DNA of 64,000 nucleotides, from assembly GCA_027459645.1 (NCBI GenBank), contig DAIDHQ010000008.1:1-64000 (forward strand). Direction: 5' to 3'. Numbering within the stretch: position 1 is the stretch's first letter; each line of letters opens with the position of its first letter. This DNA comes from Vulcanimicrobiota bacterium (GTDB taxonomy: Bacteria > Vulcanimicrobiota > Vulcanimicrobiia > Vulcanimicrobiales > Vulcanimicrobiaceae). Under the pieces are notes generated by a model, which saw only the letters and a list, made by a program, of their open reading frames with translations, ran no database searches and was not told the DNA's origin. This document shows, piece by piece, positions 1 through 64,000 of the stretch. Both the position numbers and the translations under genes were made by a program.

Positions 1-39
1 ATATATGCAACTCGAAGGACTCAACGCGATCAGCGACAA

Positions 40-225
40 TCAGGCCACGAGGCTGTCAGCGGTGATCACCGACTGATCGCCCACTTCGCCGAGCCGCGGC
101 TCATACACCACGCGCTGGGACACGATCCGCGAGAGGTACCGGCTCACATAGATCGGGACACGAGCGCGTTTCTTTTCATGCCGGACGCGGTCGATCTGTC
201 CGTCTTTTGAAAGCGTACGGGGTAT
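40..225 (-). CDS. Possible short ORF or gene fragment
   Basis: An open frame of about 61 codons reads from just after a TGA (226-228) to a TGA at 40-42 on the minus strand. Its codons mostly end in G or C, as in real genes here, and the product is basic at the N-terminus (KKRARVPIYV around residues 19-28). It has no ATG, GTG or TTG near its beginning; the first codon after the upstream stop is ATA. I recognise no family. It may be a decayed remnant, an ATA-started gene, or chance. The rest of 1-298 shows nothing else I can support. Confidence 0.25.
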   Translation of the reverse strand: MPRTLSKDGQIDRVRHEKKRARVPIYVSRYLSRIVSQRVVYEPRLGEVGDQSVITADSLVA

Positions 226-298
226 TCACTCAAGCCCATTCAACTTCCGGCGCATTGGCCCGCCTACGGGTTCTACGCCATCCAACCGGAACGAAAAA

Positions 299-595
299 CT
301 ACAGGGCTTTAACGCGGTAGAATGGTCGTGATCCGTTGTCTATATTCGCGCACGGATCCGGAAGGGCGCTATCTTTCACTGCGCGCTTTGAGAGCTTCTT
401 GTAAATACGCATCTTTGTGGCTTCGTCGCTGGCCTTGAGCGAGATCGCTAGATCCTGGCTATCAATGTCCTTGAACAGGCGCTGTATTACCCAGTCTGCC
501 AGATCGACGACATTTTCGAATGTGAAGGCGGCGCTGGTGTCAGGCGACATCCATTTAACCATTCTTGGTGTTCGGTGTCGTTCCGCCTGCGTCAT
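299..595 (-). CDS. Small protein with FliG C-domain-like segment
   Basis: The 98-residue product contains a stretch (about residues 24-74) that reads like the start of the FliG C-terminal domain: FTFENVV, then a V-IQRLFKDIDSQDLA block, then LKASDE and KKLSKRA. Flagellar FliG proteins have the order F-VFEDIV, IQR-LREVD--DLA, LKGASEE, MSKRAAE. FliG is the rotor switch protein and is about 330 residues, so this is at most a fragment or a stand-alone domain. It lacks the charged torque helix that follows in FliG. No other flagellar gene is in the window. A later start at Met12 or Met16 is possible. Its codons look more A/T-rich than the neighbours, which hints at transfer or decay. Confidence 0.5.
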   Translation of the reverse strand: MTQAERHRTPRMVKWMSPDTSAAFTFENVVDLADWVIQRLFKDIDSQDLAISLKASDEATKMRIYKKLSKRAVKDSALPDPCANIDNGSRPFYRVKAL

Positions 596-612
596 ATATT
601 ATGTAGCGTAGC

Positions 613-648
613 AAAAAAAAGGCCGGCGGGATTGCCCGCCGGCCTTTT
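613..648. terminator. Bidirectional rho-independent terminator
   Basis: A perfect 10-bp GC stem (621-630 with 635-644) closes a 4-nt loop. It is flanked by eight A on the left and by TTTT on the right, so a U-run follows the hairpin on both strands. On the minus strand it lies 43 nt beyond the nrdJ stop and ends that transcript before the small FliG-like gene. Confidence 0.9.
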
Positions 649-690
649 CTTTTTGTCTCGCTATTGCGTTAGCGCTTTAGCTTTAGCTAC

Positions 691-3600
691 TCAGCTACAT
701 CCTGACGTCGAGCCGCAGTTGTCGCACTTCTCACATGCGCCGTTGCGGACCATCGTGAGCTGTCCGCATTCGCCGCAAGCGTTACCGGTGTAGCCTTTGG
801 CTTTCGCTGCGTTCACCGCTTCGGTTTTGGACATCGTTGCCGTCGCCGTTTGCACACTGGGCGAAGATGTGGAAACGCTGCCGGCGGACGTACGTGGTGG
901 CGGAGCGACCGTCGCGGCGCTGCCCTGCGGGTCTGAGCCAGGCCGCAGGTGCGTCGAGACGGGATGGAACTGCTCCGCCACCCCAACCGGACGTACGTTG
1001 GTCGGACCGCTCTCCTCGGCGACGAAATCTTCGTCGTTTGCCTCGACGCCCATCGCATCCATCTCCATCGACGGCTGCACGTGCGCGAGATCGTAACGCC
1101 CCAGATAGCTCACCGCGAGCTCGCGGAAGATATAGTCGAGCAACGATGTCGCCATCTTGATGTTTTGATGGCCGACGACGGGGCCGTTGGGTTCGAAGCG
1201 CGTGAAGGTAAATGCCTCCACGTACTCTTCCAGCGGCACGCCGTGCTGCAACCCGAGACTGACGGCGATCGCGAAGTTGTTCATCAGCGAACGGAACGCG
1301 GCGCCTTCCTTGTGCATGTCGATGAAGATCTCACCGAGCTGCCCGTTGTCGTATTCGCCCGTACGAAGGTAGACTTTGTGGCCGCCGATGATCGCCTTTT
1401 GCGTGTAACCGCTGCGGCGTTCCGGCATGCGCCGGCGCTTGGCGATATAGCGGTAGACGATCTTCTCGGCGATCTGCAGCGGCTGCTGGAAGGGCGCTTG
1501 CGTCTCTTCCTCGGCTTCGACGTCGCCGCCCAGATCGTAGCTTGCGGCGAGCGGCTGCGAGAGCTTCGATCCGTCGCGATAGAGCGCCACCGCTTTGATC
1601 ATGCGCTCCCAGCTATAGCGATAGGCTTCCTTGACGTCGGCGATCGACGCCGTTTGCGGAAGATTGATCGTCTTCGAAATCGCTCCGCTGACGAACGGCT
1701 GCGCGGCCGCCATCATATCGACGTGCGCGAGCGGGCGGATGTAGCGCGTACCGTACTTACCGCACGGCGTCGCGCAGTCGAAGACCGCCAAATGCTCGTC
1801 TTTGAGGTACGGCGCGCCCTCGACGGTCATTCGGCCGCAAATGTGCGCCGACGCCTCCTCGATCTGTTGCGTGGTAAAGCCGAGGCCATCACGCAGCAAC
1901 GAGAAGTTCCAATCGTTGAGTTGCTCGTCGCTCAGGCCGAGCTGTTCTCTGCAGAACTCTTCGCCCAGCACGAATTTATTGAAGACGAAGGGCAGCTCAA
2001 ACGCTCCCGGCAGCGCAGCCTCCACGCGCGCAAGTGCCTCGTCGTCGAAGCCCTTCGCCTTCAACGTCGCACGGTTGATGTGCGGCGACTCGATCAGCGT
2101 ACCTGTACCCTTCGCGTACACCTCAATTGCATCGATTTGGTCTTGCGAATACCCCAGGCGATGCAACGCTGCATCGACCGACTGATTGACGATCTTGAAA
2201 TAGCCGCCGCCGGCCAACTTCTTGAACTTCACGAGCGCGAAGTCCGGTTCGATGCCCGTCGTGTCGCAGTCCATCACTAGGCCGATCGTGCCCGTCGGAG
2301 CGATCACGACTGTTTGCGCGTTGCGGAAGCCCGCAACTTCGCCGATCGAGAGCGCGTCGTCCCACATGCGGCGAGCCAGCGCCCACGTCTCTTGCGTGAA
2401 GAGCGTCGGTGCATACGTCACGGGTTTTACGCTCAAGCCTTCGTATTCGCCTAAGGTGCCATCGTAGGCGGCGTTGCGATGGTTGCGAATGACGCGCAGC
2501 ATCGGTTCGCGGTTCGCTTCAAAACGCGCGAACGGCCCCTGCTGTTGCGCCATCTCGGCCGACGTGCGATACGCGGCACCGGTCATCAGCGCGTTGATCG
2601 CGGCGCACCAGCCGTAGCCCTCTTCCGAGTCGTAGGGAAGGCCCATGCGCATCAGCAGCGTGCCGAGATTGGCATAACCGAGCCCAAGCGTGCGATAGCC
2701 GTGATTCTTTTCGGCGATCGCCTTCGACGGCATCTGGCCCATCGTCACCGAGATTTCGAGCGTCGTCGTCCAAATACGCGCGGCTTCAGCAAACCGCTGC
2801 GCATCGAATCCACCTTGGGGTGACTCGAAACGCACCAGGTTCAGCGACGCCAGATTGCAGTTGTGTGCAATCATACCTTCGGCTATGACGGAATGCGTGA
2901 CCGGTTCTGTGATGTCGTAAACCGTTTCCACGCCATCCGGCACGATAGAAGCGATCTTCGGTGTGCGCGGGTTCTTCTTCGCCGCATTGAACGGCATCGA
3001 GAGAATCTTGCGGGTCTTCTCGTCTTTTTCGGCAGAGCACGGAAACCCGACAATGGACAAGAACTTGCGTGCTTGCTGATTATAAAGATGCAGTTGCCCT
3101 TGCGGATTCTTGCGCCCTTCGGGATGCGTCCAAGTAATGCGGCCAGTCATGCCGAGATCGGAAAGAAGAAGCTGGACGGAGCGCAGGAGGTTCGGTGATG
3201 ACGACGCCAGCATCACTTCGCTTTCGCTCGCGCGATTGTCGTTGCGAATGCATCCGTCTGCCGAGAACAGTCCTTGCAGATAGGCCACTTTCAGATCGTT
3301 CGGGACATGATGAATTGCTTCCGGAACGTCTTTACTGAGCGCCGTGCCTTGCTTGAAGCCGTACCGGTTTTGTAGATGCGAAACCAAGGCGGTATTTGAC
3401 GACGTGGTCTGCATGACGCCGTTTCGCTTCTGAACCGAGACCGAGTTCTGACGAACGTCTACCGCTGTGCCCCCGACAACCGCGTTAGCTGCGACCTTGA
3501 GTTCGTTCAACCGAGCAGTCATCTCATAGGCGGTCTCTTTTTCGTGCTGGCCAAAGACGAGTGCTACCGTGTCTTTATTGAAAACGCCGTCGCCTGTGAG

Positions 3601-5409
3601 CCAACCCAGCATCTGCCAACGCTTCACGTCGCCCGCATCGGAGGTATAGGCGACATGATTCCCGCTTTCTCGAATTTGCACGCGGTCAACGCCAGGAACC
3701 AACTGATCCATGCGCTTCCACTCGCCGGTATCGAGCAAGAATTTATGATCGCCCGTCGCGCGGATTTCGCGACCATCTTTGAGCGTCATTTTCAGGACCA
3801 GCTTTTGGCCGACCTCAGTTACATACGCCGGACGATGGGCCGTCAGCCGGCGGTCATCGTGTTCGGCGTGGATATCGGTCGTGATGACGACCTTTTCTCC
3901 GCGCTGCTGCATTTCGAATAGTTCGTAAACCGTACGAAGCCCGTCCGGCGTGCTAATGCGCGTCTCGGGCGCAAAGCAAGCGGTATCGTCGATGAAGACA
4001 TATTCGCTGCACGGGTTCGTCGCGTTGATGCGATCGTCGTTGGAACACGTGTGCCACTCTTGGATCGTGTCGTCGAATTGCAGGCCTGGATCGGCGCACT
4101 GCCATGCGGCGAGACCGATTTGCTCCCATAGGTCCGCGGCTTTGATTTTTTTGACGACTTTGCCGGTCGTGCGCGCCGTGAGTTCCCAATCGTCGTTGCG
4201 ATCGAGTGCCGTGAAGAAGCTGTTCGCCAGGCGAACGGAGTTGTTCGAATTCTGCCCGGAAACGGTCGAGTACGCTTCGGAATCCCAGCCGGTGTCGAAC
4301 TGCTCGATCTGTAGCGCGGAATAGCCTTGACGCGCGTAATCCAACGCTTGTTGCGTCGCACCCGAGGGTACGCCGACGGAAAGCGCTTTGCGCACCGCAT
4401 CGCGCAGATGCGGATTGAGCGAGATATCCAAGCGCGCCGCTTCGGGCACGCGCGAGTCGTGCGCAGCGGCAAGAATGTTGTTGAGCTGCTCTTGCAGGAT
4501 GCGCGAACCGATGACGAGGTCGGCGACTTTGCGCTCTTCGCGGACCTTCCACGTGACGAATTCTTCGATGTCGGGGTGATCGGCGTTGAGCACGACCATC
4601 TTCGCGGCGCGACGCGTCGTGCCGCCCGATTTAATCGCACCTGCGGCGCGATCGAACACTTTGAGGAACGACATCAAGCCGCTCGAGGTACCGCCGCCCG
4701 TTAGCTTCTCACCGGAACCACGCAACTTAGAAAAGTTTGCGCCGGATCCGGAGCCGCCTTTGAAGATACGTGCTTCGCGCACGATGCCGTCAAAGATGCC
4801 GCCTTCGTTGACGAGATCGTCTTCAACGGAAAGGATGAAGCACGCCGAAACTTGCGGGTGCTCGAAGGCGTTCGCCGATTTTACGACCTCGTTCGTGCGC
4901 GGATCCACGAAATAGTGGCCCTGCGCGGGACCCGAAATGCCGTACGCCCAGTGCAAACCGGTGTTGAACCATTGCGGCGAGTTCGGGGCGCCGATTTGGC
5001 GCGCGAGCATCGCTGCCATCTCGTCGTGATAGACGAGCGCGTCTTCCTCGCTGTCGAAGTAGCCGTACTTCCAGCCCCAATAGGTCCAGCAGCCCGCCAG
5101 CCGGTTGAAGACCTGGCGCGAATCGCGCTCGGCCTCGAAGCTCGCGTCACCCGCAGCTTCCGAGCGCCAAAGCCACTCCGGCACGTCCGCTTCCTGAACA
5201 CGCACGGTCGAGGTCGGCACGCCGGCCTTGCGACAGTACTTCTGGGCCAGCACGTCGACCGCGACCTGGCTCCAGCCCTCGGGAACCATCACGTCTTTGG
5301 CTTCGAAAATCACCGAACCGTCGGGATTCACGATGCGCGAGGTGCGGGGCTCGAAGGTCAGGCCGGCGTAGGGGTCGCCGGGCGCGGAATAGAGGCGGCG
5401 AAACTTCAT
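691..5409 (-). CDS. nrdJ: Adenosylcobalamin-dependent ribonucleotide reductase (class II), intein-containing
   Basis: Reduces ribonucleotides to deoxyribonucleotides for DNA synthesis, using adenosylcobalamin to make the thiyl radical. The precursor is 1572 residues; removing the 373-residue intein (residues 478-850) leaves about 1199, the usual size of the long bacterial NrdJ type. The finger-loop motif NPCSEY carries the radical cysteine (Cys467), only 11 residues before the intein. [17 protein letters not shown] segment (substrate/loop region) precedes it. The C-terminus is a cysteine-rich ribbon ([13 protein letters not shown]) expected to shuttle reducing equivalents. The ATG start is preceded by AAGGAG at proper spacing. 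A candidate NrdR-box pair covers the promoter, and a strong terminator follows. cobC-cobT-cobS elsewhere in the window fit the B12 need. Confidence 0.95.
2860..3978 (-). mobile_element. Intein with LAGLIDADG homing endonuclease inside NrdJ
   Basis: In-frame protein-splicing element of 373 residues. It begins with Cys1 (block [11 protein letters not shown]) directly after the extein sequence DDTA and ends His372-Asn373 followed by extein Cys, the canonical class 1 junction. Block B has T75-G-D-H78. Two dodecapeptide motifs, LGWLTGDGV (124-132) and LQGLFSADG (234-242), each keep the catalytic Asp (D130, D241), so the endonuclease may be active. Block F/G is [21 protein letters not shown]-like near the C-end. 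The segment appears more A/T-rich than the flanking extein DNA, consistent with a mobile origin. Inteins near this RNR active-site loop are known in other bacteria. Confidence 0.95.
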
Positions 5410-5480
5410 ACAGGCTGCTCCTTCAGGGAATACAAACCGAACACCTGTTCGCGTGCAGCATCCAGGTGAAAGTAGCGGGT

Positions 5481-5528
5481 GGGATACCTATTGTGTCACA
5501 GACCGACGATTAGCACAAGATATTGGGG
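5481..5528 (-). promoter_or_regulatory. nrdJ promoter with two candidate NrdR boxes
   Basis: Two 16-bp sites, 5481-5496 (right half TATTGTGT) and 5513-5528 (left half GCACAAGATATT), each resemble one or both halves of the NrdR consensus and start 32 bp apart, about three helical turns, the spacing usual for tandem NrdR boxes. On the minus strand a -35-like TTGTGC (5513-5518) and a -10-like CACAAT (5490-5495) are separated by 17 bp and lie inside the two boxes, about 80-105 nt upstream of the nrdJ ATG. Binding of NrdR-ATP would block the promoter. The nrdR gene is not in the window. Confidence 0.55.
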
Positions 5529-5668
5529 TTGCTCTCATCGACTCCTTGTGGTCAGGATGTGGATGACCCCAGATACCGGAGGACGGCCTGCGGATGGTCC
5601 GTATGGCTTGCGAGCGGCCTGTGGAGCGTTCCGAGGATACCGGGGATAAGCTTGGGAACGAGGTCCGC

Positions 5669-6154
5669 ATGTTCGGTCCCGACCGGTTCGTCACGCGCCT
5701 TGCCGACCTTCCCCACGAACACCTCGAGAAATTGGGGTTCCGCGGCCTCATCGTGGACCTGGACAACACCCTGATGGGCTTTCGCCAGACCGAGCTTTGC
5801 GAAGATCATCTGGCCTGGGTGGAACGCGCGCACGACCGCGGTTTTCGCATGGTCATGGTCTCGAACAACTTTACCGCGCGCGTGACGAGCATTGCCGAGC
5901 AGCTGCGCATTCCTTGCATTCCCAACGCGCTCAAACCGCTGCCGTTCGGCGTCATGCGCGCGATCGACATGCTGCAACTGCCGCGGGGCCAAATTGCGGT
6001 CGTGGGCGATCAGCTCTTCACCGACGTGCTCTCCGGCAAGCTCTGCGGACTCTATACGATTCTCACCGAGCCGATCGAAACCAAAGATTTTCCGATTACG
6101 AAGATCTTCCGGTTCTTCGAAAAATTGATGCTTCCGCAGCGGCCGGCCGGATGA
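5669..6154 (+). CDS. YqeG-family HAD IIIA-type phosphatase
   Basis: A 161-residue HAD-superfamily protein with the nucleophile motif as VDLDNTL (Asp nucleophile and acid) and later VVSNN (motif II) and GDQLFTD (motif III/IV). YqeG proteins have these in the same order and similar length, and in Bacillus yqeG also sits in an operon with aroE, as here. The stop overlaps the aroE start in an ATGA. I chose the ATG at 5669 because the family starts with a short F-PD motif (MFGPDRF) and GAGG precedes it; an earlier ATG at 5594 would add 25 residues without homology. Substrate is unknown. Confidence 0.85.
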   Translation: MFGPDRFVTRLADLPHEHLEKLGFRGLIVDLDNTLMGFRQTELCEDHLAWVERAHDRGFRMVMVSNNFTARVTSIAEQLRIPCIPNALKPLPFGVMRAIDMLQLPRGQIAVVGDQLFTDVLSGKLCGLYTILTEPIETKDFPITKIFRFFEKLMLPQRPAG

Positions 6155-6894
6155 GACTCGCGGTTATCGGCGATCCGGTCGACCACAGCCGCAGTCCGGA
6201 GATTCATCGCCGGCTGCTGCGCGAAGCGGAGATCGACGGCAGCTACGTGGCGATTCGTGTTCCGAAATCGAACGCCATTAGCGTCGTGCGCCGCATGCGA
6301 ATGGACGGCTATACCGGCTGTAACGTCACGTATCCGCTGAAAGAAGAAGCAATACACGCATGCGATCGTCTGACCGATGAAGCGGAGCGTGCCCAAGCGG
6401 TCAACACGATTCTCTTCGGACGCGAGATCGTCGGACACAACACCGACGGCATCGGCGCGCGCACCGCGCTCGAGACGTTACTCGATGAATCGATTTCGCT
6501 GCGGCGGATCGGCGTGCTCGGCTATGGAGCGACGGCGCGGGCCATCCTCGCGCAGTTCGAAGAGAACGACGCGTATCTGTACCTGTGGGGACGCGACGCG
6601 GAAAAGGTTGAGGCCGCTTGCAAACGCTACGAAGCCAAACCGTGGCCCTACGACAATCCGCCGGAGATCGTGATTAGCACGCTGCCGCCCGAGGTTCGCT
6701 TCGAACCGCCCCTGCTGGAAGCACTCATCGGCGCCGATCTCGTCATGGATTGCAACTACGGCACGCGCTCGACGCTCAACCGGCAGTTGGACCGCGAAAT
6801 CGTCACCGGCGACGCGATGCTCGAGGCCCAGGCGCAAGCCTCTTTCGACTACTGGCTCGCGCACAGCGAACCACTGGACGAAAGCCCGATCTAA
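6151..6894 (+). CDS. aroE: Shikimate dehydrogenase
   Basis: NADPH-dependent reduction of 3-dehydroshikimate to shikimate, fourth step of the chorismate pathway. The 247-residue product starts with the substrate-binding AVIGDPVDHSRSPEIH motif, has GCNVTYPLKE with the catalytic Lys, then AVNTI and GHNTDGIGA, and a Rossmann part with GVLGYGATARA. The length is slightly below the usual 265-285. It overlaps the yqeG-like gene by 4 nt. The other late shikimate genes (aroC, aroK, aroB) are 35 kb away, so the pathway is split into at least two loci. Confidence 0.93.
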   Translation: MRLAVIGDPVDHSRSPEIHRRLLREAEIDGSYVAIRVPKSNAISVVRRMRMDGYTGCNVTYPLKEEAIHACDRLTDEAERAQAVNTILFGREIVGHNTDGIGARTALETLLDESISLRRIGVLGYGATARAILAQFEENDAYLYLWGRDAEKVEAACKRYEAKPWPYDNPPEIVISTLPPEVRFEPPLLEALIGADLVMDCNYGTRSTLNRQLDREIVTGDAMLEAQAQASFDYWLAHSEPLDESPI

Positions 6895-6907
6895 CTCGCG
6901 CGGGGCC

Positions 6908-6956
6908 TTGACAGGGCAGTCGCTTGCCACTAATGTACTAATCAGGTAGTACATTA
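6908..6956 (+). promoter_or_regulatory. Sigma-70 promoter overlapped by a perfect GntR operator
   Basis: A consensus -35 TTGACA (6908-6913), a 17-bp spacer and a -10 TAATGT (6931-6936) precede the gntR gene. A perfect 10-bp inverted repeat, TAATGTACTA (6931-6940) and TAGTACATTA (6947-6956) with a 6-bp spacer, begins exactly at the -10 box and covers the expected transcription start. This is the geometry of a repressor operator and predicts autoregulation of the gntR-ABC transporter operon. Confidence 0.85.
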
Positions 6957-6966
6957 ATGATGCGAT

Positions 6967-7380
6967 ATGCCACTCCTAGTTCATATTGACCCCGGCAGCG
7001 GGATGCCCGTCTATCTGCAGATCGTCGATCAGGTCCGCCGAGCGGTGGCCATCGGCGTCCTACAGCCCGGCGAGCAGCTCCCGACGGTGAAGCAGCTCTC
7101 GAGCGAGCTGGTCGTCAATCCGGCGACCGTCTCCCGAGCTCTACGCGAGCTCGAACACCTCGAGATCGTGCAGTCCTATCCCGGTCGCGGCGCTTTCGTC
7201 CGCAACGATGCCAGCATCGGCGTCGCCAAGACCGGGGCCCGCGACGTCGTTCGCAGCTCGGTGGACGCGGCGATCCGCGAAGCACGTTCGCTCGGCGTCG
7301 CCGAGCACGACGTGCAACGCCTCTTCGTTGAGGCGCTCCACGAATGGTACCGAAGCAATGGAAAGAGCGAGGAAGCGTGA
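6967..7380 (+). CDS. GntR-family transcriptional regulator, YtrA subfamily
   Basis: A 137-residue repressor. The N-terminal winged helix-turn-helix (about residues 8-80) has the GntR hallmarks PVYLQIVDQVRRA, LQPGEQLPTVKQLS, VNPATVSRALRELE and GRGAFV. The short C-terminal helical tail (about 55 residues) is the mark of the YtrA type, which typically controls a neighbouring ABC exporter. The next two genes are such a transporter and overlap or nearly overlap this one. A perfect palindrome lies over its own promoter. No clear Shine-Dalgarno is seen before the ATG, so the leader is short (about 24 nt). Confidence 0.9.
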   Translation: MPLLVHIDPGSGMPVYLQIVDQVRRAVAIGVLQPGEQLPTVKQLSSELVVNPATVSRALRELEHLEIVQSYPGRGAFVRNDASIGVAKTGARDVVRSSVDAAIREARSLGVAEHDVQRLFVEALHEWYRSNGKSEEA

Positions 7381-8261
7381 TACCGCTACAGATTTCTCAC
7401 CTCACGAAGCGATATGGCTCGCATCTCGCGCTCGACGATCTGTCGTTGCGCATCGAGAAGGGCACGGTCTTCGGATTACTCGGGCGTAACGGCGCGGGTA
7501 AGACGACCGCGATCGCGTCTATGCTCGGCTTGACGCACAAGACCTCCGGCGACGTGCAGTTCTTCGGCGAGCCGCTCTCGCCGCGCGTGTTCGACCGCGT
7601 CGCCTACGTGCCCGAGATCAATGCGCTCGATACGTGGATGACGCCGCTGCAGCACATGGAATTTCGCCGCCGCGCGTTCTCGCGCTTCGACGTCGCGTTC
7701 ATGCACGCGTTGATGGATCGTTTCGAAATCGACCCCGCGCGCGCGCTCCGCAAGCGTTCCAAAGGTCAGCGGCAAGCGGTCGCACTCGCGCTCGCTTTCG
7801 CGCAGCGGCCGGATCTGATGATCCTGGACGAACCCGCCTCCGGTCTCGACCCCGTCTTACAGCGGCGATTGCTCGATGCGGTCGTCTCGGCTGCAGCCGA
7901 CGGAACCACGATCGTCTTTTCGTCGCACCACATCGGACAGGTGGAGCAAGCCGCCGAGCGCATCGGCGTGATCGACAAAGGCCGGCTCGTGCTCGAAGCG
8001 GATGTCGACGATTTGCGTTCTCGGCGCCGGCTTGTCGAAGCGTACTTCCAAACGCTGCCCGATCTTGCGCCGGTCCGCGAACGCTTTACCTCGCCGATCG
8101 AAGTCGACGGCACGCTCGTGCGCGTCTACGCAAACGGCGACGCGCCGGAAGTGGAAGCCGCATTGCGCGCGCTGTCGCCCGTCACGGTGGCAGAGCGAAA
8201 CATGAACTTGGAACAAATCTTCTTTTCCGCGATCGGTGCATCGAAGGAGTACACCGCATGA
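7377..8261 (+). CDS. ABC transporter ATP-binding protein
   Basis: Energises the adjacent permease. The 294-residue protein has Walker A GRNGAGKT, a signature-like RSKGQRQA, Walker B LMILDEPASGLD and an H-loop FSSHH. The start is GTG at 7377, overlapping the gntR stop as GTGA and preceded by GAGGAAGC; an upstream ATG at 7344 would run into the regulator frame without homology. The C-terminal about 80 residues are a typical accessory region of YtrB-like export ATPases. The substrate cannot be read from sequence; YtrA-linked systems often respond to cell-wall-active compounds. Confidence 0.92.
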   Translation: MIPLQISHLTKRYGSHLALDDLSLRIEKGTVFGLLGRNGAGKTTAIASMLGLTHKTSGDVQFFGEPLSPRVFDRVAYVPEINALDTWMTPLQHMEFRRRAFSRFDVAFMHALMDRFEIDPARALRKRSKGQRQAVALALAFAQRPDLMILDEPASGLDPVLQRRLLDAVVSAAADGTTIVFSSHHIGQVEQAAERIGVIDKGRLVLEADVDDLRSRRRLVEAYFQTLPDLAPVRERFTSPIEVDGTLVRVYANGDAPEVEAALRALSPVTVAERNMNLEQIFFSAIGASKEYTA

Positions 8262-9016
8262 TCTACCGTCAGTTTCTCGTGATGCGCAAGGCCGTCGGCA
8301 TCTACGTCGGCTCGTTTTTCGCACTGCTGTTTCTGTGGATGCTCTATGCGACGATCTCGTTCGGCCGCGACGGCACCAGCGGCCCCTTAACCGAACTATT
8401 GCCGATGGCAGGCTGGCTCACCGCGTTTTTCGGCGCGGCCTACGGCGCCGGACTTGGGAGCGGCGCGCGTGAAGCATCCCGCGTGCTGTGGGTCATGCCG
8501 GTTCCGCGATGGCGCTCGGCAATGGAAATCGTTGCGGTCGATCTTGCCGGGATGATCGTCTCGTTCTTCGGCCTCATCGCCGCCTTTGTCGCGTCGTTTG
8601 CGGTTCTCGCGCCGTTCCATCACGCCACGCTCGATATCACGTGGAGTCTCGATCCCGTCCGCACGATCATGTGGCTTGGTTTTGCTTTTGCGGTATATGG
8701 GTGGAGCGCCATGGCCGGCATGATCGTCCGACGCGTGCCGTACGTCGGTATCGCCGTCCTTCCGCTGTTTCTCTTTTGGGATTTCCTCGCAGACGGAGCG
8801 AACAGCTTCTCGGCATTCTTACGAACGATCATTGTCGCGAATCCGTTTTCGCTCGTGGCCTATTCTGATCTGCCGACAAACTCCCCACATTCGCTGCTCG
8901 TCCAACACCTGTCATGGCTGACGCCGCCCACGGTCGTCGAGCTACTCGCCGTGATTATCATCGCGACGGTCGGGCTCGCGACCGTGCTTTGGCAGCGAGC
9001 ACAGGTGCTCGCCTAG
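8258..9016 (+). CDS. ABC-2 type transporter permease
   Basis: The 252-residue membrane partner of the preceding ATPase. About six hydrophobic segments are visible (for example near residues 12-32, 45-70, 92-115, 135-155, 160-180 and 225-245). The ATG overlaps the ATPase stop (ATGA) and is preceded by GAAGGAG at about 8 nt. It is last in the gntR-ATPase-permease operon. The transported compound is unknown. Confidence 0.85.
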   Translation: MIYRQFLVMRKAVGIYVGSFFALLFLWMLYATISFGRDGTSGPLTELLPMAGWLTAFFGAAYGAGLGSGAREASRVLWVMPVPRWRSAMEIVAVDLAGMIVSFFGLIAAFVASFAVLAPFHHATLDITWSLDPVRTIMWLGFAFAVYGWSAMAGMIVRRVPYVGIAVLPLFLFWDFLADGANSFSAFLRTIIVANPFSLVAYSDLPTNSPHSLLVQHLSWLTPPTVVELLAVIIIATVGLATVLWQRAQVLA

Positions 9017-9037
9017 CGCCTCGCGTATCCGGTTCTC

Positions 9038-9352
9038 ATGGTTTCGCCGCACCTGCAAATGACGGTATCGCAGCGTTACGTGCGGCTTGCGAATGCCATC
9101 ACGCATGCAGAAGACGGCGGTGAGCAGCAGCTTCTCGCCCCGCACTTTCGCGATCGCGCGAAAATCAAACTGTCGGCATATGAATACGATCCGCTGACCG
9201 TCCTCGTTCAGCGCGTCCAGGTGCACGGGAAAGAGATGACCGTGAAGGCCTATTACGTCGGCGTCCACGGAAAGAGCGAAGTGACGTTCGACCGCTGGCT
9301 ACTGGTGAATGGGTCGTGGCGGCTGGCGGAGCGCGACGCGACGGGCCGGTAA
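9038..9352 (+). CDS. NTF2/SnoaL-like small protein
   Basis: A 104-residue protein whose end (TFDRWLLVNGSWRLAERDATG) resembles the last strands of NTF2-fold proteins of the DUF4440/SnoaL kind. These serve as small binding proteins or enzymes with varied roles; no catalytic residues can be assigned. It follows the ABC permease by 21 nt and may share its transcript. Its last 54 nt overlap the end of the convergent lptF-like gene. No good ribosome binding site precedes the ATG. Confidence 0.6.
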   Translation: MVSPHLQMTVSQRYVRLANAITHAEDGGEQQLLAPHFRDRAKIKLSAYEYDPLTVLVQRVQVHGKEMTVKAYYVGVHGKSEVTFDRWLLVNGSWRLAERDATGR

Positions 9353-10477
9353 GGCCAAGAGCGGATCCTCGAGCCACAGCATCACGACGCCGGCGACGGT
9401 CATAACGACGTTCGGCATCCACGCGGCCACGTATGCATCCATGAACCCGGTGCGCCCGAAGGCCGACGCCGCGGTCACCATTAGATAATATCCGAAGAAC
9501 GCTAGGACCGCCATCGCGGCACCGAGGGAACGCCCGCGGTTACCGAACCGCACGGCGAGTGGAACCGCCAGCAATACGCCGACGATGCATGCGAACGGCC
9601 ACGCGAGCTTATCCGCAAGATTCACCCGCAACACGCCCAGCGCCGTTCCGCCGATCCCTTGAGACTGCAACGCTTGAATCTGCTGCTGCAAACGCGCGCT
9701 CGACATCGTCCACGAATCCGAATTCACGCTGCTCAAGAACTCTTTGGCGCTCTCGCCGCCCGGCAGCCGGATGGTGACGCTCTTCAATTTCTTTTGGGAA
9801 ATAACCGAGCCGTTCGAATCGTAACGCGTTTCGACGGGCGCATGCAGCACCATCGCGTGTGCTTCGAGCGTTGCGGTCTGCGCTTGATAGGTCGTCGTCC
9901 ACGGCATGATTTTCGCGGCGCGGAAGATCTGCACGCCTTGCAGCGTCGTGTTATCGGCGAGTACCTGCGTCACGTAATAGACCGTTTCGGTCGCCGTGTC
10001 TTTGCGGAAAAACTGTTGCTCGGTCGGCAAGCTATCGGTGTGATAGATGATCTGGTAGAAGCTGCGCGTCGAAAGGTCCACGAGTTGGGGTACGATGCGT
10101 TCGTTGAAGACGTAACAGATGGCGAACGCGACGACGCCGAAGAGCAACGGACCGAGGGTGATGCGCCACACCGAAATGCCCGAAGCGCGCATCGCGGTGA
10201 CCTCGTTGTTGCCCATCAGGGTCCCCATCGACAGCAACGCCGCGAACAAGCACGCAAACGGAAACGCCATCGGTGTGGCTTGCGGAATGCGATAGAGCAC
10301 GAAGCGCAGCACCAAGAGTACCGGCGCGTGCCCGTTCACCAGATAGTCTGCGGCGATGAAGAAGATGTTGAAGGCCCAAAACAGGTAGAATGCGCCGACG
10401 GCAAACCCGAACCATGGAAACATGGATTTGACGATATAGCGATCGAGAATGGGGACTCTCACGAACGGCACCCCCAC
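9299..10477 (-). CDS. LptF/LptG-family permease (lipopolysaccharide export)
   Basis: A 392-residue YjgP/YjgQ-family inner-membrane protein. The N-terminus reads ILDRYIVKSM-PWFGF, typical of the first LptF/G helix, followed by RFVLYRIPQ, a long periplasmic part (about residues 110-280), and C-terminal helices with AGVVMLWLEDP. LptF and LptG move lipopolysaccharide or a similar lipid from the inner membrane to the Lpt bridge, so this gene argues for an outer membrane. Only one paralogue is seen here. The GTG start lies 7 nt beyond tRNA-Ser on the same strand, suggesting a shared transcript; GTGs a few codons downstream are alternatives. Confidence 0.85.
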   Translation of the reverse strand: MGVPFVRVPILDRYIVKSMFPWFGFAVGAFYLFWAFNIFFIAADYLVNGHAPVLLVLRFVLYRIPQATPMAFPFACLFAALLSMGTLMGNNEVTAMRASGISVWRITLGPLLFGVVAFAICYVFNERIVPQLVDLSTRSFYQIIYHTDSLPTEQQFFRKDTATETVYYVTQVLADNTTLQGVQIFRAAKIMPWTTTYQAQTATLEAHAMVLHAPVETRYDSNGSVISQKKLKSVTIRLPGGESAKEFLSSVNSDSWTMSSARLQQQIQALQSQGIGGTALGVLRVNLADKLAWPFACIVGVLLAVPLAVRFGNRGRSLGAAMAVLAFFGYYLMVTAASAFGRTGFMDAYVAAWMPNVVMTVAGVVMLWLEDPLLALPARRVALRQPPRPIHQ

Positions 10478-10484
10478 GAGCGAC

Positions 10485-10575
10485 TGGCGGAGAGGGAGGG
10501 ATTCGAACCCTCGAGACGCTTGTCACGTCTGCTCGCTTTCCAAGCGAGTGCCTTCAACCGCTCGACCACCTCTCC
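10485..10575 (-). tRNA. tRNA-Ser (anticodon GGA)
   Basis: Full cloverleaf on the minus strand: acceptor stem GGAGAGG with CCTCTCC, discriminator G and an encoded CCA (10485-10487), anticodon arm CTCGCTTGGAAAGCGAG with GGA in the loop, a long variable arm (class II tRNA, as for Ser), and a T-arm with GGTTCGAATCC. It reads UCC/UCU codons. Confidence 0.97.
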
Positions 10576-10586
10576 CCAAATTGCGA

Positions 10587-10608
10587 GGCCCCGCATCGCT
10601 GCGGGGCC
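10587..10608 (-). terminator. GC-rich hairpin, probable terminator of the lipoprotein gene
   Basis: A 9-bp perfect stem (GGCCCCGCA with TGCGGGGCC) around a 4-nt loop sits 38 nt beyond the lipoprotein stop and just before tRNA-Ser. The U-run is weak on either strand, so termination strength is uncertain. Confidence 0.6.
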
Positions 10609-10646
10609 CCGTTCGTTTTGCGAACCGTTTGGTTCAGTCCTACAAA

Positions 10647-11411
10647 CTAGTGATCGTGACCGTGATGGCCACCGTCGTCGGTCACCGCTTTCGCGACGAA
10701 GAAGACGTAGAGGTGATCGTCTTGGAACGCATCGTTGCCGGAGCCCGGGAAGACCCAGTTGCTACCTTCGACGTACGCAGGCCCTGAAACCGGGGTGACG
10801 CTGAAGTCCCACCAGCCGATGTCCAACTTCACGATGTAGAGGTTCGTCGCTTGCGGCGTGGCCGTCGGCACCGGGGTCGGCGTCGGCGTCGCGGTCGGCG
10901 TGGGCGAAGGCGTCGGCGTCGGCGTGTGCTGGATCGAGTTCATCGGATGCAGCGCGTCGTCGTGTTCGTCGTTGCTCGTGCAGATCGCAAGCGTGGTGCT
11001 CGAAGCGATCGGCAGCGAGGAGTTGCCTTCGGCGAAATACCAAGGCGCATCCCAGATCGAGGGATCGCACTGCGGCGTCCACTCGGTGAAATTTCCGTTC
11101 CCGTCCATCGCGAGCGACGTGACGAATTTGTAGTGAACGCCGTTGCCGCCATGTCGTCCGTCCATCGGTTGCACGCTCTTGGCCGGCGCGCCGGGGGCCC
11201 GGGAGAAGCCGCTCAGCGAAGGGCGCTGCTGCGCCTTGTCAGCCTGCGTGCCGAGGCGGAAATGGGCCTGCGCGTTCGTCGGAGCGCTCGGGGCGGAGCC
11301 CCCCGGATGGGCTGCCGGGGTCAGGGTTGACGGGGCCGAGCCCCCGCCCGAACATCCGGCCACCAAAAACAGGGCCGCCACGGCCGCTAACGCGCGCTTA
11401 TGCACCATCAT
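10647..11411 (-). CDS. Secreted lipoprotein with Thr-Pro linker and His-rich tail
   Basis: About 254 residues. The start MMVHK is followed by a hydrophobic stretch and the lipobox LVAGC, so it is predicted to be lipid-anchored after cleavage. A low-complexity Ser/Ala/Pro region follows, then a middle domain (about residues 80-165), a TP-repeat linker (from imperfect GGCGTC repeats at about 10858-10925), and a last domain with WWDFSVTPVSGPAYVEGSNWVF ending in a HHGHDH tail. The tail could bind metal. I recognise no family. The ATG at 11411 is preceded by CGGAG; the open frame further upstream has no signal sequence logic. Confidence 0.75.
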   Translation of the reverse strand: MMVHKRALAAVAALFLVAGCSGGGSAPSTLTPAAHPGGSAPSAPTNAQAHFRLGTQADKAQQRPSLSGFSRAPGAPAKSVQPMDGRHGGNGVHYKFVTSLAMDGNGNFTEWTPQCDPSIWDAPWYFAEGNSSLPIASSTTLAICTSNDEHDDALHPMNSIQHTPTPTPSPTPTATPTPTPVPTATPQATNLYIVKLDIGWWDFSVTPVSGPAYVEGSNWVFPGSGNDAFQDDHLYVFFVAKAVTDDGGHHGHDH

Positions 11412-11526
11412 ATAAAGACACTCCGTAGCAAGATGGAAAATGGAACGAGGACACCCTTTTGTGCCGCCAGGGTGCCAAGCCTGCATGGCCGGTAGAGCGG
11501 CAACGGCGCGGATGTAAAGAGTTTGT

Positions 11527-12324
11527 TTAGTTGGGGGCGAGTATGGCAGGAGTTTGGGAGGCAAGCATCAGCTCGAATTCGTCTGCCGGCAGCGGCCGTC
11601 CGAAAAGGTAGCCCTGGGCGTATTCGCACCCGCACTCGCGCAAGAACTCGGCCTGGGCCACGGTCTCGACCCCCTCTGCCTGCACCGCGAGGCCGAGGGC
11701 GTGCGCCATCGCAATAATGGCGTTGACGATGGCCAGATCGTTCGCATCGTCGGGAATATCCCGCACGAAGGTCTTGTCGATCTTGAGCTTGTCGATCGGA
11801 AATCGCTTCAAATAGGCGAGGGACGAGTATCCCGTGCCGAAGTCGTCGAGCGCGAGCGACATCCCGCGGCTCTTGACTTGCCGCATGATGCCGATCGAAT
11901 CCTCGGCATTGTGCATCGCAACGCTTTCGGTGATTTCGAATTCGAGCAACTTCGGCGAAAAATTCGCTTTGGCGATCGCTTCCTCGATCGATTTCATGAG
12001 ATTGTAGTGGAGAAACTGCCGTGCGGACAGGTTGACCGCGAGATTGATGTCGCGCGAGAAGGCCTTCTGCCATTTGCGTACCTGCTCGAGCGCATTCTTG
12101 AGCACCCAATCGCCGAGCTGCACGATGAAACCGCTGGTTTCGGCTTGCGTGATGAAGGTTTCGGGCGCGGCGAACGTGGAGTCGCGCTGCGGCCAGCGGC
12201 ATAGCGCTTCGACGCCGACTATGTTGCCGGTCGGAAGATCGATGACCGGCTGATAGAAGATCCGAAACTCGTTATAGCTGAGCGCGTTGGCAAGGCGCTG
12301 GTGCATCGGCGTACGATAGCTCAC
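11527..12324 (-). CDS. Stand-alone EAL-domain c-di-GMP phosphodiesterase
   Basis: A 265-residue protein made almost only of an EAL domain. Catalytic motifs are intact: VGVEALCRW (EAL), NLSARQF, FEITES, LALDDFGTGYSS, KIDKTFV and AEGVE. It should hydrolyse c-di-GMP to pGpG in the cytoplasm. It has no sensory domain. The GTG start overlaps the stop of the upstream aldolase gene as GTGA, so it is translated with the aldolase/aldehyde dehydrogenase operon. It is close in sequence to the EAL part of the PAS-GGDEF-EAL protein at 22-25 kb. Confidence 0.93.
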   Translation of the reverse strand: MSYRTPMHQRLANALSYNEFRIFYQPVIDLPTGNIVGVEALCRWPQRDSTFAAPETFITQAETSGFIVQLGDWVLKNALEQVRKWQKAFSRDINLAVNLSARQFLHYNLMKSIEEAIAKANFSPKLLEFEITESVAMHNAEDSIGIMRQVKSRGMSLALDDFGTGYSSLAYLKRFPIDKLKIDKTFVRDIPDDANDLAIVNAIIAMAHALGLAVQAEGVETVAQAEFLRECGCEYAQGYLFGRPLPADEFELMLASQTPAILAPN

Positions 12325-12911
12325 AGCTGGTCGCCCTTCTGCGGCAAAAACGCGTTCCCTTGCTCCGAAAAGTAGGCGATGCGGGCGGCCTCGTCGGCCA
12401 GCTCCGTTTGCATGAAGGCCTCCTCGAGCGAGTGGCCCACCGCAGTGAGGCCGTGTCGCTCCATGATGACCACGTCGGCGCCGCGCTCAAATTCCAGCGC
12501 GCAGAGATCCGCCAATTCCGTCGTTCCGTTTTTGCGGTAGGGCGTCCACGCACACTTGCCCAGCGATTCACTCGCTCCGATCGTATCGCGCGGGAAGACG
12601 CTGCCGCTCTTCGACCATACCACGGACATCGTCGGATGCGTGTGTACGACGCACGTGATGTCCGGGCGCACGCGATACGCCGCTAGGTGCAGCGGAAGTT
12701 CGCTGGTGGGCCGTTGTGCCGGATCGCAGCGCGTTCCGTTTGCGTCCAGACGAACGATGTCACGCGGCTCCAGATACCCGAGGCCGCGGCCGGAGGGCGT
12801 CACCAGCAAGCCGCCGTCGTGCAAACGCACGCTGACGTTTCCCGACGTTCCCATGACCAAGCGCCGATCCCACAGGCGGCGGCACCAAACGATTATGTCG
12901 TCGGGCGTCAT
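12321..12911 (-). CDS. Class II aldolase/adducin family protein (fuculose-phosphate aldolase-like)
   Basis: Zn-dependent retro-aldol cleavage of a sugar phosphate (fuculose-1-phosphate or a similar substrate) is the family activity. The 196-residue product has MGTSGNVSVR (phosphate loop), SELPLH with the acid Glu, the zinc motif VVHTHPT, and a third His in MERHGLT. ATG at 12911 gives the usual family length; the open frame extends upstream into the aldehyde dehydrogenase without homology. It starts 2 nt after the stop of the short aldehyde dehydrogenase, so product aldehyde and dehydrogenase are plausibly linked, though that partner lacks the catalytic part. Confidence 0.85.
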   Translation of the reverse strand: MTPDDIIVWCRRLWDRRLVMGTSGNVSVRLHDGGLLVTPSGRGLGYLEPRDIVRLDANGTRCDPAQRPTSELPLHLAAYRVRPDITCVVHTHPTMSVVWSKSGSVFPRDTIGASESLGKCAWTPYRKNGTTELADLCALEFERGADVVIMERHGLTAVGHSLEEAFMQTELADEAARIAYFSEQGNAFLPQKGDQL

Positions 12912-12913
12912 CG

Positions 12914-13798
12914 CTAGACGCCGGCGGGATGCCAGATCGTTTTTATTTCGCAGTATGCTGCGACGTCGTCCAAGCTCTGTGCATCGGGTGCGAACCATTC
13001 TTCGCGGCTGCGGGAACGCACGTGGCGCACGCGTTTGACGTTTTCCGCTGCTTCGCGTTCGATCGTTTCCGAAAGCGCCGCATCGCCTGCGTCAAAGACT
13101 AGTGCATTGACGTCCATGTGTTTTGCGAGTACCGGCGCAATCTCGGCGCGAAAACCGGTCAACACGTTCGCCACCCCGGCCGGAAGGTCGCAGGTCGCGA
13201 GCGCTTCGGCAAAGACGATGCTGGTGCGCGGATCGGCTTCCGATGCGAGCGCAACGACGGAGTTCCCCGCGACGAGCGGCGGCAAGACGACCGAAACCAA
13301 TCCGAGGAGCGACGGGCGATCGGGTGCCAGCACGGCGACCACGCCCATCGGCTCGGCGGTCGAAAAATTGAAATGCGGGCCGCCGACTGGATTGCGCGAG
13401 GAGAGCAACGCGTTGTATTTATCGCACCATCCCGCGTACCACACGGCGCGGTCGATCGAGGCCGTAACTTCGCGTTCGGCCTCGCGTTGCGAAAGATTCA
13501 AACCTTCGCGCACGCGTTCGGTCAATTCGGTTCGGCGAGCTTCCATCATCTCTGCAAGGCGATAGAGGATCAAGCCGCGCGTCGCCGGGGCGGTGTTCCA
13601 CCATTTCTGCTGCGCGGCACGAGCCGCGACGACCGCGTCGCGAGCATCCTTGCGCGATGCGCGTGCGATGTTCGCACCAAACTCCTTGCCGTCCCATAAG
13701 GGATCGCTGCGGCCGGATTCCGAGCGCACGAACGCCCCGTTGATGTAGAGTTTGTACATCTTGCGGACGGAGAGCCGGACGTCGCCGTTTTTCGACAT
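12914..13798 (-). CDS. Short aldehyde dehydrogenase-family protein lacking the catalytic domain
   Basis: About 294 residues, against about 480 for full aldehyde dehydrogenases. It has the oligomerisation/NAD-domain start (YKLYINGAFVRSESGR), SRKDARDAVVAARAAQ, WYAGWCDK, GVVAVLAPDRPSLLGLV and LPAGVANVLTG, but ends before the GQ-C nucleophile region. Short proteins of this kind accompany deoC and a full aldehyde dehydrogenase in some actinobacterial operons (recalled, not searched). Here the deoC and full-length partner lie 11-14 kb away. It may pair with the full enzyme as a non-catalytic subunit. Start ATG 13798 was preferred over 13759; neither has a strong Shine-Dalgarno. Confidence 0.75.
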   Translation of the reverse strand: MSKNGDVRLSVRKMYKLYINGAFVRSESGRSDPLWDGKEFGANIARASRKDARDAVVAARAAQQKWWNTAPATRGLILYRLAEMMEARRTELTERVREGLNLSQREAEREVTASIDRAVWYAGWCDKYNALLSSRNPVGGPHFNFSTAEPMGVVAVLAPDRPSLLGLVSVVLPPLVAGNSVVALASEADPRTSIVFAEALATCDLPAGVANVLTGFRAEIAPVLAKHMDVNALVFDAGDAALSETIEREAAENVKRVRHVRSRSREEWFAPDAQSLDDVAAYCEIKTIWHPAGV

Positions 13799-13849
13799 AA
13801 TCACCCGTACGACGCATGAGGCGAACGGCCCTCGGGCGAACCGTCGCCC

Positions 13850-15445
13850 ATGCTGGAATCCCACCTCGGGCGCGTCGTCGTCGCCGAACCTTTCGACGAG
13901 CGCGGTCTTACGGTTCTACGCGACGCCGGCGCGGAAGTCGTTTCCACCGTCGGCCTGCCGCGCGACGCGCTCCACCAAGCGCTCAAAGAAGCGCGCGGGC
14001 TGATCGTGCGATCCGAAACGCGCGTCGACCGGGAATTGCTCGCCTTCGCGCCCCGGTTGGAGGTCGTAGCTCGCGCCGGCGTAGGTGTCGATGCCATCGA
14101 CGTCGAGGCTGCGACGCAAGCGGGCATCGTGGTCGTCAATACGCCGAGCGCGAACACGCTGGCCGCAACCGAGCACACCTTTGCGTTGCTTCTTGCCGCG
14201 CTTCGAAACGTGCCCCAAGCGCACGCGTCCGTGCACGGCGGTGCGTGGGATAGAAAGCCCTTCGTCGGCTACGAGCTTTTCGGTAAACGGCTCGGGATCG
14301 TCGGCTTGGGGCGCATCGGCAGTAACGTCGCGTCGCGCGCACGTGCCTTTGGAATGACGGTGCGCGCTTACGATCCGTTCGTTCCTCCCTCACGTTCCGT
14401 TGCGCTCGGGATCGAACTCGTCGATTTCGACGATCTGCTTGGGACGTCGGACGTCGTTACGCTGCACGTGCCGCTTACGCCGCAAACGCGTGCGATGATC
14501 GACGCGCGCGCGCTCGCGCTCATGCGAGACGACGCGGTGCTAATCAATTGTGCGCGCGGAGGTGTCGTCGATGCAGCGGCCCTGCTCGAGACGGTACACG
14601 CCGGTCGCCTGCGTGCGGTGGCGATCGACGTCTTTCCGGAGGAGCCGCCGCCGGAGGGTTCCGCGTCTCGAGCCTTGATGGCTCATCCGCGCGTCGTCGC
14701 AACGCCGCATCTGGGCGGTTCGACGTATGAAGCGCTCGAACGCATCGCGCTCGAATTGGCGAGCGACGTCGTGCACGTACTCGGCGGCCGGCCAGCGCAA
14801 GGTGCCGTCAATGCGCCGCGTCTCTCCGGCGCCGATGCCGAACGTGCGGGCGGTTTCATCGACCTGGCATTTCGCCTTGGAGCGCTCGCGCCGCAACTTT
14901 TCGATCACGCGCTCAGAGACGAATGCGCCCTCGTGCTGGGCGGTGAAATCGAAACGCTCGACGCAGAGCCCTTCGTCGCCGCATTGCTCGCGGGCGCGCT
15001 GCCCTTCCTGACCGACCGTCGCGTGACCACCGTGAATGCAGCGGCCGTCGCTCGCGACATGGGTTTACGCGTCAACGTGTTGCGCGAACGCGGATCCGGA
15101 CCGTTTCGCGCGACCTTGACCCTTGCCGCCGGCGATCACCGCGTCGGCGGAACGGTCTTGCCGCACGGAGCCCGCATCATCGACATCGACGGTTTCGAAC
15201 TCGACGCGGTGCCCGCGGGCGTGCTGTTGCTGACGCGTCATCGCGACGTCCCCGGCATGGTCGGCCGCATCGGAACGATTCTCGGCGCGGCCGAGGTAAA
15301 TATCTCCACGATGCAAGTTGCGCGTAACGCGCGCGGCGGCGAAGCGATGATGGTGCTGGAAGTCGACCGCGACGTCGACCGAAAGAGCGTCGATGCGATC
15401 GCCGGAAGCAGCGGGATTGCAAGCGTACGCGTGCTGCGCCTGTGA
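13850..15445 (+). CDS. serA: D-3-phosphoglycerate dehydrogenase, long ACT-containing type
   Basis: NAD-dependent oxidation of 3-phosphoglycerate, first step of serine synthesis. The 531-residue protein has the substrate and Rossmann parts (residues 1-310): GIVGLGRIGSNVA, the catalytic Arg in NCARGG, Glu in DVFPEEPP and His in ATPHLGGST. An intervening ASB-type domain (about 320-450) and a C-terminal ACT domain (about 455-531, LLLTRHRDVPGMVGRIGTIL) follow, the layout of the Bacillus/Mycobacterium type inhibited by serine. It is divergent from the short aldehyde dehydrogenase with a gap of about 50 nt, and its stop overlaps the next gene as GTGA. Confidence 0.95.
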   Translation: MLESHLGRVVVAEPFDERGLTVLRDAGAEVVSTVGLPRDALHQALKEARGLIVRSETRVDRELLAFAPRLEVVARAGVGVDAIDVEAATQAGIVVVNTPSANTLAATEHTFALLLAALRNVPQAHASVHGGAWDRKPFVGYELFGKRLGIVGLGRIGSNVASRARAFGMTVRAYDPFVPPSRSVALGIELVDFDDLLGTSDVVTLHVPLTPQTRAMIDARALALMRDDAVLINCARGGVVDAAALLETVHAGRLRAVAIDVFPEEPPPEGSASRALMAHPRVVATPHLGGSTYEALERIALELASDVVHVLGGRPAQGAVNAPRLSGADAERAGGFIDLAFRLGALAPQLFDHALRDECALVLGGEIETLDAEPFVAALLAGALPFLTDRRVTTVNAAAVARDMGLRVNVLRERGSGPFRATLTLAAGDHRVGGTVLPHGARIIDIDGFELDAVPAGVLLLTRHRDVPGMVGRIGTILGAAEVNISTMQVARNARGGEAMMVLEVDRDVDRKSVDAIAGSSGIASVRVLRL

Positions 15446-16068
15446 ATGTTTACGTGGTACGCCACGGAGAAACCGATTGGAATCGTGAAGGCCGCTACCA
15501 AGGTCGGCGCGAGTCGAAGCTTACGGAACTCGGGCACGCGCAAGCGCTCGCGGTCGGGATTGCGCTCGCGGGACGGCCGATCGAGCGCATCGTATCGAGC
15601 CCGCTCGTGCGGTGCCGGGAAACGGCGCATCCCTTGTCCGAGCGCATCGGCGTCGCCGTGCACACCGACGACCGCTTGATCGAGATCGCGCACGGGACGT
15701 GGGAAGGCCGCTTGCGCGACGAGATCGCGCGCGACGAACCCGCGATGATGAAGCAATGGCGCACGCATCCCGAACGCGTGCGCTTTGCAGGAGGCGAGTC
15801 TTTGGCCGAGGTTCTCGCCCGCTGGCGGGCGTTTGCCGAATCGGTTAGCGGGGAACGCGATCTCGCGGTGGTGACGCACGACGTGCTCGTGCGCGTCGCT
15901 TTGCTCGATGCCACCGACCGTCCACTCTCGCGGTTATGGGAGCCGCGAGTCGTCAACGGCGGCTACGCGCGTTTCTCCGTCGAGAAAGGTCGTTGGCACG
16001 TGATCGAAGAGTGCGTTGACGCGCATCTCGGCGCGCTGCGGTCCGATCCGTCGGAGCAAGCACTCTGA
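15442..16068 (+). CDS. Histidine phosphatase family protein (phosphoglycerate mutase-like)
   Basis: A 208-residue member of the branch-1 histidine phosphatases: YVVRHGETDWN carries the phosphorylated His, followed by RYQGR, SSPLVRCRETA, an EIAHGTWEG motif and VVTHDVLVR with the second His. The GTG start overlaps the serA stop (GTGA), so a role near serine metabolism, for example as a phosphoserine phosphatase of this fold, is possible. It is clearly similar to the CobC-like phosphatase two genes downstream, so assignment between the two is not certain. Confidence 0.85.
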   Translation: MNVYVVRHGETDWNREGRYQGRRESKLTELGHAQALAVGIALAGRPIERIVSSPLVRCRETAHPLSERIGVAVHTDDRLIEIAHGTWEGRLRDEIARDEPAMMKQWRTHPERVRFAGGESLAEVLARWRAFAESVSGERDLAVVTHDVLVRVALLDATDRPLSRLWEPRVVNGGYARFSVEKGRWHVIEECVDAHLGALRSDPSEQAL

Positions 16069-16080
16069 GGAGGAAAACCC

Positions 16081-16650
16081 ATGGCTACCGGGACGTTTTT
16101 GACCGATGTGAAAGAACTGCGGCGCCGGGCGCGTCAGAACATGGAGCGCGGTGCCGTTACGGAGAGTTACGAGCTCGATCCGAAGAAGGTCGTCGACGTA
16201 CTCAACGCGGCGCTTGCGACCGAGATCGTGTGCGTGCTGCGCTACAAGCGCCATTTCTTCGCTGCGAAAGGGCTGAATAAAGATGCGGTCGCGGCGGAAT
16301 TCTTGCAGCATGCGAACGAAGAACAAGGACATGCGGATCGGATCGCCGAGCGCATCACCCAGTTGGGTGGTGAACCCGATCTGAATCCCGCCACGCTGAC
16401 CGCGCGCTCGCATTCGGAGTACGTCGAAGGCGACGATCTAATTTCGATGATCAAAGAAAATTTGGTGGCGGAACGAATCGCCATCGAATCCTACACCGAG
16501 ATCATCCGGTTTCTCGGCAACAAAGACGTGACGTCGCGCCGCCTGATCGAAGAGATCCTCGGGAATGAAGAAGAACACGCAAACGACATGCTGGATCTGA
16601 TCGAGAAGATCGCCGACGGCAGCAGCAACGGCAAGGGGCGAGACAGATAG
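16081..16650 (+). CDS. Ferritin-like/bacterioferritin-type protein
   Basis: A 189-residue four-helix-bundle protein. Di-iron ligand motifs are visible in pairs: ATEIVCVLRY (Glu), EFLQHANEEQGHADRI (Glu, His), then AERIAIESY (Glu) and GNEEEHANDM (Glu, His). It has the length of bacterioferritin and Dps-like relatives and would oxidise or store iron, or act as a small oxidase. GAGGAGG stands 6-7 nt before the ATG. It lies between two histidine phosphatases and just before the cobalamin genes; that placement is unexplained. Confidence 0.85.
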   Translation: MATGTFLTDVKELRRRARQNMERGAVTESYELDPKKVVDVLNAALATEIVCVLRYKRHFFAAKGLNKDAVAAEFLQHANEEQGHADRIAERITQLGGEPDLNPATLTARSHSEYVEGDDLISMIKENLVAERIAIESYTEIIRFLGNKDVTSRRLIEEILGNEEEHANDMLDLIEKIADGSSNGKGRDR

Positions 16651-17264
16651 AAATCGTCTTCGTCCGTCACGGGACGACGGAATGGAACGCGACGCGCCGC
16701 TACCAAGGGCGTAGCGACATCGAACTTTCCGACGAGGGCCGGGCGCAGGCGCAGGCCCTCGCGCTCGCGTTACGCGACGACCCTTTCGATGCCGCGTATG
16801 CAAGCGATCTGCGGCGGACGCTCGAGACGGCGCAGATTATCGCGCGGCCGCACGGCATCGAGGTGCGCGCCGATCCGCGCATTCGTGAATTCGATTTCGG
16901 TGCGTGGGAGGGCCTCACGTGGCAAGAAATCACCGAGCGGTGGCCGCAATTTCGGGATAGAGGCGGCACCGCAGCAAAGCACTATCAGCCCGAAGGGGGT
17001 GAAACGTTCGCGCAAGTCTGCGCGCGCGTGAAGGCGTTTCTCGACGATTTGCGGCGCACGAGCTTCGAACACGTCCTCGTCGTGACGCACGCGGGCGCCC
17101 TCCACGGGGTAATGGAAGTGCTGGGTGAAGCGGTCCGCGACCGTCCGAAGGATGGGCTCAGCCTCTCGTTTTCTCAGGCCTCGGTAACGCGGATCGCCAT
17201 GAATGGCGACGATGCACGGATAATCACCCTGAACGATGTCAGCCATCTCGATTCCGCCCCTTGA
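16647..17264 (+). CDS. cobC: CobC-like alpha-ribazole phosphatase, apparent ATA start
   Basis: Histidine phosphatase that would remove the 5-prime phosphate from alpha-ribazole (or cobalamin) phosphate in late B12 synthesis. Motifs: EIVFVRHGTTEWN, RYQGRSDIELSDEG, SDLRRTLETA, EFDFGAWEG and VVTHAGALHG. No ATG, GTG or TTG exists in frame before the RHG motif; the first GTG (16863) would remove the catalytic His. The codon just before E-I-V-F-V-R-H-G is ATA at 16647, overlapping the ferritin TAG stop as ATAG, which gives a family-typical N-terminus. The gene overlaps cobT by 29 nt, supporting the CobC role. Confidence 0.8.
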   Translation: MEIVFVRHGTTEWNATRRYQGRSDIELSDEGRAQAQALALALRDDPFDAAYASDLRRTLETAQIIARPHGIEVRADPRIREFDFGAWEGLTWQEITERWPQFRDRGGTAAKHYQPEGGETFAQVCARVKAFLDDLRRTSFEHVLVVTHAGALHGVMEVLGEAVRDRPKDGLSLSFSQASVTRIAMNGDDARIITLNDVSHLDSAP

Positions 17265-18288
17265 TCGCGACGCGGCCGTTGCGGCCCGCGAACGTATCGA
17301 TCAGCTCACCAAACCCGTCGGCAGCCTCGGTCAGATCGAGGATCTCGCCGAACGCCTTGCCGCCATCCACGGCGGCTTGCCGCCCGTCTATGAACGTCGT
17401 GCGATTCTCGTCGGTGCCGGCGATCACGGGATCGTCGACGAGGGCGTGAGCGCCTATCCGGGCGAGGTGACGCCGCAGATGGTTGGGGCGTTTCTGGGCG
17501 GTTTCGCGGCGATTAGTGCGTTCGCGCGGGTCGCACGAGCCGAAGTGTTCGTGGCCGATTTCGGCGTCGGACAGCCGTTGCCGGCGCACGACCGCCTGAT
17601 CGACGTCAATGTTGCGCGGCGAACGCGCAACTTCGCGCGCGAGGCGGCAATGACGGAGGTGCAGTTCCACGCCGCGCTCGATGCCGGCATCCGCGCGTTC
17701 GAGTTTCTGCGCGAGCGGGTCGATCCGCAGATTATCGGACTCGGCGAGATGGGCATCGGCAATACCACGAGTGCGGCTGCCATGATTTGCGCCTTTACCG
17801 GCGCGCAGCCCGAAGACGTCGTCGGACGCGGCACCGGCATCGATGACGACACCTTCAAGCGCAAGCTGCGCGTCGTTTCCGATGCATCGGCGGCGCTGGA
17901 AGGGATGGAGGCGAAGAAGATCGCCGCGGCGGTCGGCGGCTTCGAAATCGTCGGGCTCGCCGGAACAATTTTGGCCGCCGCGTCCGCACGCATTCCCATA
18001 CTCCTCGACGGATTTATCGTGTCGGCCGCGGCGCTTTTGGCGCAAGCGCTTTCCAACGAAAGTATCGGCTACTGCATCGCGGCGCATCGTTCGCGCGAAT
18101 CCGGCCACACCGTGGCACTGCGCCATCTGGGTCTGGTTCCGCTGCTCGATCTGCACATGCGCTTGGGAGAGGCCAGCGGCGCCGCGCTCGCGATGCCGAT
18201 CTGTGAAGCCGCGGCGCGCATGGTGCGCGAGATGAAAACGTTTGCGGAAGCCGGCGTCGCAACGGCGAACGAACCCTCGCACGCGTGA
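17236..18288 (+). CDS. cobT: Nicotinate-nucleotide--dimethylbenzimidazole phosphoribosyltransferase
   Basis: Makes alpha-ribazole 5-prime-phosphate from dimethylbenzimidazole and nicotinate mononucleotide for the lower ligand of cobalamin. The 350-residue protein has LTKPVGSLGQIE, VGAGDHGIVDEGVSAYP, GLGEMGIGNTTSAAA, GRGTGIDDD and the C-terminal MRLGEASGAALA, whose Glu is the catalytic base. It overlaps cobC by 29 nt and cobS by 4 nt (GTGA). Confidence 0.95.
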   Translation: MSAISIPPLDRDAAVAARERIDQLTKPVGSLGQIEDLAERLAAIHGGLPPVYERRAILVGAGDHGIVDEGVSAYPGEVTPQMVGAFLGGFAAISAFARVARAEVFVADFGVGQPLPAHDRLIDVNVARRTRNFAREAAMTEVQFHAALDAGIRAFEFLRERVDPQIIGLGEMGIGNTTSAAAMICAFTGAQPEDVVGRGTGIDDDTFKRKLRVVSDASAALEGMEAKKIAAAVGGFEIVGLAGTILAAASARIPILLDGFIVSAAALLAQALSNESIGYCIAAHRSRESGHTVALRHLGLVPLLDLHMRLGEASGAALAMPICEAAARMVREMKTFAEAGVATANEPSHA

Positions 18289-19001
18289 AGGCGCTGCGTT
18301 CGCTTCTCGCGGCGTTTTCGTACTTCTCGATTCTTCCGGTGCGCTCGTACGATACGGCGCCGGCCGCGGCGTCGATCGCGTGGCTTCCGCTCGTCGGAGC
18401 GATCGTGGGTGCCCTCGCCGGATCCGCGGCCTGGGGCGCGTGGCTCTACACGCATTCGCCGGTGTGGCCGCCGGCCGTCGCGTTCGCGCTGCTCGTCGTG
18501 CTGAGCGGCGGAATTCACATCGACGGCTTTTTGGACTGCTGCGATGCACTTTTCGCCAGCTTGCCGCCCCGCCGTCGATTGGACGTGCTGCACGATCCGC
18601 ATCACGGTTCGTTTGCAGTAGCCGGCATGGCGGTGCTGACGGTGTTCTGGATTGCGGCGCTCGCGCACGTTCGTCCCGATCATCTGCCCGCCGTACTTGC
18701 GCTCGTCGGTGCCACGTCGCGAACGAACGCCGTTGCTCTCGCCGGGCAGTATCCGCACGCACGCACGCGCACGGAGCAATATCCTCTGCTACGATTCGCC
18801 GCGCTGTGGTTGCTTGCGGAGATCGTCTGTGCGCCGATCGCGGGCGTGAGCTGGGCGGCGCTGCTCGCGTGCGTCGCATCGGCGCAACTGGCGGGCTGGT
18901 GGGCGTCGCGCCGTCTCGACGGCGGTCTCACGGGAGACGTGTACGGCTGGGCGATCGTCATCTCTGAAGTTGCCGCCATTGCGGCCGTTGGGCTGACGTA
19001 G
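18285..19001 (+). CDS. cobS: Adenosylcobinamide-GDP ribazoletransferase (cobalamin synthase)
   Basis: Joins adenosylcobinamide-GDP with alpha-ribazole or its phosphate to give adenosylcobalamin (phosphate), at the inner membrane. The 238-residue protein has several hydrophobic helices and the family motifs GGIHIDGFLDCCDAL (metal-binding HxDG/D..D), LHDPHHGSFAV and GLTGDVYGW near the C-terminus. The GTG start overlaps the cobT stop. cobC-cobT-cobS form the end of the pathway; upstream corrin genes are not in the window, so salvage from cobinamide is also possible. Confidence 0.93.
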   Translation: MKALRSLLAAFSYFSILPVRSYDTAPAAASIAWLPLVGAIVGALAGSAAWGAWLYTHSPVWPPAVAFALLVVLSGGIHIDGFLDCCDALFASLPPRRRLDVLHDPHHGSFAVAGMAVLTVFWIAALAHVRPDHLPAVLALVGATSRTNAVALAGQYPHARTRTEQYPLLRFAALWLLAEIVCAPIAGVSWAALLACVASAQLAGWWASRRLDGGLTGDVYGWAIVISEVAAIAAVGLT

Positions 19002-19037
19002 CAGTCTAACGGTCCTCGGCCTGGGTATAAGGCTGAC

Positions 19038-19520
19038 ATGAACCAGGATCATGTTGGACGGCTCAACGGAATGATCGAGGGCGTCGAAATCGCCATGCTG
19101 ACATCCGTGGGAGCAGACGGCAGCCTGCACAGCCGCCCGATGACGGTGCAAGAAGTGCAAGAAGACGGCACCGTATGGTTCTTCACGAGCGCGACGGCAA
19201 GCGCCGCGTATGAATCCGAAGAGAACTGTCGCGTGAACGTGAGCTACGTCGACCCGCGACGCTCGGTTTTTATTTCGATTTCCGGCTCGGCGAGTCTAAG
19301 CGACGATCGCGAGCAGATGGAGAAGCTCTGGGATCCACGGCTTTCGGCCTGGTTTCCCAAAGGCTTGGATGACGCCGATCTCAGATTGCTCTGCGTCGAG
19401 ATCGATCGCGCAGAATTCTGGGACGTCGCGCAAAACGCGCTCTCGCTACTCGCGGGATTTGCGCGCAAAGCGATCACCGGGAAGACCGACGGCATCGGCA
19501 CGCACGAACGTATCGTGTAG
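19038..19520 (+). CDS. Pyridoxamine 5-phosphate oxidase-fold, general stress protein 26-like
   Basis: A 160-residue FMN-binding split-barrel protein. It shows AMLTSVGADGSLHSRPMTVQ, GTVWFFTSATASAAYE, VNVSYVDPRRSVFISISGSA, and the C-terminal EFWD motif, all typical of the GSP26 subgroup. Such proteins bind flavin and are linked to stress; the reaction is not established. It lies alone between cobS and the convergent isocitrate dehydrogenase gene. Confidence 0.85.
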   Translation: MNQDHVGRLNGMIEGVEIAMLTSVGADGSLHSRPMTVQEVQEDGTVWFFTSATASAAYESEENCRVNVSYVDPRRSVFISISGSASLSDDREQMEKLWDPRLSAWFPKGLDDADLRLLCVEIDRAEFWDVAQNALSLLAGFARKAITGKTDGIGTHERIV

Positions 19521-19541
19521 CACCGAAGCCGCCGGCGGCCG

Positions 19542-21038
19542 TTACTGCCCTTGTGCGAGCGAAAAGCCTCGCTCGCCGTTGAAGGTGTAGAGACCCTCGG
19601 TCTTTATCACGTCGAAGCCGGCGCGAGCCGCGGCTTGCAGTAAAGCGATTGCGTGCTCTTGCGTGAAGATGCCCTCACCGTCGCCTTCGAAACGGCACTG
19701 CCAATGGTCGCTCCAATAGGTGTCCGGGTTGCCGTTCGGCCACACTTTCGTACCGCGGTTGCTAATGACCGTAAGCTTTGTGCCCTCGACCCCGAACCGC
19801 TGCATCATCTCGGCAATTTGATCGGGGTTTCCGTCGCGCCGGTCGATGAAGATGTCGATGCCGACGCGCACCTTCATCGGCGGTTTGCCCGCCGGGCGCA
19901 TCATCAAGCTCATCTTGATCTCGTCGAGATATTCGACCGGCTTGAGTTGCTGCGGGCGCTGCCCGATGCGCGCGATCACCGCATCCGCGAATTCGCGCGT
20001 GCCAACCTTTTGTTTCGACACGCCTTCTTTATAGATATCGTAGGTGTGGACGCCGTCTTCGATCGTCTTCAGCCACGCGTTGTGCGTCGATTCCGCGGCC
20101 TTGCCTTGGCCGATGTGAACGAGCATCAGAATCGCACCGTGCAGCAAACCGGACGGATTGGCCATATTCTGCCCCGCGCGCCGCGGCGCCGAGCCGTGAA
20201 TGGCTTCGAACATCGAGCAGTGGTCGCCGATATTCGCCGAACCGGCGAGACCGACCGAGCCGGTGATTTGCGCGGCCACGTCGGAGAGCACGTCGCCGTA
20301 GAGATTCGGCATGACGATCACGTCGAAGACTTCCGGAGTGTCGGCCATTTTCGCCGCGCCGATGTCGACGATCCAGTGCTCGTGTTCGAGTTCGGGGTAC
20401 TCGAGCGCAATCTCTTCGAACGTCCGATGGAAGAGTCCATCGGTGATCTTCATGATGTTGTCTTTGGTGAAGCAGGTGACTTTCTTACGCTTGTTCGCGC
20501 GCGCGTATTCGAACGCGTAGCGAATGATGCGTTTGCTTCCGGGGCGCGAAGTTAATTTTAGTGCTTCGGCGACCTGATTGGTCTGGCGGTACTCGATGCC
20601 ACCGTAAACGTCTTCCTCGTTCTCCCGGACGATGACCAGATCCATATTCGGGTGCTTGGTCGCAACGAAGGGATAGAGCGACGCGCACGGGCGCACGTTC
20701 GCGTACATGCCGAGCGTCTTGCGTACCGTCACGTTGAGGCTCTTGAAGCCGCCGCCCTGCGGCGTCGTGATCGGTGCTTTTAGGAACACCTTAGTGCGGC
20801 GCAGCGAGTCCCACGCGCTCGGTTCGATCCCGCTTTGCAGCCCCTTGTTGTACACCGCTTCGCCGATCTCGATGCGCTCGAGATCGAGTTGGGCGCCCGC
20901 CGCTTCGATAATGCGCAGCGTTGCATCCATAATTTCCGGGCCGATGCCGTCGCCGTAGGCAACCGTCACCGGAACCTTTTTCGCCGTTTCGGCCGGATTT
21001 GAGGTCATCGTCGTCATGTCGGTAACTGTTCCATCCAC
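19542..21038 (-). CDS. icd: Isocitrate dehydrogenase, NADP-dependent, long type
   Basis: Oxidative decarboxylation of isocitrate to 2-oxoglutarate in the TCA cycle. The 498-residue product has VAYGDGIGPEIMDA, LNVTVRKTLGMYANVRP (substrate Ser/Arg region), IVRENEEDVYGGIEY, NLYGDVLSDVAAQI and IHGSAPRRAG. The extra C-terminal domain of about 140 residues matches the Thermus-type enzyme (about 496 residues). GTG at 21038 is the longest start; ATG at 21017 is a good alternative. It ends the minus-strand run that begins with deoC, 21 nt after the EgtB-like gene. Confidence 0.92.
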   Translation of the reverse strand: MDGTVTDMTTMTSNPAETAKKVPVTVAYGDGIGPEIMDATLRIIEAAGAQLDLERIEIGEAVYNKGLQSGIEPSAWDSLRRTKVFLKAPITTPQGGGFKSLNVTVRKTLGMYANVRPCASLYPFVATKHPNMDLVIVRENEEDVYGGIEYRQTNQVAEALKLTSRPGSKRIIRYAFEYARANKRKKVTCFTKDNIMKITDGLFHRTFEEIALEYPELEHEHWIVDIGAAKMADTPEVFDVIVMPNLYGDVLSDVAAQITGSVGLAGSANIGDHCSMFEAIHGSAPRRAGQNMANPSGLLHGAILMLVHIGQGKAAESTHNAWLKTIEDGVHTYDIYKEGVSKQKVGTREFADAVIARIGQRPQQLKPVEYLDEIKMSLMMRPAGKPPMKVRVGIDIFIDRRDGNPDQIAEMMQRFGVEGTKLTVISNRGTKVWPNGNPDTYWSDHWQCRFEGDGEGIFTQEHAIALLQAAARAGFDVIKTEGLYTFNGERGFSLAQGQ

Positions 21039-21059
21039 ACGCGTGGGCGCCTTCGGGAG

Positions 21060-22322
21060 CTATTCTACGAGCCGGAATTTCGCGAACGCATAGCGATAAT
21101 CGTCGTAGAACCAGTTGCGGAAGGAGCGCCTGATCAACTCGCGTCCCGTTACCGGGGAGGCGCCCTTGAGCACGTAGTGGCGGCCATCGAAGAAGTCTGC
21201 GGAGTACTGCGGGTACGATGCCATCGCTTCAAAGCCCGGAAACGGCGCAAACGGCGTCGCGGTCCATTCCCAGCCGTTGCCGATGAGGTCGTAAATCTCC
21301 CAGGCGCTCGCGCCGCCGGGGTGTGCGTCGACGGGTTCGGGATCGAAGCGTTCGAAATCGAAGTTCCCGAACATCGGGTGCGGTGCGTCGGCTCCCCAGG
21401 GATACGGGCGCTCGACGCCGTTAGGCGTTCCGAATGCGGCGCGATGAAACTCGGCTTCGCTCGGCAAGCGCTTCCCACACCACGCGGCGTATGCGCGCGC
21501 GTGTGCGCGGCTCACCCATACCGGCCACGACAATGGAAGCGGTAGTTCTTCGAAGATCCCACGCAGCAAGAAATCGCCGTCGCGCTCGCACCAGAACGGC
21601 GGCACCGGTCCGCCGTCGTTCACGAAGTGCAGCCAATCGCCGTTCGTGACGGGATAGCGCTGCATGCCGAATGCCGGCACGAACACCTCGTGCTCGTCGA
21701 ACTCGTTATCCCAGCCGAAAGCACTGCGATCGCGATTTGCGCCGAGCGTCGCGGTACCGGCATCGACGGCCACCATTTCGTTCGGTTGCAGCGGGGCGTC
21801 GTAATGCGTTTGGGCGATGCGTCCTTTGTTCGCGTAATCGAGTTCGTGAATGATGTACGCCAGGGTCTCGTGGTGCATCGCTTCGTGCTCGAGGATCGTG
21901 AATGCGGCTTGGCCGCGTGCGAGGCTTGGAACCTTCTCATCGACCAAGCGGGCGTCGCGCAGGGCATGCATGACGCGCTCGTCGCATTCGCGCAGCAGGA
22001 CGTCCAGTCGTTCGCGAGACGGCCAGTTGGCCCGCTCGTGCTCGCGCGCGGCTTCGATCGACGCGGGATCGATGCCGCGTTCGAAGAGTTTTTCCAGCGT
22101 GACGTCGATCGGTGCTTCTCCGAGCGCGCGAACGTTCAGCACGAGATGATTGAAAACGGGCAAATGCCCTTCGTAAAAGATGAACGGATGCCTCAGGGGG
22201 ATGGGGCGCGACCGCATCGCGGATTCGTCGACGAGCGCGAAGAGCACGGCCGATCGTTCGCGATTGCGCTGATACCAGTCGAGAAGATATTCGCGATCCA
22301 CGTCGATCGTGGCATTGGGCAT
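21060..22322 (-). CDS. EgtB-like non-heme iron sulfoxide synthase (ergothioneine type)
   Basis: A 420-residue protein with an N-terminal DinB-like helical domain (about 1-160) and a C-terminal formylglycine-generating-enzyme-like domain (about 180-420). Iron ligands fit H54 in YEGHLP and the H146-x3-H150-x-E152 motif (HEAMHHE). EgtB couples a thiol to hercynine using O2 in ergothioneine synthesis. No egtD methyltransferase is adjacent, so the substrate may differ. I chose ATG 22322: AGGAGGT ends 6 nt before it, whereas the upstream TTG at 22328 abuts that sequence. Confidence 0.82.
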   Translation of the reverse strand: MPNATIDVDREYLLDWYQRNRERSAVLFALVDESAMRSRPIPLRHPFIFYEGHLPVFNHLVLNVRALGEAPIDVTLEKLFERGIDPASIEAAREHERANWPSRERLDVLLRECDERVMHALRDARLVDEKVPSLARGQAAFTILEHEAMHHETLAYIIHELDYANKGRIAQTHYDAPLQPNEMVAVDAGTATLGANRDRSAFGWDNEFDEHEVFVPAFGMQRYPVTNGDWLHFVNDGGPVPPFWCERDGDFLLRGIFEELPLPLSWPVWVSRAHARAYAAWCGKRLPSEAEFHRAAFGTPNGVERPYPWGADAPHPMFGNFDFERFDPEPVDAHPGGASAWEIYDLIGNGWEWTATPFAPFPGFEAMASYPQYSADFFDGRHYVLKGASPVTGRELIRRSFRNWFYDDYRYAFAKFRLVE

Positions 22323-22341
22323 CGGCAAACCTCCTTGCCTT

Positions 22342-25251
22342 TTAGCCCAAAGCGGCGCGCGCTTCCCGTCGCTCGAGCATAAAGGCTTCGCACGCTTCGG
22401 CGGGCATCGGTGGGGCTAACACGTATCCCTGGATCACGTCGCAGCCGTTCTCGCGAAGAAACTCGAGTTGCGTCCGCGTCTCAACACCCTCCGCGACGAC
22501 TTCGAGGCCGAGACCGTGAGCCATGCCGATCACCGTCTTTACGATCGTTTCGTCGAAGGCTTCGTGGCCGACACCGACGACGAAGGATCCGTCGATCTTT
22601 AGCACGTCGAGCGTAAAACGCCTCAAGTAAGCGAGCGACGAATAGCCGGTACCGAAGTCGTCGACCGCCGTTCGGATTCCGGCTGCCTTGAGGTCGCGCA
22701 CGATTCCGACCGTTTGCGCCGCGTCGGACATCGCTACCGTTTCGGTGATCTCCACTTCCAACAGCGCGGGATCGAGGCCGGCGCTTTCGATCGCGGACAG
22801 CACGCGTCTGCGAAGATCGCGGGCATGAAATTGACGCGCGGAGAGATTGACCGCAAGGCGCACGGGCCCGATCGTCTCCTGCCACGCGCGAACCTGATTG
22901 GCGGCCGTCTGTAAGACCCAATCACCCAGGGGCACGATCAATCCCGAAAACTCCGCGCTTGGAATGAAGTGCGACGGTTCGATCAGGCCGCTCTTCGGGT
23001 GATTCCAGCGCACGAGGGCTTCGATGCTGGATATCTCACCGGTACGCAGATCGAGTTGCGGCTGATAATAGACGACGAACTCGTTGCATTCCAGCGCGCG
23101 CCGCAACAGTTTTTCCTGGGAGAGTCGCATGTGAATCGGGGCTTCGAGTGTGGGATTGTAGAAGTAGTAGCCGTTGCGTCCGCGTTCTTTCGCACGATAC
23201 ATCGCAATATCGGCGTTCTTGATGAGGGTTTGATCGTCGCGGCCGTCTTCGGGATAAATCGCAATGCCGATGCTCGTCGAGATGAACTGTTCGTATTCGT
23301 CGAGCGCGAACGGCTCGCTCATCGAAGCAATCAATTCTTCGGCAACGTGTCGCACCGCGTCCGCATCCGGCGCCTCCGTAAGCAGGACGACGAATTCATC
23401 GCCGCCCGTGCGCGCGATCGTAGCGATCGCGCCCGCATGCTCTTGCAGGCGCTCTGCGGCCGCCTGCAACAAGCGGTCTCCGCGCGCGTGACCGAGCGTA
23501 TCGTTGACGTCTTTGAAGCGATCCAGATCCAGGAAGAGCACGGCCACGCGGCCCAAACGCGATTGTGCGACCTCGATCGCGTCGCGGAGCTTCTCGGTGA
23601 GGAAGGCCCGATTCGGCAATCCGGTCAGCGCGTCGTAATAGGCCATCGCGCGTAAACGCGCGCGCTGGCGGCCGCGTTCGATCGCGCCGCCGATCAGCGT
23701 GGCGATCAAGCCCAGCAAGTCGGCGTCGGTCGCATCGACCTCGCAGCGCTTCCCGCCTGCTCCGGCAAACACGAGCGCGCCGTACGGTTCGCCGCTTATG
23801 TCAAGGCGAATCGCGACACCGTCTTCGAAGGTGACGGGAATCGGAGTTCCCGGCAAAGCGGCCACCTGCGCCGCGAGTTTCAGCAGAACGCCGTCTTCGA
23901 CGTGCGCGCGCGACGCGTCGCGATGAGCGGCGTCGATGTGCGGCCGATCGCCGGTCATATCGACCACGGCCCCGGCCGCGAGCGAGAGCGTGCGGCAACC
24001 CAGCTCGAGCGAAGCTCGCATGCGGACGTCGGGATAATCGGCGCTCGCCGCGATGAAATACAGGTTGCGCATGCGCTCGCTCTGCGTTTGCGCGTGGCGT
24101 TCGGCACGGCGTCGCTCGCTGACGTCTTGAGCGACGACGTAGGCACCCACGACTTCCCCCGAAGCAAATTGCGGGATGAAGGTGGCTTGGAGCTCGTAGA
24201 GCGAGCCGTCGGAGTGGATCGAGCGCAGCGCCATCGTGCTGGGATGGCCGCGAAGCGCGCGAATAAAGCCCGCTTCGACGTCGGCAAGGTTCTCTCGCAC
24301 GACGAACTGTTGAAAGTGCGCGCCGACGACCAAATCCCGGGGGAAGGGGCCTAGCGCCAGGGCTGCGTCGTTGACGTCCACCACGACGCCGTCGACGTTG
24401 AGCGCGATGACGCCGTCGGGATTGTATTCGAAGAGCGAACGCAGCCGCGCCTCACTATCGGCGAGCGCGCGTTCTTTGCGGTTGATTTCGCGTTGCGCTT
24501 CGCGTGCGCCGGTCTCGTCGCGAATGATCGAAAACGCCGCGTCGACGCGGCCGCCTCGATAGACCGGCACCGTGGTGATGGCAACTTCGAGCGGGCGACC
24601 CTGCAGCGTGTGCAGGCCGGCAGTATAGTGCAGCGTCTCGCCGTGCATCGCGCGGTCGAGGAAATGCGCGTGCCGGCTGACGTCGGCCGGATCCAAGAAT
24701 GCGCTAAAATGCAGGCCGACGATGTGCTCGCGCGGCGCAGGTCCCAACTTTTCGACGGCCCTGCTGATATCCAGCACGCGGCCTTCGGCGTCGAAGATGG
24801 CGATGACGTCGGGGTTGTGTTCGAAGAGGGAGCGGAAGCGCTCTTCGCTTTCGGCCACCGCATCCTGCGCTTCGCGCGTTTCCGTGACATCCTCGACGTA
24901 GGAAATGATGTGGAATTGGTCGTTGTTCTGCTGAACGGCGAAGGTCGTCCACCGACAGGTCAGCAGTTGGCCGTTCTTGTGACGGTTCCGGTTGACGTTG
25001 ATGATCGCGCGCGCCTCGGCGATGTCATCGAGCCGATGCTGGAGCGAAGCGACCGTTTCGAAGTCTTCCGCGGCGACGAACGGAAAATCGCCGATCGCGT
25101 TCCCGAGCACTTCGTCCGACGTGTAGCCGAACATCTGCTCCGCGCGCGCCGACCAGTAGCTGATGCGGAAATTACGGTCCCAAGTAACGATTGCGAGTGG
25201 CGAACGCGCGAGGAGCGTATCGAGTGTGGAGATCAGCGTGCCGTCGAGCAT
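22342..25251 (-). CDS. PAS-PAS-PAS-GAF-like-GGDEF-EAL c-di-GMP turnover protein
   Basis: A 969-residue cytoplasmic signalling protein without membrane segments. Three PAS units (about 10-130, 135-255, 265-390) are joined by helices, then a GAF-like region (about 400-530), a GGDEF domain with intact GGDEF near residue 615 (IARTGGDEFVV), and an EAL domain with intact SIEALVRW near 745, EITET, VDDFGTGYSS and AEGVET. No RxxD inhibitory site precedes GGDEF. Both cyclase and phosphodiesterase active sites look usable, so the net activity is not predictable. It starts 3 nt after the aldehyde dehydrogenase stop and precedes the EgtB-like gene, an unusual place for a second-messenger enzyme. Confidence 0.93.
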   Translation of the reverse strand: MLDGTLISTLDTLLARSPLAIVTWDRNFRISYWSARAEQMFGYTSDEVLGNAIGDFPFVAAEDFETVASLQHRLDDIAEARAIINVNRNRHKNGQLLTCRWTTFAVQQNNDQFHIISYVEDVTETREAQDAVAESEERFRSLFEHNPDVIAIFDAEGRVLDISRAVEKLGPAPREHIVGLHFSAFLDPADVSRHAHFLDRAMHGETLHYTAGLHTLQGRPLEVAITTVPVYRGGRVDAAFSIIRDETGAREAQREINRKERALADSEARLRSLFEYNPDGVIALNVDGVVVDVNDAALALGPFPRDLVVGAHFQQFVVRENLADVEAGFIRALRGHPSTMALRSIHSDGSLYELQATFIPQFASGEVVGAYVVAQDVSERRRAERHAQTQSERMRNLYFIAASADYPDVRMRASLELGCRTLSLAAGAVVDMTGDRPHIDAAHRDASRAHVEDGVLLKLAAQVAALPGTPIPVTFEDGVAIRLDISGEPYGALVFAGAGGKRCEVDATDADLLGLIATLIGGAIERGRQRARLRAMAYYDALTGLPNRAFLTEKLRDAIEVAQSRLGRVAVLFLDLDRFKDVNDTLGHARGDRLLQAAAERLQEHAGAIATIARTGGDEFVVLLTEAPDADAVRHVAEELIASMSEPFALDEYEQFISTSIGIAIYPEDGRDDQTLIKNADIAMYRAKERGRNGYYFYNPTLEAPIHMRLSQEKLLRRALECNEFVVYYQPQLDLRTGEISSIEALVRWNHPKSGLIEPSHFIPSAEFSGLIVPLGDWVLQTAANQVRAWQETIGPVRLAVNLSARQFHARDLRRRVLSAIESAGLDPALLEVEITETVAMSDAAQTVGIVRDLKAAGIRTAVDDFGTGYSSLAYLRRFTLDVLKIDGSFVVGVGHEAFDETIVKTVIGMAHGLGLEVVAEGVETRTQLEFLRENGCDVIQGYVLAPPMPAEACEAFMLERREARAALG

Positions 25252-25254
25252 GTA

Positions 25255-26691
25255 TTACTTCGCAAGATACTCGTAGAGGCCGTGGACGCCGCCTTCGCGT
25301 CCGAAGCCCGACTCCCGATAGCCGCCGAAGGGCGAACTTGGATCGAATTGATTGAAGGTGTTGCACCACACGACGCCTGCGCGCAGTTGCTGCGCCACCC
25401 ACATGTTCTTGCTGCCCTTGTCCGTCCAGATGCCGGCGGAGAGCCCGTAGGGAGTGTTGTTGGCTTTTTCGACCGCTTCATCGGGCGTGCGGAAGGTCAG
25501 AACGGAAAGCACCGGACCGAAGATTTCTTCGCGTGCGATGCGATGCGACGGGTGAACGTTCGTGAAGAACGATGCAGGGAAGTAAAAGCCGCGTGAGGGC
25601 AGCACGCACTGCTGCTGCACGAGCGTGGCCCCCGCTTCGACGCCGCTGCGCACGAGCTCGTGGATCTTTTCAAGCTGCGCCTTCGAATTGATCGCGCCGA
25701 TGTCGGTGTTTTTGTCGAGTGGATCGCCCAGTCGCAGCGTTTGCAGCCGTTCGGTCAGCCGAACGATCACTTCGTCGTGCACGCGCTCTTCGACGAGCAG
25801 ACGCGATCCGGCGCAGCAGACGTGTCCTTGATTGAAATAGATGCCGTTGATGACGCCTTCGATAGCTTGATCCATCGGGGCGTCGGCGAACACGATGTGC
25901 GCGGCCTTGCCTCCGAGTTCCAAGGTTAGGCGCTTATCCGTGCCGGCGAGGGATCGCGCGATGGCTTTGCCGACTTCGGTCGATCCCGTGAAGGCGATTT
26001 TGTCCACGCCCGCATGCTCCACCAGCGCCGCTCCCGTCGCACCGTCTCCGGTGAGGACGTTGATGACGCCAGGCGGTAGATCGGCTTCGCGTACGATTTG
26101 CGCGAGCGCGAGCGCCGTAAGCGGCGTCGTTTCCGCAGGTTTTAGGACGACGGTGTTTCCGCAGGCGAGCGCCGGTGCGATCTTCCAAGCGGCCATCAGC
26201 AGCGGGAAATTCCACGGAACGATTTGACCGGAAACGCCGATCGGATCGGGGACGCGGCCGGCGCGCATCGCCCACTCGAGTTTATCCGCCCAGCCGGCGT
26301 AATAGAAGAAGTGCGCGGCCGCGGTAGGGATGTCGAAGTCCCGCGACTCTTTGATGGGCTTGCCGCCGTCGAGCGTCTCGAGCACGGCAAGTTCGCGGCC
26401 GCGTTCCGTGACCGCGCGCGCGATGCGGTAGAGGTACTTGGCACGGTCGGCGGGTTTCATGCGCCGCCAGTATTTTTCGTAACCCTTGCGTGCGGCACGA
26501 ACGGCGCGATCGACGTCGGCGGCGCTTGCGTAGGCGACCTGCGAAAGATGCGTTTCGTCGGCGGGATTTACCGTTTCGAAATACCTGCCGCCCGAAGGCG
26601 CAACCCAGTTGCCGTCGATGAAGAGGCCATACCGTTCCCGAATCGCAGGACGGACGCTCTCGGGCGCCGGCGCGTAGTCAAATATCGCCAT
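25255..26691 (-). CDS. Aldehyde dehydrogenase, full length
   Basis: NAD(P)-dependent oxidation of an aldehyde to the acid. The 478-residue protein has IVPWNFPLLMAAWK, KPAETTPLTAL, FTGSTEVGK, the catalytic Glu in LELGGKAAH, the nucleophile in GQ/GHVCCAGSRL and the C-terminal SPFGGYRESGFGREGG. It follows deoC by 3 nt, so acetaldehyde or glyceraldehyde-3-phosphate from deoxyribose-5-phosphate is a likely substrate. The catalytic-domain-less relative at 12.9-13.8 kb may be a partner. Confidence 0.92.
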   Translation of the reverse strand: MAIFDYAPAPESVRPAIRERYGLFIDGNWVAPSGGRYFETVNPADETHLSQVAYASAADVDRAVRAARKGYEKYWRRMKPADRAKYLYRIARAVTERGRELAVLETLDGGKPIKESRDFDIPTAAAHFFYYAGWADKLEWAMRAGRVPDPIGVSGQIVPWNFPLLMAAWKIAPALACGNTVVLKPAETTPLTALALAQIVREADLPPGVINVLTGDGATGAALVEHAGVDKIAFTGSTEVGKAIARSLAGTDKRLTLELGGKAAHIVFADAPMDQAIEGVINGIYFNQGHVCCAGSRLLVEERVHDEVIVRLTERLQTLRLGDPLDKNTDIGAINSKAQLEKIHELVRSGVEAGATLVQQQCVLPSRGFYFPASFFTNVHPSHRIAREEIFGPVLSVLTFRTPDEAVEKANNTPYGLSAGIWTDKGSKNMWVAQQLRAGVVWCNTFNQFDPSSPFGGYRESGFGREGGVHGLYEYLAK

Positions 26692-26694
26692 TCG

Positions 26695-27600
26695 TCAATC
26701 CTTCGGTATGTAATCGCTTCCGGCGTAGTGACCCGTTTGCTCTTTTTCGAGCTGCATCAGCAGATCGTCGAGCAGCGAACTGGCGCCGATGCGGAACTTC
26801 CCGGGATCGAGCCAGGCGTCGCCAAGGGTTTCTTTTACGATCACGAGGTACGTCAGCGCTTGCTTCGTGGTGCGGACGCCGCCCGCGACTTTCAGGCCGC
26901 GACGCTCGCCGGTGCGCCGTGCGAAATCGCGGAGCGCTTCGCACATCACGAGCGCGGTGGGGAAGGTGGCATTCGTGCCTACCTTGCCGGTCGAGGTCTT
27001 AATGAAATCGGCTCCAGCCTCGAGCGCGAGATCGCTCGCGCGGCGAATGTTGTCGTAGCTGCCGAGTTCGCCCGTCTCGAGGATTACCTTCAGGTGCACC
27101 TCGCGCGCAGCCGAAGCGCACAAGCTCCTAACGGCGACGATCTCGTCGAAGACCTCGCGTTCGTGTCCGGCCAAAAATGCGCCGCGATCGATCACCATGT
27201 CGATCTCGTCGGCTCCCGACGCAATCGCATCGGCGGTGTCGGCGAGTTTGATTTCGAGTTTCGAAAGGCCGCTCGGAAATGCGGTTGCGACCGAGGCGAC
27301 TTTCACGCCGGTGCCTTCCACGGCAGCGCGCGCGGCCGGTACGAGATTCGGATACACGCAGACCGCGGCCACGCTTGGTACGCCGGGCCACCCGGGCCGC
27401 GGCGTGATGGCTTTGGCGCAAAGGGAGCGCACGCGCCCCTGGGAGTCCTTCCCTTCGAGCGTCGTTAGATCGGTGCAGCGGATCCCGAGCGTGATGCCTT
27501 CGAGCTTGGCCGAGGTCTTGATCGACCGTTTTGCAAGCGCGGCGGCGCGCGCCTCGAGCATAACGGCGTCGACGGACACGACCGGCGTGAGGGCGATCAT
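26695..27600 (-). CDS. deoC: Deoxyribose-phosphate aldolase
   Basis: Cleaves 2-deoxyribose-5-phosphate to glyceraldehyde-3-phosphate and acetaldehyde. The 301-residue product has DEIDMVID, VKVILETGELG and the Schiff-base Lys in FIKTSTGKVG, then VAGGVRT with the second active-site Lys region. It is somewhat longer at both ends than the short bacterial type. It heads the run deoC, aldehyde dehydrogenase, PAS-GGDEF-EAL, EgtB-like, icd, with gaps of 3, 3, 13-20 and about 20 nt. Confidence 0.92.
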   Translation of the reverse strand: MIALTPVVSVDAVMLEARAAALAKRSIKTSAKLEGITLGIRCTDLTTLEGKDSQGRVRSLCAKAITPRPGWPGVPSVAAVCVYPNLVPAARAAVEGTGVKVASVATAFPSGLSKLEIKLADTADAIASGADEIDMVIDRGAFLAGHEREVFDEIVAVRSLCASAAREVHLKVILETGELGSYDNIRRASDLALEAGADFIKTSTGKVGTNATFPTALVMCEALRDFARRTGERRGLKVAGGVRTTKQALTYLVIVKETLGDAWLDPGKFRIGASSLLDDLLMQLEKEQTGHYAGSDYIPKD

Positions 27601-27679
27601 AGGTCACGGCACTTCGGGCGCGCCCATGCGGTGTACCTCTATGCAAACGCTCACACATGCGGATCGGTCCGTTAACCCA

Positions 27680-28795
27680 CTAGAGAGTTCCGCGCTTCTC
27701 TTGTTCCTTTTCGATCGAGACGAAGAGCGCTTTGAAATTGCCCTTGCCGAATGAGAGACTTCCCTTGCGTTGGATGATCTCGAAAAAGACGGTCGGCCGG
27801 TCCTGAAGCGGCTTGGTAAAGATCTGCAGCATATAGCCGAGATCGTCGCGATCGACCAAGATACGCCGCTCGCGCAGTACGTCGAGCGCTTCATCGATCT
27901 TGCCGACGCGCTCTTCCAGCAGATCGTAATAGCTATCGGGCGTGTCGAGAAACTCGACGCCGTTGTAGCGTAATGCATCGATCGTCTGCACGATATCCTC
28001 GGTGCGGATGGCGATGTGCTGGACGCCCGCCCCGCGATAGAAATCGAGATACTCCTCGATCTGCGATTTCTTCTTGCCTTCGGCCGGCTCGTTGATCGGG
28101 AATTTCACTTGGTGGCGCGGATCGGTCATCACCTTCGACTTCAACGCCGTGTATTCGGTCGAGATGTCTTTGTCGTCGAACGATACCAGTTGCGAGAATC
28201 CGAAAACCTTCGCGTAGAAGTCGCCCCATCCGTCCATCTCTCCCCAGCCCACGTTGCCGACGCAATGATCGATGAACTGTAATCCCGGCTTCTTGCTGCC
28301 CGGAATCGAACGGCGTTCTTCGACGAAGCCCGGCATGAAGATGCCCTTGTAGCCGTCGCGTTGGATGAACGAGTGAACCGTGTCGCCGTAGGTCGCGATC
28401 GTCGCCTTCACGATCTTGCCGGTCCCATCGGTCAGGTCCGTCGGCGCGAGGATCGATTTCGCACCGCCGGCGATTGCCTGTGCGTAGGCGGCGCGGACGT
28501 CGTCGACCAGGATCGCGATGTCTTTCACGCCGTCGCCGTGCATCGTCACGTGGCGCGAAATCTCGTCGTCGGGAATCAAGCTCGCGGTGAGCACGAAACG
28601 CATCTTGTTTTGTTGGAGCACGTAGCTCACGCGGTTCTTGACGCCCGTTTCGGGGCCGCAATACGCCAGTTGATCGAAACCGAAGGCGGACATGTAGTAG
28701 TGGGCCGCCTGCTTTGCGTTGCCGACGTAGAACTCTACGTAATCCCAATCGATTCGCGCCAGCGGGTTGCTGCGCGCTTCCGTCATCGTGCTCAT
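27680..28795 (-). CDS. hppD: 4-hydroxyphenylpyruvate dioxygenase
   Basis: Fe(II)-dependent conversion of 4-hydroxyphenylpyruvate to homogentisate in tyrosine breakdown. The 371-residue protein has two vicinal-oxygen-chelate halves; iron ligands fit His in FIDHCVGNV, His in VQHIAIRTEDI and Glu in TVFFEIIQRKG, with GKGNFKALF near the C-terminus. ATG 28795 follows AAGGTG; the frame upstream lacks homology. It is divergent from the unknown gene and fahA, with only 50 nt between, so the promoters face each other in this gap. Confidence 0.95.
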   Translation of the reverse strand: MSTMTEARSNPLARIDWDYVEFYVGNAKQAAHYYMSAFGFDQLAYCGPETGVKNRVSYVLQQNKMRFVLTASLIPDDEISRHVTMHGDGVKDIAILVDDVRAAYAQAIAGGAKSILAPTDLTDGTGKIVKATIATYGDTVHSFIQRDGYKGIFMPGFVEERRSIPGSKKPGLQFIDHCVGNVGWGEMDGWGDFYAKVFGFSQLVSFDDKDISTEYTALKSKVMTDPRHQVKFPINEPAEGKKKSQIEEYLDFYRGAGVQHIAIRTEDIVQTIDALRYNGVEFLDTPDSYYDLLEERVGKIDEALDVLRERRILVDRDDLGYMLQIFTKPLQDRPTVFFEIIQRKGSLSFGKGNFKALFVSIEKEQEKRGTL

Positions 28796-28845
28796 GCAGG
28801 CACCTTGGCGAAGCGTCAAGAGGGGCCCTGTCGAAGAACGGGGGT

Positions 28846-29709
28846 ATGTTCGAGGGATTGATCGATTACGCCGGGCTCTTTCCACCCGCGAAGCTCGCGA
28901 TGGACCCTGCCGTCGAAGAGTACCTGCACGAGCGGGACGGCCGCTTTGCGCCGATGCTCGGCCGCTTTATCGTGCCCGCCTCTCGGATCGACGAATTGCT
29001 GGCCGTCCTGACGCAGCCGATCCCGGTCTCGGTCATCGTCGACGCCGGTACCGATCCACGAACGTGGATGGCGAACGCTTCGTCGATCGGCGAACGGCTG
29101 GCCGCGCTGCGCTCCGGCGAAACGCGCATCAGCATCGACGTTCTGGAGGTGCCGTTGCCGCCGCTGCTTTCGTTACGCGAATCCTATGACGCGTCAATCG
29201 GCCAATGGGCGATGATTGCGGAACGGTACGGCTTGCGGGATCTTCCGGCGTTCGTCGAGATACCGCGAGACGCGCGGTACGCAGAACAACTTCCCGGAGC
29301 GATCGCGGCGCTCGCGCGCTATGGGCTTGGCGCCAAAGTACGCTGCGGAAGCGTCGACGGCGACGCGCCCTCGCCCGAAACGCTGGCGCGTTTCATCGCA
29401 CTCTCAGCAGAAGAATCCGTGCCGTTCAAGGCGACCGCAGGATTACATCATCCCGTGCGTCATTACAACGGCGCGGCGGGATACACGATGCACGGGTTCT
29501 TGAACGTGCTCGCCGCTGCAGCACGGGCACACGACGGAATCGATGAGGTGGAACGAATTTTGGCAGCCGAGAACGACGCAGCTTTTCGCGCGCTGACGCC
29601 TGCAGAGGTAGCGGCGGGGCGCGCGCGCTTCATCTCGTACGGGAGCTGCAGCTTCTCCGAACCCGTCGAAGACCTCATCGCGCTCGGCTTACTGCAACAG
29701 AACGCCTAG
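28846..29709 (+). CDS. Uncharacterised protein of the homogentisate cluster
   Basis: A 287-residue soluble protein of unknown function. It begins MFEGLIDYAGLFPPAKL, contains MLGRFIVPASRI, and near the C-terminal third VPFKATAGLHHPVRH with two His, followed by MHGFLNVLAAA. The FKATAGLHHP block looks like a barrel-strand active-site motif. The gene sits directly before fahA with no gap (TAG then ATG) and opposite hppD. Maleylacetoacetate isomerase, the missing step between hmgA and fahA, is not otherwise present; this protein is a candidate for that or a related step, as inference only. GGGGG precedes the ATG. Confidence 0.8.
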   Translation: MFEGLIDYAGLFPPAKLAMDPAVEEYLHERDGRFAPMLGRFIVPASRIDELLAVLTQPIPVSVIVDAGTDPRTWMANASSIGERLAALRSGETRISIDVLEVPLPPLLSLRESYDASIGQWAMIAERYGLRDLPAFVEIPRDARYAEQLPGAIAALARYGLGAKVRCGSVDGDAPSPETLARFIALSAEESVPFKATAGLHHPVRHYNGAAGYTMHGFLNVLAAAARAHDGIDEVERILAAENDAAFRALTPAEVAAGRARFISYGSCSFSEPVEDLIALGLLQQNA

Positions 29710-30981
29710 ATGCCGCACGTCCGTTCTTGGATCGACGTTCCCGCCGGGAGCGACTTCACGATCTACAACCTGCCGTACGGCGCATTTCGTAAGAGCGACG
29801 GACCGCCGCGGCTCGGCGTTGCGATCGGCACGAAGGTTCTCGATCTGCATGCCGCCGCCGCCGCCGGTTTGTTCGACGACGTCTGCGATCGCGGCGCGTT
29901 ACAGGCGCCGCTGCTCAATGCGTTTCTCGCGCTCGGCCGTCCCACGTGGAAGGCGGTGCGGCTTCGCTTAGCCGCCTTGCTGCGCGACGACGATTCGTCG
30001 GACGGGCGGCTTCGCGCCCTCGACCACACGAAGTTCTTTACCGAGCAGCGTGACGTGCGCATGACGATGCCGGTCTACGTCGGAGATTACGTCGATTTTT
30101 ATTCCTCACTCGAGCACGCGACAAATTTAGGCAAACTCTTCCGTCCCAACAGCGAGCCGCTCTTACCGAATTGGCGGCATATTCCGATTGGGTACCACGG
30201 GCGTTCGAGCACGATCGTGGTGGACGGCACCCCGGTCGTGCGCCCGAGCGGTCAGCGAAAACCGCCCAATGCCGACGTTCCGGTCTTTGGCCCGAGCACG
30301 CGTCTGGATATCGAACTCGAGATCGGCTTTATTACGGGGCGCGGCAACCGCATGGGCGAGCCGATTCCAATCGGCGACGCGCGCGAGCACATCTTCGGCT
30401 TGGTGCTCGTGAACGATTGGAGCGCACGGGACATTCAAGCGTGGGAGTATCAACCGCTCGGACCGTTCCTGGGAAAGTCGTTTGCGACGACGATCTCCCC
30501 GTGGATCGTCACGCTCGATGCGCTCGATCCGTTTCGAACCGCATCCCCATCGCAGGACCCGGCGCCGCTGCCGTATCTGCAGACGGCGGAACGCTGGGCC
30601 TACGACATCCGGCTTGCCGTCGAGCTGCAGACGGAGAAGATGCGCGCTGCCGGTTTCGCGCCGAAGACGGTCTCGCAGACAAACTTCAAAGAGATGTATT
30701 GGACGATGGCACAGCAACTCGCGCATGCGTCGGTCAACGGAACGTTGATTCGCCCGGGCGATCTCTACGCATCGGGCACGATCAGCGGAAAGACCGCCGA
30801 AAATTTCGGCAGCTTCATCGAGATGACGTGGAACGGCAGCAAACCGTTGCAACTGCCCGATGGTGAAACGCGCGCGTTCTTAGAGGATGGCGATGAAGTG
30901 ACGCTACGGGGCTGGTGCGAAGCTGGAGACTTTCGCGTCGGCTTCGGCAAAGCGAGCGGCAGAATCGTCGCCGCGCGATAG
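29710..30981 (+). CDS. fahA: Fumarylacetoacetase
   Basis: Hydrolyses fumarylacetoacetate to fumarate and acetoacetate, last step of tyrosine degradation. The 423-residue product has the N-terminal domain (RSWIDVPAGSDFTIYNLPYG), DYVDFYSSLEHATNLG, PIGYHGRSS, the metal-binding ELEIGFI, VLVNDWSARDIQAWEYQPLGPFLGK-like region, and GTISGKT. These match the FAH family closely. The ATG follows the previous stop immediately, implying translational coupling. Confidence 0.95.
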   Translation: MPHVRSWIDVPAGSDFTIYNLPYGAFRKSDGPPRLGVAIGTKVLDLHAAAAAGLFDDVCDRGALQAPLLNAFLALGRPTWKAVRLRLAALLRDDDSSDGRLRALDHTKFFTEQRDVRMTMPVYVGDYVDFYSSLEHATNLGKLFRPNSEPLLPNWRHIPIGYHGRSSTIVVDGTPVVRPSGQRKPPNADVPVFGPSTRLDIELEIGFITGRGNRMGEPIPIGDAREHIFGLVLVNDWSARDIQAWEYQPLGPFLGKSFATTISPWIVTLDALDPFRTASPSQDPAPLPYLQTAERWAYDIRLAVELQTEKMRAAGFAPKTVSQTNFKEMYWTMAQQLAHASVNGTLIRPGDLYASGTISGKTAENFGSFIEMTWNGSKPLQLPDGETRAFLEDGDEVTLRGWCEAGDFRVGFGKASGRIVAAR

Positions 30982-31008
30982 AGGCGGCGACGATCCTACA
31001 GCCGTTCG

Positions 31009-32178
31009 CTAACGCGAGAGGGACGGCGATTCCAGCCACGAGCGATAGTACTCGCGATCTTCTACGTCGAGCGCCGTCTCCGCGAGTTGGAGCGGTGCGA
31101 ACGTGTCGACCATAACGGCGATTTCGTCGGTCGAGGTCTTGCCGAGGCTCGCTTCGACGGCGCCCGGCTGCGGCCCGTGCGGCGCGCCCGCAGCGTGCAG
31201 CGTAATCGAACCTTCCTCGACGCCGCGCCGGCTCATGAAGTTGCCGCTGACGTAGTATAAAACTTCATCGCAATCGACGCTCGAATGGTTGTATGGAACC
31301 GGAATCGCGAGCGGATGATAATCAAAGAGGCGCGGCACGAACGCGCAGAACGCTGCACCAGGCGCTTCGAATGTCGCGTGGGCGGGCGGCGGCTGATGCA
31401 GCTTGCCGGTAATCGGCGCGAACTCTTCAAGATTGAAGGCATAGGGATAGCAGTATCCGTCCCACCCGATCACGTCGCAGGGGTGATTCTGCACGACGTA
31501 GGTCGCGCTGCGCCCCGCGTTGCTCACCCGCACTTCGTACTCGCCTTGCGCGTCGACCGGCGCCTTGAGGACCGGAACCCGAAAATCGCGCTCGTAGTAC
31601 GGCGCGTGCTCTTCGAGTTGTCCGTATTCGTTGCGGTACTTCCGCGGAATCTTGACCATTCCCGAAGACTCGTGTACCAACATGCGCGTCGGCGACGACG
31701 GCAGAAGGCGATAGGTCGTGCCGGTCGGGATGATGATGTAGTCGTTTGCGCGGTAGGGCAGCTCGCCGAAGTTCGTTTCGATCGTACCCGCGCCGTGGTG
31801 AATGAAGAGCAGTTCGTCGCCGCCGGTGTTACGGTACCAGTACGTCATCGGGGCGTCGGCCTGTGCGATCGACACCAAGATGTCGCTGTTGCCGAGCAAC
31901 GGACGCCGCGAATCGATCGCATCGCCGTGCGTTTCGACGTTGGCGATCTTGAAATGGCGATTGCGCAACGGTTCGTTCGGTATCAGCGTGACGACGGGCC
32001 GAAGCCACTCGCGAACTTCAAGCGTTGCCGTGGGGGGACGCAAATGGTAGAGCAGCGAGTAGACGTTCTCAAACCCCTTGGTGGAGAAGAGCTCCTCCGC
32101 GTATAGGCCGCCGTCGGGCCGGCGGAATTGAATGTGGCGCTTGTGGGGGAGCGATCCGGCTCGGACGTAGGATGGCAT
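31009..32178 (-). CDS. hmgA: Homogentisate 1,2-dioxygenase
   Basis: Opens the homogentisate ring to maleylacetoacetate with Fe(II) and O2. The 389-residue product has the cupin features GGDELLFIHHGAG, NDYIIIPTGTTY, NHPCDVIGWDGYCYPYAF, SVDCDEVLYYVSGNF and GAPHGPQPG, with His and Glu ligands in the last two. It is slightly shorter than proteobacterial HmgA. It converges on fahA and is followed upstream on the same strand by the CDGSH gene 5 nt before its ATG, so these may share a transcript. Confidence 0.93.
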   Translation of the reverse strand: MPSYVRAGSLPHKRHIQFRRPDGGLYAEELFSTKGFENVYSLLYHLRPPTATLEVREWLRPVVTLIPNEPLRNRHFKIANVETHGDAIDSRRPLLGNSDILVSIAQADAPMTYWYRNTGGDELLFIHHGAGTIETNFGELPYRANDYIIIPTGTTYRLLPSSPTRMLVHESSGMVKIPRKYRNEYGQLEEHAPYYERDFRVPVLKAPVDAQGEYEVRVSNAGRSATYVVQNHPCDVIGWDGYCYPYAFNLEEFAPITGKLHQPPPAHATFEAPGAAFCAFVPRLFDYHPLAIPVPYNHSSVDCDEVLYYVSGNFMSRRGVEEGSITLHAAGAPHGPQPGAVEASLGKTSTDEIAVMVDTFAPLQLAETALDVEDREYYRSWLESPSLSR

Positions 32179-32183
32179 CGTCG

Positions 32184-32396
32184 TTACTCCGTGGGCTGGC
32201 CGGCACGCTCGCCGGCAGTGAATCCGTTGGTTTTATGACTGCCGTCGCAAAACGGTTTGCTCTGCGAACCGCCGCAGCGGCACAGAACGAAGTTCTGCTC
32301 GACCTGATAGGGCGTTCCGTCCGCATCGACGAGCGTCACCACTCCCGTGACCAGGTAGGGACCGTTTTCTCGGACCTTGATGCGGACGTTTTCCAT
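32184..32396 (-). CDS. CDGSH iron-sulfur domain protein
   Basis: A 70-residue protein with the motif CRCGGSQSKPFCDGSH, the three-Cys one-His ligand set of a [2Fe-2S] CDGSH (mitoNEET-like) cluster. It probably serves in electron or cluster transfer. ATG 32396 begins 1 nt after the PEBP stop; an earlier ATG at 32414 would overlap that gene by 17 nt. It ends 5 nt before hmgA. Confidence 0.88.
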   Translation of the reverse strand: MENVRIKVRENGPYLVTGVVTLVDADGTPYQVEQNFVLCRCGGSQSKPFCDGSHKTNGFTAGERAGQPTE

Positions 32397-32397
32397 C

Positions 32398-32847
32398 TCA
32401 CTGCCTGACTTCATACAAGCCGGTTAGCGTTGCCTGCCGCAGGATGTGCCCGTGCATCAATTTCAGGAGCTCAGGTCCCGAGAGCGGCGCGCTGTTGTCG
32501 ATGACCGTGTCGAGCGCATACAGCGTGAAATGATAGTGATGCACCTTGCCGGGCGGCGGACACATGCCTAAATACTCGCCGTACCCGTTCACGGCGGCGG
32601 CGAAATGCTTCACGCCGGCTGGAATGCTCGGCACGACCCAATGATAGAAGCCTCCCGGGCGCGGCGCGTCGGGATCGTGCGCGATCAGCGCCAAACTTTT
32701 CGTTCCCTTCGGCACCGCTTTCCAACTGAGTTCCGGCGATCGATCGCCGCCGCCCAGCCGTCGGCAAACCATGGCCTTCGGCACGGTCGTGTCGTTCTTG
32801 AAGGTGGTGGAAGTGAGCGTCATTGCAAGGATGGGCGACAAAAGCAA
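32398..32847 (-). CDS. YbhB/YbcL (PEBP) family protein, TTG start
   Basis: A 149-residue phosphatidylethanolamine-binding-fold protein: LALIAHDPDAP, FYHWVVPSIPAG and HHYHFTLYALD are the family's ligand-site motifs. I chose TTG at 32847 because GAGGAGGT (near 32853-32860) stands 6 nt before it, while the ATG at 32823 has no ribosome binding site. This adds a short hydrophobic start (MLLSPILA). It likely binds small anionic ligands; the true role is not known. It is first in a PEBP-CDGSH-hmgA run. Confidence 0.85.
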   Translation of the reverse strand: MLLSPILAMTLTSTTFKNDTTVPKAMVCRRLGGGDRSPELSWKAVPKGTKSLALIAHDPDAPRPGGFYHWVVPSIPAGVKHFAAAVNGYGEYLGMCPPPGKVHHYHFTLYALDTVIDNSAPLSGPELLKLMHGHILRQATLTGLYEVRQ

Positions 32848-32900
32848 CAGTGGACCTCCTCTGTAGTAGTGCCCTTGAGAGCCTGTGATATTATGTCGGA

Positions 32901-33006
<106 letters not shown>

Positions 33007-33029
33007 TCTCGTCGTGGTGAACCAATTCT

Positions 33030-33521
33030 ATGCCGATACCCGACATTTACGCTGCCCTCGCAGCTCTCGTCGCGGCGCTCGTTGCGCTTGCGATCTATCA
33101 CGGCGTGGTGATTCGACCGGCGCTGGCCAAGGCCCGCGCTCTGCTCGAGACGCACGATCAGCTCATCGGCGGGGGCGCAGGGGCATCGGAACGGCTCGAC
33201 CGCCTGGATGCCCGTCTGGCGGAGCAGGACGCCTCGCTCGGAAGGGTGGCCGGACGGGTAAGCGAACTCGAAGCGCTGGCTCGGACGGACGTCTCCCGCG
33301 TGGGATTCGTTCGCTACGACGCCTTTGACGACACCGGATCCGAGCTCTCATACGCGCTCGCGCTGCTCAACCGAGAAGGCGACGGCGTCGTCATCTCCAG
33401 CATCTACTCCCGGGCCGATACACGGACGTTCGGGAAAGCGGTCCAAGGCTACAAACCTGCGGTCAACGCATCGGAAGAAGAACTTCGCGCCATCGACTTG
33501 GCGCGTTCGACGAAGGCATGA
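33030..33521 (+). CDS. DUF4446 family membrane-anchored protein
   Basis: A 163-residue protein with one N-terminal transmembrane helix (about 6-26), a heptad-rich coiled-coil stretch (about 40-85), and a C-terminal domain with VGFVRYDAFDDTGSELSYALALLN and GVVISSIYSR, the hallmark of DUF4446. Function is unknown. Its stop overlaps the M23 peptidase start by 4 nt (ATGA), so the two are co-translated and may act together at the envelope. Confidence 0.85.
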   Translation: MPIPDIYAALAALVAALVALAIYHGVVIRPALAKARALLETHDQLIGGGAGASERLDRLDARLAEQDASLGRVAGRVSELEALARTDVSRVGFVRYDAFDDTGSELSYALALLNREGDGVVISSIYSRADTRTFGKAVQGYKPAVNASEEELRAIDLARSTKA

Positions 33522-34435
33522 TCAACGATCGCTATTATGTGAAGATCGTCCCGCAAAAGGGCGAGAAGGTTCACCGCTTCGAGCTCCGGCGCCGCCACAT
33601 CGTGACGGCTCTGGTCGTGCTCGCGGTGGCCATCGTCGGATCGATCGGATTCGCCGGCTTCGAACTCCTGCGCGCGCACGCGCAAGTCGCTTCGATGCAG
33701 GCGCAAACGCAGAAGCAGCAGGCGGCACTCCGCGCGATCGATTCGCAGACGGCGGCCCTTCATAAGGAACTGCTTCACGTCCAGAAGCAAAACCAAGAGA
33801 TTCGCGCGCTGATCGGCGCGCCGGCACCGAAGGCCAGCGCCCGGCCCGCGCGGACGTCCTTACTCCCGGCGCACACGCTTCCGGCCGTCGCGGTACGCGT
33901 CCAAGCCCTCTCCAAAGCCGGGCGACAGACGCAACAGGAATCCGACGTCATTAAACGTCTAGCGCTCCACATGCTGAACCTTCGTCACATCCGCGATCTT
34001 GCGCGGGCGCAGATGATCGCGGCGATTCCGTCGATCGATCCGGTTCCCGGCGCCGAGGTCATCGGATGTTATTGCTATCGCACCTATCCCGATACCGAGT
34101 TCCATGAAGGCGTCGATCTGGGTGCCGATTACGGCGACGCGGTCCATGCAACGGCAGCGGGCACCGTCGTTGCCACCGGGTACGACGGCGGGTACGGCAT
34201 CAAAGTCGACATCGACCACGGCAATGGGTATCACACGTGGTACGCCCATCTCTCGAGCGTCGACGTTCACGTCGGCGAGCACGTCTACAAGGGTCAAGTG
34301 ATTGCGCGCGTCGGTTCGACGGGCTTTTCCACCGGCCCCCATCTGCACTATCAGGTGATGTACGACGGATCGCCGGTCGATCCGACGCCTTTTCTCGACG
34401 GCGTGCCGTCGAATGTGCTCGCAAAGCTTCCGTAG
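33518..34435 (+). CDS. M23-family metallopeptidase, membrane-anchored
   Basis: A 305-residue envelope protein: a single transmembrane helix (about 28-48), a coiled coil (about 50-100), and a C-terminal LytM/M23 domain (about 185-300). Zinc-site motifs are HEGVDLG (His, Asp) and HLHYQV, with YHTWYAHL between them. It should cut peptidoglycan cross-bridges, or act as a divisome/amidase activator if inactive. It shares an operon with the DUF4446 protein and the YggT protein. Confidence 0.9.
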   Translation: MINDRYYVKIVPQKGEKVHRFELRRRHIVTALVVLAVAIVGSIGFAGFELLRAHAQVASMQAQTQKQQAALRAIDSQTAALHKELLHVQKQNQEIRALIGAPAPKASARPARTSLLPAHTLPAVAVRVQALSKAGRQTQQESDVIKRLALHMLNLRHIRDLARAQMIAAIPSIDPVPGAEVIGCYCYRTYPDTEFHEGVDLGADYGDAVHATAAGTVVATGYDGGYGIKVDIDHGNGYHTWYAHLSSVDVHVGEHVYKGQVIARVGSTGFSTGPHLHYQVMYDGSPVDPTPFLDGVPSNVLAKLP

Positions 34436-34451
34436 AAGATAGCGCCTGATC

Positions 34452-34739
34452 GTGAATGCTCTTTTGTGCCAGCTCGATTCGCTGGCAATTCTGCTCGCTC
34501 GCTTGTACTCGCTCGTATTGTTGATCTACGCCGTGGTGTCGTGGATCCCCGATATTCGCGGCCCGTGGGTACGGTATCTCGCGGCGATCGTGGAACCGGT
34601 GCTCGCGCCCGTGCGTCGCATCATTCCGCCGCTCGGCGGTCTCGATCTGGCGTTCCTGGTCGTGCTGCTCGTGCTGCAAATGGTCGTCGTGCCGTTGCTG
34701 CAGCGCGCGGCGTTCACCGCCTGCTACATCGGCTACTAA
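34452..34739 (+). CDS. YggT family membrane protein
   Basis: A 95-residue protein with two hydrophobic helices and the family motifs YSLVLLIYAVVSWIPD and LAAIVEPVLAPVRRIIPP followed by a Gly-Gly-Leu-Asp. YggT proteins are small integral membrane proteins with unclear function, linked to division or osmotic response. GTG start, 16 nt after the peptidase and 6 nt before lepA. Confidence 0.88.
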   Translation: MNALLCQLDSLAILLARLYSLVLLIYAVVSWIPDIRGPWVRYLAAIVEPVLAPVRRIIPPLGGLDLAFLVVLLVLQMVVVPLLQRAAFTACYIGY

Positions 34740-34745
34740 CCCTCG

Positions 34746-36575
34746 ATGAGCGCTAAGTCTGAAAATCCGCACCGTACGGAGGTTGCGACGAACGTTCGCA
34801 ACTTCTGCATCATCGCGCACATCGATCACGGCAAGACGACCCTTTCCGATCGGCTGCTCGAACTGACCCGAACGGTCGAAGCACGCGATTTAGAAGAACA
34901 AGCGCTCGACGCCATGGACTTGGAGCGCGAGCGCGGGATCACCATTCGCATGCATCCGGTCACGTTGCGCTATAAAGCGCGCGACGGGCAGACCTACGAA
35001 CTCAATTTGATCGATACGCCTGGTCACGTCGATTTCTCGTACGAGGTTTCGCGCTCGCTCGCCGCGTGCGAAGGCGCGCTGTTGATCATCGACGCCGCGC
35101 AGGGCATCGAAGCCCAGACGCTCGCGAACTACCACCTTGCGGTCGAGCACGACCTCACGATCATTCCCGTCATTAACAAGATCGATCTTCCGGCCGCCGA
35201 TCCGGAACGCGTGATGGCCGAAGTCGAGGAGCTGCTCATCATCGAAAAGAGCGAATGCATCCTTGCAAGTGCGAAAAACGGCATCGGCGTCGAAGAGATT
35301 CTCGAAGCGATCGTCACGCGAATTCCGCCGCCCAAGGGACATCGCGACCATCTGCGCGCCCTGGTCTTTAACGCGCAATTCGATCCGTATCGCGGCGTCG
35401 TTTCCTACGTGCGCGTCGCCGACGGTGCCCTCAAAGCCGGAAGCCGCTTTATGTCGATGGCGCATCAGAAGGTCTACGAATGCACCGAAGTCGGCGTCTT
35501 CTCGCCGCAAATGCTTCCGACGAAGAAGCTCGAGATGGGTTCGGTCGGCTACGTCATCGCAAACATCAAATCGCTCGGGGATATCGACGTCGGCGATACG
35601 TTGACCGAGGCGAGCAATCCGGCGCACGTGCCGCTCGCGGGCTATCGCAAGGCGATGCCGATGGTGTTCTGCGGACTCTATCCGAACGAAGGGGCCGAGT
35701 ACGACGATCTGCGGGACGCGCTCGACAAGATGAAGCTCAACGACGCCGCGCTCTCGTACGAACCCGAGACGTCCGTCGCGCTCGGCTTCGGATTCCGCTG
35801 CGGCTTTTTGGGCCTCTTGCACATGGAAATCGTGCAAGAACGGCTCGAACGGGATTTTTCCCTCGATCTGATCGCCACGTCGCCCTCGGTCGTGTTTCGC
35901 GTGACCAAGACCGACGGAACCGTCGAAATGATCGACAATCCCTCGAAACTGCCGGCCACCAACGTGATCGACACGATCGAAGAGCCGTTCGTCAAGGCGA
36001 CGATCATCACGCCGCCCGATTACGTCGGCACGATCATGGACGCAACGATCACTCGCCGAGGCACGCTGCTCAACATGGAATATCTTCACGACGGCCGCGT
36101 GATCCTGACGTTCGAGATGCCCTTGATCGAAGTGATCGTCGACTACTTCGATCAGCTCAAATCGCGAACCAAGGGCTATGCGTCCCTCGATTACGAGGTG
36201 ATCGGCTATCGCGAAGGCGACTTGGTGAAACTCGAGATTCTGCTCAATGGCGAATCGGTCGATGCGCTCTCGTTCATCGTCGCCCGGGAAAAGGCCGCAT
36301 CGCGCGGACGGGCCTTGACCGAAAAACTCAAAGAATTGATTCCGCGTCAAATGTTCGAGGTGCCGATCCAGGCGGCGATCGGCGGCAAGATCGTCGCGCG
36401 CGAGACCGTCAGCGCCCAGCGCAAAAACGTGCTGGCAAAGTGCTACGGCGGCGATATTTCCCGCAAGCGCAAGCTGCTCGAGAAGCAGAAGGCCGGCAAG
36501 GAACGCATGAAGCGCGTGGGACGCGTCGAGTTGCCGCAAGAGGCCTTTATGGCCGTTCTCAAACTCGAAGACTAG
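34746..36575 (+). CDS. lepA: Elongation factor 4 (LepA) GTPase
   Basis: Ribosome-bound translational GTPase, implicated in initiation and back-translocation. The 609-residue protein has the G-domain motifs [15 protein letters not shown] (G1), RGITI (G2), DTPGHVDF (G3), NKIDLP (G4), then the EF-G-like domains and the LepA-specific C-terminal domain ([31 protein letters not shown]-like region, residues about 540-590). Length is typical (about 600). Confidence 0.97.
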
Positions 36576-36587
36576 CGAACGGACGAT

Positions 36588-37880
36588 TTGATAGTATCGC
36601 TCGCGCTCGCCGCGGTGCTCCGCTTGAATCCGTCGAAGATTGATTCGATCGATATTTCGTGGTCCTGGGGCGGGCTTGGGACACCGGTTCACCTGAAAAC
36701 GCACATCGAGCGAACGGACGGCGCCTTTGTGCGCTCTAACGGTTCGGTTGTCGCTCCGGAAGCTATCGCTGCCTTCACCGCTGCCGTCGACGACATGGGC
36801 AGTCCGGTCGTCCCGCTTGCAAAGATCGGCATCACCGCCGCATACATGCGTTCCCAGATGCCCTCGTGGCGAACGTCGTGCATCGAAGGGCTCCCCGCCG
36901 ATTCGGCGCCCGCGCTTGCCTTCGATCGGAAATACACCGATATCGCCGCGATCGAGTCGGCGTATTCCGCGGGGCTGGATCGGCCGACGCGCGCACTTGA
37001 CACCTATCCGCGACTCAATGTCGTCGTAACAACGTCCTCTGGTTCGTTCACCTTTTCCAGCCAATCCGTGAACGCGCACATGCTGCCGATCGACGTGTCC
37101 TTTCCTGACGGGACACGAGGCCAGAACCTAAATTGGGAATTCATGCCGGCAATCGACGGATTGCTCGGCGGTGTTCCTCATAACGTTCGCTGGTATTTCG
37201 GTGAGATGGATCGCGAATGGATAGCAGGCAATTGGGCGGATGCAGCCTGCGATCATCGCGCGGTCGAAGCGGCGAAGGCCGCTGAACACGGCCCCTTGCT
37301 GATGGCGTTGAGCAAGGATGCCGGCCTGAAAATTTCCGATTTTTTCGTGTCGGGTAGTTGGTCCGCGCGAGCCGGAACTGCGAGGGATGAGCGCATCAGC
37401 GTTCAGCTTTACGGGGCGCACCCGACGCAATCCGATTATAAGCGGGCGATCGATCTCGCCGCACGCCAACTCACGTTCGTCAAGAGCGTCGGGTGGCTGA
37501 TGACGGCCCTTGCGCAGGACCCGCACGGACAAATTTTCATCGTCGGAGGAGGCGCAGATGAGGTCTTTCTCCCAAAGATGGCCGAGCAAAGCGGAAGGCC
37601 CGTGGCGGCTGCGCTGCTTCGAGCACACCGCGATGACGTCATTCACGTGCGCCTAAGCACCGACGGCAGCCGCGATTGGTCGTCGTGGTACATTCTTCCG
37701 GACCGGACGATGATCTTAACAGGGTATTTCTATCATATGCGTGGCTTCCCGTTCGGGGATCGAACGTACAACGCCATCGCAGCTCCGATTGGGCAAACCG
37801 CTGCGCCAAGCGATGACAGCCCGGTGTTCACCGCACTGATCGTCCATCCCGATGGCTCGATTGAGACGGCGCATCCGTAA
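36588..37880 (+). CDS. Hypothetical protein, TTG start
   Basis: A 430-residue protein I do not recognise. It starts with a short hydrophobic stretch (MIVSLALAAVL) that could be a weak signal sequence, and otherwise appears soluble. Visible blocks include ISWSWGGLGTPVHLKTHIER, RTSCIEGLPADS, NWEFMPAIDGLLGGVPHNVRW and SWYILPDRTMIL. TTG at 36588 is the only start that keeps the hydrophobic beginning. It stands 12 nt after lepA and its TAA overlaps the rdgB ATG by one base, so it is in the operon, though its composition is less GC-biased than that of its neighbours by eye. Confidence 0.75.
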   Translation: MIVSLALAAVLRLNPSKIDSIDISWSWGGLGTPVHLKTHIERTDGAFVRSNGSVVAPEAIAAFTAAVDDMGSPVVPLAKIGITAAYMRSQMPSWRTSCIEGLPADSAPALAFDRKYTDIAAIESAYSAGLDRPTRALDTYPRLNVVVTTSSGSFTFSSQSVNAHMLPIDVSFPDGTRGQNLNWEFMPAIDGLLGGVPHNVRWYFGEMDREWIAGNWADAACDHRAVEAAKAAEHGPLLMALSKDAGLKISDFFVSGSWSARAGTARDERISVQLYGAHPTQSDYKRAIDLAARQLTFVKSVGWLMTALAQDPHGQIFIVGGGADEVFLPKMAEQSGRPVAAALLRAHRDDVIHVRLSTDGSRDWSSWYILPDRTMILTGYFYHMRGFPFGDRTYNAIAAPIGQTAAPSDDSPVFTALIVHPDGSIETAHP

Positions 37881-38470
37881 TGAAGACGTATCTCGCCACG
37901 AAAAATGCCGGCAAACTCGGTGAAATTCGCGAGATGCTCGCGGGTTCGCCGCTCGAACTCGACGTCTATGCGGCGTATCGCGATCCCGTCGAGGGCGACA
38001 CGAGCTACGTCGAAAACGCCTTGTTGAAAGCACGCGCGTTGCGCGCGCAGTTGCTCGCCGCCGGCATCGACGCGGCGGTGCTCGCCGACGACAGCGGCAT
38101 CGAACTCGACGCACTCGATGGTCGCCCGGGAGTGCTTTCGGCCTATTATGCGGGAGAAACCACTCCGTGGCCGCAACGGTTGGAAGCGATGATGAACGAG
38201 ATTCGTGGGGTACCGCGTGACGGCCGGGGTGCGCGCTTCGTCTGCGTGATGGCGTTGATTTTTCCCGACGGGCGCGAGCTCGTCGTCGAAGGCGACGTGC
38301 GCGGTGAGATTTCAACCGAGCCGCGCGGCACGCATGGTTTCGGCTACGATCCGGTCTTTTTCTATCCCCCGATCTCAAAGACGTTCGGTGAAATTCCCGA
38401 AGCGCAGAAGAATCAATTGAGTCACCGCGGGCGCGCGGCGCGCGCGTTGTTGGGAGTGCTCGGCGCGTGA
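37880..38470 (+). CDS. rdgB: RdgB/HAM1 non-canonical purine NTP pyrophosphatase
   Basis: Hydrolyses ITP, dITP and XTP to monophosphates, keeping deaminated purines out of nucleic acids. The 196-residue product has ATKNAGKLGEI (substrate Lys), TSYVENALLKA, VLADDSGIELDAL, GFGYDPVFF and LSHRGRA. Length and motifs are standard. Confidence 0.95.
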   Translation: MKTYLATKNAGKLGEIREMLAGSPLELDVYAAYRDPVEGDTSYVENALLKARALRAQLLAAGIDAAVLADDSGIELDALDGRPGVLSAYYAGETTPWPQRLEAMMNEIRGVPRDGRGARFVCVMALIFPDGRELVVEGDVRGEISTEPRGTHGFGYDPVFFYPPISKTFGEIPEAQKNQLSHRGRAARALLGVLGA

Positions 38471-39324
38471 ACGAGCCGAACATCGTCTCGGCCAAACCAT
38501 CGGACATCCGCGCCATGGCGGCGAAACGGTATTCCGACGACGCGAGCCGCCAACTCTACGCGAACCTTGCCGAGTCTGCGGCCGCCGGTTGCTGGATCGC
38601 CCGCGACGTGGACGAACCCGTCGGTATCGCCTTCGCGCACGCCCTCGAGACCGAGTGGTACGTCAGCGAACTCTACGTCGAGCCGTCGTTCCGCGGTGCC
38701 GGCCTGGGATGGAAGCTCTTGCGTCAGGCAACCGCCGAGTCCGGCGAGGTCTCGCTCGGCGGAGTGATCGACGCCGACGATCTCGCATCGCTCGCATTCT
38801 TCTTGCGCCGGGGAATGGGACTTCACGTCCCCGTCCTGCGCGTCGCCGGTCCGATTCCGAGCGAAGAAGAACTGGTAGCCATGGCCGCCGGAGATTATCG
38901 CTTTACGAGCATTCCGATCGCAGCCGACCACATGAAATTCGAGTTGGACGCGCTCGACCGCGAGGTTCGCGGAAGCGCGCGCCCGACCGATCACGTCGCA
39001 TTCGCGCAACTCGCAACGGGTACGGCGTTTGCGATCAATGACGAACTCGTCGGGTATGCCTATGCGTGGCCCGACGGACGCATCGGTCCGATGGTGTCCG
39101 CGTCGGGGTCCTATTCCGTCCAATTCTTCGCCTACGCGATGGCCTCGCTTCGGCAGGCGTATCGGGCGTCGTGGTGCACGGCGCTCGTTCCCGGCAGCAA
39201 CGCGCGCGTCTTACGAGCCGCCGTTCGGTCGGGGTTGAAGATCGAAGACGTCCGCATCTTCGCAACCGACCAGCCGCAGATCGACCTCTCGCGCTACATC
39301 GGATTTCACCCGCTCGCGTTTTAA
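38467..39324 (+). CDS. Tandem GNAT-domain N-acetyltransferase
   Basis: A 285-residue protein with two acetyltransferase-like halves. The first (about 1-145) has the acetyl-CoA motif as LYVEPSFRGAGLGWKLL and IDADDLASLAFFLRRGM. The second (about 150-285) keeps the fold (LVGYAYAWPDGRIGP, ALVPGSNARVLRAAVRSGL) but lacks a clear Q/R-x-x-G-x-G/A loop, so is probably non-catalytic. Substrate unknown. GTG start overlapping the rdgB stop as GTGA. Confidence 0.82.
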   Translation: MNEPNIVSAKPSDIRAMAAKRYSDDASRQLYANLAESAAAGCWIARDVDEPVGIAFAHALETEWYVSELYVEPSFRGAGLGWKLLRQATAESGEVSLGGVIDADDLASLAFFLRRGMGLHVPVLRVAGPIPSEEELVAMAAGDYRFTSIPIAADHMKFELDALDREVRGSARPTDHVAFAQLATGTAFAINDELVGYAYAWPDGRIGPMVSASGSYSVQFFAYAMASLRQAYRASWCTALVPGSNARVLRAAVRSGLKIEDVRIFATDQPQIDLSRYIGFHPLAF

Positions 39325-39360
39325 GCGCTTCGGCGCCGCCATCGTGGGAACGATAACGCC

Positions 39361-39954
39361 ATGAAGCACGACAATCTCATGCACGATGCGGCCCTGCTGG
39401 TTGCGCGCGGCGTCGTCGGCGCAAGCATCGCCGCACACGGCGCACAAAAGCTCTTCGGCTGGTTTGGCGGCCCGGGAATCGAGGGTGCGTCGCAGATGTT
39501 CGCGGGTTTGGGTTTTGAACCGCCCGGCACGATGGCGCGCGTGGCGTCCATTTCGGAGATTGCATCAGGCGTTCTCATTGCAACGGGCACCGGCGGCCCG
39601 CTCGGTCCCATGATGCTCACGGGCGTCATGGCGGTGGCCGCCGGCAGCGTCCACCTCAAAAACGGCTATTTTGCCGGCAACAAAGGCTTCGAACTCAACG
39701 CCATGTATGGCGTCGCCGCGTTACTGTTGGCCGTCGAGGATCACGGGCGATTTAGCGTGGACGAGGCGCTCGGCATGCGCAAGAACGTGAATCCGGCGCT
39801 CGGATGGCTCGCCGTGGCTGCCGGTGCCGCAAGCGCCGTCGCGATTCTCGCCCGCCGTCGGCACATTCCGGATCGATCGGCGATGCAGGCTTCGCCGACC
39901 GAAAAGGCGACGTTGGGGGCGCCGGCCCAAAATATCACGCCGGCCACCCAATAA
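39361..39954 (+). CDS. DoxX family membrane protein
   Basis: A 197-residue protein with four hydrophobic helices and DoxX features: ARGVVGASIAAHGAQKLFGWFGG at the start, then EIASGVLIATG and VHLKNGYFA. DoxX proteins are quinone- or redox-linked membrane proteins of poorly known role. After the fourth helix there is a fifth hydrophobic stretch (about 140-160) and a polar tail. Confidence 0.85.
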   Translation: MKHDNLMHDAALLVARGVVGASIAAHGAQKLFGWFGGPGIEGASQMFAGLGFEPPGTMARVASISEIASGVLIATGTGGPLGPMMLTGVMAVAAGSVHLKNGYFAGNKGFELNAMYGVAALLLAVEDHGRFSVDEALGMRKNVNPALGWLAVAAGAASAVAILARRRHIPDRSAMQASPTEKATLGAPAQNITPATQ

Positions 39955-40041
39955 AGTTGAAAAAGCGCTATATTCCACAAGGAAAATCGCGACTGCTAGA
40001 AAATCGTCCGGTCAATTAGCTGCCCCACTCGAAAGGACAGT

Positions 40042-40467
40042 ATGACCAAGAACGAGTTAGCTCGTGAGCTCGCCGAAGAACTGGATCTTCCGCGCCGTCA
40101 GATGGTCGAAATCATCGACGCGATGCTGGAGAAATGGATGGACGTGCTCAAATCGGGCGACAAAGTCCAGTTGACCCCGTTCGGCCAGTTCAAGGTTCGC
40201 GACCGTGCGGCTCGCATCGCGCGTAACCCGAAGACGGGCGAACCGATCAAAGTGCCAGCGAAGAAAGTGCTCAAGTTCATCGCCGGCCGTACGCTGAAGG
40301 AAGCCGTTGGAACGGCCAAGCGCGGCGGCGGCGCGAAAAAGTCGACGGCCAAGAAGTCGACGGCAAAGAAAGCGACGGCGAAAAAGAGCGCTGCGAAAAA
40401 GGCTCCGGCTCGTAAAGCGGCTCCCGCTAAAAAGAGCGCGGCCAAGAAAACTTCGCGCCGGCGCTAG
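40042..40467 (+). CDS. HU-family DNA-binding protein with Lys/Ala-rich tail
   Basis: Nucleoid protein that bends DNA. Residues 1-92 are a normal HU/IHF domain: MTKNELARELAEE, the saddle and arm with GQFKVRDRAARIARNPKTGEPI, and PAKKVLKFIAGRTLKEAV. Residues 93-141 are a repetitive AKKS/AKKT/AKKA tail like eukaryotic histone H1 and like the HupB tail in Actinobacteria. AAAGGACAG precedes the ATG. A strong terminator follows. Confidence 0.93.
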   Translation: MTKNELARELAEELDLPRRQMVEIIDAMLEKWMDVLKSGDKVQLTPFGQFKVRDRAARIARNPKTGEPIKVPAKKVLKFIAGRTLKEAVGTAKRGGGAKKSTAKKSTAKKATAKKSAAKKAPARKAAPAKKSAAKKTSRRR

Positions 40468-40486
40468 TCGCAGGCAAGGGATCCTA

Positions 40487-40524
40487 ACGAGCCGCCGTTT
40501 TTCGGCGGCTCGTTTTTATTTTTC
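40487..40524 (+). terminator. Rho-independent terminator of the HU gene
   Basis: An 11-bp perfect stem (40487-40497 with 40503-40513), a TTTTT loop and a run TTTTTATTTTT form a textbook terminator 19 nt after the stop. It also separates the HU gene from the convergent DJ-1/PfpI gene. Confidence 0.93.
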
Positions 40525-40528
40525 CAGG

Positions 40529-41095
40529 CTAGCGCGCGCCGGCCGCCTGCCGCGCGTGTTGAAAGAGCCGGATCATCGCCGGATTAAAATCCTTGGGAAT
40601 ATCGTCGGGTTTGCGGCTCGTGACCAGTTGCCGTTCCTCTACGACCGGTCGATCGACCCATGAGCCGCCCGAATTCTCGATGTCACGTCGTAGTGACGGC
40701 CACGACGTCAGCGTCTTGCCTTTGGTGAATCCGGCGTCGATCAATATCCACGGCGCGTGACAGATCGCAGCGATCGGTTTGCCCGCCTCGCAGATCGCTT
40801 TGACGAAGGCAACCGCCCGTGGTTCCATGCGCAACCTGTCGGCATTGATCGCTCCGCCGGGCAGCATCAACGCATCGAAATTCGATGGGTCGGCCTGGTC
40901 CAGCGAAAGATCGACCTTGAAGGTGTCGGCCGGCGTATGGTGATGCCAGCCGCGTACCTGCGGCATGTGCGGCGATACCAGCGTCACCGTCGCCCCAGCG
41001 TTTTCCAGCGCGCGTCGCGGTTCCACCATCTCTGCTTGTTCGAATGCATCTTCGGTAAGAATCGCGACGCGTAGTCCTTGAAGTTCGTTTGCCAT
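40529..41095 (-). CDS. DJ-1/PfpI family protein
   Basis: A 188-residue class I glutamine amidotransferase-like protein: VAILTEDAFEQAEMVEPRRAL, the Glu in the first loop, LMLPGGAINADRLR, and the nucleophile elbow AAICHAPW with its Cys followed by His. Members are protein deglycases, glyoxalases or proteases; this one is closest to the PfpI/YhbO type by motif. It is divergent from aroC with a 56-nt gap. Confidence 0.9.
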   Translation of the reverse strand: MANELQGLRVAILTEDAFEQAEMVEPRRALENAGATVTLVSPHMPQVRGWHHHTPADTFKVDLSLDQADPSNFDALMLPGGAINADRLRMEPRAVAFVKAICEAGKPIAAICHAPWILIDAGFTKGKTLTSWPSLRRDIENSGGSWVDRPVVEERQLVTSRKPDDIPKDFNPAMIRLFQHARQAAGAR

Positions 41096-41151
41096 AACAC
41101 CGCGTTCATACCCCGCTGCAGGCGGCGTCTTATGCCCCGGCCAAGCAGTAG

Positions 41152-42318
41152 GTGGTGTTCCGGTACCTCACGGCGGGCGAATCGCACGGTCCTGCGCTCG
41201 TCGGCATCCTCGACGGCCTGCCAGCTCGGCTCAGACTCGACGTCGAACGCATCAACGATACGCTCGCGCGCCGTCAAGGCGGCTACGGCCGCGGCGGACG
41301 CATGAAGATCGAACGCGACGAGGTTGAATTTCTCGCGGGTGTCCGCGGAAGCGAAACGCTGGGATCTCCCATCGCAGTGATGGTACGCAACCGGGATTTC
41401 GAAAACGTTCGCGCGCTGATGGATCCGATCGCCGGTGCGGGCAAGCCACTGACGAATCCGCGCCCCGGTCACGCCGACTATGCCGGCGCCCTCAAATACG
41501 GCCATCGCGACCTTCGTAACGTGCTGGAACGGGCGAGCGCGCGTGAAACGGCGATGCGCGTCTGTCTCGGCGCCATCTGCGCGCAATTTTTGCAAGCGCT
41601 CGGCATCACGACGCGCAGCTACGTCTCCCGCATCGGTGACGTCGTCGCGCCGGAACTCGACGCGTTTCGCGAAAGCGACGTCGAAGCGAGCGAGGTGCGC
41701 TGCCCCGACGCAGATGCAGCGGCTGCCATGATTCGCGCCATCGATGCAGCAAAGGCGGCCGGAGACACCCTTGGCGGCCAGTTCGTCGTTCGCGTCGACG
41801 GGATGCCGGTAGGAATCGGTAGCAACCGACAGCCCGATCAACGCCTCGACGGCATACTGGCGGGCGCCTTGATGGGCATGCAAACCGTCAAAGCGGTCGA
41901 GGTCGGCTTGGGCGCGGACGTTGCAGCAAAACCGGGTTCGCGCGCGCACGATACCTTCGGCCTTTCCGAAGGTGAGGTCGTGCGTGGAAGCAACCGCGCC
42001 GGCGGCATCGAGGGCGGCATGAGCAACGGACAGCCCCTGATCTTGCGCATCTCCGTCAAACCGATTCCGACGCTCATGAAGGCCTTGCCGTCGGTCAATC
42101 TTCATGAAGGCACCGACGCGCCCGCGTCGATCGTGCGCAGCGACGTCTGCGTCGTTCCCGCGGCAGCCATCGTCGGAGAAGCGATGGTCCGGCTCGCGCT
42201 GGTCGCTCCCGTGCTCGAAAAGTACGGCGGTGACTCGATCGACGAAACCTTGAGCAATCTGCAGCGCGCGAACGCCGCTGCAGCAGACCTGTTTGCAACG
42301 CAGAAGGAGGGCGTGTGA
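41152..42318 (+). CDS. aroC: Chorismate synthase
   Basis: FMN-dependent formation of chorismate from EPSP, last step of the shikimate pathway. The 388-residue protein has YLTAGESHGPAL, RRQGGYGRGGRMKIE, RPGHADYAGALKYGHRDLRNVLERASARETA-type signatures, and DTFGLSEGEVVRGSNRAGGIEGG-like C-terminal part. GTG start. It overlaps aroK by 4 nt in an aroC-aroK-aroB-priA operon. Confidence 0.96.
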   Translation: MVFRYLTAGESHGPALVGILDGLPARLRLDVERINDTLARRQGGYGRGGRMKIERDEVEFLAGVRGSETLGSPIAVMVRNRDFENVRALMDPIAGAGKPLTNPRPGHADYAGALKYGHRDLRNVLERASARETAMRVCLGAICAQFLQALGITTRSYVSRIGDVVAPELDAFRESDVEASEVRCPDADAAAAMIRAIDAAKAAGDTLGGQFVVRVDGMPVGIGSNRQPDQRLDGILAGALMGMQTVKAVEVGLGADVAAKPGSRAHDTFGLSEGEVVRGSNRAGGIEGGMSNGQPLILRISVKPIPTLMKALPSVNLHEGTDAPASIVRSDVCVVPAAAIVGEAMVRLALVAPVLEKYGGDSIDETLSNLQRANAAAADLFATQKEGV

Positions 42319-42839
42319 AACAACATATCGCGCTCGTCGGCTTTATGGCTGCCGGCAAATCGACGATCGGCAAGAAGCTCGCACGGAAGTTAAAGGTCGC
42401 CTTTTTTGATACCGACGATCTCGTCGTAAAAGAGCACGGCGCCGTATCGGACATCTTTTACAACGAAGGCGAGAAGCGTTTCCGCGACTACGAACATGCC
42501 GCCATCGCGCACGTTCTCGAAGACGGCGAGCCGGGCATCGTCGCGCTGGGCGGTGGAGCGCTCACGCACGAACCGACGCAGAAGCTGCTCAAGAAGCGTG
42601 CTTACAAGATCTTCATCAAGGTGACGCCCGAACAGGTTTTGGAGCGCTTGCGCAAGAGTTTGCGCGTTCGCCCGTTGCTCGGGCCGACTCCCTCGCTTGC
42701 AAAGATCAAGGATCTCTACACCAAACGCATGCCGCAGTACGCTCACGCCGACTTCGTCATCGAAGCGGACGGCATGTCCACCTCACAAATCGTCGATGCG
42801 ATCGTCGAGTGGCTGCACAAGAAGAAGATCGAGATCTGA
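42315..42839 (+). CDS. aroK: Shikimate kinase
   Basis: ATP-dependent phosphorylation of shikimate. The 174-residue product has the P-loop GFMAAGKSTIGKKLA, the shikimate-binding DTDDLV, a Walker B-like ALGGGAL, FRDYE and the lid Arg in LRVRPLLG. GTG start overlapping the aroC stop (GTGA). The end overlaps the beginning of aroB. Confidence 0.95.
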   Translation: MKQHIALVGFMAAGKSTIGKKLARKLKVAFFDTDDLVVKEHGAVSDIFYNEGEKRFRDYEHAAIAHVLEDGEPGIVALGGGALTHEPTQKLLKKRAYKIFIKVTPEQVLERLRKSLRVRPLLGPTPSLAKIKDLYTKRMPQYAHADFVIEADGMSTSQIVDAIVEWLHKKKIEI

Positions 42840-43900
42840 TCGTCAACACCGATCTGACCTATCCGGTCTGCATCGGTGACGATACCCGGCCCGCGGTGCT
42901 GTCGTTTCTGCAGCATCGTGCGCAGCCGTACGTCGTGCTTTGCGACGCCAATCCGAACGTCGTCGCGCTCGCGCGTGACATTCGCGGCGGCAAAGACTGC
43001 CTCGGCGTACTCGCGTTTACGCTCGGAGAGTCGCGCAAGCGGCTTTCCACCGTCGAGCGGGTTCACGAAGCGTTACTCGCCGCCGGGGCCGACCGCGGAA
43101 CGCTCATCGTCGGCGTAGGCGGAGGGGTGGCAAGCGATCTTTTCGGATTTGCGGCGGCCACCTACATGCGCGGCGTCCCCTACGTTCACGTCGCGACGAC
43201 GCTCGTCGCGATGGTCGATGCCGCCGTAGGCGGCAAGACCGGCGTCGATTTGCGCAAGGGCAAGAACCTCTGCGGGCTTTTCGCCGATCCCGTCGCCGTG
43301 TTCGCGAACACCGGCTCGCTCGAAACGCTGCCCTACCGTTTGCTGCGCGAAGGCCTCGCCGAAGTTCTTAAAACGGCGATCATCGAGGGCGACGAATTCT
43401 TCGATGCGATCGAGGCTCTTTCACCGCATCCGTTCTGGCGGTGGCCGTGGCTCGAGATCGTTGCGCAAGCGATCAAGGTCAAGACGATGATCGTCGCCGA
43501 CGACCGCAAAGAAGCCGGCATGCGTGAGTTATTGAATCTCGGGCACACGTTCGCGCATGCACTCGAGACCGCCAGCAACTACCGTGTCTCGCACGGCGTC
43601 GGCGTTGCGCTCGGACTACGAGCCGCAGGCCTGCTCGCTCTACGTACGGGACGCTTTTCCGAAGAAGCACATCTACGCGTGCTGGCGACGATGGCGTTGC
43701 TCGGCATGCCGTTGCGCACGCGGGTACGGGCCGGCGCAGCATTTGCAGCGATGGCGAGCGACAAGAAGCGCCGCAACGGAACGCTGCGCTTCGTTCTGCC
43801 CGTTGCGATCGGAGATGTCGAATACGGCGTCACGGTCCCCGATCGCATGGTGAAGAGCGTGCTCGCGCAGCTCACGCGATCCCCCGAAGCGACCGGGTAG
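42809..43900 (+). CDS. aroB: 3-dehydroquinate synthase
   Basis: NAD- and metal-dependent cyclisation of DAHP to 3-dehydroquinate. The product has VGVGGGVASDLFGFAAATYMRG, ATTLVAMVDAAVGGKTGVD, KNLCGLFADP, EGLAEVLKTA with the metal Glu, and NLGHTFAHALE with a metal His. GTG 42809 overlaps aroK by 31 nt and gives 363 residues; a CTG at 42836, overlapping the aroK stop as CTGA, would give the more family-like beginning IVNTDLTYPV. The choice is open. Confidence 0.93.
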   Translation: MAAQEEDRDLIVNTDLTYPVCIGDDTRPAVLSFLQHRAQPYVVLCDANPNVVALARDIRGGKDCLGVLAFTLGESRKRLSTVERVHEALLAAGADRGTLIVGVGGGVASDLFGFAAATYMRGVPYVHVATTLVAMVDAAVGGKTGVDLRKGKNLCGLFADPVAVFANTGSLETLPYRLLREGLAEVLKTAIIEGDEFFDAIEALSPHPFWRWPWLEIVAQAIKVKTMIVADDRKEAGMRELLNLGHTFAHALETASNYRVSHGVGVALGLRAAGLLALRTGRFSEEAHLRVLATMALLGMPLRTRVRAGAAFAAMASDKKRRNGTLRFVLPVAIGDVEYGVTVPDRMVKSVLAQLTRSPEATG

Positions 43901-43906
43901 AGCCGC

Positions 43907-46291
43907 ATGCGCGTCGTCGACGCTCTGGCGGCGATTCGCTCGTCGCGCTTCGACCTGCCGCTCTCGTACGACGCGACCGATCTGGACCTGCGCGTCGGCG
44001 ACGTCGTGCGCGTACCGCTCGGAAACCGCGACGTGGTAGCGTTCATCGTCTCCGAGCCACGAATGCAGCCGGAGGACGCGCGCATCAAACGCGTCGCCGA
44101 AAAGCTCGACGTGCCGCGCGCGTTCGACGAGACGGGATTGCACCTGGCGCGATTCATTTCCGACTATTACGTCTGTACGCTCGGCGAAGCGTTAAGCGCC
44201 GTGGTTTTGGCAGCGGCGGTTCCACGCATGGTCGATTCGTTCGTCCGCACGGTCGGAACGCCAAACCCGCAGCGCTATCCTTCGGTTCCGGGTCGCCTGG
44301 TGCGGTTGATCTGGGAAGACCTGCCCGAGGCGTTTGCGCTCGAAACTTTGCTGCGCCATCCGGAAGCGCGCCGCGCGGGAGATCGCGCGTCGTTGCTTCG
44401 GCACGTTCAAACGCTCGTACGCAGCGGCGAACTGCAACGCACGCGCCGCTTGGTCGATCCAAAAACGCACGTCTACACCGTGCGCGTTTTGGAGCCTGCA
44501 GGCGCGGCGATTCGCGGCGCAAAAGCGCGGGCGCTGCAGGCATTCGTGGCGGCGCAGCCCGGCGTGCCGCGTGCCGATGCAATTCTGGCGGGCTTTTCCA
44601 ACGCGGTGATCGCGCGCACCGTTAAGGCGGGCGCAATCGTCGAACGCGAAATCACCCCCGCGCGCCGCTCGGTGCGGACGCCGATAGCTGCGGCTCCCTT
44701 TGCCGCGACCGCCGAACAGCAGGCCGCACTCGCCCGCATCGACGCCGCGCTCGACACCGGGTCGTTTTCGGAAGCGTTGCTGCACGGCGTAACGGGAAGC
44801 GGGAAGACCTTCGTGTATTTGGAGGCGATCAAGCGCGTCGTGCGCGAAGGCGCTCGCGCGATCGTGCTGGTGCCCGAGATCTCGCTTACGCCGCAGACGG
44901 CACGCCGGTTCGAAGCAGCCTTCGGCGATCGCGTCGCCGTGCTGCATTCCGCGCTTTCCGAGCGCGAGCGCTTCGATGCGTGGCAGGCCTGCGCGGCCGG
45001 CGAGATCGACGTCGTCGTCGGCGCGCGTAGCGCGGTCTTTGCTCCGCTTGCGAACGTACGACTGCTCGTCGTCGACGAAGCACACGAACCGTCGTACAAA
45101 CAAGAGAGCGTGCCGCGCTACCACGCCGTCACCGTGGCGCGAGAACGCATGCAGCGCGAACAAGGCCTGCTGCTTCTAGGCAGCGCGACGCCGTCGCTCG
45201 AAACCTACGAAGCCGCGCGCAGCGGAAAGTTGCCGATCATCACGATGCACGAGCGCGCCACGGCACAGCCGCTTCCCCAGGTACGCATCGTCGATCTCGC
45301 GCGCGAGTTCGAGGGCGGCAACAAGCGCATCTTCAGCAGCGCGCTCATCGATGCGCTCGGCGCGCGGCTGGAACGCGGAGAAAAGAGCGTGCTGTTCTTG
45401 AACCGTCGCGGAAGCGCCGGCTTCGTGCTCTGCCGCACGTGCGGCTTCGTGCCCGAGTGCCCGCGTTGCGACGTTTCGCTGTCGGCGCACCGTAGCGAAG
45501 GACTGCTGCGCTGCCACTATTGCGATCATCAGGAATCCATGCCGGCGGCATGCCCGAAGTGCGCCATGCCGACGATCCGCGAATTCGGCCTGGGCACCGA
45601 ACGCGTGGTCGACGATCTCGCGAAGCTCTTTCCGCAGGCTCGCGTCTTGCGGATGGATTCGGATACCACGACGCGCGTCGGCGATCACGCGCGCATTCTC
45701 TCGGAATTCGAAGCACATGGCGACGTGCTCGTGGGAACGCAAATGGTTGCGAAGGGGCTGGATTTTCCGACGGTGACGCTGGCCGCGGTGATCGCGGCCG
45801 ACGTCGGATTGCACGTGCCCAATTTTCGTGCTTCAGAGCGAACCTTCGCGTTGATCGCTCAGGTCTGCGGGCGGAGCGGCCGCGCGAGCCCCGGTGAAGC
45901 AATCGTACAGACGTACTCGCCCTCGCATCCCGCCGTCGTGTTCGCCGCGCAGCACGACTACGAGGGCTTTGCGGCCGCCGAACTCGCCGACCGCCGCGCG
46001 CTGCAGTACCCGCCGTTCGTGCGTCTCGCGTATCTCGGCATCATCTCGCGCAGCCGGCGTGCCGCCGAAGACGCAGCCGAAGCGTACGCACAACGCCTGC
46101 GCGATGCCGGCGCCGGCGAAGTTCTCGGGCCGGCGCCGTATCCGATTGCGCGCTTGAACAACGAGTGGCGCATGCGCGTGGCCGTTAAAACGCGCGCGCG
46201 CAAGCGTCTTCGTGCCGCGATTCGGGAAGCGATCTTGCCGCTCGCGCGTGCCGACCGTCACACGCGCCTCGCCATCAACGTAGACCCCTGA
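43907..46291 (+). CDS. priA: Primosomal protein N-prime (PriA helicase)
   Basis: Replication-restart helicase that reloads the replisome at stalled forks. The 794-residue protein has the N-terminal 3-prime DNA-binding domain (VVRVPLGNRDVVAFIV), Walker A GVTGSGKTFVYLE, DEAH in VVDEAHEPSYKQES, FLNRRGSAGFVLCRTCG, eight zinc-binding Cys (CRTCG, CPRC, CHYC, CPKC), GTERVVDDL, and GTQMVAKGLDFP. Length is normal (about 730-810). Confidence 0.96.
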   Translation: MRVVDALAAIRSSRFDLPLSYDATDLDLRVGDVVRVPLGNRDVVAFIVSEPRMQPEDARIKRVAEKLDVPRAFDETGLHLARFISDYYVCTLGEALSAVVLAAAVPRMVDSFVRTVGTPNPQRYPSVPGRLVRLIWEDLPEAFALETLLRHPEARRAGDRASLLRHVQTLVRSGELQRTRRLVDPKTHVYTVRVLEPAGAAIRGAKARALQAFVAAQPGVPRADAILAGFSNAVIARTVKAGAIVEREITPARRSVRTPIAAAPFAATAEQQAALARIDAALDTGSFSEALLHGVTGSGKTFVYLEAIKRVVREGARAIVLVPEISLTPQTARRFEAAFGDRVAVLHSALSERERFDAWQACAAGEIDVVVGARSAVFAPLANVRLLVVDEAHEPSYKQESVPRYHAVTVARERMQREQGLLLLGSATPSLETYEAARSGKLPIITMHERATAQPLPQVRIVDLAREFEGGNKRIFSSALIDALGARLERGEKSVLFLNRRGSAGFVLCRTCGFVPECPRCDVSLSAHRSEGLLRCHYCDHQESMPAACPKCAMPTIREFGLGTERVVDDLAKLFPQARVLRMDSDTTTRVGDHARILSEFEAHGDVLVGTQMVAKGLDFPTVTLAAVIAADVGLHVPNFRASERTFALIAQVCGRSGRASPGEAIVQTYSPSHPAVVFAAQHDYEGFAAAELADRRALQYPPFVRLAYLGIISRSRRAAEDAAEAYAQRLRDAGAGEVLGPAPYPIARLNNEWRMRVAVKTRARKRLRAAIREAILPLARADRHTRLAINVDP

Positions 46292-46308
46292 ACGTAAGGA
46301 GAAATGCC

Positions 46309-46935
46309 ATGAAAGCGATTCTGTATGTCGACGTCGTGAGTCATTGGTGTCTGGTCGCGATGCCGGCCGTTACGACCCTCACCGAAATGGGCGTGGACGT
46401 GGAGCTCGTCTACGCACCGTTAAAAGACGGCGCGCCGCTCGGTTTCACGAACGAGATGGAGTCGTGGTTCTATAAGCGCGGCTCGCGCATCTACGGCCGG
46501 GAGCTGATCTGCGCGTGGTGCGAAGGTCCGCACGTAAGCAGCTGGGCCGCAAACGCGGCGGCCTTTGCCGCGGGGGAGCTTCTCGGCGATCAGCCTCGCG
46601 CCGCCCACGCGATCATGTCGGCCGCAATGGAGGAAGGTGCGCTCGTCGGCCGCCCTGAGGTGGCCTACGAACGTGCCGCTCAGAGCGCCCGAACCGACGC
46701 AGCCACGATCGAGGCGCTCGCGACGAGCGCTCGCGTACGCGAACGGTTGCTGGAAGGTAACAAACGGCTGACCGCGCTTGGAGCCGACGAACGCCCGACC
46801 TGGGAATTGCGCAGCGACAACGGCGATTTCGCCATCCTCAAGGGCGTATGGCAGCGCGACGCAGTCGCCGTAACGGCTGCGGCGCTACTGCACGACGAGC
46901 GCGGGTACGCTGCCGCCGGTAAAGCGCCGTCGTAG
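46309..46935 (+). CDS. DsbA/FrnE-like thioredoxin-fold protein
   Basis: A 208-residue protein whose start (AILYVDVVSHWCLVAMPAV) reads like the first strand and helix of DsbA-family proteins such as FrnE or 2-hydroxychromene-2-carboxylate isomerase, with a single Cys in place of C-x-x-C. A helical insert with several Ala-rich helices follows and the end (ELRSDNGDFAILKGVWQRDAV) fits the returning thioredoxin strands. An oxidoreductase or glutathione-type isomerase role is a guess. AAGGAG precedes the ATG by 8 nt. Downstream of priA by 17 nt. Confidence 0.6.
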   Translation: MKAILYVDVVSHWCLVAMPAVTTLTEMGVDVELVYAPLKDGAPLGFTNEMESWFYKRGSRIYGRELICAWCEGPHVSSWAANAAAFAAGELLGDQPRAAHAIMSAAMEEGALVGRPEVAYERAAQSARTDAATIEALATSARVRERLLEGNKRLTALGADERPTWELRSDNGDFAILKGVWQRDAVAVTAAALLHDERGYAAAGKAPS

Positions 46936-46936
46936 A

Positions 46937-48196
46937 TCAGCGCATGCCGCTGATGCCGGGGCGCACGTGCAGGGCGCTCGTCGGAAAGACCAGTTGCGAA
47001 AGAAGAAGTCCGGCGACGAGCTGAATCGCGGCGAATCCCGCATTCGCCGCGAACGTTAGCGCGCTCGAGATATTGTGCTGGAACGCAAAGAGCACGCTCT
47101 CATAGCTCAAGCTTCCCGGAACGAGGACCAACAATGCCGGCACCAGCATGACTGCTTGCGGCAAGCGGAAGAAACGAGCGGCGAGATTCGCGACGATTCC
47201 CACCAGAAATGCCGACGCGAACGCTGCGATGTTGTGCACCGGCGTTCCGGTCAGTAGATGTGAAATCAAGAGCGCGAAAAAGCACGACGCGAAGACCCAA
47301 ATGAAATCGCGCAGGCGCGAATTGAGGTCGATCGCGAGGCCGACGGCCATGAGTACCGACGCGAAGATCCACCAGCGCCCCTCGACCGCGTGCATGTGCA
47401 AGTCGCCGGTCGTTAGGAGCGACGGACCGATTACGGCGAATCCCAAAAAGGCGCCGCACGCAAGCGCGAGCAGTATCGAGAGGACGCGCCCGAGTCGCGC
47501 GACGCCGGCGACGAGATTGCTGTTCGCAAGTTCGTGCAGCGCAAGCGTCAGCGAATAGCCCGGCAGCAAGACGACGACGCCGGCGATGATCGAAATGTAG
47601 ATATTCGTCGGTCCGAAGATGTGCGCGAAGGCCGCTACGATGAGCGCGCCGACGAACGCCGCGCTCACCTCGAATAGCCTTGCCACCACGGCGTTACGGT
47701 CGGCAATAACGGCGATCACGCCCGTCGCCAATCCGATAAAGCCGGCGACGGTGATCTCGCGAACGCCGGCGCCGAGCAAGATGCCGACCCCGATGGCGAC
47801 GAGCGCCAGCGCCGGAATCTGCCAAAACACGCTCATCGTAGGACGCGTGTCGATCGCCTCGACGCGCGCCGAGGCGGTTCGATAATCGATCTTGCCCTCG
47901 CGCAGTTCGTCGTAGACGTCGTTGAGCGAAGCGATGTTACGCAAGTTGATCTGGCCCGGCTCGAGCCGCATGATCGTCTGCGCTTGATTCAAGAACGGTC
48001 CGACGGCGATCGTGATCTGCGTCGGCAGCGCGAAGATTTGCACTTCGAGCCCGATCGCGTTCGCGACGTCGGTCAGCGTTTGTTCGAGGGCGTCGGTTGC
48101 AATGCCGGCGCGGTGCAACGCCCGTGCCATCCGCGCCAAAAAGACGGCGCGGGGGTCGTCGGCGATAGCGGCGATCGGTTCGCTTGAAGCGCTCAC
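46937..48196 (-). CDS. Threonine/serine exporter family protein (ThrE type)
   Basis: A 419-residue membrane protein. The N-terminal about 120 residues are the soluble ThrE domain (FLARMARALHRAGI, ALPTQITIAV, then YDELREGKIDYRTA), followed by about ten hydrophobic helices from residue 125, with LLPGYSLTLALHELANSN in the middle, as in ThrE with both domains (DUF1212 plus DUF3815) fused. Exports Thr and Ser by proton exchange in Corynebacterium. GTG start. Confidence 0.9.
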   Translation of the reverse strand: MSASSEPIAAIADDPRAVFLARMARALHRAGIATDALEQTLTDVANAIGLEVQIFALPTQITIAVGPFLNQAQTIMRLEPGQINLRNIASLNDVYDELREGKIDYRTASARVEAIDTRPTMSVFWQIPALALVAIGVGILLGAGVREITVAGFIGLATGVIAVIADRNAVVARLFEVSAAFVGALIVAAFAHIFGPTNIYISIIAGVVVLLPGYSLTLALHELANSNLVAGVARLGRVLSILLALACGAFLGFAVIGPSLLTTGDLHMHAVEGRWWIFASVLMAVGLAIDLNSRLRDFIWVFASCFFALLISHLLTGTPVHNIAAFASAFLVGIVANLAARFFRLPQAVMLVPALLVLVPGSLSYESVLFAFQHNISSALTFAANAGFAAIQLVAGLLLSQLVFPTSALHVRPGISGMR

Positions 48197-48212
48197 GCCG
48201 CCGATATACGCG

Positions 48213-48245
48213 CAAAAAGAAGAACCCGCCTCGTCGGCGGGTTCT
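48213..48245 (-). terminator. Terminator of rpsT
   Basis: A 10-bp perfect stem (48221-48230 with 48236-48245), 5-nt loop, and AAAAAG on the left which reads as a U-run on the minus strand. It lies 23 nt after the rpsT stop. Confidence 0.88.
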
Positions 48246-48267
48246 TTACAGGGTTGGTTCGTCGCGC

Positions 48268-48576
48268 TTATTTCTTGCGCGTCGTTTTGGCGCTGCTCTT
48301 TTTCGCGCCGCTCTTGGCCTTTGCCACGGGCGCCGCGGTCGCGCGGGCCATAGCCTTCGCCAGGCGCGATTTCTTGCGCGCCGCCTTGTTCTTGTGGATC
48401 ACGCCCGTTTTGGCGGCCTTGTCGAATTGGCTCTCGACGCTCTTCGCAAACTCGGCATCCTGCGTCGAGACAGCCTTTTTGAACACGGTCTTCAGGCGCG
48501 TCTTGACGTCCTTATTCGCGGTGGTCCGCTTGGCGGTCTGACGCGTCCACTTCTCGGCGGCTTTGATGTTCGGCAA
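48268..48576 (-). CDS. rpsT: 30S ribosomal protein S20, TTG start
   Basis: Small-subunit protein that binds the 5-prime domain of 16S rRNA. The 102-residue product reads M-PNIKAAEKWTRQTAKRTTANKDVKTRLKTVFKKA in its first half, the S20 pattern, and ends in a basic KKS/KTTRKK tail a little longer than usual. The start must be TTG at 48576: S20 begins at PNIK, and GAAGGGAG stands about 8 nt upstream. An ATG further upstream gives an unrelated extension overlapping rsgA. Confidence 0.95.
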   Translation of the reverse strand: MPNIKAAEKWTRQTAKRTTANKDVKTRLKTVFKKAVSTQDAEFAKSVESQFDKAAKTGVIHKNKAARKKSRLAKAMARATAAPVAKAKSGAKKSSAKTTRKK

Positions 48577-48617
48577 CGAAAAACTCCCTTCGGGCAACGC
48601 GGCGTAGTATAGCAGAG

Positions 48618-49514
48618 CTACGTGGGCTCTAGCAAGATCTTTCGGTAACTGCCGTACCGGCTGGGGGCGATGACCCCCGCCTCGACGGCGGCCCGGACCC
48701 CGCAATCGGGCTCCCGGAGGTGGGTGCAGTCGCTGAAGCGGCACCCGGTCGCCGGCTTGCGCATCTCTGGGAAGGCTTGAACCAGGGCGTCCGGCTCGAT
48801 CTTCCCCAGGCCGAATTCGTTGACGCCCGGGCTATCGATCAGGAAGCCGTCCCCCATCCGGTAGAGGCGCGCGGCCGTCGTCGTCTGCCGGCCCATGCCG
48901 AAGCGGGAGACCGTTCCGACCGTCCCCTCGCCTCCCAGGGCCTTGAAGATGGAACTCTTTCCCACCCCCGAGATGCCGCTGAGCATGGCGTGGCGGCCGG
49001 CGATCGCCTCGCGGAAGGCGTCGATGTTTTCGCGGCCTTTAGGATTCACGACGATCGTCTCGTAGCCGAGATCGCGATAGAGGGCGTCCAGTTCCTCGCA
49101 AACGTCTTGCGACGCAAGATCGGGTTTCGTAAACACGACGATCGGGCGGATGCCTTCGAGTTCTGCGAAGGCGAGCAGCTGGTCGAGCGTGATCAAGCGC
49201 GGCGGAGGATCGGCCAGAGCCGTTACCGTTACGAGGGTGTCCACGTTTGCCGCCATGATCTTCGTGCGTCCGTCGGCACTGCGGCGTTCGAGCGTGAAGG
49301 CGCGCGGTTCGACCCGTTCCACGACGGTTTTTTCATCTTCCAAAACGCGAACGAAGACCACGTCACCGGGAACCGGCATCGAGCGCTTCCCCGTCATGCG
49401 ACGAAGCTGGGCCACGCGCGGCTCGACTTCCCCGTCGAGCGAGACCCACGCCGCGTTTTTGCCGGTGGAAACAACGAGCGCGCGGCGAAGTATAGGAGTC
49501 GTGTCCGCTTTCAC
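48618..49514 (-). CDS. rsgA: Ribosome small-subunit-dependent GTPase A
   Basis: Circularly permuted GTPase for late 30S maturation. The 298-residue protein has an OB domain (about 10-75), TKPDL (G4), GISGVGKSSIFKAL (G1), DSPGVNEFGL (G3), and a C-terminal zinc knuckle CRFSDCTHLREPDC. GTG start at 49514 overlaps by 14 nt the GTG of the divergent 179-residue gene. It ends 41 nt before rpsT on the same strand. Confidence 0.95.
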   Translation of the reverse strand: MKADTTPILRRALVVSTGKNAAWVSLDGEVEPRVAQLRRMTGKRSMPVPGDVVFVRVLEDEKTVVERVEPRAFTLERRSADGRTKIMAANVDTLVTVTALADPPPRLITLDQLLAFAELEGIRPIVVFTKPDLASQDVCEELDALYRDLGYETIVVNPKGRENIDAFREAIAGRHAMLSGISGVGKSSIFKALGGEGTVGTVSRFGMGRQTTTAARLYRMGDGFLIDSPGVNEFGLGKIEPDALVQAFPEMRKPATGCRFSDCTHLREPDCGVRAAVEAGVIAPSRYGSYRKILLEPT

Positions 49515-50040
49515 CGTTCGCTGCCGCCCCGCGCCACCGGAAGATACCGTGCGTGCGTTGGAAGAGCGCGCGCGGCGAGACGGGTTTTCGATCGAATGGC
49601 GGCACTCACCCGAGTTCGAGCGCTCCTATGCGTTGATCGAAGGTGCGTCGCCGGAAAGCCTCGCGGAGCTTTTCGATCATGCGACGGTATTTGAATCGCC
49701 GGTCATCGCCCTTGCACTACGCCCGAACGTCGCGGAAGCCTTGCCCGCGCTGCAATCGGCGCTGGGTGGCCCTGGGCGACCCGCGGGCATCGTCGGGTGC
49801 GAGCGCTACCAGCATGCGCTCGTGATCGAATGGGACCTAGATACTACGCCGGCATCGCTCGTTCTAGCGGTAATCCGGGTGGAGCTTGCGCGAATACATG
49901 CATCGTGCGTCAAACTTTTGCTCGCACCGATTCCGCTTGCTTGGTGGACCCGCATTGCCGCCGAGGGATTGGGCGCGCCCGAAATTGCGCCGGATCGTGT
50001 CTTGGAAGCGTTGGTAGAGACATATGATGTCGCTCCTTAG
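49501..50040 (+). CDS. Hypothetical protein upstream of cdaA
   Basis: A 179-residue soluble protein I do not recognise. It starts VSAFTVRCRPAPPEDTVRALEERA and includes ERSYALIEGASPESLAELFDH, VIALALRPNVAEALPALQSALGG and HALVIEWDLDTTPASLVLAVIRVELAR. The pattern of alternating strands and helices suggests an alpha/beta fold. GTG 49501 is preceded by AGGAG only 2 nt away. It overlaps cdaA by 17 nt, so it is co-translated with the diadenylate cyclase, which suggests a link to c-di-AMP signalling (inference). A later TTG at 49558 is an alternative start. Confidence 0.7.
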   Translation: MSAFTVRCRPAPPEDTVRALEERARRDGFSIEWRHSPEFERSYALIEGASPESLAELFDHATVFESPVIALALRPNVAEALPALQSALGGPGRPAGIVGCERYQHALVIEWDLDTTPASLVLAVIRVELARIHASCVKLLLAPIPLAWWTRIAAEGLGAPEIAPDRVLEALVETYDVAP

Positions 50041-50929
50041 CTTCATCCATACCTACGTCGGCATCACCGACGTGATCGACGTCGCCGCGACCACGGTGTT
50101 GATCTACTACGTCCTTTTGCTCATCCGCGGGACCCGCGCGGTGCAGATTCTCACGGGCGTGCTCGTCTTGGTGGGACTGCTCGGCATCGCTACGCTGTTG
50201 CACCTCTATCTGCTGCACACGATTTTGCAACTGCTCGTCCTAGGCGCCGCGGTCTCGCTGCCGATCGTCTTCCAGCCCGAACTGCGCCGCGCGCTCGAAC
50301 AGATCGGACGCGGAGGCCTGTTGCACATCGGCGAGGACGCCGGAACCTGGACGCGTCCGGAAGACAAAGCGATCGCGACGCTCGCGCGGGCCGCGTTCTT
50401 GCTCTCGCGCAACAAGCTCGGCGCGTTGATCGTCGTGGAACAGCAGAGCGGACTCAAAGAGTTCGTCGAGAGCGGCACGCAACTCAACGCGGACCTTTCC
50501 GCAGAGTTGCTGCTCGCGATCTTCATGCCTCGCTCGCCGCTGCACGACGGTGCCGTCATCGTGCGCGAAAACACCGTCGCTGCGGCCGGGTGTTTCTTAC
50601 CGCTTGCGGAGCAGGCGCTAGCGGAGCGACGAATGGGCACGCGCCATCGCGCCGCCGTCGGCTTGAGCGAACAGACCGACGCGGTCGTCGTCATCGTTTC
50701 GGAAGAGACCGGCGGAATCTCGATTGCGCGCGAAGGCAAGCTGACGCGCCCGATCGAGGAAGAAGCGCGTTTGACGAAAATGCTGCTTGCGGTTACGCGG
50801 CCCCCGCGCGATCAGCGGCACTTCGTCAACCGCGACCTCGTATCCAACATCCGCACGCGGTTGACGCCGCCGCGCGCGCGTACCGAAGGAAATGTCCGTG
50901 CAGATCATCCGAAAGAACTTCGGACTTAA
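50024..50929 (+). CDS. cdaA: Diadenylate cyclase CdaA
   Basis: Makes c-di-AMP from two ATP at the membrane. The 301-residue product has three N-terminal transmembrane helices (about 20-95) followed by a DAC domain: IVFQPELRRALEQIGRG, LGALIVVEQ, the catalytic PLHDGAVIV (DGA) and GTRHRAAVGLSEQTDA (RHR). It is followed by cdaR and glmM in the conserved cdaA-cdaR-glmM order that links c-di-AMP to cell-wall precursor supply. A c-di-AMP riboswitch lies just after the operon. Confidence 0.96.
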   Translation: MMSLLSFIHTYVGITDVIDVAATTVLIYYVLLLIRGTRAVQILTGVLVLVGLLGIATLLHLYLLHTILQLLVLGAAVSLPIVFQPELRRALEQIGRGGLLHIGEDAGTWTRPEDKAIATLARAAFLLSRNKLGALIVVEQQSGLKEFVESGTQLNADLSAELLLAIFMPRSPLHDGAVIVRENTVAAAGCFLPLAEQALAERRMGTRHRAAVGLSEQTDAVVVIVSEETGGISIAREGKLTRPIEEEARLTKMLLAVTRPPRDQRHFVNRDLVSNIRTRLTPPRARTEGNVRADHPKELRT

Positions 50930-51572
50930 AATTCTCGCGCTCGCCCTTGCGATCGTAGGGTGGGCGTATTTCCGGTTCGCGGCCAACCCGATTTTCGCGG
51001 CCCATTTCGATCAACAGCTCTCGGTGCCGATCACGGCGGCTAATCTGCCCGTCGGATTCATCGCGCACTTCACCGATAAAGAGGCCGTCGTCACGATCGC
51101 AAACGCGCGCGGCGAGCCGGCGATCAAACCCGACGAAATCAAAGCGGTGCTCGATCTCTCCGGCAAAGGCGCCGGGATCTTTAACGTGCCGGTGCAATTG
51201 GTCGCGCCGGACGTTGCGGTACAGAGCTTGAGCCCGGCCTCGGTCACGCTCACGATCGAGCGGATCGAAGCGCGTTCGTATCCGCTCGCAATCCATTACA
51301 CCGGCCAACCCGGTGGCGGAATCGTCGTCGGTTCTTCCTCGCTCGCGCCGCAAAGCGTAACGGTCCACGGACCGAGCGGATTGCTGACGCAGGTAGCGGC
51401 CGTTCGGGTCGACGTGCCCCTCGCGCCCAGTCCCTCGGCCCTCGACGCCATGGTACGTCCGGTTCCCGTCGACTCCACCGGGCAGGAGATTGGCGACCTG
51501 CAGGTCGCACCGGACCTCGTGCGGGTGCGCGTGCAATTCGTTAAAGGAACGGGAGCAGGACAAACGCCGTGA
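50892..51572 (+). CDS. cdaR: YbbR-domain regulator CdaR
   Basis: Membrane-anchored partner that modulates CdaA. The 226-residue protein has one N-terminal helix (about 8-30, FGLKILALALAIVGWAYF) and extracytoplasmic YbbR repeats (VPITAANLPVGFIA; VSVTL-type strand SVTLTIERIEARSYPL; VTVHGPSGLL). It overlaps cdaA by 38 nt and glmM by 4 nt (GTGA). Two YbbR units are seen, fewer than the four in Bacillus. Confidence 0.88.
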   Translation: MSVQIIRKNFGLKILALALAIVGWAYFRFAANPIFAAHFDQQLSVPITAANLPVGFIAHFTDKEAVVTIANARGEPAIKPDEIKAVLDLSGKGAGIFNVPVQLVAPDVAVQSLSPASVTLTIERIEARSYPLAIHYTGQPGGGIVVGSSSLAPQSVTVHGPSGLLTQVAAVRVDVPLAPSPSALDAMVRPVPVDSTGQEIGDLQVAPDLVRVRVQFVKGTGAGQTP

Positions 51573-52921
51573 GCCGGCTTTTTGGAACCGATGGCATCCG
51601 CGGCGTCGCGAACACCGAGTTGACGCCGGAGTTAGCGTTTCGCATCGGGCGGGCGGGCGCGACGGTACTCGCGCATTCCAGCGACCGGCACCGGCCGGTC
51701 ATCGTCGGTCGCGACACGCGGCTCTCGGGAACGATGCTGGAAGCCGCAATTACCGCCGGCATAACCTCGGTCGGGCGCGACGTCGTCTCGGTCGGCATCG
51801 TTCCTACGCCGGCGGTCGCGCGCATCGCGGTGGCCGAAGGCGCCGCGGCCGGCGTCATGATCAGCGCGTCGCACAATCCGATCGCCGACAACGGGATCAA
51901 ATTCTTCGGTCCCGATGGTTTCAAGCTTTCGGATGACATCGAGGACGAGATCGAACTGCTGATCAACAGCGAGACGCTTCCGCGTCCAAGCGGCGTGGAT
52001 ATCGGCGTCGCGCGCTTGTCGCAAAATCTCGGCAAACATTACTACGACGAACTCTACGCCATCGGTGCGAACCTCGCGCGCCTTCACATCGTCGTGGACG
52101 GTGCGTACGGCGCAGCCTATGCCGTCGCGCCCTATGCATTTCGCAAGATGGGTGCAACCGTTACCGAAATGCATTGCGAGAACGACGGCGCGCGCATCAA
52201 CGTGGAATGCGGAGCGACGCACTTGGCACCGCTGCAGCAGAAAGTGCGCGAGCTCGCGGCCCAAGGCGCAGGACACGTCGTGGGCGTCGCATTCGACGGT
52301 GATGCGGATCGCGCGCTCTTCGTCGACGAAGAAGGCGAGGTTGTTTCCGGCGACCACGTGATGTTCGCGATCGCGCTCGATCTGCACGCCCGCGGCGAAC
52401 TCAGCGGCGACACGGTCGTCGGCACCGTGATGAGCAACATCGGATTCGAACGCGCATTGCACAAACACGGGCTCACGTTACTGCGCGCTCCCGTCGGCGA
52501 TCGTTACGTCCTCGATCAAATGCGCACGGGCGGATACGTTCTCGGAGGCGAGCAGTCGGGACACGTCATCGATCTACGTCGCAACACGACCGGCGACGGT
52601 CCAATGACCGCGACCACGCTCTTCGGCATCGTGGCTGAGAGCGAACGGCGTTTGCACGATCTCGTGGCCGACGTCGTGGTGGCACCGCAAATACTCGTCA
52701 ACGTGCGAACGCCGCACAAAGACGTCCTCGAAAGCGACGACGTACAGGCGGCCATTGCTACGGCCGAAGCGGCCCTACGCGGCGCGGGGCGCCTGCTGAT
52801 CCGTCCCTCGGGCACCGAACCCCTGATCCGGGTGATGGCCGAAGGGGACGATCAGGGGCAAATTGAGGAGGTTGCGAACCGCCTGGCCAGCGAGATAGCC
52901 CAAGCGGCCGCACGTTTGTAA
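51569..52921 (+). CDS. glmM: Phosphoglucosamine mutase
   Basis: Interconverts glucosamine-6-phosphate and glucosamine-1-phosphate for UDP-GlcNAc. The 450-residue product has LFGTDGIRGVANTELTPE, VGRDTRLSG, the phosphoserine loop MISASHNPIADNG, the metal loop AFDGDADRALFVDE, GGEQSGHVI and the phosphate-binding RPSGTEPLIRVMAE. GTG start. In Bacillus and Staphylococcus GlmM inhibits CdaA directly; the linkage is kept here. Confidence 0.96.
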   Translation: MSRLFGTDGIRGVANTELTPELAFRIGRAGATVLAHSSDRHRPVIVGRDTRLSGTMLEAAITAGITSVGRDVVSVGIVPTPAVARIAVAEGAAAGVMISASHNPIADNGIKFFGPDGFKLSDDIEDEIELLINSETLPRPSGVDIGVARLSQNLGKHYYDELYAIGANLARLHIVVDGAYGAAYAVAPYAFRKMGATVTEMHCENDGARINVECGATHLAPLQQKVRELAAQGAGHVVGVAFDGDADRALFVDEEGEVVSGDHVMFAIALDLHARGELSGDTVVGTVMSNIGFERALHKHGLTLLRAPVGDRYVLDQMRTGGYVLGGEQSGHVIDLRRNTTGDGPMTATTLFGIVAESERRLHDLVADVVVAPQILVNVRTPHKDVLESDDVQAAIATAEAALRGAGRLLIRPSGTEPLIRVMAEGDDQGQIEEVANRLASEIAQAAARL

Positions 52922-53013
52922 CGCAATTGTTAGAAGCGGGGAGGAGATGGGGCCGTTCCGGTAAACCAAATGGCCCATACACCGAAGGCTTTACTCTGAA
53001 GAGCTTCAGGCTC

Positions 53014-53160
53014 TTTGCGTAAAAGCCGACACTATCGCTGCACAAGGACACTGAATCCGGCCCGAATGGCCGGAGCGGGGGACTCTCCGGGATAGGGGTG
53101 AATGAGCCGGTCGGCTCTAGGGCGATCTTTCCGTCCGAACCCGTCAACTAACCTCGCAAG
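53014..53160 (+). promoter_or_regulatory. c-di-AMP riboswitch (ydaO/yuaA class)
   Basis: The 3-prime end CCGTCAACTAACCTCGCAAG-type block (53141-53160) is the most conserved part of ydaO RNAs, preceded by GGGATAGGGGTGAAT (53089-53103) and CTCTCCGG. P1 forms between 53014-53019 (TTTGCG) and 53155-53160 (CGCAAG). The element ends 8 nt before the AGAGGAG of the NlpC/P60 gene, so ligand binding could hide or expose the ribosome binding site or act through a terminator. ydaO RNAs in Actinobacteria also precede cell-wall hydrolases. The 92 nt between glmM and the aptamer show only a partial hairpin near 52948-52978. Confidence 0.87.
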
Positions 53161-53181
53161 TGTATGAAAGAGGAGCTTTTC

Positions 53182-53793
53182 TTGCGACAAGCGTTAGCTG
53201 CCGGGGCATTCGCCCTTTTGCTAGCTGGGTCGACGTTCGGGATGGCGCAAGCCAACCAACAGATGACTCATAAAAATACCTCGACGTCGGTCGCGGCCGC
53301 GAAATCGGTCGATAGCCCAGACGTCGCCCAATGGACGGCCCGCCTCATCGTCAGCAGTCAGAGCCACGCCGCTAAGAGCGGCGAGATTCGCTCTTTTGCG
53401 GGCGGCGTTTTAGCGCGGACTTCAAAGATTGCCGCCCAGCTCACCCGAAGCGCGTTGCGCTTTCTTGGCGTGCCGTATGTCTTCGGCGGAACGACCTCGA
53501 GCGGTTTCGACTGCTCCGGCTACGTGCAGCACGTCTTCGCGATGCTCGGCATCGCCGTGCCGCGTACCGCCGACGCTCAATACGACGCCGGACACAAGAT
53601 CGTCGGTCCGATGCGACCGGGCGACCTGGTGTTCTTCCAGACCTACGAGCCGGGGCCGTCGCACGTCGGCATCTACCTCGGCAACGGCAAGTTCGTTCAT
53701 GCGAGCTCGCACGGGGTCATGATATCGAGCCTCTCCCAATCGTACTGGGCGCAGCGGTACATTGGCGCCAAACGGATGATCGCTCAGCGATAA
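53182..53793 (+). CDS. Secreted NlpC/P60 cell-wall endopeptidase
   Basis: A 203-residue secreted protein: signal peptide (LAAGAFALLLAGSTFGMAQA), a spacer, and an NlpC/P60 domain (about 100-200) with the nucleophile in GFDCSGYVQHVF, His in SHVGIYLG and the third residue near FVHASS. It would cut D-Glu-DAP-type peptide bonds in peptidoglycan. I chose TTG 53182, 7 nt after AAGAGGAG; the ATG at 53164 abuts the riboswitch P1 strand and has no ribosome binding site. Regulation by c-di-AMP is implied by the upstream aptamer. Confidence 0.92.
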   Translation: MRQALAAGAFALLLAGSTFGMAQANQQMTHKNTSTSVAAAKSVDSPDVAQWTARLIVSSQSHAAKSGEIRSFAGGVLARTSKIAAQLTRSALRFLGVPYVFGGTTSSGFDCSGYVQHVFAMLGIAVPRTADAQYDAGHKIVGPMRPGDLVFFQTYEPGPSHVGIYLGNGKFVHASSHGVMISSLSQSYWAQRYIGAKRMIAQR

Positions 53794-54188
53794 ACACCCC
53801 ACCACCCAACCGCGTCGCTGCGGAAGAATCGATCGCCTCGACCGCCTATCTGGTCTGGCCGCTCGCCATCTACGCAGCCCTGGCCCCCCGGCCCGACGCA
53901 TCGAATTGGTTCCGGTTCCATCTACGGCAAGCGCTGTGGTTCGGCGGGTTCACCGCCGCCGCAGCGCTTTTCGCGTTGGTGTGGCCGCTGGTCCTCAGCG
54001 TGTTCGTCGGCAACGTGGTCGCGACGCTCTGGATCTACGTCCTCGCGCTGCTGCTGGATGTTGCGCTCTTCGTCCTATGGCTCGTCCTCGCGATACGGTA
54101 TAGTCAGCGGGCTGCCCGCGGGGAGACCTTCGAAATCCCCTTCGTCGAGCGTTTTATCGCCGCGACAGGGACCGGACGGAAGAAGTAG
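53790..54188 (+). CDS. DUF4870-like small membrane protein, apparent ATA start
   Basis: About 132 residues. The frame gives EESIASTAYLVWPLAIYAALAP, RFHLRQALWFGGF, then helices through LWIYVLALLLDVALFVLWLVLAIRYSQRAARGE-like end, the DUF4870 pattern of three hydrophobic segments and an R-F-H-x-R-Q-A-L core. No ATG, GTG or TTG precedes the first helix; GTG at 53976 would delete half the domain. The codon ATA at 53790 overlaps the upstream TAA as ATAA and gives MNTPPPNRVAAEES. Function unknown. Confidence 0.72.
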   Translation: MNTPPPNRVAAEESIASTAYLVWPLAIYAALAPRPDASNWFRFHLRQALWFGGFTAAAALFALVWPLVLSVFVGNVVATLWIYVLALLLDVALFVLWLVLAIRYSQRAARGETFEIPFVERFIAATGTGRKK

Positions 54189-54295
54189 TATCGTAGGCGT
54201 CGCCCAGGTGGGTCGCGACACGATGGGGTCGTCGCAGGAAGCGGCGACATCGACGGAGCCACAGGATGTGGCGATTTTCGCGAAGCGAAAAACGT

Positions 54296-54367
54296 TGGGG
54301 TGTAGCCAAGCGGTAAGGCAGCGGACTTTGACTCCGCCATGCGTTGGTTCGAATCCAGCCACCCCAG
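54296..54367 (+). tRNA. tRNA-Gln (anticodon TTG)
   Basis: A 72-nt cloverleaf: acceptor TGGGGTG with CACCCCA (U1-A72 pair usual for tRNA-Gln), D-arm TAGCCAAGCGGTAAGGCA, anticodon loop CTTTGAC with TTG, T-arm TTGGTTCGAATCCAG, discriminator G. CCA is not encoded (CAT follows). Confidence 0.96.
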
Positions 54368-54376
54368 CATAGAGCT

Positions 54377-54410
54377 ACGCCCGGCTTCATGCCGGGCGTT
54401 ACTATTTGTC
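54377..54410 (+). terminator. Terminator after tRNA-Gln
   Basis: A 9-bp stem ACGCCCGGC with GCCGGGCGT around TTCAT, followed by TTACTATTTGT. It lies 9 nt after the tRNA. The U-run is interrupted, so strength is moderate. From here to the next gene at 54539 I see no other feature. Confidence 0.75.
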
Positions 54411-54538
54411 AGTGGGAGCCGCTAGCATGAAGCGCATGCCGGGCCGGGAAAATTCCTGAACGATGCGGATTTATCGATCGTCGCCTTCGCGATCGGCGGC
54501 GCTTTGGGACGAACGCAAGACGAGCTGAAGAAGAATCC

Positions 54539-54856
54539 ATGGATTCATCGAAGCGCTGGAGCATGAACTCTCGCACGGTATGCATCGTCGCCGGCCTGAT
54601 CGTGCTTTGCGCCTGTTCCGCAGGCAAGCAGAACGCGAATCAATCTCTCGGCGAGTCGCCGGTTTCGCAAGCCGATCATGCGTGTCGAAAATCTTCCGCG
54701 CCGGAGCTCACGGCCGCCGGCAAACTCGATCTTGGATTCCTCAAACGATATGGTGCGTGTATGCGCGCCCACGGCTATAACGACGTGGAAGTCCGGTTCA
54801 TCGCCGCTCCGAAACCACACGTCGTGACCGTGGTTAATACGGTGATCGGGAAATGA
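54539..54856 (+). CDS. Small putative lipoprotein
   Basis: A 105-residue protein with a signal sequence (RTVCIVAGLIVLCACS) ending in a lipobox-like VLCAC; Met9 at 54563 is an equally good start. The mature part has two Cys (HACRKSS and YGACMRAHGY), a pattern seen in small secreted proteins with one disulfide. No family recognised. It stands alone between tRNA-Gln and the convergent protease gene. Confidence 0.6.
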   Translation: MDSSKRWSMNSRTVCIVAGLIVLCACSAGKQNANQSLGESPVSQADHACRKSSAPELTAAGKLDLGFLKRYGACMRAHGYNDVEVRFIAAPKPHVVTVVNTVIGK

Positions 54857-54899
54857 ACCGGCGCATCATGCAATCCGATCCGCCGTTTTAACGCCCGGC

Positions 54900-55643
54900 T
54901 CACGCAAGTTCGCGAATCGTCCAGAAGTCGAACGTCAGGTCGGGATTGGTAAAGTAGTCGTAGGGCATCGACATATATCCGTTCGCCCCCCAACTCGCAC
55001 CGAGCGAATTGAGCACCATCACGTTTTCCGATGCGTCGTCGTAGCCTACCGCAAGAACCGCGTGTCCGCCCATGAACGAATCGGTGCCCGAAGGAATCGG
55101 AAGTTCGCCGGTCGTTTGGGCGTGGTAGATTGCCGCGGTATAGACGTTGACCCCGAAGATCACGGGGAAGCCTTCGGCAAGGCACGACTTAACCGATCTA
55201 AGCAGTTGCGGTAACCGGTAATACGACGCCGCACGCGCGACAATCGCATCGTACGCACTCTTGGGCGGTTCGACTTCGACGTTGGCGGGATCGTAGTTCC
55301 ACGACGTCTCGGCGCACGCTCCGGGTTTTGCGGCCGCCTTAATCGCATTGCGGATCGTCGTTCCGTTGTTTTGGCTCTCCCCACGTTCTCGCAAACGAGC
55401 GTTGTAGTAGATGAACAAGCGTGAAGGAGCAAGCGTTCGCCGTGCTTTTGCCGCGACGAACGCCATCGCGGAAGCCGTTGCGTGCGCGGCGCAACTCGGC
55501 AGCGGAAGCTGATTGTAGACCTGCAGGCAATAGCGCCGCAGGTCAATCGCAGGCGGCGGCGCCGCAACCGCGGGCGTAAAGACGTAATCCCGCGCGTCGT
55601 GGCGGTCGCGCTTTGCACCGAGCGTGGCGGGGATCGTCGTCAT
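54900..55643 (-). CDS. C1-family (papain-like) cysteine peptidase
   Basis: A 247-residue papain-fold protein: an oxyanion Gln and nucleophile region as VYNQLPLPSCAAHATASAMAF (Cys about residue 51), His in GGHAVLAVGYDD and Asn in VLNSLGASWGANGYM. No signal peptide or propeptide is visible, so it is probably cytoplasmic or secreted by another route. Bacterial relatives of similar length are known; their targets are not. ATG at 55643 starts 100 nt from the divergent DUF1835 gene. Confidence 0.87.
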   Translation of the reverse strand: MTTIPATLGAKRDRHDARDYVFTPAVAAPPPAIDLRRYCLQVYNQLPLPSCAAHATASAMAFVAAKARRTLAPSRLFIYYNARLRERGESQNNGTTIRNAIKAAAKPGACAETSWNYDPANVEVEPPKSAYDAIVARAASYYRLPQLLRSVKSCLAEGFPVIFGVNVYTAAIYHAQTTGELPIPSGTDSFMGGHAVLAVGYDDASENVMVLNSLGASWGANGYMSMPYDYFTNPDLTFDFWTIRELA

Positions 55644-55659
55644 GCGACGGCGTTCAATA

Positions 55660-55701
55660 CCCTGGGTAGTGCCCGCCTGCTTTGCGGGCTATAAACCCGG
55701 G
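55660..55701 (+). other. Imperfect long hairpin upstream of the DUF1835 gene
   Basis: An inner stem GCCCGC (55671-55676) with GCGGGC (55684-55689) and an outer stem CCCTGGGT (55660-55667, one bulged T) with ACCCGGG (55695-55701). It lies in the divergent gap between the protease and DUF1835 genes, followed by GGAGGT. No U-run follows, so it is more like a 5-prime leader structure or protein site than a terminator. It matches no riboswitch class I know. Confidence 0.4.
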
Positions 55702-55743
55702 ACGGAGGTAAGCACGTCTTCGGTCGCCCAAGAAGCGGCAGGC

Positions 55744-56682
55744 ATGAGTTCACGCGCCGCATCCTCGCTGCACATCACCAACGGCGATTCCGTCATTTAC
55801 ACCTTCAAAAAGGCGGGGATCCTTGGCACGCACCTCGGCTGGCGCGACCTGCTTCACGAAGGGCCCGTCCCGGGCGGCCTGAGCCTCGAGGCGTGCAGCC
55901 GCATACGCGGTGAGTATCTCGCTTCGCGAGGATTCGGCAAGGCGATAAAGATTCTGCACGACCTCGAGACGCGCAACGCACACCTGCGCCGCGCGAACGA
56001 ATTCGACGAGGTCGTCTTGTGGTTCGAACACGACCTCTACGACCAACTGCAGCTGCTGCAAATTCTTTCCGCGCTCGGAGAGATGGAGCTGGAGCCAGGC
56101 CGCGTTTCGCTCGTACAAAGCGATTCCTATCTGGGCAGCATGACGGCCGAAGAACTCGTCGCCCTGCATCCCAAGCGCCGGACCGTGACCGCACCGATGA
56201 TCGAACGCGCAACGTCGCTCTGGAACGCGTTTACCGGCGCCGATCCCCAGGCGCTCGAGGCCCTCACGCACGCCGACCACGCGGCGTTTCCCCATATGCG
56301 CGCGGCGATGGTGCGCCTGTGTGAAGAGTATCCCTGGAAGCTCGATGGTTTATCGCGCTCTCAACGCAACGCGCTTGCGTCGGTCGCGCAAGGGGCGGCC
56401 CGCGACGACGAACTTTTTCGCCGCGCGCAGGCGCGAGAAGAAGCCCCGTTTCTCGGCGACTCGGCGTTTTATGCGATCCTTCAAGATTTACGCGATCCAC
56501 GCGCGCCACTGATCGAAGGCGAGAGCGGCGCCTTGACGCCGACGGCTCTCGGGCGGCGGCTCCTGGCCGGGGACGGCGACTGGATGCACGAGAACGGACC
56601 GGATCGCTGGATCGGCGGCGTGCACGTCACGCACGAGCACGACGTACGCTGGGACGACGCGCGGAACGCGTTCGTTCGATGA
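55744..56682 (+). CDS. DUF1835-domain protein
   Basis: A 312-residue protein. The N-terminal half has LHITNGDSVIYTFKKAGI and GWRDLLHEGPVPGG, then VVLWFEHDLYDQLQLLQIL, the DUF1835 pattern. The C-terminal half (about 190-312) is mostly helical with a possible winged-helix part near GALTPTALGRRLLAGDGDW. Function unknown. ATG 55744 gives a normal family beginning; it heads a three-gene run with a SnoaL-like and a STAS protein. Confidence 0.8.
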   Translation: MSSRAASSLHITNGDSVIYTFKKAGILGTHLGWRDLLHEGPVPGGLSLEACSRIRGEYLASRGFGKAIKILHDLETRNAHLRRANEFDEVVLWFEHDLYDQLQLLQILSALGEMELEPGRVSLVQSDSYLGSMTAEELVALHPKRRTVTAPMIERATSLWNAFTGADPQALEALTHADHAAFPHMRAAMVRLCEEYPWKLDGLSRSQRNALASVAQGAARDDELFRRAQAREEAPFLGDSAFYAILQDLRDPRAPLIEGESGALTPTALGRRLLAGDGDWMHENGPDRWIGGVHVTHEHDVRWDDARNAFVR

Positions 56683-57017
56683 CGTTACGCGAAAGCATCG
56701 AGGGCCTCGTCCAGGCGTGGCGTGCCGGGGACGCGCTGCGCGCGAGCGCGTTTTTCGCATCCGAGGGCATTTATCACGAGGCTGGCCGCGAGGCGATCGC
56801 CGGCCGCGAAGCGATTGCGGCCTATTTCACCCGCTTTTTTCGCGACGGCCCGGCGTGGAGAATGAGCATTATCGAGGTCGTTACGGAAGGTGAGCGCGCG
56901 GCCGTTGCGTACGATTTCGAGGTTCTGACCGCGAGCGGCTGGCAATCGCGCGCAGGGTGCGCGCTCGTGCACCGTGAAGCGGGCGCCATCGCATTATGGC
57001 GAGAATATCAAGGCTAA
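56679..57017 (+). CDS. SnoaL-like (NTF2-fold) protein
   Basis: A 112-residue protein with the NTF2 pattern: a first helix pair (SIEGLVQAWRAGDALRASAFFASEGIYHEAG), GREAIAAYFTRFF, and strands ending in IALWREYQG. Members bind or modify small hydrophobic molecules; no specific role can be read. ATG overlaps the DUF1835 stop as ATGA. Confidence 0.82.
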   Translation: MTLRESIEGLVQAWRAGDALRASAFFASEGIYHEAGREAIAGREAIAAYFTRFFRDGPAWRMSIIEVVTEGERAAVAYDFEVLTASGWQSRAGCALVHREAGAIALWREYQG

Positions 57018-57030
57018 GGAGCGTGAAGCT

Positions 57031-57399
57031 ATGTCGCATGACGAACTGAGCATCGATATCAAGAACGACGGCGATCTGACGATCTTTCGCCTTCGCGGCA
57101 GCCTGGATCTCGCGACCTCACCTTCCGTCCGTGCCGCGTTGACGCAGGCCGCGACCGAAGGCAAACACGAGCTCATCGTCGATCTCACGAAGCTCGAATT
57201 TCTCGACTCGACCGGCCTGGGTGCACTCATCGGCGCACATCGGCGCGCGCTCGAGAACGGTGGCAAAATCCGCCTTGCCGTCGGAGAAGGGCAGATTGCC
57301 CGCTTGCTCAACATCACGGGCCTCATTCGTGTCTTCCCCGTCTATACGACGCTGGAAGATGCGCTCAGCGATCACGGCCGCATCACGGCGACGATCTAA
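57031..57399 (+). CDS. STAS-domain anti-sigma factor antagonist
   Basis: A 122-residue SpoIIAA/RsbV-like protein: GDLTIFRLRGSLDLATSPSVR, then LIVDLTKLEFLDSTGLGALIGAHRRA with the phosphorylatable Ser in LDSTGLG. It would bind an anti-sigma kinase and free a sigma factor when unphosphorylated; the partner kinase is not in the window. AAGGAG precedes the ATG by about 10 nt. The stop overlaps the convergent glcF stop. Confidence 0.92.
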   Translation: MSHDELSIDIKNDGDLTIFRLRGSLDLATSPSVRAALTQAATEGKHELIVDLTKLEFLDSTGLGALIGAHRRALENGGKIRLAVGEGQIARLLNITGLIRVFPVYTTLEDALSDHGRITATI

Positions 57400-58634
57400 G
57401 GCGAATACGCTTCGTCGAGCAATTCGACGATGTGAACCACCCGCGCCTCAACGCCTCCAGCCTTTAAGCCGGCGCGTAATTGCAGCGCGCACCCGGGATT
57501 CGCGGTAGCGACGGTTTGTGCACCCGTCGCCGCAACGTTTCCAATCTTGCGGCGCGACAGCCGCTCCGACATCTCGGGCTCCGTCAGGTTATAGATTCCG
57601 GCGCTTCCGCAGCACACCGCACTTTCGTTCATCTCGACGAGTCGGAGTCCCGGGATGCGCGCGAGCAGCCGGCGAGGCGCCGCGGTCACGCGTTGCGCGT
57701 GCGCGAGATGACATGGTTCCTGGTAGGTCACGCTGCGCTCCAGCCGGCGCGGGGTTCCGCGAAATTCCATCGCGTCCAACACTTCGGTAACATCGCGAAC
57801 CCGCGCCGCCACGGACGCGGCCCGTTCGCGCCACGCGCCGTCGTCCCGGAAGAGCTCGCCGTACTCTTTCATCGTGGAACCGCATCCCGCCGCATCGACG
57901 ACGTACACGTCGGCTCCGCTGCGTTCGAAGGTTTCGATGTTCGCCTTCGCAAGCGAGCGTGCCAAATCGGGCTCGCCCGCGTGCACGTCGATCGCTCCGC
58001 AGCACCCCTGGCCTTTCGTTAGTACGACGCTGAGCCCGGCACGATTGAGCATGCGGATAGCCGCCTCATGCACCTGCGGAAATGCAACGGGCATGATGCA
58101 GCCGGCGTGCAAAAGCGCAACGCCGGCCGGAGATTCGACATCGAAGCGCGCGCCGTCGGCGAAGACGAAGCGGTCGGCAACGCGAGGCGCGAGCGCCGCT
58201 TCGCGTCCCATGCCGACCATCGATCCCAAGCGATCGAGGTGCGTTCGTTGCGCGAAGCGTATCAGGCGCGCGGCGGCACGCATCCAAGCGAGATTCGAAA
58301 AGAGCGTGCCGAGCAAAAAACGGCGTACGCGGCGCTCGAGCGGCGTACGCGACGGCTCCGTCGCATCCTCGATGCGCGCGCGCATCGTTTCGACCAGCGT
58401 GCCGTAGCGAACGCCTGACGGACATGCCGCTTCGCAGGCACGGCAATCCAAGCACTGGGACATTTGCGCGACGAATCCGGGACTAAGCAGATCGAGGCGC
58501 CCTTCGTCGACGGCCTTGATCAGGCTGATGCGCCCTCGCGGGCCAGACGTCTCCGTCATCGTTTCGAGGTAGGTCGGACAGGCCGGCAAGCAAAGGCCGC
58601 AGCGAACGCAACTGTTATAGACCGCCTCGAGCAT
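57396..58634 (-). CDS. glcF: Glycolate oxidase iron-sulfur subunit
   Basis: Electron-transfer subunit of glycolate (or lactate-type) oxidase. The 412-residue protein starts MLEAVYNSCVRCGLCLPACPTY (first 4Fe-4S set), has CLDCRACEAACPSGV (second set), and two CCG domains (GQGCCGAIDVHAG; ESAVCCGSAGIYNL). The reading frame is open far upstream but overlaps the divergent gene at 58701, so ATG 58634 is the plausible start; the first Cys motif then begins at residue 9. glcD and glcE are not in the window and must lie elsewhere. Confidence 0.9.
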   Translation of the reverse strand: MLEAVYNSCVRCGLCLPACPTYLETMTETSGPRGRISLIKAVDEGRLDLLSPGFVAQMSQCLDCRACEAACPSGVRYGTLVETMRARIEDATEPSRTPLERRVRRFLLGTLFSNLAWMRAAARLIRFAQRTHLDRLGSMVGMGREAALAPRVADRFVFADGARFDVESPAGVALLHAGCIMPVAFPQVHEAAIRMLNRAGLSVVLTKGQGCCGAIDVHAGEPDLARSLAKANIETFERSGADVYVVDAAGCGSTMKEYGELFRDDGAWRERAASVAARVRDVTEVLDAMEFRGTPRRLERSVTYQEPCHLAHAQRVTAAPRRLLARIPGLRLVEMNESAVCCGSAGIYNLTEPEMSERLSRRKIGNVAATGAQTVATANPGCALQLRAGLKAGGVEARVVHIVELLDEAYSP

Positions 58635-58700
58635 CGGAATCGGCTTTCGCGCTCGGCTCGGCCAAGGTCTGCTGCGCGGGGTGCGGAAGAACTGGAGGAT

Positions 58701-59144
58701 ATGACCGATTCCGACCTGGTGCACGTGAGCGTCGCATCGCCTGCCGGAGCCTATACCGTCGGCGACCCATCGTTCTTCCGGTACATCGTGCGTCTGGCCG
58801 AACTGGGTTTGCCGTTGCCGCAACCCGATCGGGAGTCGCTCGATATCCTGGCCGCGATTCCACACGCGTTTGAAGCCGATGAAGAGGTTCCGCGCCTTTC
58901 GGGCGCCGGTTGGCGCATCGTGCCGGCGCAAGGCGAGCTCGATTGGCCCGTGTTGGAAGCGACGCCGCAGCGTCTTCGGGCTGCGCTCGAACGCGCCCAG
59001 GCGATTCTCTGGACGAACGCCGCTCGTTGCGCGGTAAGTGCGCGCGAGATCACGTCGATCGAAACCGAACTCGACCACGTTTACGGCGTACTCATGCGCG
59101 CGGAAGCTGCCGGCTTCGCCGTCAACGTTTCCTACGTGGCCTAA
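58701..59144 (+). CDS. Hypothetical protein
   Basis: A 147-residue protein of unknown family. GGAGGAT stands just before the ATG, supporting translation. It has VSVASPAGAYTVGDPSFFRYIVRLAELGLPLP near the start and a long helical second half (QRLRAALERAQAILWTNAARCAVSAREITSIETELDHVYGVLMRAEAAG). No membrane segment. It is divergent from glcF with a 66-nt gap and directly precedes the interrupted DNA glycosylase. Confidence 0.7.
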   Translation: MTDSDLVHVSVASPAGAYTVGDPSFFRYIVRLAELGLPLPQPDRESLDILAAIPHAFEADEEVPRLSGAGWRIVPAQGELDWPVLEATPQRLRAALERAQAILWTNAARCAVSAREITSIETELDHVYGVLMRAEAAGFAVNVSYVA

Positions 59145-59148
59145 ACCC

Positions 59149-59235
59149 ATCGCGACGATCCACGTACCGTTGAAGGGCGCCGGCGGAGAGCCGGTGTCTT
59201 TTTTCCACACGATCCGCTCGCACGGTCTCGCATGA
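59149..59235 (+). pseudogene. N-terminal segment of the DNA glycosylase, cut by in-frame TGA
   Basis: The frame reads ATIHVPLKGAGGEPVSFFHT then IRSHGLA and stops at TGA 59233-59235; after it the same frame continues LPPGRIDDAGDAYELTVLL into the glycosylase core. The pattern R-S-H-G-x-x-x-L-P-P spanning the TGA is what the N-terminus of this glycosylase group looks like, so both parts belong together. The start is uncertain: ATC 59149 and TTG 59170 are candidates. Confidence 0.6.
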
Positions 59236-59277
59236 CTTCCTCCCGGGCGAATCGACGACGCGGGCGATGCATACGAA

Positions 59278-60048
59278 TTGACGGTTCTGCTCGGCGGCGC
59301 GCCGCGCGTGCTACGCTTTACCGCCGAAGGCGCGACCCTTGCAGTGGAAATTCCGGGACGAACGTCGCACGCCGAACGGGAGCGCGCCGAATCGATCGCG
59401 CGGCGCATCTTTCGCTTGGAAGACGATCTCGCACCGTTCTACGCCGCGCTGGAAGGTGACGCTGACCTCGCGTGGGCGCGATGCGGCGCGGGGCGAATGC
59501 TGGCGAGCGCGACGGTGTTCGAAGACGTAGTGAGGACGATCTGCACCACGAATTGCGCGTGGTCCGCGACGGAGCGCATGATCGGCGCACTCGTGCAACT
59601 CGGTGGCGGCGCGTTTCCCGCTCCCGAGCAACTGGCGGCGACGCCGGAGCGCTGGTTTTCGGAGAAGGCGCGCATGGGCTATCGCGGTCCCTACGTGCGC
59701 GAGATCGCGCGCCGGGTCGTGCACGGAGACCTGGATCTCGAGCGTCTGCTGCCGCAACACGGCATGCACGCCGATGAGGTCGAGGAAGCGCTGCTCGCGC
59801 TTCCGGGCGTTGGACCCTACGCCGCCGCGCACGTCATGCAACTGCTCGGCTATCACGAATTGCTGATCTTGGATTCTTGGACGAGGCCGACGTACTTGCG
59901 CAAGAGTAAGAAGAAGCAGGCAAAGGATTCGACGATCCGGCGCGCGTTCGCAAAATACGGGCGATTTGCGGGCTTGGCGTTTTGGTTGTATCTAACGAGT
60001 CACTGGCACGAGGAGGAGCGCGATGCTGGGAACGGATTTCATCCTTGA
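59278..60048 (+). CDS. HhH-GPD family DNA glycosylase, core after in-frame TGA
   Basis: Base-excision-repair glycosylase core. From TTG 59278 the 256 residues include an AlkA-like helical part (RIFRLEDDLAPFYAAL, ASATVFEDVVRTICTTNCAWSAT), the helix-hairpin-helix LPGVGPYAAAHVMQLLG and the catalytic Asp in LILDSWTRP. The usual Lys of bifunctional enzymes is absent (G-P-Y-A-A), so it would be a monofunctional alkyl-base glycosylase. No Fe-S cluster Cys at the end. The N-terminal strands lie upstream across TGA 59233. It overlaps the TPP-enzyme gene by 26 nt. Confidence 0.75.
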   Translation: MTVLLGGAPRVLRFTAEGATLAVEIPGRTSHAERERAESIARRIFRLEDDLAPFYAALEGDADLAWARCGAGRMLASATVFEDVVRTICTTNCAWSATERMIGALVQLGGGAFPAPEQLAATPERWFSEKARMGYRGPYVREIARRVVHGDLDLERLLPQHGMHADEVEEALLALPGVGPYAAAHVMQLLGYHELLILDSWTRPTYLRKSKKKQAKDSTIRRAFAKYGRFAGLAFWLYLTSHWHEEERDAGNGFHP

Positions 60049-61744
60049 ATCGCTAACGGCGGACGGCGTCACGCACCTGTTCATGGTGCCGGGCGGTCTG
60101 GTCGATCCGTTTCTTCCCGCATTGGGACGCAATCGTTCGATCGCTCCGGTCATCGCTGCACAAGAGGGCGGTGCGTCCTTTATGGCCGACGGATATGCGC
60201 GCGCGGGAGGGCGCTACGGGGCATGCTTGTGCATCGGAGGACCGGGCGCAACCAATACCGTGACCGCGATTTCCGCGGCGTATACCGACGAATCGCCGGT
60301 GTTGCTGTTGACCGGCGAGGTCGCCAACGAATTGCAGGGCATCGGCCTTTTTCAAGACGCGACCGCGGGAACGTACGACGACGGGACGATCCTGCGGCCG
60401 GTCACCGCGGAATCGTACAACATTCCGAGCCTGCAGCTGTTGCCGCATGCGCTCCGCCGCGCGCTGCACCGCATGTTCGACGGTGCCCGCGCCCCGGTAC
60501 ATCTGAGCGTTCCGCACGACGTGCAAATCGGCGAGATTACCGTGCCACCCCAAGCGGTTTCGCGAGATCTGCTCGCGTCGGCACCGCTCGACGGCACCGC
60601 AGCGCGGACCGTGTGGACGCTCCTCGAAGCTGCTGCGACGCCGGCGGTGCGCGTGGCACTGCTCGTCGGAGGTGGCATCATCGCCGACGACGCAAGCGAC
60701 GTTCTCGTTCGCGCCGCGGAGCGTTTCGCGTTGCCGGTTGCCACGACCGAACACGCGAAGGGAACCTTTCCCGAGGATCATCCGCTCTCGCTCGGCGTGT
60801 TCGGTTATGCGGGAACGTGCCATGCGACGGCCGCGCTTTTGAACGGCGATCTAGATCTCCTAATCGTCCTCGGCACGGCGCTCAACGTGCGCGACTCGAT
60901 GAATTGGTCGTCGAAGCTCGCTCCGAAACTCGGCGTCGTTTCGGTGAACGTCTCGGCGCTCGACGTCGGCGATCACGTTCCCGATCCCCACTTCGTGAGC
61001 GGACACGGCGGCGCGTTCGCGGCGTGGCTTGCCGGCGCAAGCGACGCCGATGCGGCCGCCTTATCCGCAGGTTCGGCTTCGCGGCGCGATTGGGTGGCGT
61101 CGATCAAATCGCAACCTCGCTATTACGACGAAGAGAACATGGCAAGCGACGCCGTGCCGATCCATCCGGCAAGGCTCGTTCGCGACGTCCGCGCTGCGAC
61201 GCCACGCGAAACGGTCGCCCTGGTCGACAGCGGGGCGCACCGGGCATTTGCGGCGCACTACTGGGAGTCGTATGGACCCCGTCGATTCCTCACGGCCGCG
61301 GCGCTCGGCCCGATGGGCTGGGCGATCGGTGCGGGCATCGGGGCAAAAGCGGCTCGTCCCGATTCGCCGGTCGTCGTATTCACGGGCGACGGGTGCATGC
61401 GCATGCACGGCATGGAAGTGCAGAGTGCCGTGCGCGCCGGACTGCCGGTCATCTTCGTCGTGAGCAACAATCAGGCACTCGGAAACGTCTGGCTGCGCGC
61501 TCGCGCGATGGGAGAAGTGCCGATGGAGCTCACGGAAGCACCCGACCAGGACTGGGCGGCGTTTGCGCGCGCGCTCGGCGCCGAGGGCATCACGGTCCGG
61601 CAACCCGGTGAGATCGCACCGGCGATCGCCGCCGCACTCGCGTCGAAGCGCACCACGGTGCTCGACGTCAAGACCGACCGTACCGCGACGACGCCCGTCG
61701 AGCCGTTCGCGCAGAGCGCCGCGGCTTGGTCGTATCACGAGTAG
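60023..61744 (+). CDS. Thiamine-pyrophosphate-dependent enzyme, acetolactate synthase-like
   Basis: A 573-residue protein with the three-domain layout of the ALS/benzoylformate decarboxylase family: PYR domain with AAQEGGASFMADGYAR (activating Glu) and GGPGATNTVTAI, a central domain (about 190-330), and a PP domain with VFTGDGCMRMHGMEVQSAVRAG and VSNNQALGN (GDG-NN metal/TPP motif). It lacks the residues I would need to call true acetolactate synthase and has no small subunit nearby; a 2-oxoacid decarboxylase or carboligase is as likely. GAGGAG precedes the ATG. Confidence 0.85.
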   Translation: MLGTDFILESLTADGVTHLFMVPGGLVDPFLPALGRNRSIAPVIAAQEGGASFMADGYARAGGRYGACLCIGGPGATNTVTAISAAYTDESPVLLLTGEVANELQGIGLFQDATAGTYDDGTILRPVTAESYNIPSLQLLPHALRRALHRMFDGARAPVHLSVPHDVQIGEITVPPQAVSRDLLASAPLDGTAARTVWTLLEAAATPAVRVALLVGGGIIADDASDVLVRAAERFALPVATTEHAKGTFPEDHPLSLGVFGYAGTCHATAALLNGDLDLLIVLGTALNVRDSMNWSSKLAPKLGVVSVNVSALDVGDHVPDPHFVSGHGGAFAAWLAGASDADAAALSAGSASRRDWVASIKSQPRYYDEENMASDAVPIHPARLVRDVRAATPRETVALVDSGAHRAFAAHYWESYGPRRFLTAAALGPMGWAIGAGIGAKAARPDSPVVVFTGDGCMRMHGMEVQSAVRAGLPVIFVVSNNQALGNVWLRARAMGEVPMELTEAPDQDWAAFARALGAEGITVRQPGEIAPAIAAALASKRTTVLDVKTDRTATTPVEPFAQSAAAWSYHE

Positions 61745-61748
61745 CGCG

Positions 61749-62288
61749 ATGGCAACGCTTCCCGATCCGATTGCATCACTGACCGGCGCCGATCGCGAGA
61801 TCTACGACAACATGCTTGCGCGGCGTACGGCGCGAGGCGACGCAAAGCTCGGTCCGTACGTTCCGCTGCTCAATCACCCGCAACTGGCGCAACGCCTCGA
61901 AGCGCTCGGCTTTTTCCTAAAGTACGAAGGTTCGCTGCCGCGTGAGGTTTACCAATTCGTCGTGCTTGCCGTCGCCAAGCGTTCCGGCGTCGCATTCGTC
62001 TGGGAGGATCACGTTGCGGCGGCGCGTGCCGCCGGTCTGCCCGAGAATCTCATCGCCGCAATAGAAACGAGCGCGGCGGACCTGCCTGCCCCGTTCGACC
62101 TGGTGCACGAGCTCATCGCCACCGCGTTTTCCTACCACGACATTGCGCAAGACGTGCAAGATCGCGCGATCGCGCAGTTCGGCGTCAAAGGGTTGATCGA
62201 AATCGTCGTTCTCTGCGGGGAATACGTGCTGATGAGCATGATCAACGGATGCTTCGCCGTTACCGAACCCTCGAGCGGGAGCACGTAA
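61749..62288 (+). CDS. Carboxymuconolactone decarboxylase family protein
   Basis: A 179-residue AhpD-like helical protein: LGPYVPLLNHPQLAQRLEALGFFL, LPREVYQFVVLAVAKRSGVAFVWEDHVAAARAAGLP and FGVKGLIEIVVLCGEYVLMSMI are the family's core. The usual C-x-x-C of AhpD is replaced (AFVWEDH keeps the Glu/His side), so it belongs to the decarboxylase-like rather than peroxidase-like branch. Four nt after the TPP enzyme, so the two probably act in one pathway. Confidence 0.88.
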   Translation: MATLPDPIASLTGADREIYDNMLARRTARGDAKLGPYVPLLNHPQLAQRLEALGFFLKYEGSLPREVYQFVVLAVAKRSGVAFVWEDHVAAARAAGLPENLIAAIETSAADLPAPFDLVHELIATAFSYHDIAQDVQDRAIAQFGVKGLIEIVVLCGEYVLMSMINGCFAVTEPSSGST

Positions 62289-62293
62289 AGCCG

Positions 62294-62773
62294 ATGTTGC
62301 TCCTCGAGATGTTCGTGGTGGGCGTCACCGGCAATCTCACGCTCGATCTCTGGCAGCAGATCTTCCGGCTGCTCTTCAACATGCCCATCACCAATTGGGC
62401 GATGATCGCCCGTTGGATTGGGAACATGCGAAGCGGACGAATCGCGTGGCGCGACATCGCGCACGCGCCGCCGGTAGCGAACGAAACCGCGTGGGGTTGG
62501 GTTGCGCACTACCTCATCGGCCCGGGCCTAGGCGCACTCTACGTGCTCGTCGTGCGCGACGTTTTCGCACAGCCTCTAACGTTCGTATCGGCGTTGCTCT
62601 TCGGCGTTCTTTCGGTAAGCCTCACGTGGTTCGTCGTCGAACCGTTGCTCGGCGCGGGCATTGCCGCAAGCAAGACGCCGCATCCGACCGCCGTGCGTGC
62701 GCAAGATTTCTCAAGCCACGTCGCCTTCGGCATCGGCCTCTATCTGGGCGCGCTGCTCGCCGCGATGCTTTAG
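62294..62773 (+). CDS. DUF2938-like membrane protein
   Basis: A 159-residue integral membrane protein with four hydrophobic helices and the family pattern: NLTLDLWQQIFRLLFNMP, NWAMIARWIGNM, ETAWGWVAHYLIGPGLGALY, WFVVEPLLGAGIAASKTPHP and HVAFGIGLYLGALLAA. Function unknown. ATG 62294 lies 6 nt after the preceding stop. Its stop overlaps that of the convergent permease. Confidence 0.82.
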   Translation: MLLLEMFVVGVTGNLTLDLWQQIFRLLFNMPITNWAMIARWIGNMRSGRIAWRDIAHAPPVANETAWGWVAHYLIGPGLGALYVLVVRDVFAQPLTFVSALLFGVLSVSLTWFVVEPLLGAGIAASKTPHPTAVRAQDFSSHVAFGIGLYLGALLAAML

Positions 62774-64000
62774 CGCACGAGAAGAAGAGCAGCGATCAGA
62801 GCCGGCGGTAGCACGGCGACGCCGTAGCGCAGGAAACGCCAGCCGCTCATCTCGACGCCTTCGCGGCGGAGCACGAGAAGCCACAGCAGGGTCGCAAGCG
62901 ATCCCGTCACCGAAAGATTCGGTCCGACGTCGACGGCGACGAGCGCCGCGTGTGCGAGCGTCGGATTGAACGGCGCCGACGAAAGCGTGAAACCCGTCAC
63001 GAGGCCGATCGGCAAATTGTTGAAGAGGTTCGCCGCAACCGTGATCGAGGCGCCGGCGAGGAGATTCCCGGCGACCACACCGAGCGACTGCGCGTAGTGC
63101 AGCACGTCGCGTGCATAGGCGATCGCCCCCGCGCGGTCCAGCGCGCTGACGATGACGAAGAGTCCGGCGACGAGGAACACGATCGTCCATTCCAGATGCC
63201 GCAGGGCGTCGAGAACCGTAGCGCGGGAGCGCAGCGCCAGTACGGCAACCGTGATAGCCGCGCCGGCAAACGCGGTATACCCGACGTTGAGCCCCAACCA
63301 CGCGGCCGCCAGCAGCGCAATCGTCGATCCCGAAACCAGCCACGCAGCGATCGCCCCGGCGGGACCCGGCGAAACGTCATCGCGGTCCGCTTGGAATCGT
63401 CCGCGCAAGTCCTGCCAGCAGATCGCCCGTAGCGTAAGATACGTCAGGACGACCGCGGCAACTGCGGCCAGGCCGAACGCGCCCAGCCACGGACGTAGCG
63501 CCGGAAGCGCTCCGTCGAATACGACGAGATTCGCCGGGTTCGAGACCGGCAGCACGAACGACGCGGCGTTGGCTACAAACGCGCAGGCCAGCAGGTGCGG
63601 CAACGGCTTGACGTTCGTGCGCTTGCAGGCCGCCAAGACGGCCGGGGTCAGCACGACGATCGTCGTATCGTTCGAAAGCAGCGCCGTCACGCCGACCCCG
63701 GCAAGGTAGATCAGTCCGAAGAGCCGCGCCGTCGAACCGCCCGCGATGCGCAGCACCCGGCCCGCGAGCCAGTCGAACAGGTGCGCGGCCCGCGCAACCT
63801 CCGCTAGGGTCAAAATGCCGAGCAAAAACGCGTAGACGTCGGCGCCACGGCCGACCGCGGCAACCGCATTGCGAATCGGCAGCAATCCCGTTGCAGCAAC
63901 GACGATCGCCCCGGCGACGGCCCAGATCCATTCGGGCAGCCGAAACGGACGCACCAGCATAGCGATCACTGCAGCGGCGCTGATGCACCAGACCGCGATC
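62770..64000 (-). CDS. ArsB/NhaD-superfamily permease, 5-prime end beyond window
   Basis: An ion-transporter-superfamily protein with about 11 hydrophobic helices. Signature hairpins are ALLSNDTTIVVLTPAVLAA, VLPVSNPANLVVFDGALP and AANLFNNLPIGLVTG, as in arsenite/anion exporters (ArsB, YbiR). From ATG 63969 it has 399 residues, but the frame stays open to the window edge and codes a further hydrophobic stretch (VWCISAAAVIAMLVRP) that matches the first helix of the family, so the true start is probably past 64000. The transported ion is not certain; no arsenic regulator is seen. Confidence 0.82.
   Translation of the reverse strand, partial: IAVWCISAAAVIAMLVRPFRLPEWIWAVAGAIVVAATGLLPIRNAVAAVGRGADVYAFLLGILTLAEVARAAHLFDWLAGRVLRIAGGSTARLFGLIYLAGVGVTALLSNDTTIVVLTPAVLAACKRTNVKPLPHLLACAFVANAASFVLPVSNPANLVVFDGALPALRPWLGAFGLAAVAAVVLTYLTLRAICWQDLRGRFQADRDDVSPGPAGAIAAWLVSGSTIALLAAAWLGLNVGYTAFAGAAITVAVLALRSRATVLDALRHLEWTIVFLVAGLFVIVSALDRAGAIAYARDVLHYAQSLGVVAGNLLAGASITVAANLFNNLPIGLVTGFTLSSAPFNPTLAHAALVAVDVGPNLSVTGSLATLLWLLVLRREGVEMSGWRFLRYGVAVLPPALIAALLLVR

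Follow-up and report, generated by a model that had tools for sequence, protein, structure and literature searches.

The locus raises the question of how translation of a cobC-like vitamin B12 gene of an uncultured bacterium is initiated when no ordinary start codon precedes its catalytic motif. The window, that is, the whole stretch of 64,000 nucleotides which was analysed, is contig C8 of a draft genome (3.14 Mb in 47 contigs, 96.6% complete), and in the public collection the gene has its closest named relatives in Candidatus Eremiobacterota. Initiation at AUA 16647 is the best explanation, and on the sequence comparisons given below it is considered likely. The features of the locus are summarized in Table 1. 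The Rfam search gave no riboswitch near cobC. A counterpart of the second histidine phosphatase gene directly precedes cobC in some relatives.

Table 1. Features of the cobC region, with positions in the window
Feature	Position	Strand	Basis or remark
Second histidine phosphatase gene, GTG start	15442..16068	+	
Ferritin-like gene; its stop TAG 16648-16650 overlaps the cobC start	16081..16650	+	
Shine-Dalgarno-like (SD) AAGGGG, 8 nt 5' of ATA 16647	16633..16638	+	AAAGG or AAAGGA at 8-9 nt in 5 other clade members
Proposed AUA start codon of cobC	16647..16649	+	Overlaps upstream TAG (ATAG); homologous codon ATG/GTG/TTG or ATA/ATC/ATT in orthologues
cobC-like alpha-ribazole phosphatase gene	16647..17264	+	Frame, motifs, HMM matches, orthologue start position; ATA start proposed
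cobT-like gene, ATG start, overlaps cobC 3' end	17236..18288	+	Name from sequence
cobS-like gene, GTG start	18285..19001	+	Name from sequence

The reading frame that ends at 17264 is open from 16569, following an in-frame TGA at 16566-16568. The scan of this frame from 16569 to the RHG codons (16665-16673) revealed not a single ATG, GTG, TTG or CTG, and the only AUN codons ahead of RHG were ATA 16647 and ATC 16653. The first canonical codon is GTG 16863, located 66 codons beyond RHG, and a start at this codon would lose the catalytic histidine. Stretches of 32 codons that stay open but offer no canonical start are not rare in themselves; the weight of this one comes from the conserved cobC protein which begins there and from the orthologues, which are alike. 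The protein matched the Pfam family His_Phos_1 (PF00300) at 1.3e-58 and, as a histidine phosphatase, carries both the RHG motif and the second catalytic histidine (VVTHAG). The best model was NCBIfam TIGR03162 (CobC) at 4.4e-46 and 156.5 bits, which is slightly below the equivalog cut-off of 162.9; the gene is named 'CobC-like' because this cut-off was missed, with cobT- and cobS-like neighbours alongside. Its product is close to CobC and is predicted to be a CobC-type alpha-ribazole phosphatase of the His_Phos_1 branch. Comparison with the orthologue of the same genus gave dN 0.19 against dS 1.06 (dN/dS about 0.18), indicating that the gene is under purifying selection. The preliminary description had taken the coding frame as sure and devoid of a canonical start before RHG, and the frame scan, the motifs and the HMM matches bear this out; the overlap of ATA 16647 with the previous stop, which it also described, was found to be with the ferritin TAG.

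Orthologues of cobC were collected at E<=1e-36, giving 55 among 103 genomes of the order. The codon six before RHG is canonical in most of them (ATG 10, GTG 20, TTG 1), and in 11 it is ATA (5), ATT (2) or ATC (4), together written AUH. A possible twelfth AUH orthologue is L021, having ATC with a canonical codon upstream. The remaining orthologues start at least one codon away from this position; L009, L013 and L024 perhaps start at ATA overlapping the ferritin stop. The AUA initiation proposed earlier for this gene is well supported by this comparison, which the preliminary description had asked for: ATG/GTG/TTG stands at the homologous position in 31/55 orthologues, and ATA/ATC/ATT in 11-12/55. 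The occurrence of ATA at the start position in 5/55 orthologues compares with a genome use of 0.2%. A canonical start is lacking in 17/55; eight of these 17 have a canonical codon at -3 to -1, and a start there would remove part of the strand that precedes RHG. For the control outside the phylum, a canonical codon was counted as a start if it stood at -3 or further upstream, and by these matched criteria at least 14/55 genes of the order were without a usable canonical start against 1/75 homologues outside (p 2e-5, p values being a rough guide only, as species share ancestry). The sole homologue without a canonical start among these 75, L097 from a Deltaproteobacteria MAG, has ATT behind GGAGGT as a candidate.

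In the clade of the window (six species of three genera) AUH stands at the start codon in 6/6, and the tree requires at least six changes between canonical and AUH states. Of the 11 AUH orthologues, 8 had an SD 4-12 nt ahead of this codon, as compared with 14.5% of internal codons (p 2e-5); it was absent at the expected distance in L013, L017 and L028. In L004-L006 a GTG at -3 is an alternative start. For cobC of the window, the conserved N-terminus is not compatible with any canonical start, AUH is conserved in the clade and the distance from the SD fits.

The clade pattern alone is also compatible with an internal isoleucine, since ATA, ATC and ATT are synonymous. Translation would then start elsewhere, for example at ATC 16653 (M-V-F-V-R-H-G), which is an AUN codon as well, or at an upstream non-AUG codon. 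This is unlikely, as 14 nt separate ATC 16653 from the SD, the ATG and GTG of the orthologues stand elsewhere and an upstream in-frame NUG codon is absent in the window; the internal isoleucine is disfavoured because of the SD, the lack of an upstream near-cognate codon and the ATG or GTG in orthologues. A start codon would be unnecessary if -1 frameshifting near the ferritin stop made CobC as an extension of ferritin. The relation of the two frames is indeed -1 in L002, L004, L006 and L007, but it differs in L011, L017 and L028, another gene lies upstream in L003, L005 and L112 (ending 15-44 nt before cobC), and inspection of the ferritin-cobC junction by eye showed no slippery heptamer, which leaves frameshifting highly doubtful. 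The draft state of the genome, in 47 contigs, would allow for a wrong base in the assembly, and cobC might also be decaying. Both are hardly credible, since AUH is found at the same codon in independent species, simply replacing A by G at 16649 would abolish the ferritin stop and the dN/dS ratio speaks against decay; a misread ATG, a point raised in the preliminary description, is thus very unlikely. Decoding of AUA as methionine in the lineage would make AUA starts expected, but its probability is close to nil. In the columns of 130 aligned AUA codons the other residues were I/L/V in 79% and M in 3.6%, so internal AUA is isoleucine, and the AUC, AUU and CUG starts would be left without explanation.

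With initiation at AUA 16647 as the preferred reading, the ordinary initiator fMet-tRNA would start cobC translation at this codon. The AAGGGG and the ribosomes finishing the overlapping ferritin frame would position the initiation complex; both features are observed, and we infer their use. The weak AUA start probably holds the CobC output low. From the gene arrangement, the start of cobC is probably coupled to ferritin termination in the window. The stop-start overlap (ATAG 16647-16650) is not kept in L003, L005 and L112, which have a different gene upstream with its stop 15-44 nt away and nevertheless keep ATC, ATT or ATA at the start position. Hence neither the ferritin overlap nor re-initiation at a stop is needed for an AUH start. 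The suggestion that coupled re-initiation at AUA is used in this organism therefore holds in part: the use of such starts elsewhere is supported (infC, rsfS, pth, ymdB and probably yqeK), but coupling is not required, and AUC, AUU and CUG are seemingly used too.

As the comparisons show, the cobC gene is one instance of a wider pattern in this Eremiobacterota family, which takes in infC, cobC, rsfS, pth and ymdB. These genes are SD-led or stop-overlapping and carry AUA, AUC, AUU or CUG at the expected start site, where no ATG, GTG or TTG fits. The infC gene of the family starts at AUA, AUC or AUU. The other three, rsfS, pth and ymdB, were picked because an ab initio scan flagged them, and their counts are no estimate of a genome-wide rate. 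For rsfS (TIGR00090), 27/30 have CTG (23) or ATC (4) at a spacing of 6-9 nt from GGAGG or an SD like it, and by a strict count a canonical codon is wholly absent nearby in 15/30; the genome of the window has ATC 7 nt after GGAGG. A canonical start of pth (TIGR00447) is absent within 20 codons in 22/30 of the family, as against 2 of 27 genes from 25 other bacteria (p 4e-7), and the genome of the window has ATC 8 nt after GGAGG. The ymdB gene (TIGR00282), behind an rny-like gene, has no plausible canonical start in 26/28 readable orthologues. Here NTA (N = A, C or T) usually overlaps the upstream stop, so the codon itself or just the position of the stop may matter; at the rny-ymdB junction (L254-L283) most species have ATA, CTA or TTA overlapping the stop, and in none is it clearly ATG. 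The prfA gene, which the scan had not chosen, has a canonical start in 27/30 of the same family. In L370, L374 and L376, all of one genus (g26), prfA has no canonical start and begins at CTG right after an in-frame stop.

Several further genes were noted. A yqeK-like gene (L252; contig C40 of G000, 152168-153096, + strand), which is followed by rsfS, has ATA overlapping the upstream stop (ATAG). At 53790-54188 (+ strand) a small membrane-protein ORF with a weak DUF4870 match below the cut-off lacks a canonical start close to the upstream stop, and ATA overlaps this stop (ATAA); the ORF is possibly the next case to which the preliminary description refers. Two truA-like genes of G000 (contig C22 at 8144, + strand, and contig C24 near 6529, - strand) both lack a canonical start around the expected N-terminus. 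The pth genes of two MAGs, L405 (G117) and L411 (G130), also have no canonical start. The aroB gene (42410-43900) and a ThrE-like gene (46937-48511) were rejected as start-less cases; in both, the apparent gap is an overlap with the upstream gene, and the conserved N-terminus has a canonical codon close by.

The ab initio scan covered 1.89 Mb and looked for tight gene pairs lacking a canonical start; it gave 40/747, compared with 9/144 on the GC-matched control pSymB. The similar share on the control means that the scan does not discriminate, and only the homology-based comparisons were used. Among codons overlapping TAA or TAG stops genome-wide, ATA was weakly enriched (31/131, p 0.04). In the translation machinery, an unusual initiator tRNA was rejected, as the only initiator-type gene found is normal (C1-A72, three G-C pairs, CAU), and so was an altered or missing IF3, as IF3 is present, aligns end to end with solved IF3 and looks ordinary. 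The 16S rRNA and its anti-SD were looked for in the assembly and not found.

The pattern can be compared with known systems. The infC gene, coding for IF3, is known to start at AUU, AUA or AUC in other bacteria, and this start codon serves in its autoregulation by IF3; cobC resembles infC in the conserved AUH start behind an SD but has no link to IF3. In Staphylococcus, ccpN (AUA) and cvfC1 (AUU) have conserved starts with strong extended SDs, and AUA and AUU starts in S. aureus reporters gave about 10% of the AUG output in poor medium (PMC13009471). The likeness of cobC to these genes lies in a conserved start of AUA/AUU type with an SD, whereas its SD is short compared with that of ccpN, its start can overlap the upstream stop and, in Eremiobacterota, the feature extends to several housekeeping genes of one lineage. 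CUG makes up 0.024% of bacterial starts (PMC11497404), yet rsfS of the family appears to be CUG-started, with CTG at SD spacing in 23/30 orthologues. Termination-reinitiation is known at ATGA and TGATG overlaps (PMC6728339); the cobC junction has the same 4-nt overlap geometry, seen here as sequence, but is formed by ATA with TAG and not by ATG with TGA.

In the literature search, Eremiobacterota and start codons were named together in a single paper, which deals with photosynthesis evolution. To our knowledge, non-canonical bacterial starts come from a handful of genes, while in this one lineage at least five gene families appear to have them, in some cases over dozens of species. Judging from these comparisons, the Eremiobacterota lineage most likely employs non-canonical starts unusually often, and the AUA start of cobC is more interesting within this pattern than alone. 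There is about an even chance that the ribosomes of the lineage have a relaxed start-codon check, with regular SD-led or stop-coupled starts at AUA, AUC, AUU and CUG, and perhaps at any stop-overlapping NUA, across essential genes, the initiator tRNA and the IF3 sequence being ordinary. Each case predicts fMet at a named codon. If true, the choice of start codon would be less fixed than gene finders assume, and start-less frames like that of cobC would be shortened or omitted by standard gene finders in the genomes of this group. The lineage would then be a natural system for how initiation fidelity is set.
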